Positions 1 to 31,410 of a DNA stretch of 31,410 nucleotides are shown here, piece after piece. Each line of letters starts with the position of its first letter. Positions within the stretch are counted from its first letter, which is position 1. The DNA comes from a virus, in the IMG/VR virus record IMGVR_UViG_3300028027_000159, positions 1 through 31,410 of that record, one strand, 5' to 3'. A program made the translations under genes and the position numbers. The notes beneath the pieces were generated by a model. It was given only the letters and a program-made list of their open reading frames with translations, ran no database searches and was not told the DNA's origin.

Positions 1-2344
1 CCTTGCAGATTTACCACGCGACAAAGAAGACAAACCCGAATACCAACGCGAAGTATTAAGCGACCTTCAACGGATCGCGGAAGACTTGGTTGCTGAAATT
101 ACAAACCACCGCGTTTTGTTTGGTGACTTAATCACAGTACAAAATGTCACGCTCGAACCGTTCTTAGAAGAATTTCAACACACATTAACAGGTTGGACGA
201 TTAGTCTTGACCTTCTCGTTCCTTACTATTGGGACGCGTGTTCTATTCCTGCGGAGTGGAACGACTTCTTCGAAAGCGGTAGCGGTGGGACGGGTTCAAT
301 CTTGACGTTTATAGATTCAATTAATCGCGACGAGAACGGCAACGTGTCGCTTGTCAACGACGAAGAAACACCAGCTCCGAATTACTACTACGGCACAAAC
401 AACGAAGGTGTGCGCGGTTGGTACTTGTTGAGCGACGAAGTAGGATTGACGTGCGAAACGATTGGAGATTGTCAAACGATAATTGACATCGAAGCAGCCA
501 TTGACGCGCTTGAAGAAGAAATACTTTTAAAGGCTGACATTACAAGCATAAGCGCAGTTGGTTTCTCGAATGACTACGATGACCTCGACAACCTTCCGAC
601 AATTCCCGCAGCACAAGTTAATTCAGATTGGAACGCAACGAGCGGAGTTGAAGAAATATTAAACAAACCAACACTAACGAGTGGAACAGTTACTTCGGTT
701 GGTTTAACAATGCCTTCCGCATTTAGTGTAGCAAATAGCCCTATTACAACTTCGGGAACTTTAGCAGTTACAGGAGCAGGTACTGTTTCGCAATATGTAA
801 GAGGTGATGGCAGCCTTGCTAATTTTCCATCGTCAACAGGCGGTGGTTCTTCATTGGCTTTCTATTTAAACGGATCAATAGCGCAAGGAACGATTGGCGG
901 TGTGGCTTTCAAAGAAATGGACAGAACGCCCATCTTGGGAACAGGAACAGACTTCACAATAAATGCGAATGGATACATTCAAAGTTTTATCACAGATGCA
1001 AACGTTCCAAACCAATTAGAGATACCGGCAGGAAATTGGAATTTTGAAACATATTTTAGTGCATCGAGTAGCGGTGGTACACCTTCATTTTACGTTGAGT
1101 TATACAAGTGGAACGGAGCGACATTATCTTTGATAGCGTCAAACTCAGCAACTCCCGAAGGCATAACTAACGGAACGGTAATAGATGCGTATTTTAGCGC
1201 GTTAGCAGTACCACAAACAACGTTAGCAGCTACGGATAGACTAGCAATAAGAATTTACGTTACGCATTCAGGAAGGACAATTACACTTCACACCGAGAAT
1301 AGTCATCTATGCCAAGTGATAACGACATTTTCAACGGGACTAACAGCGTTGAATGGGTTAACGGCACAGGTGCAAAACTTCGCAACGGGTACAAGTGGAA
1401 CAGACTTCGGTATATCTTCCGCGACAAGTACGCACACGTTCAATTTACCAACGGCAAGCGCAGCGAACAGAGGTGCTTTGAGTTCTGCGGATTGGTCAAC
1501 GTTTAACGGAAAGCAAGATGCGTTAGGATTTACACCTGAGAATACAGCCAACAAACAGAACTCGTTAGCAATAGACGGAACAGGGGTTAAATTTCCAACT
1601 GTTGACGCTGTGAATAACCTTTCATTTATTGACAAGTTTAAGCGAGGAGTTCAATACTTCACAGACTTTGATAATATAGCTACTTCAACACCTAATTTCA
1701 CACAATTTACAGGTGGCACAGGTGCAAGTGTTATTCGACAAGTGACGAATATACCAAACGCAACTACTAATCAAATTGGTTTTTGTCAGTATCAAACAGG
1801 AACAATTTTAACCGGTTATGCTACACATATAAATGAAGGCTTTGTTGGTTCTCAATTTATTTTTGGCGGCGGTGCTTGGGTATTTGAAACATTCGTAAAT
1901 GTAGAAACATTATCAGATGTCACTAATAGATTTCGATTTATTAGTGGTTTTGGAAGTTCAGCAACGAATGGTGCTGAAGGTAACGGAGCATTTTTTACTT
2001 ATGATGAGGGAGCAACTCAAAACGGAACAGCAGCTACTCCGAATTGGCAAACTCAAACTTGTGTAGGTAGTGTTCGTACACTTACTACAACTTCAGTAGC
2101 TGTAACAGCAGGAGCTTGGACTAAGCTAAGAATAGAAGTTAACGCAGCAGCTACATCAGTTACATTTTATGTGAACGGTACTTTAGTAGCAACACACCAA
2201 ACAAATATACCTACTTGGGTAAGTGCTGCGAATCCTCGTGGTTTTAACGTAAAACAAAGCATTGCAAAAACAACAGGATTAACTAACAGAAGTGTATTCT
2301 GCGATTATTTAGGCTACGAAAACAGATTAACAATACCACGATGA
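1..2344 (+). CDS. Tail fibre fused to a neck/tail-completion domain (3' part of a gene that starts at 31247 across the circular junction)
   Basis: The frame is already open at base 2 and has no start at the left edge; a TTG at position 86 could be mistaken for one. Joined to the 54 codons and two bases at the right edge it makes a protein of about 835 residues. The first ~150 residues resemble the tail-completion/neck proteins of Bacteroidota phages (EVLSDLQRIAEDL, then FLEEFQHTLTGWTISLDL and DACSIP). Next come typical fibre segments (GTVTSVGLTMP, QYVRGDGSLANFP), a jelly-roll-like beta domain, a second fibre linker (STFNGKQDALGFTPEN) and a beta-rich C-terminal domain (WVFETFVNVE, WTKLRIEVNA, VTFYVNGTLVA) that looks like a concanavalin-type lectin fold and is probably the receptor-binding tip. 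The stop overlaps the next start (ATGA). Domain names are inference; the open frame is seen directly. Confidence 0.85.
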   Translation, partial: LADLPRDKEDKPEYQREVLSDLQRIAEDLVAEITNHRVLFGDLITVQNVTLEPFLEEFQHTLTGWTISLDLLVPYYWDACSIPAEWNDFFESGSGGTGSILTFIDSINRDENGNVSLVNDEETPAPNYYYGTNNEGVRGWYLLSDEVGLTCETIGDCQTIIDIEAAIDALEEEILLKADITSISAVGFSNDYDDLDNLPTIPAAQVNSDWNATSGVEEILNKPTLTSGTVTSVGLTMPSAFSVANSPITTSGTLAVTGAGTVSQYVRGDGSLANFPSSTGGGSSLAFYLNGSIAQGTIGGVAFKEMDRTPILGTGTDFTINANGYIQSFITDANVPNQLEIPAGNWNFETYFSASSSGGTPSFYVELYKWNGATLSLIASNSATPEGITNGTVIDAYFSALAVPQTTLAATDRLAIRIYVTHSGRTITLHTENSHLCQVITTFSTGLTALNGLTAQVQNFATGTSGTDFGISSATSTHTFNLPTASAANRGALSSADWSTFNGKQDALGFTPENTANKQNSLAIDGTGVKFPTVDAVNNLSFIDKFKRGVQYFTDFDNIATSTPNFTQFTGGTGASVIRQVTNIPNATTNQIGFCQYQTGTILTGYATHINEGFVGSQFIFGGGAWVFETFVNVETLSDVTNRFRFISGFGSSATNGAEGNGAFFTYDEGATQNGTAATPNWQTQTCVGSVRTLTTTSVAVTAGAWTKLRIEVNAAATSVTFYVNGTLVATHQTNIPTWVSAANPRGFNVKQSIAKTTGLTNRSVFCDYLGYENRLTIPR

Positions 2345-2466
2345 CAATAACTAAATACCGAATGATTACCGAAAACGGCTACATCGAAACACTTAATGAG
2401 CAAGAGGCTATTGAGTGGGGAAATTATACAACAGTAACCGAAGAAGTTCCAGACGACAATGGCTAA
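2341..2466 (+). CDS. Small hypothetical protein (41 aa) between fibre and gp10-like genes
   Basis: A 41-residue acidic protein beginning MTITKYRMITENGYIETLNE. Its ATG overlaps the stop of the fibre gene (ATGA) and its end overlaps the next start by 8 bases, the packing expected of a translated gene in this operon. It has no membrane segment, cysteines or recognisable motif. The position directly after a fibre gene is often taken by small tail-associated or fibre-assembly proteins, but that role is only a guess. Confidence 0.6.
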   Translation: MTITKYRMITENGYIETLNEQEAIEWGNYTTVTEEVPDDNG

Positions 2467-2995
2467 CGAACAGAGCGCACCAAACTTCTTCGCTGTGGTC
2501 AATGATATGGCTAAACGCTTTGTCGAATTGATGCAGTCCGACTACCGATTAAAACGAAAGGTGGGACGCAACTACACGAACGCGGTGTCAAGTGGTACGC
2601 TCGTAAAGTCACTCGCTTATCGCTTAAAGATTAAAGGCAAATCGATTGATATTTCAATATACGCAAAAGGAAAAGCATCGCAATACTTTCTTGCTCGCGA
2701 GAATGGACGTAGAGCAGGAGCGACACCGCCACCCGTAAGCGCGATTTTAGACTGGATGCGATTAAAACCTATCAAGTTACGCGACAAAGAAAGCGGTAAA
2801 TTTAAGAAGCCAACGGAAGAACTGAAAAGACAAGTTGCCTTTATGATTGCTCGCAAGATAGGACGCGACGGAATCAAAGGTTGGAAGGCGTTCGACTACG
2901 CATACGAAAACATTTGGGACGAATACGAAGCAAAAGTTGTGGCTGCATTTGGAAAAGATTTCGGAGCGAGTTTAGACGGATTAAACGACATATAA
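2459..2995 (+). CDS. HK97-gp10-like tail-terminator/neck protein
   Basis: A basic 178-residue protein. The N-terminal part has the pattern of a gp10-type protein (NAVSSGTLVKSLAYRLKIKG, then ISIYAKGKASQYF), followed by a proline-rich turn (GATPPPVSAILDWM) and RQVAFMIARKIGRDGIKG, a motif seen in gp10-like neck/tail-terminator proteins of Bacteroidota phages. In such phages it caps the tail tube where it meets the head. It overlaps the preceding small gene and is followed by an A-rich leader and the next tail gene. The family call rests on motif pattern; the neck role is inferred from context. Confidence 0.65.
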   Translation: MANEQSAPNFFAVVNDMAKRFVELMQSDYRLKRKVGRNYTNAVSSGTLVKSLAYRLKIKGKSIDISIYAKGKASQYFLARENGRRAGATPPPVSAILDWMRLKPIKLRDKESGKFKKPTEELKRQVAFMIARKIGRDGIKGWKAFDYAYENIWDEYEAKVVAAFGKDFGASLDGLNDI

Positions 2996-3007
2996 AAAAC
3001 AATAAAC

Positions 3008-4243
3008 ATGGCAATTACAATAGAAGAACAACCGTACGAATACACACCCATCGGTCAACGGTTAATGATTGTTTGCAGGTCAACGAATGTGACTAACGCA
3101 GGCTTTCGTTTCGTGTTCGACTTCGGTTCGTTCCAAGTCAACGTACAACCCAACGCGCAAAACAAAGGAATGTTAGACCTCGCACCTATCTTTCGCGAAT
3201 CGTTGCAACACGACGCTTCACTTTTGACAACGTCAGCGGACACTGAGAACACCAGCGTTGCTTTCATTTCTTGCACGATTAAAGAAGGGTGGTTGGTCGA
3301 CGGAGTGTTCACAGTAAGCGGTAGCGGAATGGCTGACATTGACGATGTGTATGCGTTTCTTGCTGAATACCAAGTAAGCGACGGATACAAACCAAACCCG
3401 AACACACGCTACGCGCTCGACGGCATCACGAAATACTTAATGAGTGAACGAAATGTCGACACGCACAAATGGAGCGAAGCGGCGGCGCGTGGATTGTCAA
3501 GCAACTTCGTTTATATTCCAACGCGATTAGCTGACTGGGGAATTATGTACATACCTTCAGCAACGGCATTGCTTGCAGATAGCGATTTCGACATTGCGGT
3601 TTTTTCAACGTACGACGACAGCGATACTTTAATTGATACCGTAAATGTCAATTTAAGCAACGCAAATAATCTTGTTAATGTCATTGGTGCTAATCCTACC
3701 AACTTGATAAATGGCGGTTTAGATTTTACAAATGTCAAATACTACACTATTCAAATTGGAAAAGAAATCGCGTTCCCCGTTTACACACCTGCTTCACGCG
3801 TGTATTGTTTTTATCTTGTTCCTGATGATTGTCGCTTTGACAACGTGCGTTTGGGTTGGACAAATACTTGCGGTGGGATTGATTACTTTAACTTTACGAA
3901 GAAGTCTGAGTTGTCGTTCAACTACGATCGTAAGCAATATCAAAAAGTAGTTGGTTCATACAACACAGCATCGTTTGCTTTCAACACTTGGGACAGAGGC
4001 GCAACAGACCGCTACGTTACAACAACGAAAGGACTACAAATAAACAGCGACTGGATAAGCGTTGGAGAGTTCGAATTGTTACAAACGCTTTGTCGTTCTA
4101 ACGATGTGTTCATAATTGGTGATGACGCTACAATGACACCTGTGTTAGTTGACACGCAGAACTTTGTTATCAAGGACGAAAGATATTCTAAACTTTACAA
4201 TGTTACTTTGAATCTTAAATACTCTCAACCTGTTGGCTTATGA
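3008..4243 (+). CDS. Phage tail structural protein, Bacteroidota type
   Basis: A 411-residue beta-rich protein with no signal peptide or membrane segment. Its start, with a two-stage N-terminal beta domain (GFRFVFDFGSFQVNVQPN, then GMLDLAPIFRESL), resembles a group of tail proteins encoded next to the large tail/baseplate protein in Bacteroidota phages. A later segment (YDRKQYQKVVGSYNTASFAF, then EFELLQTLCRSNDVFII) fits that group. Its last codon overlaps the next start (ATGATGA), suggesting coupled translation with the 881-residue tail protein. A distal-tail or tube-extension role is possible; the exact function is unknown. Confidence 0.55.
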   Translation: MAITIEEQPYEYTPIGQRLMIVCRSTNVTNAGFRFVFDFGSFQVNVQPNAQNKGMLDLAPIFRESLQHDASLLTTSADTENTSVAFISCTIKEGWLVDGVFTVSGSGMADIDDVYAFLAEYQVSDGYKPNPNTRYALDGITKYLMSERNVDTHKWSEAAARGLSSNFVYIPTRLADWGIMYIPSATALLADSDFDIAVFSTYDDSDTLIDTVNVNLSNANNLVNVIGANPTNLINGGLDFTNVKYYTIQIGKEIAFPVYTPASRVYCFYLVPDDCRFDNVRLGWTNTCGGIDYFNFTKKSELSFNYDRKQYQKVVGSYNTASFAFNTWDRGATDRYVTTTKGLQINSDWISVGEFELLQTLCRSNDVFIIGDDATMTPVLVDTQNFVIKDERYSKLYNVTLNLKYSQPVGL

Positions 4244-6885
4244 TGAATCAAGTGATATTAACGTTAACCGATAACGACGGAAACAGCGCGATTCTCGACC
4301 TTTACGAGAACGAAAAAATGCACTTGAACTATAAGTTCACAGACATCACCGACTTCGCTTCCGTAGGCAATTACTCGCAGGAGTTTCGTGTTCCAGCAAG
4401 TGCAACCAACACCGACTTTTTCGGTGCTATCTTTAACGTAAACTTCGACGGTTGGTTTGACTTCCGCAAAAAGGTTGATGCGGTATTGACTGTTAATACT
4501 ATTCCAATTGCAAGCGGTCACATTCAGGTGAAGAAGTTATATTGGCAAACGGGCAAGTTGTTTGAATTCGAAGTTGTGTTCTTTGGTGAAGTACCAAACC
4601 TTGCAAGACTACTCAACGAGAAAAAGTTGAAAGACATTGAGAGTATTGTCGCGGGTGACCTTGACTACGATTTACTTCACGAATACGTTGAAACACCACC
4701 TAACGAACACACGATTTTAACGCTATGTGATAAGTGGAATTTAACGACAGTTAACCCAGAAGGACAACCAATTTATTGGATTCCTGCTTTGAATTTCTTA
4801 ATTAACGATTCACAACCGCTAAAAGTCGGACACTTAACGCCCGCTGTAAAGGCGCAATACTTGTTCGACGAAATAATGAACGACGCAGGTTTGCAGTATT
4901 CGAGCGACAATCTTGCGGGCTGTTTGGATAACGTGTACGTTCCATTCGTGAACGGGCAATATTTGAACGCTTCCAACGGACTAAACGACATCGCGTCAAA
5001 CGTTGGTCTTGCGACTAACATAAACAACGTGCCATTCACTCCGTATGGTTCGGGTTCTTTGTTTGATTTGTACACAAACTTTACTGAATACGAAGATGCA
5101 GGGAACGACTGGAGTAGTGGAATTTACACCGCACCATTTACGGGAACATTTACGTTCAAGTGTTGGATGAACGGACAAGCGCGACCTTTGGGAACGGTTG
5201 GGGTTGGTACGGTTGAATTTGGTTTCTATCTTGACAGCGGTGCATTTTATAGCGCGATAAGTGTTGGAAGTGCTTTGACAAATGACTTGACTTACGATCA
5301 AAATATAACGCTTCAACTTAATGCAGGCGACACGGTTAAGTTTTATTTTACCGCGATTATTTACCAACAATTCGGAGACCTTGAAATTGATTTTACAGGA
5401 AATGCAAACGTTGACTATTCAGGAACAGGAGTTGAATTAGTAAGTGTTGGGACGGCATTGACAGGTGATACTTGCGTAATGTCTTTCAACGCTCCAGATA
5501 TGAAGCAAATTGATTTCATGACATCAATTCAAAAAATGTTTAACCTCGTTTTCGTGGCCGACAAGACGCTACCTAACACGCTTCGCGTTGAACCAATGGT
5601 CGAATACATCGCAAGCGGTATTACGCTAGACTGGTCGCAGAAATTAGACTTGTCGAAAGACATTATGTACTCGCCAACGACCGACCTACAAAAGGCGAAG
5701 TTCACTTTTACATACACCGAAGATGGCGACTATTTCAATTCGGTATACAAAGACAACGGACGCATCTACGGACGTTATGAAGTAACAGAAAGCGATTTCG
5801 AAGTAATTAACGAGTTTGCAACAGGCGAAGAAAAGGTTGAGTTAGCATTTGCGTCTACACCTTCAGCACCTGTGGAAAATACGGACGTCGTTGTCCCTAA
5901 GTTCTTGAATAGTGAAGGACAATTTGTACAACCGAAGCCACGCATCCTTTACTACTTCGCGGACTTCTTTGTGAATATGTACGATGAGGTTTCAGATAGC
6001 GTAATTCAAACTGCGGTTAAGTGTCTAAACAATTACTCGACAATGAACGCAACGGTGTCAGATAGCGACCTCAACTTTGCTCCTGAAATACCACCGCATA
6101 CAATCATTGCAAACCCATACGAGAACCTTTACAATCGTTGGTGGCGTAACTATTACCGCGAACTATTCGACGGTCAAGCGCGCATCTTAGAAGGAATGTT
6201 CGCGCTAACATTAAACGACGTTTTCACGTTTCAATTTAGCGACAAGATTTGGATAATAGATTCTTGGTGGCGCGTTCTTGAAATTCAAGGCTACGTCGTA
6301 GGCGAACAAGACTTGACTAAAGTAAAACTTATTCGCGTGCTCGACATCGATAATGGCTGCGACCTTTTGCCCGTGTCCGCTAACTTAGACCAGTCTTTAA
6401 ATTGGGAAACACCGAACGGCGATCCTGCGACAATTACGCAAGACTGTTGTCTTCGTTTTGGCTACAATTGGAACAGCACAAAGAACGATTGTTTCTCGCA
6501 ACCAAACAACGGCACGCGTTCCTTCATAACGCAACAAGTTCCTTCGTTAGCACCAACGCGTTTCGGTGCGCCTGTGAGCTTCAATGGTTCAATAACACAA
6601 CCAGTTAGAACAATAACGACTGACTACGTTGTAACGAATTTCGACAGAATGATTTTCGCAGATACGACAGGCGGCGGCATAACTATTTACTTGCCTTCTG
6701 CAACGACAACCGCAGGTCGTGAATTGATAATACAACGCGTTGTTTCGGGTGCAAACCCACTAACGGTACAAGCATACACAGGAGAAACGGTTGAAGGTAG
6801 CGGAAGCGTTACGCTAAGCGCAGCAGGGGACACAATAACAATTATATCAAATGGAACAGACTTCAAAGGAACTTCTACAAAATAA
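4240..6885 (+). CDS. Large tail/baseplate-type protein with fibre-like C-terminal module
   Basis: An 881-residue protein. The N-terminal ~150 residues (LYENEKMHLNYKFTDITDF, NYSQEFRVPAS, GHIQVKKLYWQTG) match the opening of large tail proteins of Bacteroidota siphophages that sit beside the tape measure, probably the distal tail/hub. The middle is beta-rich with an inserted jelly-roll-like stretch (APFTGTFTFKCWMNG). The last ~90 residues (YVVTNFDRMIFADTTGGG, ITIYLPSA, LIIQRV) are a beta-solenoid or trimerisation module of the sort found at the ends of phage fibres. It is translationally coupled to the upstream gene. The structural role is well supported; the exact position in the tail is inferred. 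Confidence 0.6.
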   Translation: MMNQVILTLTDNDGNSAILDLYENEKMHLNYKFTDITDFASVGNYSQEFRVPASATNTDFFGAIFNVNFDGWFDFRKKVDAVLTVNTIPIASGHIQVKKLYWQTGKLFEFEVVFFGEVPNLARLLNEKKLKDIESIVAGDLDYDLLHEYVETPPNEHTILTLCDKWNLTTVNPEGQPIYWIPALNFLINDSQPLKVGHLTPAVKAQYLFDEIMNDAGLQYSSDNLAGCLDNVYVPFVNGQYLNASNGLNDIASNVGLATNINNVPFTPYGSGSLFDLYTNFTEYEDAGNDWSSGIYTAPFTGTFTFKCWMNGQARPLGTVGVGTVEFGFYLDSGAFYSAISVGSALTNDLTYDQNITLQLNAGDTVKFYFTAIIYQQFGDLEIDFTGNANVDYSGTGVELVSVGTALTGDTCVMSFNAPDMKQIDFMTSIQKMFNLVFVADKTLPNTLRVEPMVEYIASGITLDWSQKLDLSKDIMYSPTTDLQKAKFTFTYTEDGDYFNSVYKDNGRIYGRYEVTESDFEVINEFATGEEKVELAFASTPSAPVENTDVVVPKFLNSEGQFVQPKPRILYYFADFFVNMYDEVSDSVIQTAVKCLNNYSTMNATVSDSDLNFAPEIPPHTIIANPYENLYNRWWRNYYRELFDGQARILEGMFALTLNDVFTFQFSDKIWIIDSWWRVLEIQGYVVGEQDLTKVKLIRVLDIDNGCDLLPVSANLDQSLNWETPNGDPATITQDCCLRFGYNWNSTKNDCFSQPNNGTRSFITQQVPSLAPTRFGAPVSFNGSITQPVRTITTDYVVTNFDRMIFADTTGGGITIYLPSATTTAGRELIIQRVVSGANPLTVQAYTGETVEGSGSVTLSAAGDTITIISNGTDFKGTSTK

Positions 6886-6895
6886 GGCAGGCGCA

Positions 6896-7069
6896 ATGGT
6901 CGCCTGTTTAGAGTTCATAAAACTCAATATAAAAAGCGAAAGTAAATACGGACGTATTGCGAACGGAAAAAACAAACTAGCAAAATGGTTGTGTCGATTG
7001 CATAATTGTACGCCTATTTATGTAAACGTAGCGTTTTGGATATTTATAATTTATATAATCTTCTTCTGA
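6896..7069 (+). CDS. Small protein with C-terminal membrane segment
   Basis: The protein is 57 residues if it starts at the ATG at 6896. An upstream in-frame ATG at 6851 would give 72 residues but overlap the tail gene by 35 bases, so the later start is preferred. A basic N-terminal half (NIKSESKYGRIANGKNKLAK) is followed by one hydrophobic segment (YVNVAFWIFIIYIIFF) that reaches the C-terminus. It ends one base before the tape measure start. I do not recognise a family. Membrane insertion beside the tape measure could mean a role in DNA entry or tail assembly, but nothing in the sequence proves it. Confidence 0.55.
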   Translation: MVACLEFIKLNIKSESKYGRIANGKNKLAKWLCRLHNCTPIYVNVAFWIFIIYIIFF

Positions 7070-7070
7070 A

Positions 7071-9275
7071 ATGGCAAACACAATAGACTTCAATGTAGAC
7101 AGTAACGCGATGACCGTTCTCAATCAGACGGCTACGGCTGCTGACGGTGCTGCAAAAGGTATTAAGACATTGAAGGCGCAATACGCCGACTTAAAAAAGC
7201 AACAAGACCAATTCGACCCAGGGACTGAAAAGTTCAATCAGCTCTCTCAAAAGATGGGTGAGCTTAAGGATAGAATGAACGACGCTGCGGATGCAGTAAA
7301 AGGAAACACGGGGCCTGCGATTGAAGGAATGAGCGCGACGTTTGGAATCATGGGGCAACAGTTAGGCAACCTTGACTTCGAAGGACTAACGCAATCGATA
7401 GGAACGTTTAGCGCAAATCTTTCGCGCATTGATCCTAAAGCAATGATGGGTTCACTTAAAGCTATGTTAGCTGCGGGTGTTCAAGGTTTCAAAGCGTTGG
7501 GAAATGTGATTAAGCAAAACCCTATCTTTATTTTAGTGGGTGTAATTATTGGAATTATTGCATACTGGAAAGAGTTGAGCGACTTAGTTAGTGGAAAGAA
7601 GGGAATGTTGGAAAGTCTTAACAAACAAGCGGACGCATTAAAAACACAGGAACAATCGTTAACGCGTCAACTAGCATTACAAAAAGCGTTAGGCGAAGGC
7701 GCGGCAGCAATTTTAAGGACTGAACTAGATATGCTTGCAAACAAACAAAGGCAAGCGGAAGTCGCAATGGAAATAGCGGTTCTTGAGGACGATAAAGTGA
7801 AGTTTTTAGAAGCGCAACAACAACAGTTGACCGCAATTAACGACGTGGAAATGCGTCGAATAAAAATACATAAAGACGCGCAATCATTACTTGATAAAAT
7901 ACGCGCGGGTAAAGATGATGAATACAATAAACAACTTCTGCAAAATCAAGCGTTTAGTGAATACAAAGCGCGCACGGAAGAACTCGGTGTAGAGCAGCAA
8001 AGAAATAACGAAAGAGCAAGACAAGTCAACAACGAAATTGCAGACGCTCAAAGAAACGGCAACAAGGCGTTGGAAGAAAAGTTAATGTTAGAAAAACAAT
8101 CTTTGTACAATCAGAATGTTTCCATTCAATCGAACAAAGACGAAATATGGAACGCAGGAATGGCTGCGAAATCAGAAGTCAAGACGGAGAAAGAATTAGA
8201 GAGAATAGCAGCAAGCAAAGCGGCATCAGCAAAAAGAAAGAGCGACGCAGAAGCGGCAAGTAAAAAGTTAGCCGACGACATTCTTTCAATTGAGCAGCGC
8301 ATGGTTGAAGTTCAACGTTCTTTGATGGCTGAAAAGGATCGTGAGATTTTACTATTACAAGAAAAGCAAGCGCAAGAATTAAAGACATACGAGAAAGGAA
8401 AAAAGAGCGCGGAAGATTTGGCTAAACTAAAAACTTCACACGCTACTGAATTAAAAATTCTAACGGATAAGTACGACAAAGAAGCGCAAGAAAAAGAAGC
8501 TGAAAAGTTAGCAAAAGAAAAGGAAGCAGCGCAAGAAAGATTAAAAGAAAAACAGCAAGAACTAATTGACTTGCAAGCCATTATTGACACGGCAGACGAA
8601 AGTAATTTTCAATCTACATTATCGCAACAGCAACGCGATTTAATGGCTTCGCAAGATTACTACTTCAATCTAATTTCACAAGCGGAAACGGCAGGCTTAG
8701 ACACCGCAGCATTGATTGAAGAACAAGGACGCAAAGAGAATGAAATAAAAGACAAGTACCGCAAAGAAGACGAAGCTAAACAACAAGCAACGCAAGATTT
8801 TAGATTGAAGCAATTAGGCGAATCATTCGCAGCACTTGGAGCGTTAAACGACGCGTTTACAAAGAAGGGACAACAGCAATCGAAGAAACAATTTCAGATT
8901 CAAAAAGCGTTGAATCTCGCGTCGGCTGTAGTCGATACTTACGGCGGTATCAATAAAGCGTTAAACGACAAGACAATGCCTTCAACAACGGCGCGTATTA
9001 TTCAAGCGTCAATCGTGGGTGCAATGGGGTTAGCTAACGTAATAAAAATATCAAAGACGGAATATGGAAACGCAAGCGCACCTTCGGGAACGAACATGAG
9101 CGCGGGCGGTGGTGGCGACGGCGGAACAACAGCTCCTTCGCCTGCGAACTTCGCCTTCTTGCAGAACCAACCCAACCAACAACCACCCCTTCAGGCTTAC
9201 GTCGTTGGAACGCAGGTGTCGAGCAACTTAGAAGCACAACAATTAATTCAAAACCAATCACGATTAGGAGGATAA
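7071..9275 (+). CDS. Tape measure protein
   Basis: A 734-residue protein with the make-up of a siphophage tape measure. It has an N-terminal alpha-helical part with Ala/Lys/Gln-rich coiled coil and one hydrophobic segment around residues 148-168 (NPIFILVGVIIGIIAYWKEL). Long coiled-coil stretches at about 180-350 and 370-510 follow (AEKLAKEKEAAQERLKEKQQ). A conserved-looking C-terminal region (SKKQFQIQKALNLASAVVDT, then ASIVGAMGLANVIKI) ends in a Gly/Ser/Pro/Gln-rich tail. Tape measures set tail length and help DNA enter the cell. The gene lies after the distal tail genes and before the prohead protease, an order opposite to that of most siphophages. Confidence 0.9.
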   Translation: MANTIDFNVDSNAMTVLNQTATAADGAAKGIKTLKAQYADLKKQQDQFDPGTEKFNQLSQKMGELKDRMNDAADAVKGNTGPAIEGMSATFGIMGQQLGNLDFEGLTQSIGTFSANLSRIDPKAMMGSLKAMLAAGVQGFKALGNVIKQNPIFILVGVIIGIIAYWKELSDLVSGKKGMLESLNKQADALKTQEQSLTRQLALQKALGEGAAAILRTELDMLANKQRQAEVAMEIAVLEDDKVKFLEAQQQQLTAINDVEMRRIKIHKDAQSLLDKIRAGKDDEYNKQLLQNQAFSEYKARTEELGVEQQRNNERARQVNNEIADAQRNGNKALEEKLMLEKQSLYNQNVSIQSNKDEIWNAGMAAKSEVKTEKELERIAASKAASAKRKSDAEAASKKLADDILSIEQRMVEVQRSLMAEKDREILLLQEKQAQELKTYEKGKKSAEDLAKLKTSHATELKILTDKYDKEAQEKEAEKLAKEKEAAQERLKEKQQELIDLQAIIDTADESNFQSTLSQQQRDLMASQDYYFNLISQAETAGLDTAALIEEQGRKENEIKDKYRKEDEAKQQATQDFRLKQLGESFAALGALNDAFTKKGQQQSKKQFQIQKALNLASAVVDTYGGINKALNDKTMPSTTARIIQASIVGAMGLANVIKISKTEYGNASAPSGTNMSAGGGGDGGTTAPSPANFAFLQNQPNQQPPLQAYVVGTQVSSNLEAQQLIQNQSRLGG

Positions 9276-9279
9276 AAAC

Positions 9280-9870
9280 ATGAACAAAAAAATTAAAGTT
9301 ATTGAATACGGAATCGACGACGCAGGACTGTTAGGTGTCTTCGCGATTAGCGTTGTTGAACAACCTGCAATCGGTGTGGACTTCGTCGCACTTTCAGAAC
9401 AACACAGCGTCAAGTTCAAAGAAGATTTTAGAGGGTTGTTATACGGTGCTTTGCTTATTCCTGACCAACTGATTTACAGACGTGATGATAAGACCGAAGA
9501 AGAATACTACGTCAAGTATTCGAAAGATACCATTCGCGCCATTGCTTACAATTACTTGAAGCAAAACATGACCAACAACGCAACGGTTGAACACGCGAAA
9601 ACTGTTGAAGGTGTTTCGTTGGTTGAAACGTGGATCATTGAAGGCGAAAACGACAAGTCTAAGAATTTCGGGTTTTCACTTCCTGAAGGTACTTGGTTCG
9701 GTTGCATGAAGGTCGACAATGAAGATGTGAAAAAACAGATTCAAAATAAAGAGGTGTTAGGTTTTTCAATCGAAGGAAACTTTATTGCTGAAAAAGAAAT
9801 GTACATGCACTCACACGAACAATTTGCTGCCATTCTTGAAGAGTTGAACGACCTTTTAAAAGAGGACTAA
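9280..9870 (+). CDS. XkdF-like prohead maturation protease
   Basis: A 196-residue protein matching XkdF-type putative prohead proteases. GLLYGALLIPDQLIYRRDD is the usual N-terminal strand pair, the helix KDTIRAIAYNYLKQN follows, then a region with His at VEHAKTVEG that could hold the active-site His. ESWII-like SLVETWIIEGE, GTWFGCMKV and the ending VLGFSIEGNF match the conserved GFSIxG strand that carries the catalytic Ser in this family. Such proteases trim scaffold and capsid proteins inside the prohead. It is 5 bases after the tape measure and directly abuts the next small ORF; the scaffold-like and capsid genes follow. Catalytic residues are assigned by analogy only. Confidence 0.75.
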   Translation: MNKKIKVIEYGIDDAGLLGVFAISVVEQPAIGVDFVALSEQHSVKFKEDFRGLLYGALLIPDQLIYRRDDKTEEEYYVKYSKDTIRAIAYNYLKQNMTNNATVEHAKTVEGVSLVETWIIEGENDKSKNFGFSLPEGTWFGCMKVDNEDVKKQIQNKEVLGFSIEGNFIAEKEMYMHSHEQFAAILEELNDLLKED

Positions 9871-10047
9871 ATGAACATCGAAGCAGGTGGTTTCTTAAAG
9901 TTGGAATTATACAACGACGACGCTAACCTGTTTCTTCTTGCACTGACTAAGATAACGAAAGAAGGTGCTGCAATGGGTTTTAAGACGTATGGGTTGAACG
10001 AACAAGAGGTGAAGGTACTGAATGACATTCTGGAAAATTTAGGATAA
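9871..10047 (+). CDS. Small hypothetical protein (58 aa) after the prohead protease
   Basis: The ATG follows the protease stop with no gap, and the gene ends just before a strong hairpin. The product begins MNIEAGGFLKLELYNDDANL and is a soluble alpha/beta-looking protein with no cysteine or membrane segment. Codon use and acidic/Asn-rich composition match its neighbours. No family recognised; small proteins in this spot may be assembly factors, which is speculation. Confidence 0.6.
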   Translation: MNIEAGGFLKLELYNDDANLFLLALTKITKEGAAMGFKTYGLNEQEVKVLNDILENLG

Positions 10048-10051
10048 AAAA

Positions 10052-10075
10052 AACGGGGGTAACTACTCCCCCGTT
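10052..10075 (+). terminator. GC-rich hairpin between protease and scaffold genes
   Basis: An 8-bp perfect stem (AACGGGGG / CCCCCGTT) with an 8-nt loop follows the stop codon by 5 bases. On the plus strand it is preceded by A's but not followed by a T-run, so it may be a partial terminator, an mRNA-stabilising 3' hairpin or an attenuator that separates expression of the scaffold/capsid genes from upstream tail genes. Confidence 0.6.
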
Positions 10076-10172
10076 CAAACCTAAAATCAAAATGTAATCA
10101 ATGAAAAATCGAATTACGAAACAAATCTACGACATTTTATATTTAGGTACTAAACATTTAATAAACACTTAT

Positions 10173-10736
10173 ATGAATTTACGAGAAAAAGTAAATGCAC
10201 TATTCGCGAAACACAACGTATCACTCACAGCGGAAGAAACCGTTGTTGACGTGAAGCAAATGGTTGAAGCGATTCTTGCAGACGGAACGAGTATCTACTC
10301 GGACAGCGACACTTGGGCGCCAGGCGTTCGTGTATTATCTAAAGACGCAGACGGCAATGAAGTCGTAGTTGCAGACGGTGAGTACACAACAGCGGAAGGT
10401 GTTATTGTAGTCGTTGCAGACGGACTACTTGTTGAATTGAAACCAATGGTTGAAGAAGAACCAGCGGTTGAAGTAGAAGTAGAAGCTGAAAAACAGTCTA
10501 CGGATGAATCACTAAGCGCAGAGGTCGAAGGACTTTTGTCGTTAGTTGCAAAGTTAGAAAGCGAACTTTCAGAAGCTAAAAAAGCGAATGAGAATCTTTC
10601 GAGCGAAGTAACAAAATTAAGCGCGCAGCCTGCCGCTACTTCTATCAAAGAAGTAAAGCAAGCAAAACAAACACCTTCTAAGCCATACGCTAAAATGTCG
10701 GCTGAAGAACGTTTCGTATTTCACTTAAACAAATAA
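10173..10736 (+). CDS. Probable capsid scaffold / pre-capsid protein
   Basis: The start at 10173 (MNLREKVNALFAKHNVSLTA) gives 187 residues. The frame can be extended to 10101, but that part is AT-rich leader-like sequence. The N-terminal helix is followed by a small beta domain with a repeated DG motif (DADGNEVVVADGEYTTAEG). A highly acidic linker (EEEPAVEVEVEAEK) and a coiled coil (LVAKLESELSEAKKANENLS) come next, with a basic, Lys/Ser-rich C-terminus (KPYAKMSAEERFVFHLNK). An acidic coiled-coil protein with a basic C-terminus, directly between protease and major capsid genes, is what a scaffold looks like. No sequence-family proof is available here. Confidence 0.65.
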   Translation: MNLREKVNALFAKHNVSLTAEETVVDVKQMVEAILADGTSIYSDSDTWAPGVRVLSKDADGNEVVVADGEYTTAEGVIVVVADGLLVELKPMVEEEPAVEVEVEAEKQSTDESLSAEVEGLLSLVAKLESELSEAKKANENLSSEVTKLSAQPAATSIKEVKQAKQTPSKPYAKMSAEERFVFHLNK

Positions 10737-10754
10737 AAAAACAAACAATAAAAA

Positions 10755-11663
10755 ATGGCTACTACATTATCACCAAACCCAATTGATAGCACCTATTCAG
10801 GAGCTGTCGCAGGCGGTTACATCCGCGCTGCATTTTTAAGTAACGAGTCTTTAAACGCTGTTACATTTAAGCAAAACATTGACTACAAACAAGTTGTTCG
10901 TCGTCTTGTTGACAACGTAACTTTTGAAGCACCGACTTGTGATTTCACTCCTTCGGGAACTGTTGCATTAAGCGAGCGTATTTTGACTTTACAACAATTT
11001 CAAGTAGAGAGAAATTTGTGTAAAAATGACTTTTTGAAAGATTGGGAAACCAACTCAGAACAAAATGGACAGCTTCACGCTTCATTGACTGAAGCTATTA
11101 TAGCTAACGTATTGGCAGGTGTTGCAGCTCGTAACGAAGTTTTGATTTGGCAGGGCGTAAGCTCGTCTACTCAGTACGATGGTTTTGAAACTTTATTCTT
11201 AGATGACGCTAGCGTTCTTGATGTTTCTGCTCCAGAGGCAATCACTTCTGCTAACGTAATTGAAGAAATGGGACGTTTAGTTTTAACTCTTCCAACGCGT
11301 GTACGTCGTGCAACTGAGAAGCCTGTAATCGCAGTTTCTTCAAATGTTGCTGAAGCATACAGAACGGCTATCTTAGGTCTTGGTGGTGGATACTACTTGT
11401 ACCAAGGAGAAGCTGTTGTAATGAACTGGCAGGGACAGTATGACGTTATCGAATGTCCAGGTATGTCCGACAACACAATGGCGTTTTACCAAAAGTCAAA
11501 CTTGTGGTTTGGTACTAACACTCTTGATCAATGGAACAACGTTTCTGTTTTAGATATGTTTGATCGCGACTTGTCAAGAAATGTTCGTTTCCACACTTCA
11601 TTCTTTGCTGGTGCGCAATACGGCTTTGGAAACGAAATCGCATTTTACCAATACACTGCCTAA
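10755..11663 (+). CDS. Major capsid protein (HK97 fold expected)
   Basis: A 302-residue protein between the scaffold-like and tail-tube genes. It has the organisation of capsid proteins of Bacteroidota siphophages: an N-arm (YSGAVAGGYIRAAFLSNES), E-loop-like strands (IDYKQVVRRLVDNVTFEAP), a spine helix region (LHASLTEAIIANVLAGVAAR), the A-domain (KPVIAVSSNVAEAYRTAI) and a late beta segment (NLWFGTNTLDQWNNVSVLDM), ending YGFGNEIAFYQYTA. Its codon choice looks smoother than that of its neighbours (more GTT, GCT, CGT), as expected for the most abundant phage protein. It has its own downstream terminator hairpin. Confidence 0.85.
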   Translation: MATTLSPNPIDSTYSGAVAGGYIRAAFLSNESLNAVTFKQNIDYKQVVRRLVDNVTFEAPTCDFTPSGTVALSERILTLQQFQVERNLCKNDFLKDWETNSEQNGQLHASLTEAIIANVLAGVAARNEVLIWQGVSSSTQYDGFETLFLDDASVLDVSAPEAITSANVIEEMGRLVLTLPTRVRRATEKPVIAVSSNVAEAYRTAILGLGGGYYLYQGEAVVMNWQGQYDVIECPGMSDNTMAFYQKSNLWFGTNTLDQWNNVSVLDMFDRDLSRNVRFHTSFFAGAQYGFGNEIAFYQYTA

Positions 11664-11691
11664 TCAATACCATTCTAACCCTTGCATAAAC

Positions 11692-11722
11692 AGAGGTAGC
11701 GGCTAAACACCGCTCCTCTTTT
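11692..11722 (+). terminator. Rho-independent terminator after the capsid gene
   Basis: The stem AGAGG-t-AGCGG / CCGCT-CCTCT has a single bulged T and a 7-nt loop (CTAAACA), and the 3' arm runs straight into a T4 tract. It follows the capsid stop by about 30 bases, so much capsid transcription may end here with some read-through to the tail-tube gene. Confidence 0.75.
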
Positions 11723-11745
11723 GTGCTAATAAAAAACATACAAAT

Positions 11746-12261
11746 ATGGCAAATTGTGAATTGACTATCGGCTTTGATTTAGAGTGCAAAGACGCTATCG
11801 GCGGGATTAAATCAATCGTTTTAACCGAATGGAACTCAACTGTTGAATTTATTTTTACAGGAGCAACAGAAGTGGTTGAAGAAATTGTTGGTGTTGCAGA
11901 TAATGAATTGTTTACATATCAACTTCCAACTCAAACAGGATCGTTCGAAGAAACAATAAACTTCAATCGCGACGCGGGTACAATTTTTTACACGCAGACG
12001 GTAAACGTTATGTTGAACAAATTAAGCGCGGCAAAACGTCTTGAATTGCAAGGTGTTGCAACTACTCGCGTTATTGTATTTGTAAACGATACAAACGACA
12101 ATTGGTGGGCTGTTGGCTATGAGTTCGGCGCAGACCTTTCTACTGCAACAGCAGGAACAGGAACGGTTTTGGGTGACATGAACGGTTTCACTTTGGCGTT
12201 CACTCACGAAACACCGAAGCGCGCTTACAAATTAGCTGGCGCTCCTGCTGACATTAACTAA
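11746..12261 (+). CDS. Probable major tail (tube) protein
   Basis: A 171-residue beta-rich protein. The core pattern (ETINFNRDAGTIFYTQTVNV, LNKLSAAKRLELQGVA, TTRVIVFVNDTNDNWWAVGY, GTVLGDMNGFTLAFTH) matches tail-tube-like proteins of Bacteroidota phages. In those the FxQxxxxxLxKL strand and the DLNGYxLxF strand near the C-terminus are recurrent. It sits between capsid and portal genes, with hairpins on both sides, consistent with high, separately tuned expression. The call is from pattern memory; a capsid-associated protein is the main alternative. Confidence 0.6.
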   Translation: MANCELTIGFDLECKDAIGGIKSIVLTEWNSTVEFIFTGATEVVEEIVGVADNELFTYQLPTQTGSFEETINFNRDAGTIFYTQTVNVMLNKLSAAKRLELQGVATTRVIVFVNDTNDNWWAVGYEFGADLSTATAGTGTVLGDMNGFTLAFTHETPKRAYKLAGAPADIN

Positions 12262-12276
12262 TCAAAAAACTTTTAC

Positions 12277-12305
12277 ACACATAGGGACAAAGCGTCCCTA
12301 CGTGT
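12277..12305 (+). terminator. Hairpin after the tail-tube gene
   Basis: An inner stem TAGGGAC / GTCCCTA with loop AAAGC is extended after one mismatch by ACAC / GTGT, and AATTTT follows within a few bases. It looks like a weak terminator or a 3' stabilising hairpin, parallel to the one after the capsid gene. Confidence 0.6.
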
Positions 12306-12333
12306 TGTAATTTTAACGTAAAGGGAAAAGGGA

Positions 12334-12717
12334 ATGGTATACCTAAACACAAACACAGCGAATCAATATGCGTATCTTTCGTTAGACGAAGGACGTGCCT
12401 ATTTCAACGTTGCCTTTACTCATTACCTTCTTGTCATGACTTACGAAATGACAGGTGAACAATTAGCGCAAGTGGTCGAAGTAATAAACGAGAACGAACG
12501 CGTGACTAAAATAAGACTTACAACCGTTGGTTTGGTCGATGCAGGACGTTATCATTACGAAGTGTACGGGCAAAACAGCAGCAGCAATATAGACCCAACC
12601 AACGCTTCCGTCGTTGGATTGGTTGAAAAGAGTTTAATGATTCTTCAAGACGGAACAATTTTCTTCGACGTTTCTTCGCCAACGATTCCCGTTGACGTAA
12701 TTTATACAGGTGCATAA
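12334..12717 (+). CDS. Conserved-type phage structural protein of unknown role
   Basis: A 127-residue protein starting MVYLNTNTANQYAYLSLDEG after a purine-rich leader (AAAGGGAAAAGGGA) that could act as an unusually strong ribosome site for this genome. It is beta-rich with a YEVYGQNSSSN motif followed by NASVVGLVEKSLMIL. I have a memory of similar small proteins next to portal genes in Bacteroidota phages, but no assigned function. No cysteine, no membrane segment. It ends two bases before the portal ATG, so the two are probably co-translated; it could be a decoration or connector protein. Confidence 0.55.
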   Translation: MVYLNTNTANQYAYLSLDEGRAYFNVAFTHYLLVMTYEMTGEQLAQVVEVINENERVTKIRLTTVGLVDAGRYHYEVYGQNSSSNIDPTNASVVGLVEKSLMILQDGTIFFDVSSPTIPVDVIYTGA

Positions 12718-12718
12718 T

Positions 12719-14419
12719 ATGAGTAACATTCAATCAATAAATCTTTCAGCATACGAACCAGTTGAAGCAATCGAGAAAGAGAATCGCGCGGGTTGGATTG
12801 ACTACGGTTTCAACAATTTATTTCCTCAGCACCTAATCACGCTTTATTACAATAGTCCTATTCATAACGCGTTGACGAACTCAATTGCTTACATGATTGA
12901 AGGCAAAGGAACGGGTACAATTCTCGACAATGCTTTGCAAGGAATTGCGTTCGACTTAAAACTTCAAGGTTCATTTTGTGCTGAGGTGATATGGTCGTTA
13001 GACTTTACTCGCATTGTACAAATCAATCACTTGCCTTTCGAAAATTGCAGACTTGCATACGACAAAGAAGAAGACGACATTACAGGAATTTTCTATTCGA
13101 AAGATTGGGCTAATACACGAAGCAAAAAAGGAAAACCCGAATTTATTCCTGCGTTCAATCCGTCAATCGCGCAAGAACAACCACGACAAGTTATCTACGC
13201 ACACGGCATGATGGCAGGAAGTTCATACTACGCGAAGCCTGACTATTTCGGTGCGTTGAATTACGTTGAATTGTCTTATCAAATGGGAATGTACCACGTC
13301 AACAATATCTTGAATGGTTTATTCCCTTCGTTCATTATTAACTTCTTAAACGGTATTCCGCAGAAAGAAGAACGTGAAGCAATACGTCGCGAGTGGGAAA
13401 CAAGATTGAGCGGTGCAAGCAACGCGGGAAAGTTCTTAATGACATTTAATGAAGATCCTACACGCGCTCCACAAATAGAATCCTTTCCTTTATCGGACGC
13501 AGATAAACAATATCAGTTTTTATCAGAAGAAACAGCGAAGCAAATCATGGTCGGACACCGCGTTGTTTCGCCATTGATTCACGGCATACGCGACACGACA
13601 GGATTCGGTTCGAACAAAGACGAAATGGTTGTTGGTTTGGAGATATTTAACAACCAAGTTATTAAGCCATATCAAAGAATCATCGAGCGTGTCTTCACTC
13701 CGATTTTAGGAGAGATAAATATCGAAATGAATTCGCCATTTGACGACGAAGTAGTCGTTGTTCAACCAACGGTGCAAACTGCTGAATTAAAAAAAAAAGT
13801 AGTTGCTGCTGAAAACAAGATAAGCGCAGAAGATAGCGCGTTGTGGTTGGCTTATCTTAAAGAGAAAGCGGAATACGTCAACGAAGAAGAATGGGAGTTA
13901 ATTTCTGACGAAGAAGTAACTAATCCAGAAGCAGAAGAAAACTACCGCACCGAATTTATGAGTGTTCGCGGTTACGACAACCCCGACGAAGTAAGCAAAG
14001 CGTTAGACACTGGTCTTTATAAAGTTCGCTATTATTACTCAACAAATTTCACATACAAAGACGGCGAAATTGTAACGCGTGACTTCTGTCAAGAAATGGT
14101 TGCGCTATCAAAAGAAGGGGCGCTATTTCGTTACGAAGATATTCAACAAATGGAGAAAGACGGAGTCAACGATGCGTTTGCACCCGCAGGGGCATCACGA
14201 TATTCGGTCTGGAAATATAAGGGCGGAGTCTACTGCCGCCACGCTTTCTTTAGAAAAGTATTTGTACGCAAAAGAGAGAAAGGTCGCTTCCTTCCTAACG
14301 ACGGATTGAAAAACGATAGAGTTGTAACAGGTGGTGTTGCAAACGAACTATTTCCAAAAGGAATAGAAGCGGTTCGTCCTAACGATATGCCGAACAGAGC
14401 ATCATTAAAATATAAATAA
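12719..14419 (+). CDS. Portal protein with extra C-terminal domain
   Basis: The ATG at 12719 is preferred over an in-frame GTG at 12710 that would overlap the previous gene; it gives 566 residues. Residues 1-360 follow the portal pattern of Bacteroidota phages: NNLFPQHLITLYYNSPIHNA at the N-terminus, a wing/clip region (VIYAHGMMAGSSYY), the SGASNAGKFLMTF stretch and IMVGHRVVSPLIHGIRD before a final helix (IERVFTPILGEI). Portals form the dodecameric DNA gate that binds the terminase. After an acidic linker, residues ~420-540 form a separate domain (RYYYSTN, DFCQEMVAL, YRYEDIQQM-like FRYEDIQQM, YSVWKYKGGVYCRHAFFRKV) with Cys/His residues, not part of a basic portal. It resembles domains I recall at the ends of portal or minor head proteins. 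Confidence 0.8.
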   Translation: MSNIQSINLSAYEPVEAIEKENRAGWIDYGFNNLFPQHLITLYYNSPIHNALTNSIAYMIEGKGTGTILDNALQGIAFDLKLQGSFCAEVIWSLDFTRIVQINHLPFENCRLAYDKEEDDITGIFYSKDWANTRSKKGKPEFIPAFNPSIAQEQPRQVIYAHGMMAGSSYYAKPDYFGALNYVELSYQMGMYHVNNILNGLFPSFIINFLNGIPQKEEREAIRREWETRLSGASNAGKFLMTFNEDPTRAPQIESFPLSDADKQYQFLSEETAKQIMVGHRVVSPLIHGIRDTTGFGSNKDEMVVGLEIFNNQVIKPYQRIIERVFTPILGEINIEMNSPFDDEVVVVQPTVQTAELKKKVVAAENKISAEDSALWLAYLKEKAEYVNEEEWELISDEEVTNPEAEENYRTEFMSVRGYDNPDEVSKALDTGLYKVRYYYSTNFTYKDGEIVTRDFCQEMVALSKEGALFRYEDIQQMEKDGVNDAFAPAGASRYSVWKYKGGVYCRHAFFRKVFVRKREKGRFLPNDGLKNDRVVTGGVANELFPKGIEAVRPNDMPNRASLKYK

Positions 14420-14427
14420 AAACTACA

Positions 14428-15000
14428 ATGGCACTACAACCCGAAGTTCTACTCATTGACGAAAACTATATCAAAAAATATACATGGATTAACGGCTCAG
14501 TTGACCCATTGCTTCTATACCCTGCTATTTATTTGTCGCAAGACAAGTACGCGCAATTGTATTTAGGTACTGACCTTTACAACCGCATCAAAGAAGACGT
14601 GGTGAACGACGACATTACGGGCGCATACGCAACGCTTTTAGACAACTATTTACGTCGCATGATAATGTGGTGGACTATGTATGAGGTCCTTCCGCATTTG
14701 TACGTTAAAACCGACAATGGAAGTCTTGTAATTCGCACAAGCGAAGACACAACACCAATCAGTCAAACCGACTTACAGAACTACCGCGATCAAGCGCGTT
14801 CACAAGCTATGTTTTACACGCAAAGAATGGTCGATTATTTGTGTTTTAATCAATCGGACTTTCCCGAATACACAACGAACGTAACACAACAAATTTGGTC
14901 ACAAACAAATGTCTATCCGTCAAATGCTTTTGAGATTAGCGACGGACGCGACAGACGACCATACGAATATAGAAGACCAGGCTTAGGTTGGTTCAGATAA
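14428..15000 (+). CDS. Head-tail adaptor (connector) protein
   Basis: A 190-residue, mostly helical protein just after the portal. The pattern (PEVLLIDENYIKKYTWINGS, then YLGTDLYNRIKEDV and YLRRMIMWWTMYEVLPHLYV) resembles the six-helix head-tail adaptors of Bacteroidota and crAss-like phages. The aromatic-rich helices are typical of that group. Adaptors bind beneath the portal and close the head after packaging. The gene position directly after the portal supports this. The Arg/Pro/Tyr-rich C-terminus (RDRRPYEYRRPG) could reach into the portal channel. No alternative role is better supported. Confidence 0.65.
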   Translation: MALQPEVLLIDENYIKKYTWINGSVDPLLLYPAIYLSQDKYAQLYLGTDLYNRIKEDVVNDDITGAYATLLDNYLRRMIMWWTMYEVLPHLYVKTDNGSLVIRTSEDTTPISQTDLQNYRDQARSQAMFYTQRMVDYLCFNQSDFPEYTTNVTQQIWSQTNVYPSNAFEISDGRDRRPYEYRRPGLGWFR

Positions 15001-15015
15001 CGAATACAAATTACA

Positions 15016-15132
15016 ATGGCTACAAGGGGACGAAAGAAAGACATGGTAAAACAAAAGGTTTACGAAGAAAAATTTCGTAAGTATCTAATCAAAAAAGAGA
15101 AACAAATAAAAAGATTGGTAAATGAAAGTTAA
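15016..15132 (+). CDS. Very basic small protein (38 aa)
   Basis: The product opens MATRGRKKDMVKQKVYEEKF and contains a Lys/Arg-rich helix. It lies between the adaptor and endolysin genes and overlaps the endolysin start by 11 bases. Its charge would let it bind nucleic acid or phospholipid, but nothing specific can be claimed. It is included because it has an ATG after an A-rich leader and fills an otherwise empty gap. Confidence 0.45.
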   Translation: MATRGRKKDMVKQKVYEEKFRKYLIKKEKQIKRLVNES

Positions 15133-15568
15133 CGAGGAAGGTTACGCGCTTATAAAGCGTTTTGAAGGTTGCAAATTGAAGGCGTATAAATGCCCTGCTA
15201 ACGTGTGGACTATTGGCTTTGGAAATACCTTCTACGAAAACGGCGACCGTGTTAAAGAAGGCGACGTAATCACGCAACAACGTGCGGACGAATTAGCAAA
15301 GTTTATAATTGACCAGTTCGCCGTTTCAATCGCACCGTTCATTTTGCAACCGCTCAACGACAATCAATTTAGCGCGTGTGTTTCGTTAGCTTACAACATC
15401 GGAACGGGTGGGTTCAAACGTTCGTCTGTATTTAAGAAATTAAACATTAACCCAACAGACCCAACAATAGCTAATTCTTTTCGTTTGTGGAACAAGGGCG
15501 GCGGTGTTGTTTTGAAGGGTTTGGTTCGTCGTCGTGAAGCTGAGATACAATTATATTTTAAAGCATAA
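15122..15568 (+). CDS. Endolysin, GH24 (T4-type) lysozyme
   Basis: A 148-residue lysozyme. The opening has the GH24 signature: RFEG (catalytic Glu15), then LKAYKCPANVWTIGFGNT. Where classic members have Asp, this one has Cys24, and Thr30 and Thr36 lie in the WTIGFGNT stretch; the usual GHT is GNT here. Later conserved pieces are LNDNQFSACVSLAYNIG, RLWNKGGG and GLVRRREAE. It cleaves the peptidoglycan glycan chain. There is no N-terminal signal sequence, so it depends on the holin-like proteins encoded next. Length matches small phage lysozymes. Confidence 0.92.
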   Translation: MKVNEEGYALIKRFEGCKLKAYKCPANVWTIGFGNTFYENGDRVKEGDVITQQRADELAKFIIDQFAVSIAPFILQPLNDNQFSACVSLAYNIGTGGFKRSSVFKKLNINPTDPTIANSFRLWNKGGGVVLKGLVRRREAEIQLYFKA

Positions 15569-15588
15569 CGACAATTATATTTTAAGAC

Positions 15589-15837
15589 ATGAACACAGAA
15601 AACGAAATTACTTTGATACACGAACAGCTTCAAGAAATGGACAAGAAGATTGACCGCATTTACAACGTGTTAATCGGTGACGATCAGATGAAGATTGAAG
15701 GTCTTGTGAGCAAGGTTCAGAAGCACGACAAGTACATAAACAACCAACGTTTACAGGTTGCTCGTTTAGGTGGTATCGCAACCGCAGCGGGTATCGTTGG
15801 CGGTCTTATTGTTCAACTAATTTTAAAAATGATATGA
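15589..15837 (+). CDS. Lysis-cassette membrane protein (XhlA-like topology)
   Basis: An 82-residue protein. Residues 1-55 are an amphipathic coiled coil (LIHEQLQEMDKKIDRIYNVL) and residues ~60-80 one membrane segment (ARLGGIATAAGIVGGLIVQL). This N-out-of-membrane coiled coil with a C-terminal anchor is the layout of XhlA/hemolysin-type phage lysis partners. It lies between the endolysin and a two-span holin candidate, and its stop overlaps the next start (ATGA). Function is inferred from topology and context. Confidence 0.6.
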   Translation: MNTENEITLIHEQLQEMDKKIDRIYNVLIGDDQMKIEGLVSKVQKHDKYINNQRLQVARLGGIATAAGIVGGLIVQLILKMI

Positions 15838-16100
15838 AAAACTGGTTTAATTCTTTGTTAACTTCAAGTACAAAAGTATCTTCGAAGAGAGTTGTCGCTA
15901 TATTTGTTTCACTCAATCTAATTGTAATAAGTTACATTGCTGTTTTTAGTTCTTATGATTGCCCCATTCCAATGTTTGACACGCTCGCATTGTTGACAGG
16001 TGGCTTGTTCACAGGAACGGTAATTGAAAGATTCACTAAACAAGAAAAGAATGGCAAGGGAACTAACGACAGCGAGAACAATAGCAGCGGAAATTTGTAG
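15834..16100 (+). CDS. Holin candidate
   Basis: An 88-residue protein with two hydrophobic spans (VVAIFVSLNLIVISYIAVF and FDTLALLTGGLFTGTVIERF region) and a polar Asn/Lys-rich C-terminal tail. Small size, two spans and placement right after the endolysin fit a class II-type holin. The N-terminal SSKRVVAIF is like holin proteins of Bacteroidota phages that I remember. Its last 50 bases overlap the start of the metallophosphoesterase gene in another frame, an unusually long overlap for this genome. Confidence 0.65.
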   Translation: MKNWFNSLLTSSTKVSSKRVVAIFVSLNLIVISYIAVFSSYDCPIPMFDTLALLTGGLFTGTVIERFTKQEKNGKGTNDSENNSSGNL

Positions 16101-17052
16101 TAAGTTTTCAGAAACTCCTTCGCTCACGTTAGCGAAAAAATTATTTACTGAATATCCAGAAGTATACAAAAACATTGAACACGCGAGGTCTTTAATTCGT
16201 ACAATTCGTGGTAAGAATGGCGACGAAAAAAGAAAAAAAACAGAAGATAAAAAGTTGTTTGAAGAAAAGCCACGACCATTGAACCCATTTGCACTTCCAA
16301 AGTCTTACGCAAAGAAGCGTAGACACGTTGAAGTTAGCGGAACGAAGTTCTTAATTCTTTGCGATTTGCACTTTCCATATCAAGATAACGAAGCTATTGA
16401 GTGCGCGATAAACGAAGGCATCAAACAAGGATGTGATTCAATTATCTTGAACGGTGACGCGTTAGACTGTCACATGATTTCCGACTTCGTTAAAGATCCG
16501 CGTAAGCGTAAATTCAAAGACGAACTTTATTCTATTCGTCAATTTCTTGCATCGCTTAGACACACGTTTCCAACGGCAAACATTTACTACAAAGAAGGCA
16601 ACCACGAAGAACGTTACTGGCGTTATATGCGAATCAAAGCACCTGAGTTGTTTGACATTGATGCGTTTGATTTTCCTTCGCTTACCCATTGCGACAAGCA
16701 CAACGTGAAGTGGATTGACGGCAAGAGCAAATTAAACATAGGTAAACTTTCAATCTTTCACGGGCACGAATTCGGCAAGCAATTTCTTCCGTCTGTCAAC
16801 GTGGCGCGTGGTTTGTTCATGAAGACGAAAGTTTCTTCGATGTGCGGACACCACCACCAAACAGCGGAACACAACGAACGCGACGCGAATGGTAAGTTTA
16901 TAACGTGTTGGGGCGTGGGTTGTTTGAGCGAGCTTAGTCCCGACTACAATCCTTATTCAAAATACAATCACGGATTTTGCATTGTAACTAAAGGAAAAAA
17001 TGGTTACTTTAGCGTCAACAATTACCGAATACACGAAGGTAATATTTTATAA
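16051..17052 (+). CDS. Calcineurin-like metallophosphoesterase
   Basis: The ATG at 16051 (MARELTTARTIAAEICSKF) gives 333 residues; a TTG nine codons earlier is less likely. The N-terminal ~55 residues form a helical domain (LTLAKKLFTEYPEVY, EHARSLIRTIRG) that recurs in phage members of this family. The catalytic domain has DLH (105-107), GDALD (135-139), GNHEE (183-187), HGH (237-239) and a GHHH motif (266-269), all metal ligands of the family. The substrate is unknown: nucleotides, nucleic acid ends or cyclic-nucleotide signals are options. It lies inside the lysis/late cassette, not with DNA metabolism, and overlaps the holin gene by 50 bases. Confidence 0.85.
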   Translation: MARELTTARTIAAEICSKFSETPSLTLAKKLFTEYPEVYKNIEHARSLIRTIRGKNGDEKRKKTEDKKLFEEKPRPLNPFALPKSYAKKRRHVEVSGTKFLILCDLHFPYQDNEAIECAINEGIKQGCDSIILNGDALDCHMISDFVKDPRKRKFKDELYSIRQFLASLRHTFPTANIYYKEGNHEERYWRYMRIKAPELFDIDAFDFPSLTHCDKHNVKWIDGKSKLNIGKLSIFHGHEFGKQFLPSVNVARGLFMKTKVSSMCGHHHQTAEHNERDANGKFITCWGVGCLSELSPDYNPYSKYNHGFCIVTKGKNGYFSVNNYRIHEGNIL

Positions 17053-17068
17053 ACCTAAAAAAACAACT

Positions 17069-17182
17069 ATGATTATTGCAATTATTTTTCTTTGCACCGC
17101 GCTTGTTGGCGTGTTGTGGGTTCGCGGCATCGACAAGATGTCAAAAGAACACCCAGACTACAACGGAAACGATTTAATCTAA
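17069..17182 (+). CDS. Small single-span membrane protein (37 aa)
   Basis: The start at 17069 (MIIAIIFLCTALVGVLWVRG) follows an A-rich leader, and the first ~20 residues are a membrane segment followed by a short polar tail (IDKMSKEHPDYNGNDLI). An upstream in-frame start at 17000 would lie inside the metallophosphoesterase gene and is rejected. Position between lysis genes suggests a role in envelope disruption, for example an accessory holin or antiholin; this is inference only. Confidence 0.55.
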   Translation: MIIAIIFLCTALVGVLWVRGIDKMSKEHPDYNGNDLI

Positions 17183-17188
17183 CGCACA

Positions 17189-17770
17189 ATGGACAAAAGA
17201 GAATACCAACCCGACGCACTTATTGTTATAATTGCAACAAGTGTTTTTTGGATGCTTGTTTGTTTAGCTTTTTGGAATTTCAACCCGAAGATTCAAACGG
17301 AAATACAGATACAAAAACAAGACAGTATAATTTATTACAACAGCGGCGAATACGACCGTTTGCTTCAAGAAGAAATTGATTTATACGGAACATATCGACG
17401 CTATGAAGACGCTCAACTTACAGCCAAAACGACCTATCGCACTCGTCGTGATACTATTCTTGTTCTCGATACTATTTATAAAGTTGATGTTATCCGTTTA
17501 GTCAACTCCTGCGACAGCGTTATTGCTTCCGATTCGCTTGTAATCGACAACCTGCAAGAACAAATAAACATCAAGGACGAAAAGACGAACAACTTGCAAG
17601 AAGTCGTTGGTGCTTATGAACAAAAAACTAACTTGTTGAGCGAAGAAATTAACACTTTAGATGCTGATAAAAAGAAATTGGAGAAACAAAAAAAGCGCAG
17701 AAACCGCGCTTTAGTTTTTAGTTCGTCCGTCGCTATTTTGTCGACGTTTGTTCTTGCAATTTTACTTTAG
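17189..17770 (+). CDS. Spanin-like protein with membrane segments at both ends
   Basis: A 193-residue protein with an N-terminal span (ALIVIIATSVFWMLVCLAFW), a polar middle with a repeated TI/DT pattern (RRDTILVLDTIYKVDVIRLV), a long coiled coil (~118-175, IDNLQEQINIKDEKTNNLQE) and a C-terminal span (LVFSSSVAILSTFVLAILL). Coiled coils crossing the periplasm next to endolysin and holin genes are typical of Rz-type spanins, which fuse inner and outer membranes. A lipobox is not evident, so it is not a standard unimolecular spanin. It is the last gene of the rightward operon and overlaps the convergent gene by 38 bases. Confidence 0.55.
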   Translation: MDKREYQPDALIVIIATSVFWMLVCLAFWNFNPKIQTEIQIQKQDSIIYYNSGEYDRLLQEEIDLYGTYRRYEDAQLTAKTTYRTRRDTILVLDTIYKVDVIRLVNSCDSVIASDSLVIDNLQEQINIKDEKTNNLQEVVGAYEQKTNLLSEEINTLDADKKKLEKQKKRRNRALVFSSSVAILSTFVLAILL

Positions 17771-17918
17771 ATTCGTCAACGAAGAACTTCATTGAGAACT
17801 GGATTGCTTCGCTTAAGAAAGTGTTGCGACTGTTTTCACCGCGTTTCTCGTCAATCTCGTTCCACAGGTCTTTGTGCAAGTAAACACAAATTCCTTTCTT
17901 AGTTTTGCTCTGTGCCAT
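17733..17918 (-). CDS. Ribbon-helix-helix DNA-binding protein
   Basis: A 61-residue protein with the RHH layout: a beta strand (KKGICVYLH), helix A (KDLWNEIDEKRGE), a turn, then helix B (SRNTFLSEAIQFSMKFF). RHH dimers insert the strand into the DNA major groove. It is the last gene of the leftward operon and its 3' end overlaps the converging spanin-like gene. Its target may be a phage operator such as the palindromes at 30153-30250, but that link is untested. Confidence 0.7.
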   Translation of the reverse strand: MAQSKTKKGICVYLHKDLWNEIDEKRGENSRNTFLSEAIQFSMKFFVDESKVKLQEQTSTK

Positions 17919-18123
17919 CTTCTTTATTTTTAGTCATCATTGTTCCAATCATAAGCGCAAGATATATTTTCTCTTTTGCGTTTAGGTCTTTGCGCTGAGA
18001 AAGTTCAAGCAATATGTCGCCTAAGATTTTACCTTGTTGGAAGTAGGTTGCGATTGAATTAACGATTTCGCGCTCACGATCGTATGTCATTTTGAGCGTT
18101 TCATAAAGTGGTGTGTTTTTCAT
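17899..18123 (-). CDS. Small helical hypothetical protein (74 aa) downstream of terL
   Basis: The protein opens MKNTPLYETLKMTYDREREI and looks all-helical. Charged and hydrophobic residues alternate (REIVNSIATYFQQGKILGDI) and the C-terminus is polar. It overlaps the ribbon-helix-helix gene by 20 bases and follows terL by 23. I do not recognise a family. A role next to terL or as a partner of the downstream DNA-binding protein is possible. Confidence 0.55.
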   Translation of the reverse strand: MKNTPLYETLKMTYDREREIVNSIATYFQQGKILGDILLELSQRKDLNAKEKIYLALMIGTMMTKNKEDGTEQN

Positions 18124-18146
18124 TATGCTAAATTATTAAATTGTTT

Positions 18147-19457
18147 TTATCCTACAACGTATTGTCCATAACTTGGATTAAGTTCAAAGTACATACGCAT
18201 CATGACAGCGTCGGCAACGTCAGGTGAAATACCTTCGCGGTTCTTGATTACGTCCTTCGGTGTGACCTGCAACTTACCGTCCACGTCTGCGCGGTGTCGT
18301 TTAATCATTTCAAGTTCACGCACGATTTGTTCTTTGCGCGTACTGGATAGAATCGTTACTTTGTTTTCTTCAACGTACTGAGCCAATTTGTAGTAACATT
18401 CGCTTTTGAGATTTTGGTATTGTGGGTGTTTTGGTTTAGATCCGTTGACGAACCCGCGACATTTTAAGAAGTCAACGACACCACCACCCACTCCGTCTTC
18501 GTCACATACTACGTCTTGCAATAAAATTGAGTGTTGTTGACAGGTTAAACGAACTTTGTTGACGACTTCGTCCAACGCAGCACGATTGAGTTCAATTATG
18601 TCGATGATAGTTAGTCCTTCCCAAACGCAGATAATCGTTCTGTCCTTCCCAAAACGCGCTATGTCCGCTGTGATATATTTCTTTCCTTCATTGATTACTT
18701 CGTTGCGGAACATTCGCAATAAGTTCTCCGTGTTAAATAGTTTGTCGCTGTCGTCGTCGAACTCCCAATTGCCTTCGAGCAGACGTTTGCGGTCATACTC
18801 AGGCAGTCTTCTAAGAGATTCAATGTAAGCAACAGGAAGGAATGGATTGTCTTGCGGTAACGCTTGCACAAACGCGCGGTGTGAAGGTAGTTCGTTGCGG
18901 TTGTTCTTCATATAGAACTCGTTATACAACCAACCCTTCGCAGGATTGCAAGACAAGAAACCTTTGGGAATTAAACCGAACTCGTTCAACTTAAATCGGC
19001 AACGAGAGTGAACAATGCTTACCGCTTTTTCAGTTACTTCGGAACATTCATCTACGAAATAGTCTGTGATTTCAAGCGACCCTAATGAATTATAGTTCAC
19101 ATCTGAGGGATAAGCCTGCAAGTCTTTTAAGACAATTTCGCTTCCGTTGAAGAACTTAATTATGTTCGATTGTCCGTTGAATGTGTAGTGTTTGTTTGCT
19201 ATCAATCCAAACTCCTCAGCCGTTTCGAAGAACGTATTTAACGTTGTCTTTTTTAAGTTATCTAACTTTGCACGACCGATTAAAGAACGCGTTCCAGCGT
19301 ATTTCAAACGACGCTGAATCTGCCACATACAACCGAACTTCGTCTTGCCACCGCCTGCCGCGCCACCGTATAACAACTGTTCAACGATGCTATCGGTGTT
19401 CAAGTAGTTCAACGCTTCAATCTGACGCGGCAGGTATGTCGGTTTATATGGTTGCAT
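18147..19457 (-). CDS. terL: Terminase large subunit
   Basis: A 436-residue protein with both terminase domains. The ATPase domain has Walker A at residues 31-39 (GGAAGGGKT), Walker B at 135-138 (VDEC) and the SCNPAKGWLYNEF coupling motif at ~169-181. The nuclease domain has the RNase H-fold acidic residues Asp265 (YITADIARFGKDRT), a DEDG cluster at 319-322, and Asp416 (SPDVADAVMM). It pumps DNA through the portal and cuts concatemers. Unusually it is on the minus strand among early genes, while portal and small terminase are on the plus strand. Its start overlaps the preceding stop (TAATG). Confidence 0.95.
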   Translation of the reverse strand: MQPYKPTYLPRQIEALNYLNTDSIVEQLLYGGAAGGGKTKFGCMWQIQRRLKYAGTRSLIGRAKLDNLKKTTLNTFFETAEEFGLIANKHYTFNGQSNIIKFFNGSEIVLKDLQAYPSDVNYNSLGSLEITDYFVDECSEVTEKAVSIVHSRCRFKLNEFGLIPKGFLSCNPAKGWLYNEFYMKNNRNELPSHRAFVQALPQDNPFLPVAYIESLRRLPEYDRKRLLEGNWEFDDDSDKLFNTENLLRMFRNEVINEGKKYITADIARFGKDRTIICVWEGLTIIDIIELNRAALDEVVNKVRLTCQQHSILLQDVVCDEDGVGGGVVDFLKCRGFVNGSKPKHPQYQNLKSECYYKLAQYVEENKVTILSSTRKEQIVRELEMIKRHRADVDGKLQVTPKDVIKNREGISPDVADAVMMRMYFELNPSYGQYVVG

Positions 19458-19675
19458 TATTTCACATTTATATTTTTCACAACTTTAATTTTCGGCTTCG
19501 TAAAGTTTTTTAATATGTAAAATTCTGCTTGTTCAATAGTTTCAAAAGACATGTCAACGCACATTCCAGAGAATTTATAAATGTATTCAGTAATCCAACC
19601 ACACCACTTTTTGCGTTGCACCTTGTATATCGTTTGACCGCAATGTTCTTGCGAAATAATTCTTAATTTATTCAT
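19457..19675 (-). CDS. Small hypothetical protein (72 aa) between methyltransferase and terL
   Basis: The product begins MNKLRIISQEHCGQTIYKVQ. It has a WCGWITEYIYKF segment and a helix ending ETIEQAEFYILKNF, giving an alpha/beta look rich in aromatic residues and lysine. It is coupled on both sides by TAATG overlaps, so it is surely translated with its neighbours. The last part resembles small phage proteins in which a 'TxxEAExFI' helix follows a beta sheet. No function assigned. Confidence 0.6.
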   Translation of the reverse strand: MNKLRIISQEHCGQTIYKVQRKKWCGWITEYIYKFSGMCVDMSFETIEQAEFYILKNFTKPKIKVVKNINVK

Positions 19676-20748
19676 TAAAATAGTTTTAGTTGTAGTTTTT
19701 CTAACCTGTCCATTTCAGCAATTACTTTGAAAATCTCATAAGCAACTTGCGGAACGATAGCATTTCCATAACCCTTTATAGATTCTTGTCTCCACTTTGA
19801 AAAGGTAATTCCGTCCAGTTCGGTGGGAAGCCCATCATCTCCGCCACAAATGGGGGATTGAGATGGGAACGTGTCCCAAAAGCCTCGTTTATTTGACTGC
19901 CTAAATCGTCCCCTTTCCAGTTCTCCGTTTTCCAATGCATGTTCTTGTCCGATGTTCTTGGTGTATGTAGCAGTCCCATACTCAACATTCTCGGCAATGT
20001 CATTGAGTGCATTGATCCCTCTTTCACTTGTGTTGATTTCATTGTCGCACTCGCGTTTGTACTGTCGAATACTGTCGGAGTTGGTAGCATCCCTTGAATT
20101 AACTTCGCTTGTAGACATGTTCCGCCTTGTTTGAATTGAGTGTTCTGCTGATGCGTTGTTGGAGTTGGTAGCAGTCCCATACTCGCTTTCCCACTCAGCA
20201 TTGATGCTGTTCCGTCTAACCTTTTCTGACCTTTCCAATCTCCTGCTATTGGAGTAGGAAGCATTGTAAGCGACGAACCAAACTCTATCTCTTCTATGTG
20301 GCGCACCGACGGCACAAGCTGGCAATAGTATCGGTTGTACTTCGTACCCTTGAGCTTCCAGGTCAGCGCACACTTCTTCGAAGACCACTCCCCCATTCCA
20401 ATTAGTAAGTCCACGAACGTTTTCGCCCACAACGTAGGTTGGCTTAATCTCTGAAATGACTCGGAGCATGTGCGGCCAGAGGTGTCGCTCGTCCTCTTTC
20501 CCAAGTCGCTTACCTGCGCTTGAGTATGGTTGACAAGGAAACCCTCCTGTGAGTATGTCAATTGTTCCTCTGTGAATAGAGAAATCTGTCTTTGTGATGT
20601 CTTCATAACTTATTGAGTTTGGAAAATAATGACTTAAAACTTTGCGTGGAAATGGCATCCATTCACAATGAAACGTGTTGTTCCATCCCATCCATTCAGC
20701 GGCTAAATCAAATCCACCGATACCGCTAAACAACGATCCGTGATTCAT
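19675..20748 (-). CDS. DNA (cytosine-5) methyltransferase
   Basis: A 357-residue C5-methyltransferase with the canonical motifs in order: I (LFSGIGGFD, 6-14), IV with the catalytic Cys72 (GGFPCQPYSSAG), VI (ENV, 109-111), VIII (HRRDRVW, 151-157) and X (GNAIVPQVA, 328-336). Residues ~165-290, the target-recognition region, are unusually Asn/Ser/Arg/Glu-rich and low in complexity. It methylates cytosine at C5, most likely to protect phage DNA from host restriction; no cognate nuclease is adjacent. The target sequence cannot be read from the protein. A second long frame runs inside it on the same strand. Confidence 0.92.
   Translation of the reverse strand: MNHGSLFSGIGGFDLAAEWMGWNNTFHCEWMPFPRKVLSHYFPNSISYEDITKTDFSIHRGTIDILTGGFPCQPYSSAGKRLGKEDERHLWPHMLRVISEIKPTYVVGENVRGLTNWNGGVVFEEVCADLEAQGYEVQPILLPACAVGAPHRRDRVWFVAYNASYSNSRRLERSEKVRRNSINAEWESEYGTATNSNNASAEHSIQTRRNMSTSEVNSRDATNSDSIRQYKRECDNEINTSERGINALNDIAENVEYGTATYTKNIGQEHALENGELERGRFRQSNKRGFWDTFPSQSPICGGDDGLPTELDGITFSKWRQESIKGYGNAIVPQVAYEIFKVIAEMDRLEKLQLKLF
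19776..20606 (-). CDS. Overprinted ORF (276 aa) inside the methyltransferase gene
   Basis: This frame is shifted +1 relative to the methyltransferase, on the same strand, and is fully nested within it (about residues 48-324 of the methyltransferase). It has an ATG start (MKTSQRQISLFTEEQLTYSQ) and protein-like composition. It contains TLWAKTFVDLLIGMGEWSSK, KCALTWKLKGTKYNRYYCQL, several LPTP repeats (MLPTPIAGDWKG, LLPTPTTHQQN, MLPTPTVFDS) and ends with LNPPFVAEMMGFPPNWTELP. I recall LPTP-rich proteins with a similar C-terminal motif associated with phage methyltransferases, so it may be a real second product. It could also be a by-product of the biased target-recognition region. No start signal is visible that would separate these. 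Confidence 0.4.
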   Translation of the reverse strand: MKTSQRQISLFTEEQLTYSQEGFLVNHTQAQVSDLGKRTSDTSGRTCSESFQRLSQPTLWAKTFVDLLIGMGEWSSKKCALTWKLKGTKYNRYYCQLVPSVRHIEEIEFGSSLTMLPTPIAGDWKGQKRLDGTASMLSGKASMGLLPTPTTHQQNTQFKQGGTCLQAKLIQGMLPTPTVFDSTNASATMKSTQVKEGSMHSMTLPRMLSMGLLHTPRTSDKNMHWKTENWKGDDLGSQINEAFGTRSHLNPPFVAEMMGFPPNWTELPFQSGDKNL

Positions 20749-21500
20749 TGCTTCGACAAATAAAGTTTATACAACTCGCGCATTCCTTCAAACGCAATCG
20801 ATTCTTTCAATAGCTGACGTTTGCGGTCACTCATTCTTTCGACCATTGGTTTGTTCAAGTTCTGCTCGAAGTAGATATTCTTGCGTGCCTTCGCTTTGCA
20901 AAGTTTGTATTCTTCGTCCGTGAACGTATCGGCGGTAATGTAGTTCGCCTCTTCGAGCCAACGCATAAGCGACACCGCACGAATCTCAATAACCGTATAT
21001 TTTCCTTTCTTATAACTTGCAATATCTTCTGCTAACATCCTTCGCCAGCTATCGTCGTTTACCGCCATTTCTTTTTCTTTTAGTTGTTTAGATTGTTCCT
21101 CTTTTGATTCCGCGATTTCACGTTGTATTTGTAGATTCGCCTTGTCGCGATGTGGTTTGTAGTGCGTCAACACGTCACCGATAAACGACACGCTTAACGC
21201 TCCGAAGTGTTCGCATTTCTTTGATAGTTCATTCGCTGCGTTCAATTCAAATGCAAGGTTAAAGTGTTCGAACGTAACCCAACGAAAGTGTTTGCCTATG
21301 AACTCATGCAACATTTGCAACAGTTGTGCTTCGGGTAACGCGATGCCGTACATGGCGCAAACCTTAGAGCATAACTTTACGAACGCAGGTAGTTCGTAAT
21401 CGGCAACGAACGCGCTTTCGCGCTCTGCACGATCAACCCTTTGTGTAGTTGTGAGCGTCGTTGTAGATGCGCTGCGCAGCGTCTGAATCGAATTTTCCAT
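20745..21500 (-). CDS. Replication-type protein of unknown family (251 aa)
   Basis: A soluble, largely helical, charged protein. After a variable N-terminus comes a conserved-looking block (LPAFVKLCSKVCAMYGIALP, LLQMLHEFIGKHFRWVTFEH, FNLAFELNAANELSKKCEHF, GALSVSFIGDVLTHYK). The rest is a Lys/Glu-rich helical region. I associate this block with proteins in replication modules of Bacteroidota phages and prophages, where a helicase-loader-like role would fit, but cannot confirm it. The start overlaps the end of the upstream gene by 68 bases, and a start further in is possible. It overlaps the methyltransferase start (ATGA). Confidence 0.5.
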   Translation of the reverse strand: MENSIQTLRSASTTTLTTTQRVDRAERESAFVADYELPAFVKLCSKVCAMYGIALPEAQLLQMLHEFIGKHFRWVTFEHFNLAFELNAANELSKKCEHFGALSVSFIGDVLTHYKPHRDKANLQIQREIAESKEEQSKQLKEKEMAVNDDSWRRMLAEDIASYKKGKYTVIEIRAVSLMRWLEEANYITADTFTDEEYKLCKAKARKNIYFEQNLNKPMVERMSDRKRQLLKESIAFEGMRELYKLYLSKQ

Positions 21501-21852
21501 TTTTGATTTTAGTTTGTTGGTTTGTAGTTATAAAGGTAGTTAAGTCCCACTTACGCACGGCTGCCTTCCAGTCTTTCATTTGATTGCGTCCTACCTTCCA
21601 ACCGTTTGCTTCGTAGTGTGCATGAAATTTCTCGGTAAATGCAAGCGCGTCTTTGTCGTTTAGTTTTTCGCAGGCGTAGTCGTATATTTCAACGACGGTA
21701 GGTTTCTTAAATGGCGACTTCTTTTCTTTTGCTATTAGCGTTGGTGCGGTTGGAACGGACAAGCGAATAAGTATGTCGTTTATCTTTTGTTCTTGTTCCT
21801 TCATTGCTGATTCGAGAATCTCGATTCTCTTTTTAAGTTGTAGTATTAACAT
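21433..21852 (-). CDS. Replication-associated protein with C-terminal phage replication domain
   Basis: A 139-residue protein. Residues 1-30 form a coiled coil (LKKRIEILESAMKEQEQKIN), followed by a linker. The domain KKPTVVEIYDYACEKLNDKD, FTEKFHAHYEANGWKVGRNQ, MKDWKAAVRKWDLTTF then matches the compact domain at the end of many phage replication initiators and helicase-loader-type proteins (pattern PT-EV--Y--E-----A--F---Y---GWKVGKN-MKDWKAAVR-W). Here it is present without the usual N-terminal replication domain. It probably acts with the 251-residue product of the next gene, whose start it overlaps. Confidence 0.6.
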   Translation of the reverse strand: MLILQLKKRIEILESAMKEQEQKINDILIRLSVPTAPTLIAKEKKSPFKKPTVVEIYDYACEKLNDKDALAFTEKFHAHYEANGWKVGRNQMKDWKAAVRKWDLTTFITTNQQTKIKNGKFDSDAAQRIYNDAHNYTKG

Positions 21853-22064
21853 TATTCTTCTTCTTTTATTATTCCTAAATAAGTTTCGTTTTTAACTATA
21901 CATTTACCATTTTTTAATACATCAAGTCCACATTCTGCAACGAAAACTTTTCCACATTTAAAACAAGACCAAGTTACATTTCCATTATTATCTCGCTCTT
22001 GCAAATCTTGTAGATTAAACTTATGGCTACAAATTAACTTTTTTAATTGAGATATTAATTTCAT
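21852..22064 (-). CDS. Small zinc-ribbon-like protein (70 aa)
   Basis: Residues Cys12 and His14 (LICSHKFNLQD) and a later CFKCGK pair with a further Cys (VFVAECGLD) could bind zinc. The order C-x-H ... CxxC is like that of DUF1660-type prophage proteins (start 'L-C-xGH-', then 'C--CG'). It is coupled to its neighbours by a TAATG overlap and an ATGA overlap. The role is unknown. Confidence 0.55.
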   Translation of the reverse strand: MKLISQLKKLICSHKFNLQDLQERDNNGNVTWSCFKCGKVFVAECGLDVLKNGKCIVKNETYLGIIKEEE

Positions 22065-22276
22065 TCTTGACCTCCGTAAGTTTCGTTGTAGTATTGCTCT
22101 CTACCTTTATACTGATTGTGGCGTCCGTCAGCTTCACCATCATAATAAGACTTCATTATCTCCTCCTTGTGCATTGCTTCGGCTTGTTGGAAAATATAAT
22201 TCAATTCAGAATCTGTGTGTTTTTTAGTTATTATTTTATCAAGTAACCAATAAATGCTAATTTCTTTCTTTTCCAT
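22061..22276 (-). CDS. Small phage protein, paralogue of the 26289-26510 product
   Basis: A 71-residue acidic helical protein. Its pattern is: IYWLLDKIITKK near the start, a helical middle (FQQAEAMHKEEIMKSYYDG), then YYNETYGG at the end. The 73-residue product of 26289-26510 has the same plan (LQWLIMQIEG, ALQMDKWQIEDAYENG, QYYRENYHE). Such 'WL...A..M....I..AY..G...YY.E.Y' proteins are very common in phages of aquatic Bacteroidota; no function is known. The start lies in a 28-bp leader repeated before the 22290-22430 gene. Confidence 0.65.
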   Translation of the reverse strand: MEKKEISIYWLLDKIITKKHTDSELNYIFQQAEAMHKEEIMKSYYDGEADGRHNQYKGREQYYNETYGGQE

Positions 22277-22298
22277 AGTTATTTAGTTTTTAGTTATT
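22271..22298 (-). repeat. 28-bp direct repeat, copy 1 (leader of a small gene)
   Basis: This copy covers the start codon and A-rich leader of the 22061-22276 gene (minus strand: AATAACTAAAAACTAAATAA then CTATGGAA). An identical 28-bp copy is at 22425-22452. It could be a duplicated ribosome-binding/leader unit carried along with a gene insertion. Confidence 0.75.
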
Positions 22299-22430
22299 AC
22301 AACATTTACATTTACCTCTACCTGCATGACCTTTCATCTTGTCTTTAGGCATCCATACCCCAATGTAGATTAGAAAGAATATGGGTATGCACATTAGCAT
22401 ACATAATAAAACACTACCTATTGTTTCCAT
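22290..22430 (-). CDS. Small membrane protein with C-terminal Cys cluster (46 aa)
   Basis: The product METIGSVLLCMLMCIPIFFL continues into IYIGVWMPKD and ends with a basic, Cys-rich tail (GRGKCKCCNN). One membrane span with a cytoplasmic or periplasmic Cys tail is the only readable feature. It starts in the second copy of the 28-bp leader repeat and ends within the first copy. Function is unknown; superinfection exclusion or envelope effects are possibilities. Confidence 0.55.
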   Translation of the reverse strand: METIGSVLLCMLMCIPIFFLIYIGVWMPKDKMKGHAGRGKCKCCNN

Positions 22431-22452
22431 AGTTATTTAGTTTTTAGTTATT
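22425..22452 (-). repeat. 28-bp direct repeat, copy 2 (leader of a small gene)
   Basis: Identical to the copy at 22271-22298 and again placed over a start codon (minus strand ...CTATGGAA). A shorter version of the element (TTTTTAGTTATT) appears just before the 22663-23196 gene end. The repeat suggests gene duplication or modular exchange of small early genes. Confidence 0.75.
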
Positions 22453-22651
22453 CCCACCCTTCGCCTTTCGCGTCGTCGTCTGCGTCGTCCCAGTCTTGAC
22501 AATCGAAACATTTTTTTATTTCTCCATCGTCGTCGATTAGCTCGTAAGCTTCTTCGTACGTTTTAAGTTTTTGATCCTGAAGAACGGCGTTCACGCGTTC
22601 GTCAAGTTCCGCGCTTTCGCAGGTTGGGCAAAAGATTAATTCGCTTTTCAT
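22448..22651 (-). CDS. Small acidic Cys-pair protein (67 aa)
   Basis: The N-terminus has FCPTCESAELDERV and the second half has KKCFDCQDWDDADDDAKGEG, so two CxxC knuckles (Cys8/Cys11 and a later pair) could hold one zinc ion. The C-terminus is strongly acidic. It lies between the membrane protein and the DnaA-like gene. A zinc-ribbon regulator or a nucleic-acid mimic are possible roles; neither is shown. Confidence 0.55.
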   Translation of the reverse strand: MKSELIFCPTCESAELDERVNAVLQDQKLKTYEEAYELIDDDGEIKKCFDCQDWDDADDDAKGEGWE

Positions 22652-22662
22652 TTTCTTTTTAG

Positions 22663-23196
22663 TTATTTGATTTTAGATTTTCTTTTTGCTTCAAGTTGTT
22701 TTTGATGTTCTTGATGCTCGACAAATTTAGTAAAAAATTTCATTGGTTTAGCATAACCCATTTCTTCGAGAATATAACAGACGCGTTCAACCGTTGCGCG
22801 AAACTCTCGGTCGGTCTCAATGTGTCCTGCCACCTGGCGAATACCGTGTATAACCGTCGCGTGATCCTTGCCGTAGTGTTTACCTATTGAATCAAGACTA
22901 AGTAAGTAACACGGGCGGACAATGAAGAAAATGATTTGTCGTGCGTTGACGATTTCGCGCTTTCGTGTTATCATGTACAACTTCTGCGATTCGATACCGA
23001 GAACGGAACAGGTCACGTCTTCGAGCGCACTCCAAAACATTTCTCTTTCGTTCTCGAGTTCCTGCTGAATCTTAATTTGTTCGCTCGTCAATCGTTCGTA
23101 ACGTGGCGTAAGCATGAGCCACAATGTTTCGAAGCGTTCCATGTGACGAAAAGGAATCATGTCAATTAGTTCTTGTCTTATTTGTTCGTTAGTCAT
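22663..23196 (-). CDS. DnaA domain IV-like DNA-binding protein
   Basis: The ATG at 23196 (MTNEQIRQELIDMIPF) is preferred to an upstream TTG and gives 177 residues. Residues ~78-128 carry the signature of DnaA's DNA-binding domain: RKREIVNARQI, a helix (FIVRPCYLLSLDSIGKHYGK) and DHATVIHG (111-118), which in DnaA reads DnaA boxes. The ATPase domain of DnaA is absent, so this is a stand-alone DNA reader with a coiled N-terminal part and a basic C-terminal tail (KQLEAKRKSKIK). It may mark the phage origin or compete with host DnaA. It sits in the leftward replication gene group. Confidence 0.8.
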   Translation of the reverse strand: MTNEQIRQELIDMIPFRHMERFETLWLMLTPRYERLTSEQIKIQQELENEREMFWSALEDVTCSVLGIESQKLYMITRKREIVNARQIIFFIVRPCYLLSLDSIGKHYGKDHATVIHGIRQVAGHIETDREFRATVERVCYILEEMGYAKPMKFFTKFVEHQEHQKQLEAKRKSKIK

Positions 23197-23200
23197 TGCG

Positions 23201-23404
23201 TTAATTATCAAAGATTTCTATTGGGTTGCTTGTATTCTTGTCAACAATTAAGGCGATTACTTTTTGTTCTTCGCCTTTTATCGCAGCATCTCCAGTTCCA
23301 AAATGAATGTGACCGCTTAATTTATCGTTTTCAACTATGTAAATAACAACGTCGGTATTCGGTTCGTACTCGCTTAAAAATTCAATTAGTTCTTTTGCGT
23401 TCAT
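23201..23404 (-). CDS. Small hypothetical protein (67 aa)
   Basis: The product starts MNAKELIEFLSEYEPNTDVV. A first helix is followed by beta strands (VVIYIVENDKLSGHIHF, EEQKVIALIVD), the layout of small alpha/beta phage proteins whose N-terminus reads 'LIE-L---P-D--V'. Such proteins are widespread in phages and of unknown use. It is 4 bases from the DnaA-like start and 2 from the next gene, so it belongs to the operon. Confidence 0.6.
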   Translation of the reverse strand: MNAKELIEFLSEYEPNTDVVIYIVENDKLSGHIHFGTGDAAIKGEEQKVIALIVDKNTSNPIEIFDN

Positions 23405-23406
23405 TT

Positions 23407-23766
23407 TTATTGGTTATTAATTTGAAAACCTGCTATTTGATTGTAGTAAATCTTTTGCCAAGATTCAATATCGTAATCTTCGAAATTAAAATCAGAAGGC
23501 AACTCGTCAATTGGTTTGACAAAAAATACAACATCCGCATCTTGCCCAAAATCATCAAGATCCATGTGCAATAATTCACATTTAATTGTTTCAATAACTT
23601 CATATTCTTCATCTTCTTCATTCCATTTTTTTAATTCAACCCATACGAATCTTTCAATTTCAATATCAGCTCCTCTACTTAATCTAAATACATTATTTGA
23701 TTCTATGTAAACAAAACCTTGTTCTATTAGATTTTGCAATTGATTTATTTTATCTTGAATTTTCAT
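23407..23766 (-). CDS. Hypothetical acidic protein (119 aa)
   Basis: The start at 23766 (MKIQDKINQLQNLIEQGFVY) is taken; a longer frame to 23850 would overlap the upstream gene and has basic, leader-like codons. The product is alpha/beta and acidic: QLQNLIEQGFVYIESNNVFR, ERFVWVELKKWNEEDEEYEV, then a helix and DYDIESWQKIYYNQIAGF. No family is recognised. Base composition is slightly more AT-rich than nearby genes. Confidence 0.55.
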   Translation of the reverse strand: MKIQDKINQLQNLIEQGFVYIESNNVFRLSRGADIEIERFVWVELKKWNEEDEEYEVIETIKCELLHMDLDDFGQDADVVFFVKPIDELPSDFNFEDYDIESWQKIYYNQIAGFQINNQ

Positions 23767-23768
23767 AA

Positions 23769-24008
23769 TTAATCGTTTTCTTCGTTTATTAAAATTGTTG
23801 GTGTAAAGGTGCTGAATACTTCTTCGCGTGAAAGTCCTGTGTGAAGGCAAATGTTGTTGAAGTCTTTGATTCTCATTCGCTCTGGATGCGTAACGTAAAG
23901 GCGCGCCGTTGGATCGCTGATGCGTAACGCTGTCTTAAAGTTCTTCATTGTCTTAAAATTAATCTTGACAAGGCGACCGAACGGAGTTTTGTAGATTGCT
24001 TTATTCAT
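23769..24008 (-). CDS. Hypothetical protein (79 aa)
   Basis: A basic protein starting MNKAIYKTPFGRLVKINFKT. A repeated K/F-rich N-terminal part precedes a block (SDPTARLYVTHPERMRIKDF, NNICLHTGLSREEVFSTF) that could be a small helix-turn-helix, as LSREEV sits where a recognition helix might start. This is weak evidence. It overlaps the next gene by 4 bases. Confidence 0.5.
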   Translation of the reverse strand: MNKAIYKTPFGRLVKINFKTMKNFKTALRISDPTARLYVTHPERMRIKDFNNICLHTGLSREEVFSTFTPTILINEEND

Positions 24009-24397
24009 AAGTTAAAAAGAGATTTCACCACGCGTTGAATGAAGGTGAGTTGACGTTCCTTCGCTTTCATTGTTGGAGCTTTGGTGGTGGTTGTTTGTTT
24101 TGATTTAGGTTGACAAAAGAGGTTCGTTTGCTTTGGTAGTTTTGTCTTACCTAACTTCTTTAATTCGTTGTACTGGTCTTTCTTTTCAGTAAATAATAAG
24201 TAACGGTCGGTGTGAATGCGTTCAACTGCTTTATACGTTCCGTTCTCTTTCCAATAGAAACCTGCTTCAAATAATGGACGGCAATATCCACGACTACTAT
24301 TCATTTTGTAAATGGCTTCTGACGGCGTGTGTCCTTCATTTACTAACTTGCAAAATTCACGCACTCTTTCGATGTTAAATTCTTTTCTTTTTTTCAT
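24005..24397 (-). CDS. Hypothetical DNA-binding-type protein (130 aa)
   Basis: The ATG at 24397 (MKKRKEFNIERVREFCKLVN) is preferred over one at 24436, because the earlier ATG lies in the stem of a hairpin at 24435-24471. The first half has an HTH-like pattern (VREFCKLVNEGHTPSEAIYK, then PLFEAGFYWKENGTYKAV) and the C-terminal half is very basic with Thr/Lys/Gln repeats (KQTTTTKAPTMKAKERQL). It could be a small DNA-binding regulator; the HTH call is tentative. Confidence 0.5.
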   Translation of the reverse strand: MKKRKEFNIERVREFCKLVNEGHTPSEAIYKMNSSRGYCRPLFEAGFYWKENGTYKAVERIHTDRYLLFTEKKDQYNELKKLGKTKLPKQTNLFCQPKSKQTTTTKAPTMKAKERQLTFIQRVVKSLFNL

Positions 24398-24434
24398 TGT
24401 GTTTTGATTGTATGGTTTATTATAATTAAGTGTC

Positions 24435-24471
24435 ATAAAAGGGCATTATGTCTGAGATAACACCCTTTTAT
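24435..24471 (-). terminator. Long hairpin between the SSB-like gene and the next leftward gene
   Basis: On the minus-strand RNA the stem is 15 pairs (AUAAAAGGG-UG-UUAU with AUAA-UG-CCCUUUUAU, the middle two as G-U wobbles) around a 7-nt loop. No T-run follows, so it is more likely a processing, stabilising or translation-control element than a full terminator. It would protect the SSB-like mRNA from 3' decay. Confidence 0.55.
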
Positions 24472-24485
24472 AACATCTTATTCAT

Positions 24486-25304
24486 TTAGAACGGCAACTC
24501 GTCTTCGTCTGGCATTTGCATCGGTTCATTCCACTTTGATTCTTTAACCAAACCGCTTTGTTCGAGCATTGCCTTCGCCTTGTTCATTTGATCCGCAGAA
24601 CGCTCCAAACGTTTGCTGAACTCAGCTGACGAACTCACTTTGTTTTGAAGCCACTCTGGAAGCATCTTGAAACGCAAGTCGAAGTCTTCGCTATCGTAGT
24701 CTAAAAGAAACGCGCTGTTAACTTGTGGTGGGCAGGTCATTCCTTTCGCAAGTGGTGACGCTCCTTTCAAGTCTGCATAAGTGCGTCCTGTGTTCGCTGT
24801 GCGGTGCATTACGCTAACCATTGCTTCCTTTCCGAGTAATGTTCCAATGTCGAATTTGTTCGCTTCTGCGTCGCTCATTGCCTTACCGAGCCACGATTGA
24901 ACAAAGGCTCTTAGTCCGCTTTTCTCGTGCATAGACAATGTGAAGTCGCGTCCAATTGAAAACGGTTGTTCACCTTTACCGAAGTCAGCGGTTTCCAAAG
25001 GTAGTTCGAATACTAAGCGAACTTTGTTCACTAACTTTTCTTCACCTTGAAAGGTGTCAGGAATAGTTCCGATGTGAATGATTTGGTAGCAGCGTGCGAC
25101 GTGCGTTCCTGCGGGTACTGTTTGACCGCCGCCGTTGTTTGTTTGTTGGGCAATAATGCTCATGTTGTTGTTGTTTATTTGGTTGTTATGAAATGAATTA
25201 ATGTATTGTTCGAACTTAACTGCGAGTTCGTGGTCGCTTTCGATGTGCCTCAACTGGCTGTCGTGAATGTCCGATTGCTCGTTGATTCGTTTGAAGTAAC
25301 CCAT
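24486..25304 (-). CDS. Single-stranded DNA-binding-like replication protein
   Basis: The protein has 272 residues from the ATG at 25304, directly after the upstream stop (TAACGATG). The main domain (GTHVARCYQIIHIGTIPDTF, KLVNKVRLVFELP, DFTLSMHEKSGLRAFVQSWL, LLGKEAMVSVMHRT) has an OB-like beta pattern. The C-terminus ends DEDELPF, the acidic tip that recruits host replication proteins to SSB. An inner start at Met48 (25163) precedes MSIIAQQTNNGGG after an Asn run that reads like an untranslated leader. The first 47 residues could therefore be a separate region fused in frame. Expect it to coat phage ssDNA during replication or recombination. Confidence 0.7.
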   Translation of the reverse strand: MGYFKRINEQSDIHDSQLRHIESDHELAVKFEQYINSFHNNQINNNNMSIIAQQTNNGGGQTVPAGTHVARCYQIIHIGTIPDTFQGEEKLVNKVRLVFELPLETADFGKGEQPFSIGRDFTLSMHEKSGLRAFVQSWLGKAMSDAEANKFDIGTLLGKEAMVSVMHRTANTGRTYADLKGASPLAKGMTCPPQVNSAFLLDYDSEDFDLRFKMLPEWLQNKVSSSAEFSKRLERSADQMNKAKAMLEQSGLVKESKWNEPMQMPDEDELPF

Positions 25305-25306
25305 CG

Positions 25307-25597
25307 TTAAATGTGATCGTCGAATATATTAACGTCAAAGCTAAACGAGATACCGTCCTTTTCTAACGTCACAAAGTCAAGGTCGAATTCAGGATCGTCG
25401 CTGCGAAAGAACCGACCGCGTAAATTGATGGTGTACATATTGTCAAGGTCGTCGATGAACACGAGGTGTTGTTCTTCGTTTACTTCGAACCAACCCGTTT
25501 GGTCGTCGTTGTAGTTGTTGGCTATGGCTTTGATTCTTTCGTTCAACGTGCGTATATCGTCGTCGCTGAAGCAGTAAGTGATTTTTGGACAGTACAT
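25307..25597 (-). CDS. Hypothetical acidic protein (96 aa)
   Basis: The start at 25597 (MYCPKITYCFSDDDIRTLNE) is chosen over 25630, which overlaps the upstream coding region. The product has a helix after SDDDIRTLNERIKAIANNYN, then beta strands (TGWFEVNEEQHLVFIDDLDN, MYTINLRGRFFRSDDPEFD) and an acidic C-terminus. No family is recognised. It ends 2 bases before the SSB-like start, so the two are co-translated. Confidence 0.55.
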   Translation of the reverse strand: MYCPKITYCFSDDDIRTLNERIKAIANNYNDDQTGWFEVNEEQHLVFIDDLDNMYTINLRGRFFRSDDPEFDLDFVTLEKDGISFSFDVNIFDDHI

Positions 25598-25607
25598 ATT
25601 TTTGATT

Positions 25608-25743
25608 TTAGTTGTTGCAAATGTATTCAATTAAGTTGTCGTTCCAACGCGCTTCTGAAAGTTTTTGACATTTTTCAATGTTGGCTGCAACCTCATTGTG
25701 CGTTAGGTTGTAAGCGTTCGCTGAGGAATAAACACAAACAAAG
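25608..25743 (-). other. Orphan coding-like segment after the 25744-25989 gene (possible frameshifted C-terminus or non-ATG gene)
   Basis: Beginning right after the stop of the neighbouring gene, a different frame (+1 relative to it) reads FVCVYSSANAYNLTHNEVAA, then NIEKCQKLSEARWNDNLIEY and a stop. The composition looks like a real protein C-terminus and the region would otherwise be empty in this packed operon, but no ATG lies in that frame nearby. Explanations are a frameshift mutation or sequencing indel, a recoding event near CCACCAAAAGAAATCTAA, or a short gene with a TTG start. Confidence 0.3.
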
Positions 25744-25989
25744 TTAGATTTCTTTTGGTGGTGTTGGTAGTTCTTTGAAAGGCGTTGTGACAAACTTGTT
25801 GAGTACTCGTTCAAGGTCGTTAATTCGCGCTTCAATATAGGCATCCCTATCCAATGCTCCAGTTCTCTGACTACCGTAGTAATTTTGGGCGATAATGATT
25901 GCGTCTTGAATTTCTTGAATGTCTTCTGAAAAAAGCATAGGAGATTTGTACGAGTAAACTGATTTGCAATAATTGTTTTCATTGTTCAT
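25744..25989 (-). CDS. Hypothetical protein (81 aa)
   Basis: The product begins MNNENNYCKSVYSYKSPMLF. A helix (EDIQEIQDAIIIAQNYYGS) and a second helix (RDAYIEARINDLERVLNKFV) follow, with a proline-rich end (KELPTPPKEI). A competing frame over the same bases (25608-25982) gives a less convincing N-terminal half. The stop lies at the point where an orphan coding-like segment begins. Confidence 0.55.
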   Translation of the reverse strand: MNNENNYCKSVYSYKSPMLFSEDIQEIQDAIIIAQNYYGSQRTGALDRDAYIEARINDLERVLNKFVTTPFKELPTPPKEI

Positions 25990-26003
25990 TTTATTTTTGG
26001 GTT

Positions 26004-26174
26004 TTAGATTTCTTTTGATAACATTACTTCTTCGCGGGGAATGGCTGTCTTGATGCGGTCGTAAGCGCGCACCGCTTCGTCGTAGTCATTGTAGCTCATG
26101 TGAAATTCTCCGTTGACTACGATCTTGTAGTACATATCGGTAAGCGTGGTCTTTTGAATTAGTTCTACTTTCAT
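26004..26174 (-). CDS. Small hypothetical protein (56 aa)
   Basis: The product opens MKVELIQKTTLTDMYYKIVV and continues NGEFHMSYNDYDEAVRAYDR before a short C-terminal helix. The layout of a beta pair followed by DEAVRAYDRI is the plan of very small proteins often found in Bacteroidota phage early operons ('Y-V-VDG----F-D---A---Y--I'). It overlaps the next gene by 4 bases (ATGA). Function unknown. Confidence 0.6.
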   Translation of the reverse strand: MKVELIQKTTLTDMYYKIVVNGEFHMSYNDYDEAVRAYDRIKTAIPREEVMLSKEI

Positions 26175-26284
26175 TTTGTGTAGTGATTTGGTTGTTGTTC
26201 TAGTTGTCTTGTTTGTTCGTCAATCGTTCCTGCGATTAACATTGCTCCGAAAAGAAGCGCGATGTAGAGTAGTGTTTTTTTCAT
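26171..26284 (-). CDS. Small membrane/secreted protein (37 aa)
   Basis: The product starts MKKTLLYIALLFGAMLIAGT, a positive N-terminus and one hydrophobic span that could be a signal anchor, followed by a Gln-rich polar tail (IDEQTRQLEQQPNHY). The cleavable signal is uncertain. It overlaps the next leftward start (ATGA). Could modify the host envelope; no family known. Confidence 0.5.
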   Translation of the reverse strand: MKKTLLYIALLFGAMLIAGTIDEQTRQLEQQPNHYTK

Positions 26285-26288
26285 TTTG

Positions 26289-26510
26289 TTATTTGTAATT
26301 TGCTTCGTGATAATTTTCTCTGTAATACTGTGTTCCTGTATTGTCTAAATTATTTGAACCCATTAAATGACCATTCTCATAAGCATCTTCAATTTGCCAT
26401 TTATCCATTTGCAATGCTTTTTGAAGATTTTCTTTTGCCTCATTCGTCCACATAATGTTTCCTTCTATTTGCATTATTAACCATTGAAGGGCTGTTTGTC
26501 TTGTTTCCAT
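26289..26510 (-). CDS. Small phage protein, paralogue of the 22061-22276 product
   Basis: A 73-residue protein with the same plan as the 22061-22276 product: METRQTALQWLIMQIEG, a central helix (LQKALQMDKWQIEDAYENG) and a C-terminal QYYRENYHEANYK. This family of short proteins occurs repeatedly in aquatic Bacteroidota phages, often in several divergent copies per genome. Presence near the start of the early operon suggests early expression. Confidence 0.65.
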   Translation of the reverse strand: METRQTALQWLIMQIEGNIMWTNEAKENLQKALQMDKWQIEDAYENGHLMGSNNLDNTGTQYYRENYHEANYK

Positions 26511-26511
26511 A

Positions 26512-26676
26512 TTAATTTATTTTTGATAAGGTTAATACGCTTTGAGCAAGTTCTAAATACTCTTTGTAGTATTGGTTTCTTTCTTGAATTGAAATAGATT
26601 TGTCTTTTACGCAATTCATTAAAGCAGACATAATTGTTTTTGCGTTTTGTAATTCGGTGTTCAATGTTGTTTTCAT
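26512..26676 (-). CDS. Small hypothetical protein (54 aa), first gene of the leftward operon
   Basis: The product opens MKTTLNTELQNAKTIMSALM and is all-helical with one Cys and many Gln/Lys/Tyr residues (SISIQERNQYYKEYLELAQS). It ends 2 bases before the next start. Its ATG lies about 27 bases left of a TAnnTTTG -7 box at 26703-26710 (minus strand), so it should be the first translated gene of the early transcript. Confidence 0.55.
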   Translation of the reverse strand: MKTTLNTELQNAKTIMSALMNCVKDKSISIQERNQYYKEYLELAQSVLTLSKIN

Positions 26677-26778
26677 TTTGTGTATATTTGATTTATTGAG
26701 TACAAATCTATGCTAACTTTTGTAATATCCGACACGCGAACTAAAAATAAATTGAAAATAATTTATAACTGATTGAAA
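26677..26778. promoter_or_regulatory. Divergent promoter region between leftward and rightward early genes
   Basis: Bacteroidota vegetative promoters use a -7 box TAnnTTTG with TTG near -33. On the minus strand TAGATTTG (26710 to 26703) fits the -7 box exactly and would start the leftward RNA about 20 bases before the 26676 ATG. On the plus strand TATATTTG (26683-26690) fits it exactly, and TTTTG followed 19 bases later by TAAAAATA is a second option. No clear -33 TTG is at the usual distance from either perfect box. The region is very AT-rich. Confidence 0.6.
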
Positions 26779-27183
26779 ATGAACGTTACGACATATAAAA
26801 AAACTTACAAAAAAAGTGCTACAAAGCGTAAAGCAACACCCGAATCTGAATCGAACCAACAAGAATTAGTAATAAAGTACCTACGTTTAGCATATCCTGA
26901 AGCTCTTTATTGCGCTTCCGCAGGCGGAATGAGAACGAGTTACTTGCAAGCAATCAAAATGAAGCGTACTGGCTACGTGAAAGGGTTTCCCGATCTCTTT
27001 ATTTACGAACCACGCGGAGCGTTCTTCGGTCTTGCAATCGAAATGAAGAAAGAGAAAGGAGGTGTCGCATCACCAGAACAAAAGCGGTGGCAAGAACAAT
27101 TAAGAAACAGAGGGTATTGTTCTTATATTTGTAAAGGTAGCGAAGAAGCAATGAAGGTAATCGACGAATATTTTAATGAGTGA
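26779..27183 (+). CDS. VRR-NUC domain nuclease
   Basis: The ATG at 26779 is taken (134 residues). A basic N-terminus is followed by a VRR-NUC/PD-(D/E)xK core: Q28 and Q29 region with a helix (QQELVIKYLRLAYPEALYCA), AGGMRTSYLQAIKMKRTGYV, GFPDLFIYEP (Asp72), then IEMK (87-90, with Glu88 and Lys90) and SPEQKRWQEQL. The family cuts branched or damaged DNA and phage members may act as Holliday-junction or replication-fork nucleases. It is coupled to the sigma-like gene at its stop (GAGTGA). Confidence 0.85.
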   Translation: MNVTTYKKTYKKSATKRKATPESESNQQELVIKYLRLAYPEALYCASAGGMRTSYLQAIKMKRTGYVKGFPDLFIYEPRGAFFGLAIEMKKEKGGVASPEQKRWQEQLRNRGYCSYICKGSEEAMKVIDEYFNE

Positions 27184-27683
27184 CACTTGAACATTACATA
27201 GACGGAAACTATAAACGTTTCAAAGAACTTGCGAAGAACATTTCGCGAGGTGAGGATTACTACGAAGACTTGCTTCACGATTCTTTGTTGTCTATGTTTG
27301 GAAGTAAACACATCGAAAACCTAATCGACACAGGCGACTTCGAGTTCTATCTTATTCGTGTTATGTATCTTGCGGTCAATAGTCCAACGTCGCCATTTTA
27401 CCGCCAAACAATTGCCTGGAACAGAAACCGTCGCGACTTCAAAGAATACGCACACGAAGTCGACAAGACTTGGTTAGGCGCACGAATGACCAACGAGCAA
27501 CTGGACATTCTTATTAGCCGGTTAACCGAGTTCGAAAGACTAATCTTTCAAGAATATATCTTCGAAGGTTTCACATATCGTGAGTTCTCCAAACAGACAG
27601 GAATACCAACCGTGTTCCTTTACCGCACTATCGATTCAATTAAAACTAAAATACGAGCAAATGTTATTCGCAAAATCAAATGA
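27180..27683 (+). CDS. Sigma-70-like RNA polymerase factor
   Basis: The start is a GTG overlapping the previous stop. The 167-residue protein has a region-2-like N-terminal part (YKRFKELAKN, YYEDLLHDSLLSMF) and a C-terminal region-4-like HTH: LTEFERLIFQEYIFEGFTYR, EFSKQTGIPTVFLYRTIDSI (about residues 114-155). The order helix-GFTYREFSKQTGIP-recognition helix is characteristic of sigma region 4. A phage sigma-like factor could direct host RNA polymerase to the late promoter region. It is also possible that it is a DNA-binding transcription activator of related fold. Confidence 0.65.
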   Translation: MTLEHYIDGNYKRFKELAKNISRGEDYYEDLLHDSLLSMFGSKHIENLIDTGDFEFYLIRVMYLAVNSPTSPFYRQTIAWNRNRRDFKEYAHEVDKTWLGARMTNEQLDILISRLTEFERLIFQEYIFEGFTYREFSKQTGIPTVFLYRTIDSIKTKIRANVIRKIK

Positions 27684-28098
27684 GTATAAGCGACGTTTAG
27701 AAATATGTCGCACCTGTAAATTCTTCGAACCTTCAACGCAGTCCTGCGGATCGTTGATTGTTGGCGACGAAGTAGAAACCGAAGTGTTGTTTCGCAAGAA
27801 GTCGATTAAGTTGTGTGGCTGTGTTATGCCGATCAAAGCAAAGCTCGCCTTCGCTTCATGTCCAGCGTCAAAATGGAACGGTGTTCTTTCTACGGACGAA
27901 CAAATAGAGTTCAAACGATTTCTTCTTGAAATGAAAGCGCAGGGACGACTTGAGCAGAAAGATATGCTTCGCTTCTATTCGTTCAAGGATAAAGCCACAG
28001 GAGCGTTCAACGAGCGTTCTACTTGTCCGCCGTGCGTGAAGAAAGACATCAATACGTTTCTTGATTCAATGAAGGACGTCGATGTAAGCATTGACTAA
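27661..28098 (+). CDS. Cys-rich (zinc-binding) phage protein (145 aa)
   Basis: The start at 27661 (MLFAKSNEYKRRLEICRTCK) overlaps the sigma-like gene by 23 bases; a longer frame from 27580 lies inside that gene and is rejected. Cysteines come in pairs: CRTCKFF, SCGSLIVGDE, CGCVMPIKAKLAFASCP (a pattern of phage zinc-knuckle proteins) and a final CPPC. The rest is helical. These proteins are frequent near regulatory genes of Bacteroidota phages. A role in transcription control is plausible, not shown. Its stop overlaps the convergent gene by 4 bases. Confidence 0.65.
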   Translation: MLFAKSNEYKRRLEICRTCKFFEPSTQSCGSLIVGDEVETEVLFRKKSIKLCGCVMPIKAKLAFASCPASKWNGVLSTDEQIEFKRFLLEMKAQGRLEQKDMLRFYSFKDKATGAFNERSTCPPCVKKDINTFLDSMKDVDVSID

Positions 28099-28322
28099 AT
28101 AAACAAGTGAAAGTCTTCTAAACTCGACACGTCCCCTCTGGTGTTGTCTTTAATGTTGTGCCAACGCATACCACTCAAAAAGAAATCTATTGTCTTATTG
28201 GGCGTGAAAACGCGAAACTGACCATGTTGGAAGTGATGCCATGTAATAACATTGTTTGCCTTGTAGTTAGTCAGTAATTGAATGAACAATTCTTGCTTTG
28301 CTTTCTTGTTTATCTTACTCAT
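28095..28322 (-). CDS. Small hypothetical protein (75 aa), convergent with the Cys-rich gene
   Basis: The product opens MSKINKKAKQELFIQLLTNY, has a beta block (VITWHHFQHGQFRVFTPNKT), IDFFLSGMRWHNIKDN, and a short acidic C-terminus. The pattern 'FNxxHYQL...V.FY..K.T..I.GM' of short phage proteins is echoed here, so it belongs to that loose group. A minus-strand promoter at 28772-28805 could drive it through a leader of about 440 nt that is antisense to the structured region. The 5' leader is thus unusually long. Confidence 0.55.
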   Translation of the reverse strand: MSKINKKAKQELFIQLLTNYKANNVITWHHFQHGQFRVFTPNKTIDFFLSGMRWHNIKDNTRGDVSSLEDFHLFI

Positions 28323-28329
28323 AATTTTA
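28297..28329 (+). promoter_or_regulatory. Promoter-like sequence reading into the structured non-coding region
   Basis: TTTG (28297-28300), a 21-bp spacer and TAATTTTA (28322-28329) fit the Bacteroidota -33/-7 pattern with one mismatch in the TAnnTTTG box. A start around 28335-28338 would begin the RNA just before the outermost helix at 28341. It lies inside and at the edge of the opposite-strand gene, so it is a candidate only. Confidence 0.5.
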
Positions 28330-28334
28330 ATTAT

Positions 28335-28775
28335 TGGACATAGAAAGGTTTATGGGTGAAAAGACATTAAACTCGCATTTATGCCTTATCAGTATTCCTA
28401 TTAACTACTACTTGTTAGTGTTTAGTAGTTACTCATAATTCAGAAGATCCTGCATGGGTTACAGGCAATCAGTTAACTATGTCTAGTTTCACCCCCAAGT
28501 TCCACCTCTGGATTGCTTGGATTATTTATAACTGTTGTTACTGGTTAATTGTATAATCTCCAAAATGAAACTCAATGTCATTTCTTACCACTACAATAAA
28601 CCTTCCTTCTAATTATCACGTTCATTCACCAACTTCACACGTCGTTGGTATGGGTTGAATGTGGACAAGACCATTCCTCACTTATCTAAAAAGAAGTTGC
28701 CCCGCACACCGTACTCGTTAACTTAATAACAGCACAATGCTTGGGGCAATGCTTTGAGATTAACGAGTATTCAAA
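28335..28775 (+). ncRNA. Large structured RNA candidate with two pseudoknots
   Basis: Stops in all frames leave this stretch non-coding, yet it pairs extensively. An outer helix TAGAA-AGGTTTAT (28341-28353) pairs with ATAAACCT-tcc-TTCTA (28596-28611). Inside it are GGGTGAAA/TTTCACCC (28354-28361 with 28487-28494) and AGACAT/ATGTCT (28362-28367 with 28479-28484). Hairpins include TAACTACTA/TAGTAGTTA (28402-28431), 28520-28558, 28563-28583 and 28623-28661. CAGGCAATC (28462-28470) pairs with GATTGCTTG (28511-28519) across the second helix: pseudoknot 1. GTTGCCCC (28696-28703) with GGGGCAAT (28743-28750), and GTACTCGTTAA (28711-28721) with TTAACGAGTAT (28760-28770), are interleaved: pseudoknot 2. 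Three G-U pairs on the plus strand favour that strand. No tRNA-like, tmRNA or group I intron core was seen. Confidence 0.65.
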
Positions 28776-28805
28776 TATAGATATAAATAAACTTGATTTT
28801 ACAAA
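28772..28805 (-). promoter_or_regulatory. Near-consensus minus-strand promoter at the right edge of the structured region
   Basis: On the minus strand, TTTG (28805 to 28802), 22 bases, then TATATTTG (28779 to 28772) match both boxes of the TTG-N17-23-TAnnTTTG consensus. A start near 28765 would transcribe leftward through the structured region toward the 28095-28322 gene. It means the region may be expressed on either or both strands. Confidence 0.6.
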
Positions 28806-28821
28806 TAGATTTCAACAACTA

Positions 28822-28852
28822 TTGATTGTTAATAATACATTTCGTATCTTTA
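28822..28852 (+). promoter_or_regulatory. Promoter-like sequence before the 28857 gene
   Basis: TTG (28822-28824), 20 bases, then TATCTTTA (28845-28852) fit the -33/-7 pattern with one mismatch. The ATG lies only 4 bases beyond the -7 box, so transcription from here would give a leaderless or nearly leaderless mRNA for the next gene. Confidence 0.45.
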
Positions 28853-28856
28853 GTAT

Positions 28857-29210
28857 ATGATTATTATTCCCGCTCAACTTGAATCAGTAGGTACGCGAAA
28901 GGACAAGACGCTTAAACTAACGTTTGGAACGAATGAACTAAGTCCTTCGCAAGCGTCCGAACTATTTACAATAGCTAATCAGTTCGGTTATCTCGCTTTC
29001 AAAGACGAAGACTTCAAACGCGAAGAACTGGATGCAGTTGAATCATTAAAGAGTGAGTTAGAAGATACGCTTAAGAAGCCTTCACAAAGATTGAGAGGTG
29101 TTCTATTTCGACTATTCGAACAAGACAACGACGGATTCAAAACGTTCTCGAAATACTACGACAGCAGAATGGAACAACTTATTAACCACTACAAAAGTAA
29201 ATTGGGGTAG
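28857..29210 (+). CDS. Hypothetical protein upstream of the small terminase (117 aa)
   Basis: The product begins MIIIPAQLESVGTRKDKTLK. A first beta section (KLTFGTNELSPSQASELFTI) leads into helices (FGYLAFKDEDFKREELDAVE) and KKPSQRLRGVLFRLFEQDND before a C-terminal helix (SRMEQLINHYKSK). I recall similar proteins, with the KxPSQRLRxVLFxLxxQ motif, in replication/packaging regions of Bacteroidota phages; the function is unknown. It stands 18 bases before terS and is probably transcribed with it. The single possible start makes a leaderless mRNA likely if the promoter at 28822-28852 is real. Confidence 0.6.
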   Translation: MIIIPAQLESVGTRKDKTLKLTFGTNELSPSQASELFTIANQFGYLAFKDEDFKREELDAVESLKSELEDTLKKPSQRLRGVLFRLFEQDNDGFKTFSKYYDSRMEQLINHYKSKLG

Positions 29211-29228
29211 TTCTTATATTTATAAATT

Positions 29229-29642
29229 ATGAGCAAGGAAGAAATCAAACAACAAAACTCCACATTAAAAAAGAACGCTATGCTAAAGGCACTCGAAAGC
29301 ACTTTGGGTGTGGTGACTTCAGCGTGTCAGATTGTAGGAATAGATAGAACGACACACTACTTGTGGTTAAGTAACGATGAAGACTACAAAGCAAAGGTTG
29401 AATCGTTGACCGACCTTGCTGTTGACTTCGCAGAAAGTCAGTTGTTCGAATTGATTAAGGGAGCGCACCGCGAGGTGTCAACACCAGACGGTGAAGTAAT
29501 CCGTATTCAAGACGCACCCAACACAAGCGCAACAATTTTCTATTTGAAGACACGCGGAAAGAAACGAGGATACGTTGAGCGAACTGAATTAGCAGGTGTG
29601 AACGACGCTCCGATTCAGATAATAATCAACGACAAATTATAA
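29229..29642 (+). CDS. terS: Terminase small subunit
   Basis: A 137-residue protein. A homeodomain-like HTH (KNAMLKALESTLGVVTSACQ, then GIDRTTHYLWLSNDEDYKAK) is followed by a helical oligomerisation region (DLAVDFAESQLFELIKGAHR) and TSATIFYLKTRGKKRGYVER, the conserved block of phBC6A51-type small terminases. It recognises the packaging site on phage DNA and loads the large subunit. It is on the plus strand, about 10 kb from terL on the minus strand. Length fits the family. The packaging site itself is not identified. Confidence 0.85.
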   Translation: MSKEEIKQQNSTLKKNAMLKALESTLGVVTSACQIVGIDRTTHYLWLSNDEDYKAKVESLTDLAVDFAESQLFELIKGAHREVSTPDGEVIRIQDAPNTSATIFYLKTRGKKRGYVERTELAGVNDAPIQIIINDKL

Positions 29643-29665
29643 ACGTCAATTCGACAAAACACCGA

Positions 29666-29911
29666 ATGAGTAAAGCAAATTTGACATTTGACCTTGACGA
29701 CAGGGACGATCGTATTGAGTTCGAGCGCATGATGAAGGCGCGCGATATGGCAATGGCGTTGTGGGAACTCGACATGAACGGTTATCGTAAGTTCACGAAG
29801 TACAACGACCGCCAGGAAGGCGCGTACCAAGAAGGCATCGAAGAAGTATTCGAATACATACGCGAGCTTTTGAAAGAACATCAAATAGACGTTGAACAAC
29901 TAATCGTATAA
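29666..29911 (+). CDS. Conserved-type small phage protein (81 aa)
   Basis: The product opens MSKANLTFDLDDRDDRIEFE. A beta start is followed by RMMKARDMAMALWELDMNGY, KYNDRQEGAYQEGIEEVFEY and a helical acidic end. The pattern 'F.L...D..EF...M.....A..LWELD..LR...KY' is one I remember as common next to terminase genes in phages; the role is unknown. It follows terS by 23 bases and precedes a Cys-rich small gene. Confidence 0.65.
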   Translation: MSKANLTFDLDDRDDRIEFERMMKARDMAMALWELDMNGYRKFTKYNDRQEGAYQEGIEEVFEYIRELLKEHQIDVEQLIV

Positions 29912-29913
29912 AC

Positions 29914-30093
29914 ATGGCGGATATAACAATGTGCAAAGGTATTAACTGCAACCAAACAAACACCTGTTATCGGTACATAGCGAAAGCGAACCCATACCGA
30001 CAAAGCTACTTTGAAAAAACACCTGTGTTGAAGGGCGGCGACTGCGAAATGTTTTGGGACACGCGAGAAATAAAAGCGCACCCGAACGGGTAA
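29914..30093 (+). CDS. Small Cys-rich phage protein (59 aa)
   Basis: The product MADITMCKGINCNQTNTCYR continues YIAKANPYRQSYFEKTPV and ends GGDCEMFWDTREIKAHPNG. Four cysteines in the order CxxxxCxxxxxC...C, with the TCYRYxAKxNPYRQSYF block, are the mark of a short zinc-binding family common in phages beside terminase genes. No function is known. Begins two bases after the previous stop. Confidence 0.7.
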   Translation: MADITMCKGINCNQTNTCYRYIAKANPYRQSYFEKTPVLKGGDCEMFWDTREIKAHPNG

Positions 30094-30325
30094 CGCAATA
30101 TGCAAAATGAACATAATCGTAACCTAGCGGGTACGAATTAAACGTAGTTGAATTGTCAGAACAAACCTGACAAAACAGATACACAAACAAAAGACAGGAC
30201 AAGACAATTAGTGGCAAATGTTTGTCACAATTATTTGAAAAACTGTGACACTTTATAATGTGATTTCGTCGCAAGTATAGTAGATTTTTGCGACAAAGAA
30301 CAACGAAATAACAATACAATAAGGA
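30094..30325. promoter_or_regulatory. Intergenic control region before the late operon, rich in TGTCA/TGACA palindromes
   Basis: The 232 bases hold no gene I can support. A perfect 7-bp hairpin TTGTCAG-AACAAAC-CTGACAA (30153-30173) is followed by repeats of GACA, then the inverted repeat TGTCACA-N14-TGTGACA (30223-30250) and a third TGTGA at 30261. TAGATTTT (30282-30289 region) resembles a -7 box. The cluster suggests operator sites or an origin-type region upstream of the rightward late operon. The ribbon-helix-helix or DnaA-like protein could bind here; this is untested. Confidence 0.5.
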
Positions 30326-30481
30326 ATGAGCGAAAACAAATTGAACTTTCTCAAATCACAGATAAGCGTGTTCAATCCAACGTGGACAAAAGCGCAGGTT
30401 GAAATGGAAGCAATCAGAATATACAACGAAGCAAACACTATTGACGACGACGACGAAGGTTGTCTTTATTGCGGATCGTAG
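30326..30481 (+). CDS. Small acidic protein (51 aa) heading the late operon
   Basis: The product starts MSENKLNFLKSQISVFNPTW, continues TKAQVEMEAIRIYNEANTID and ends DDDDEGCLYCGS, with a CxxC pair at the C-terminus. The start is preceded by AAGGA, but only at a distance of zero, so translation probably does not depend on it. No family recognised. It sits between the regulatory region and the chaperone gene. Confidence 0.55.
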   Translation: MSENKLNFLKSQISVFNPTWTKAQVEMEAIRIYNEANTIDDDDEGCLYCGS

Positions 30482-30523
30482 TCAACAAAACAATTGATAT
30501 TGTAGATATTAAACAACAAACAA

Positions 30524-31108
30524 ATGAGCATCAAAGTAAGTATCCCCGCCGACTATTCTTCGATTAGCGTCAAGCAATACGTTGACTATCACGCAGCGAA
30601 GAACGACATAGACAAGTTGGTGTCAATTAGTAACCTACTGAAGGAACAAGCCGAACAAATTCCTTTCCAACACTTGCCGACCTTAATACAAGCGTTCGAA
30701 GAAACATTGAAGAACGAATCAGCGAAGTTCTTCGAAACGATTACTATCAAAGATAAAGACTTTGGTTTTATTCCCGACCTGTATTCTATTTCAATGGGTG
30801 AATACGCGGACATTTCAACGTGGGCATCCGACGTGTCAACGAACATGGTTAAGATAATGGGAACGCTTTACAGACCTATTGACAAACGCGTTGGAAAAAA
30901 GTACACAATCGTACCTCACAACAAACAAAACAGAGAGTTAGTTGAAGGGTACGTTGAGCAGATGACACTCGAACAATTCAATGGTGCGCTGCTTTTTTTT
31001 TCGACTTTGCTAGCCGAACTAAGCAACACTTCGCTAGATTATTTGGAGAACGAAGTGAAGAAGTTGACGACGGAATTGACGGAGCAATTGAAGACCGAGA
31101 AGGACTGA
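30524..31108 (+). CDS. Tail assembly chaperone, short (G-type) product
   Basis: The zero-frame product has 194 residues. It starts VSIPADYSSISVKQYVDYHA, a pattern of Bacteroidota phage tail-chaperone proteins ('IP...S.IS..QY..Y'), then PFQHLPTLIQAFEETLKNES and a helical C-terminal half (KKYTIVPHNKQNRELVEGYV, FNGALLFFSTLLAELS). These chaperones coat the tape measure during tail assembly and typically are made in two forms by frameshifting. The gene carries such a signal near its end. It is at the head of the late operon, far from the tape measure at 7071-9275. Confidence 0.65.
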   Translation: MSIKVSIPADYSSISVKQYVDYHAAKNDIDKLVSISNLLKEQAEQIPFQHLPTLIQAFEETLKNESAKFFETITIKDKDFGFIPDLYSISMGEYADISTWASDVSTNMVKIMGTLYRPIDKRVGKKYTIVPHNKQNRELVEGYVEQMTLEQFNGALLFFSTLLAELSNTSLDYLENEVKKLTTELTEQLKTEKD

Positions 31109-31284
31109 ATCAAGTCTTAGGACGCTACGGTTGGTATCACTTGTTCATGGAAGCCTGCGGTCGCGACATAACAAAGTTGGACGCAATTACGGAAAAATCA
31201 GCGTGGGAAATATTTACATTTATGACTTACTTAATCGATTACAACTATGTCCAACATTCAAAGCTACAACGCCTTAATAGATAG
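30524..31284 (+). CDS. Tail assembly chaperone, frameshifted (GT-type) product
   Basis: Reading the T-run at 30994-31000 with a -1 shift continues an open frame for 94 codons (31000-31284). That gives about 253 residues: FDFASRTKQHFARLFGERSE, GIDGAIEDREGLNQVLGRYG, then a compact domain (WYHLFMEACGRDITKLDAIT, EIFTFMTYLIDYNYVQHSKL). The domain has protein-like composition and no ATG for independent translation near its start. This is the classical G/GT arrangement of lambda-like and Bacteroidota phages. The extension overlaps the next gene start (31247) by 38 bases. The frame is seen; the recoding is inferred. Confidence 0.6.
30994..31037 (+). promoter_or_regulatory. Programmed -1 frameshift signal (slippery T-run and hairpin)
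   Basis: Nine T's at 30993-31001 contain the heptamer T TTT TTT in frame (30994-31000). After a 9-nt spacer a hairpin follows: CTAGC-c-GAA (31010-31018) with TTC-GCTAG (31030-31037), eight pairs and one bulge. Slippery site, spacer length and stem all fit the usual -1 signal. Confidence 0.7.
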
Positions 31285-31410
31285 ATTTCACGCCTTCGCG
31301 TCTGGTCACTTTATTCTCAAAAGATTTTCACACGGACAGATTGAAGTTTCCGACCTTGAAAAGTTTGGTGAATATCCGTTCATGCACGTCGTGCCTTCCA
31401 ACGTTAGCTA
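31247..31410 (+). CDS. 5' part of the neck domain-fibre gene (continues at base 1)
   Basis: The ATG at 31247 opens MSNIQSYNALIDRFHAFASG, then HFILKRFSHGQIEVSDLEKF and GEYPFMHVVPSNVS, with two bases left at the edge that complete a Tyr codon with base 1. 'YNALI.RF..FA..H......F..G......' is the opening of tail-completion/neck proteins in Bacteroidota phages. The GT product overlaps this start by 38 bases. See the entry at 1-2344 for the remaining domains. Confidence 0.8.
   Translation, partial: MSNIQSYNALIDRFHAFASGHFILKRFSHGQIEVSDLEKFGEYPFMHVVPSNVS

Follow-up and report, generated by a model that had tools for sequence, protein, structure and literature searches.

A conserved nine-T run joins two coding frames in a predicted tail-chaperone gene pair of a Bacteroidota-type phage family

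Results and discussion

The virus record IMGVR_UViG_3300028027_000159 of IMG/VR (31410 bases, analysed over its full length and hereafter called the window) probably encodes a G/GT-type gene pair, in which a short protein (G) and a minority fusion product (GT) would both be made from one locus by way of a run of nine T's. Comparative genomics of related loci shows that both frames are coding, that the transition takes place at the T run, that the shift is -1 and that the arrangement is kept throughout the family. Most expression would yield G (194 aa), and in a minority an additional U would enter the transcript at the nine-T run, or the ribosome would step back one nucleotide, to give GT, consisting of the first 159 residues of G followed by 94 residues of the T region. 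The standing of GT as the minority product is one that we infer from the sequence architecture. Tail-chaperone function of the pair, predicted from this architecture and from the operon, is likely; G would bind the tape measure protein and T would recruit the tube protein, the roles described for lambda G and GT (PMC5009743).

Coding capacity of the two frames

The G open reading frame (ORF) extends over 30524-31108 on the + strand and encodes 194 aa, of which the pre-shift residues 1-159 form a conserved domain that was modelled with AlphaFold2 at a mean pLDDT of 93 and a pTM of 0.84. Across 66 unique close sequences, this pre-shift part of G had a dN/dS of 0.072. The nine-T run occupies 30993-31001 (+) and, as the initial annotation had stated, contains a T TTT TTT heptamer in phase with G at 30994-31000. 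The -1 frame is then open for 94 codons (31000-31281), again in agreement with that annotation, and closes with a stop codon at 31282-31284. This T region (31000-31284, +) carries a YGWY motif and forms the C-terminal part of a predicted GT of 253 aa; its structure was predicted with low confidence (pLDDT 58). PHROGs stores G and the relatives' counterpart of T as two families of unknown function, phrog_32199 and phrog_38404 respectively.

Between the stop codon of G and the next start codon (ATG 31247), the T-only stretch at 31109-31246 (+) holds no other gene, and the initial annotation had argued that it would otherwise be an unexplained gap. In the same 66 unique close sequences, the -1 frame of this stretch had a dN/dS of 0.047, against values of 2.2 and 2.9 for the two alternative frames, and a low value in the -1 frame alone indicates that the stretch is coding rather than a gap. 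Conserved F and R residues occur in the -1 frame directly 3' of the run, and complete T frames, all in the -1 frame and of 75-95 aa, were found in 385 of 385 loci. When 398 related loci were compared, the GWY-type motif of T was in frame with G in none, and no homologue among them encoded the extension in frame, the case that had been named as refuting the proposal. The programmed -1 transition originally proposed, yielding G and a fused GT, is thus upheld by a conserved site, by purifying selection and by the lack of an in-frame fusion across these 398 loci.

The Nonlabens phages P12024L and P12024S carry true relatives of the pair (genes 40/41 and 38/39), with T9 and a T region in the -1 frame, yet their records annotate two separate hypothetical proteins and leave the shift unmarked. 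Following those records (P12024L_41), T could be an independent gene with its own start, the T run being incidental. P12024L does have an ATG before its WGWY motif, from which the record calls a separate gene of 55 aa, and a GTG, TTG or ATG lies between run and motif in 49 of 81 close relatives. However, such a start is missing between run and motif in the window and in the other 32 of the 81 close relatives, the -1 frame is already conserved at the F and R residues immediately after the run, and an independent gene leaves the invariance of T9 unexplained; we regard this explanation as very improbable. A single gene with two products would explain the mis-annotated Nonlabens gene pair, and would join phrog_32199 and phrog_38404 as one gene with two products, for which a likely function can now be given.

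Conservation of the nine-T run

No other T run of at least 8 occurs on the + strand of the window, and dinucleotide shuffles expect ~20 such matches over both strands. Every one of 81 close relatives carries the T9 run unchanged, and so do, at ~30% identity, the Nonlabens phages P12024L and P12024S. Among 63 loci found with the Nonlabens protein, the run was 9 in all except one (L092, with 10), and T9 recurred in 80 loci around L109 and in further locus sets. Over the 398 related loci, which form 32 clusters when grouped at 60% identity (52 at 80%) and include some contigs counted twice, run length was 9 in 389, 10 in eight and 12 in one, with none shorter. Comparison of the slippery site in related phages, which had been suggested as a check at the outset, found at least 9 T's at 398 of 398 loci, and the in-phase T TTT TTT was present at all 398.

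In 32 of 32 clusters, a T ended the codon that precedes the two F codons (log10 P about -17 from codon usage), and TTT was used for the first of these F codons, likewise in all 32 (log10 P about -4.8). Wobble variation along G averaged ~0.2-0.5 per codon in close relatives, and was zero in the codons of the run. The invariance of T9 and these codon-usage P values together place conservation of the site beyond chance. Distant homologues in two bacterial genomes of the Flavobacterium class (Bacteroidota; L415 and L416) likewise have T9, followed by a -1 extension in which a YGW motif occurs, the L416 protein sharing 14% identity with that of the window; matches were few when 395 genomes from that class and 395 from the phylum were scanned. 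In 2 of 12 virus genomes scanned, T9 was unique genome-wide to the frame-transition site.

Runs of 10 or 12 T's with an extra junction codon occur in one clade (L356, L367, L368, L385 and L383), and a contig carrying the family (L243) was binned within an Epsilonproteobacteria MAG, where it is likely a misbinned phage contig or else points to a broader host range.

Signals around the transition site

The initial annotation had proposed an eight-pair hairpin at 31010-31037 (+), set 9 nt beyond the slippery site, as the stimulator of frameshifting. The spacer to this stem was confirmed and the hairpin can be drawn in the window, but as a stimulator it was rejected, being complete in no more than 5 of the 81 close relatives, with 4-5 pairs left in most; it is unconserved and probably non-functional. 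Folding of the window segment gave a z of -1.3 and preferred stems other than the eight-pair hairpin. A second stem at 31027-31057, ~26 nt downstream, recurs in close relatives and was also set aside, as it is too distant and is absent across clusters. No downstream RNA structure was detected across the 32 diverse clusters (mean folding z about 0), and inspection by eye of the upstream 30 nt revealed no Shine-Dalgarno-like or other common element. Given that the P2 family also shifts without such structure, the missing hairpin is no argument against ribosomal shifting.

Products of a slip in the opposite direction would end within a few codons, at a +1-frame TAG in the window (31011-31013, +), and a +1-frame stop fell within 0-3 codons after the run in 29 of 32 clusters. 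This early stop was discarded as evidence of slippage, as it follows from dual coding (F-R in one frame, L in the other).

Slippage by RNA polymerase or by the ribosome

Run-length conservation tips a finely balanced judgement slightly towards slipping of the host RNA polymerase, rather than of the ribosome, at the T run; a mixture of polymerase and ribosomal slippage appears improbable. A credible alternative, of somewhat less than even probability, is that the ribosome alone shifts by -1 at T TTT TTT, as happens in known G/GT pairs, with the flanking T's retained through a need for hydrophobic residues in both frames. The in-phase heptamer at all 398 loci fits this alternative, as does the description of known G/GT shifts (-1, -2 or +1) as ribosomal (PMC5009743), and in the P2 family, where no downstream structure is detectable, T TTT TTG serves as the shift site. 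Any run of 9, however, includes an in-phase heptamer, so that the heptamer comes automatically with the run and is not independent evidence; the same coincidence counts against the polymerase. Ribosomal shifting also has to accommodate a run that is never 7 or 8, a length that stays constant through changes of phase, and a last heptamer base at which C does not occur, even though in most clades a C there would leave both proteins unchanged.

As a rule, the heptamer is flanked by one additional T on either side. These flanking T's were rejected as proof of length selection by themselves, since a demand for hydrophobic residues in the two frames would preserve them as well, and this ambiguity led us to a phase-change test. 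L243 (TTT TTT TTT CTG) has gained a T on the 5' side and lost the one on the 3' side, and L297 (AGT TTT TTT TTG) and L416 (ACT TTT TTT TTG) show the reverse, a 3' gain with a 5' loss; the length is still 9 in all three. When the pairing of 5' and 3' extra T's was permuted, all runs were at least 9 in 0.07% of permutations with 34 clusters (P 0.0007) and in 0.02% with 54 (P 0.0002), in a test that is post hoc and depends on these three lineages. Run length is kept despite the change of phase, which the heptamer alone would not need, and the evidence leans to RNA polymerase on this ground.

The P2 E/E' gene and seven relatives served as a control, with sites of T TTT TTG or T TTT TTT in runs of 6-7 T's, and GGGAAAG in a Mannheimia relative. 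That this family, whose -1 shift is annotated as translational, keeps 6-7 T's was counted for transcriptional slippage in the phages studied here. Two published findings were counted on the same side: a length of ~9 A or T is that at which coding regions of many bacteria avoid slippage (PMC1088944), and U insertion by E. coli RNA polymerase at T7 and T8 reaches 5 and 10% of the level of a control reporter (PMC6260861). Against the polymerase, slipping by the E. coli enzyme sets in at runs as short as these 7-8 T's. Further points on that side are that all T regions lie in the -1 frame only, that phase was altered in only three lineages, and that the flanking T's were possibly retained for hydrophobic residues.

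Bacterial transcriptional slippage in Thermus dnaX, Shigella spa13 and mxiE and IS elements (PMC5009743, PMC1088944) resembles the present case in that a homopolymer of ~9 A or T lets one gene give two products, and differs in that slippage is here deduced solely from run-length conservation. The reviewed literature on transcriptional slippage covers type III secretion and IS elements, not tail chaperones, and no report of it for tail chaperones was found in the literature searched, a body from which subscription papers were mostly absent. That a Bacteroidota-type phage family makes its tail-chaperone pair through RNA polymerase slippage at a length-selected T9 is, on the sequence comparisons, plausible at just short of even probability. 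If RNA polymerase does slip, tail-length control in window-type phages would rest on transcription fidelity.

Comparison with known tail chaperones

The pair resembles lambda G/GT in having a short G and a GT, predicted to be rarer, that arises through a -1 shift late in the G gene, close to its 3' end, in the similar sizes of the products and in the strand shared with tail genes. It differs in its site, which is T9 here and a GGGAAAG-type heptamer in lambda, in having no detectable sequence similarity and in its position: several genes, spanning ~7 kb, separate G from the tape measure gene downstream, whereas the lambda pair adjoins that gene. With P2 E/E+E' it shares the -1 shift, a T-rich in-phase heptamer and the lack of a downstream hairpin signal; in the P2 family, by contrast, the run is 6-7 T's and the pair sits beside the tape measure gene, and there is no profile similarity of T to E'.

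Profile comparison detected no homology of G to lambda G, or of T to lambda T or P2 E', and the pair had no Pfam match. Neither a solved structure nor a PDB fold match was found for G, including in a repeated search, and in a viral structure library the G model matched only uncharacterized phage proteins above chance. Weak matches to phrog_166 ('tail protein') were obtained for 13 of 48 members. Two candidate relatives were dismissed, namely a Flavobacterium phage 6H protein (TM about 0.4, with no matching -1 site) and T4 gp26/gp51, which belong to another PHROG.

Genomic context and predicted function

The next gene starts at 31247-31410 (+), overlapping the end of T by 38 nt, and continues at 2-2344 of the window. 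The contig is circularly permuted, and 12 codons (~36 nt) are absent at the record ends compared with relatives. In other clades G/GT is followed by a ~155 aa gene, to which the N-terminus of this gene is homologous (hhalign probability 98%, E 2e-14). Where the initial annotation had described the pair as joined to the start of a neck-fibre gene, that start corresponds to the conserved ~155 aa gene, which is fused to the fibre in the window.

A weak match to a tape measure protein lies at 7071-9275 (+), ~7 kb downstream of the pair on the circular map. The initial annotation had remarked on the distance to the tape measure; the separation is a general family trait and not peculiar to this phage, with the tape measure ~5-9 kb and several genes from G/GT, on the same strand and in the same block, in seven mapped genomes. 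A place immediately before the tape measure gene is frequent among G/GT chaperone pairs but does not strictly define them. In these seven genomes, drawn from different clades, G/GT is followed by the ~155 aa gene, mostly by a ~160-190 aa gene, and by large tail genes, then by a tape-measure-sized gene, protease, capsid and portal. Gene roles were assigned by PHROG and Pfam in two genomes (G001 and G004) and the window, and by size and order in the others; the ~160-190 aa gene was Neck1-like in two genomes scanned. In all seven and in the window, the pair heads the block toward the tape measure, protease, capsid and portal genes. Its position as the first element of the structural block, together with the G/GT layout, favours a tail chaperone; the chaperone reading proposed initially thus finds support in layout and position but none in homology to lambda or P2 chaperones.

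The pair could be real and have another role, for example in neck or connector assembly, given its proximity to terminase and neck-like genes. In the non-window clades mapped, G/GT directly follows a terminase-sized gene on the same strand, taken as the large terminase; the ~155 aa gene and the Neck1-like gene come next, with the tape measure several genes later, and homology to known chaperones was not found. Nevertheless, a short G accompanied by a rarer, -1-shifted GT is the hallmark arrangement of tail chaperones, the sizes of 194 and 253 aa are similar to those of lambda, and the weak matches of 13 of the 48 members are to a PHROG named tail protein. The window also contains no other candidate frameshift pair beside the tape measure gene, and we consider a role other than tail chaperone unlikely.

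Further features of the window were noted outside the pair. The large terminase gene (18147-19457) is on the - strand and runs counter to the structural genes. A run of ten A's at 13789-13798, inside the portal gene (12710-14419, +), is a second possibly slippage-prone coding homopolymer. On the - strand, 19776-20606 lies inside 19675-20748, giving two long overlapping same-strand frames that are both protein-like, one resembling a cytosine methyltransferase and the other a protein of 276 aa with LLPTPT and MGFPPNW motifs.
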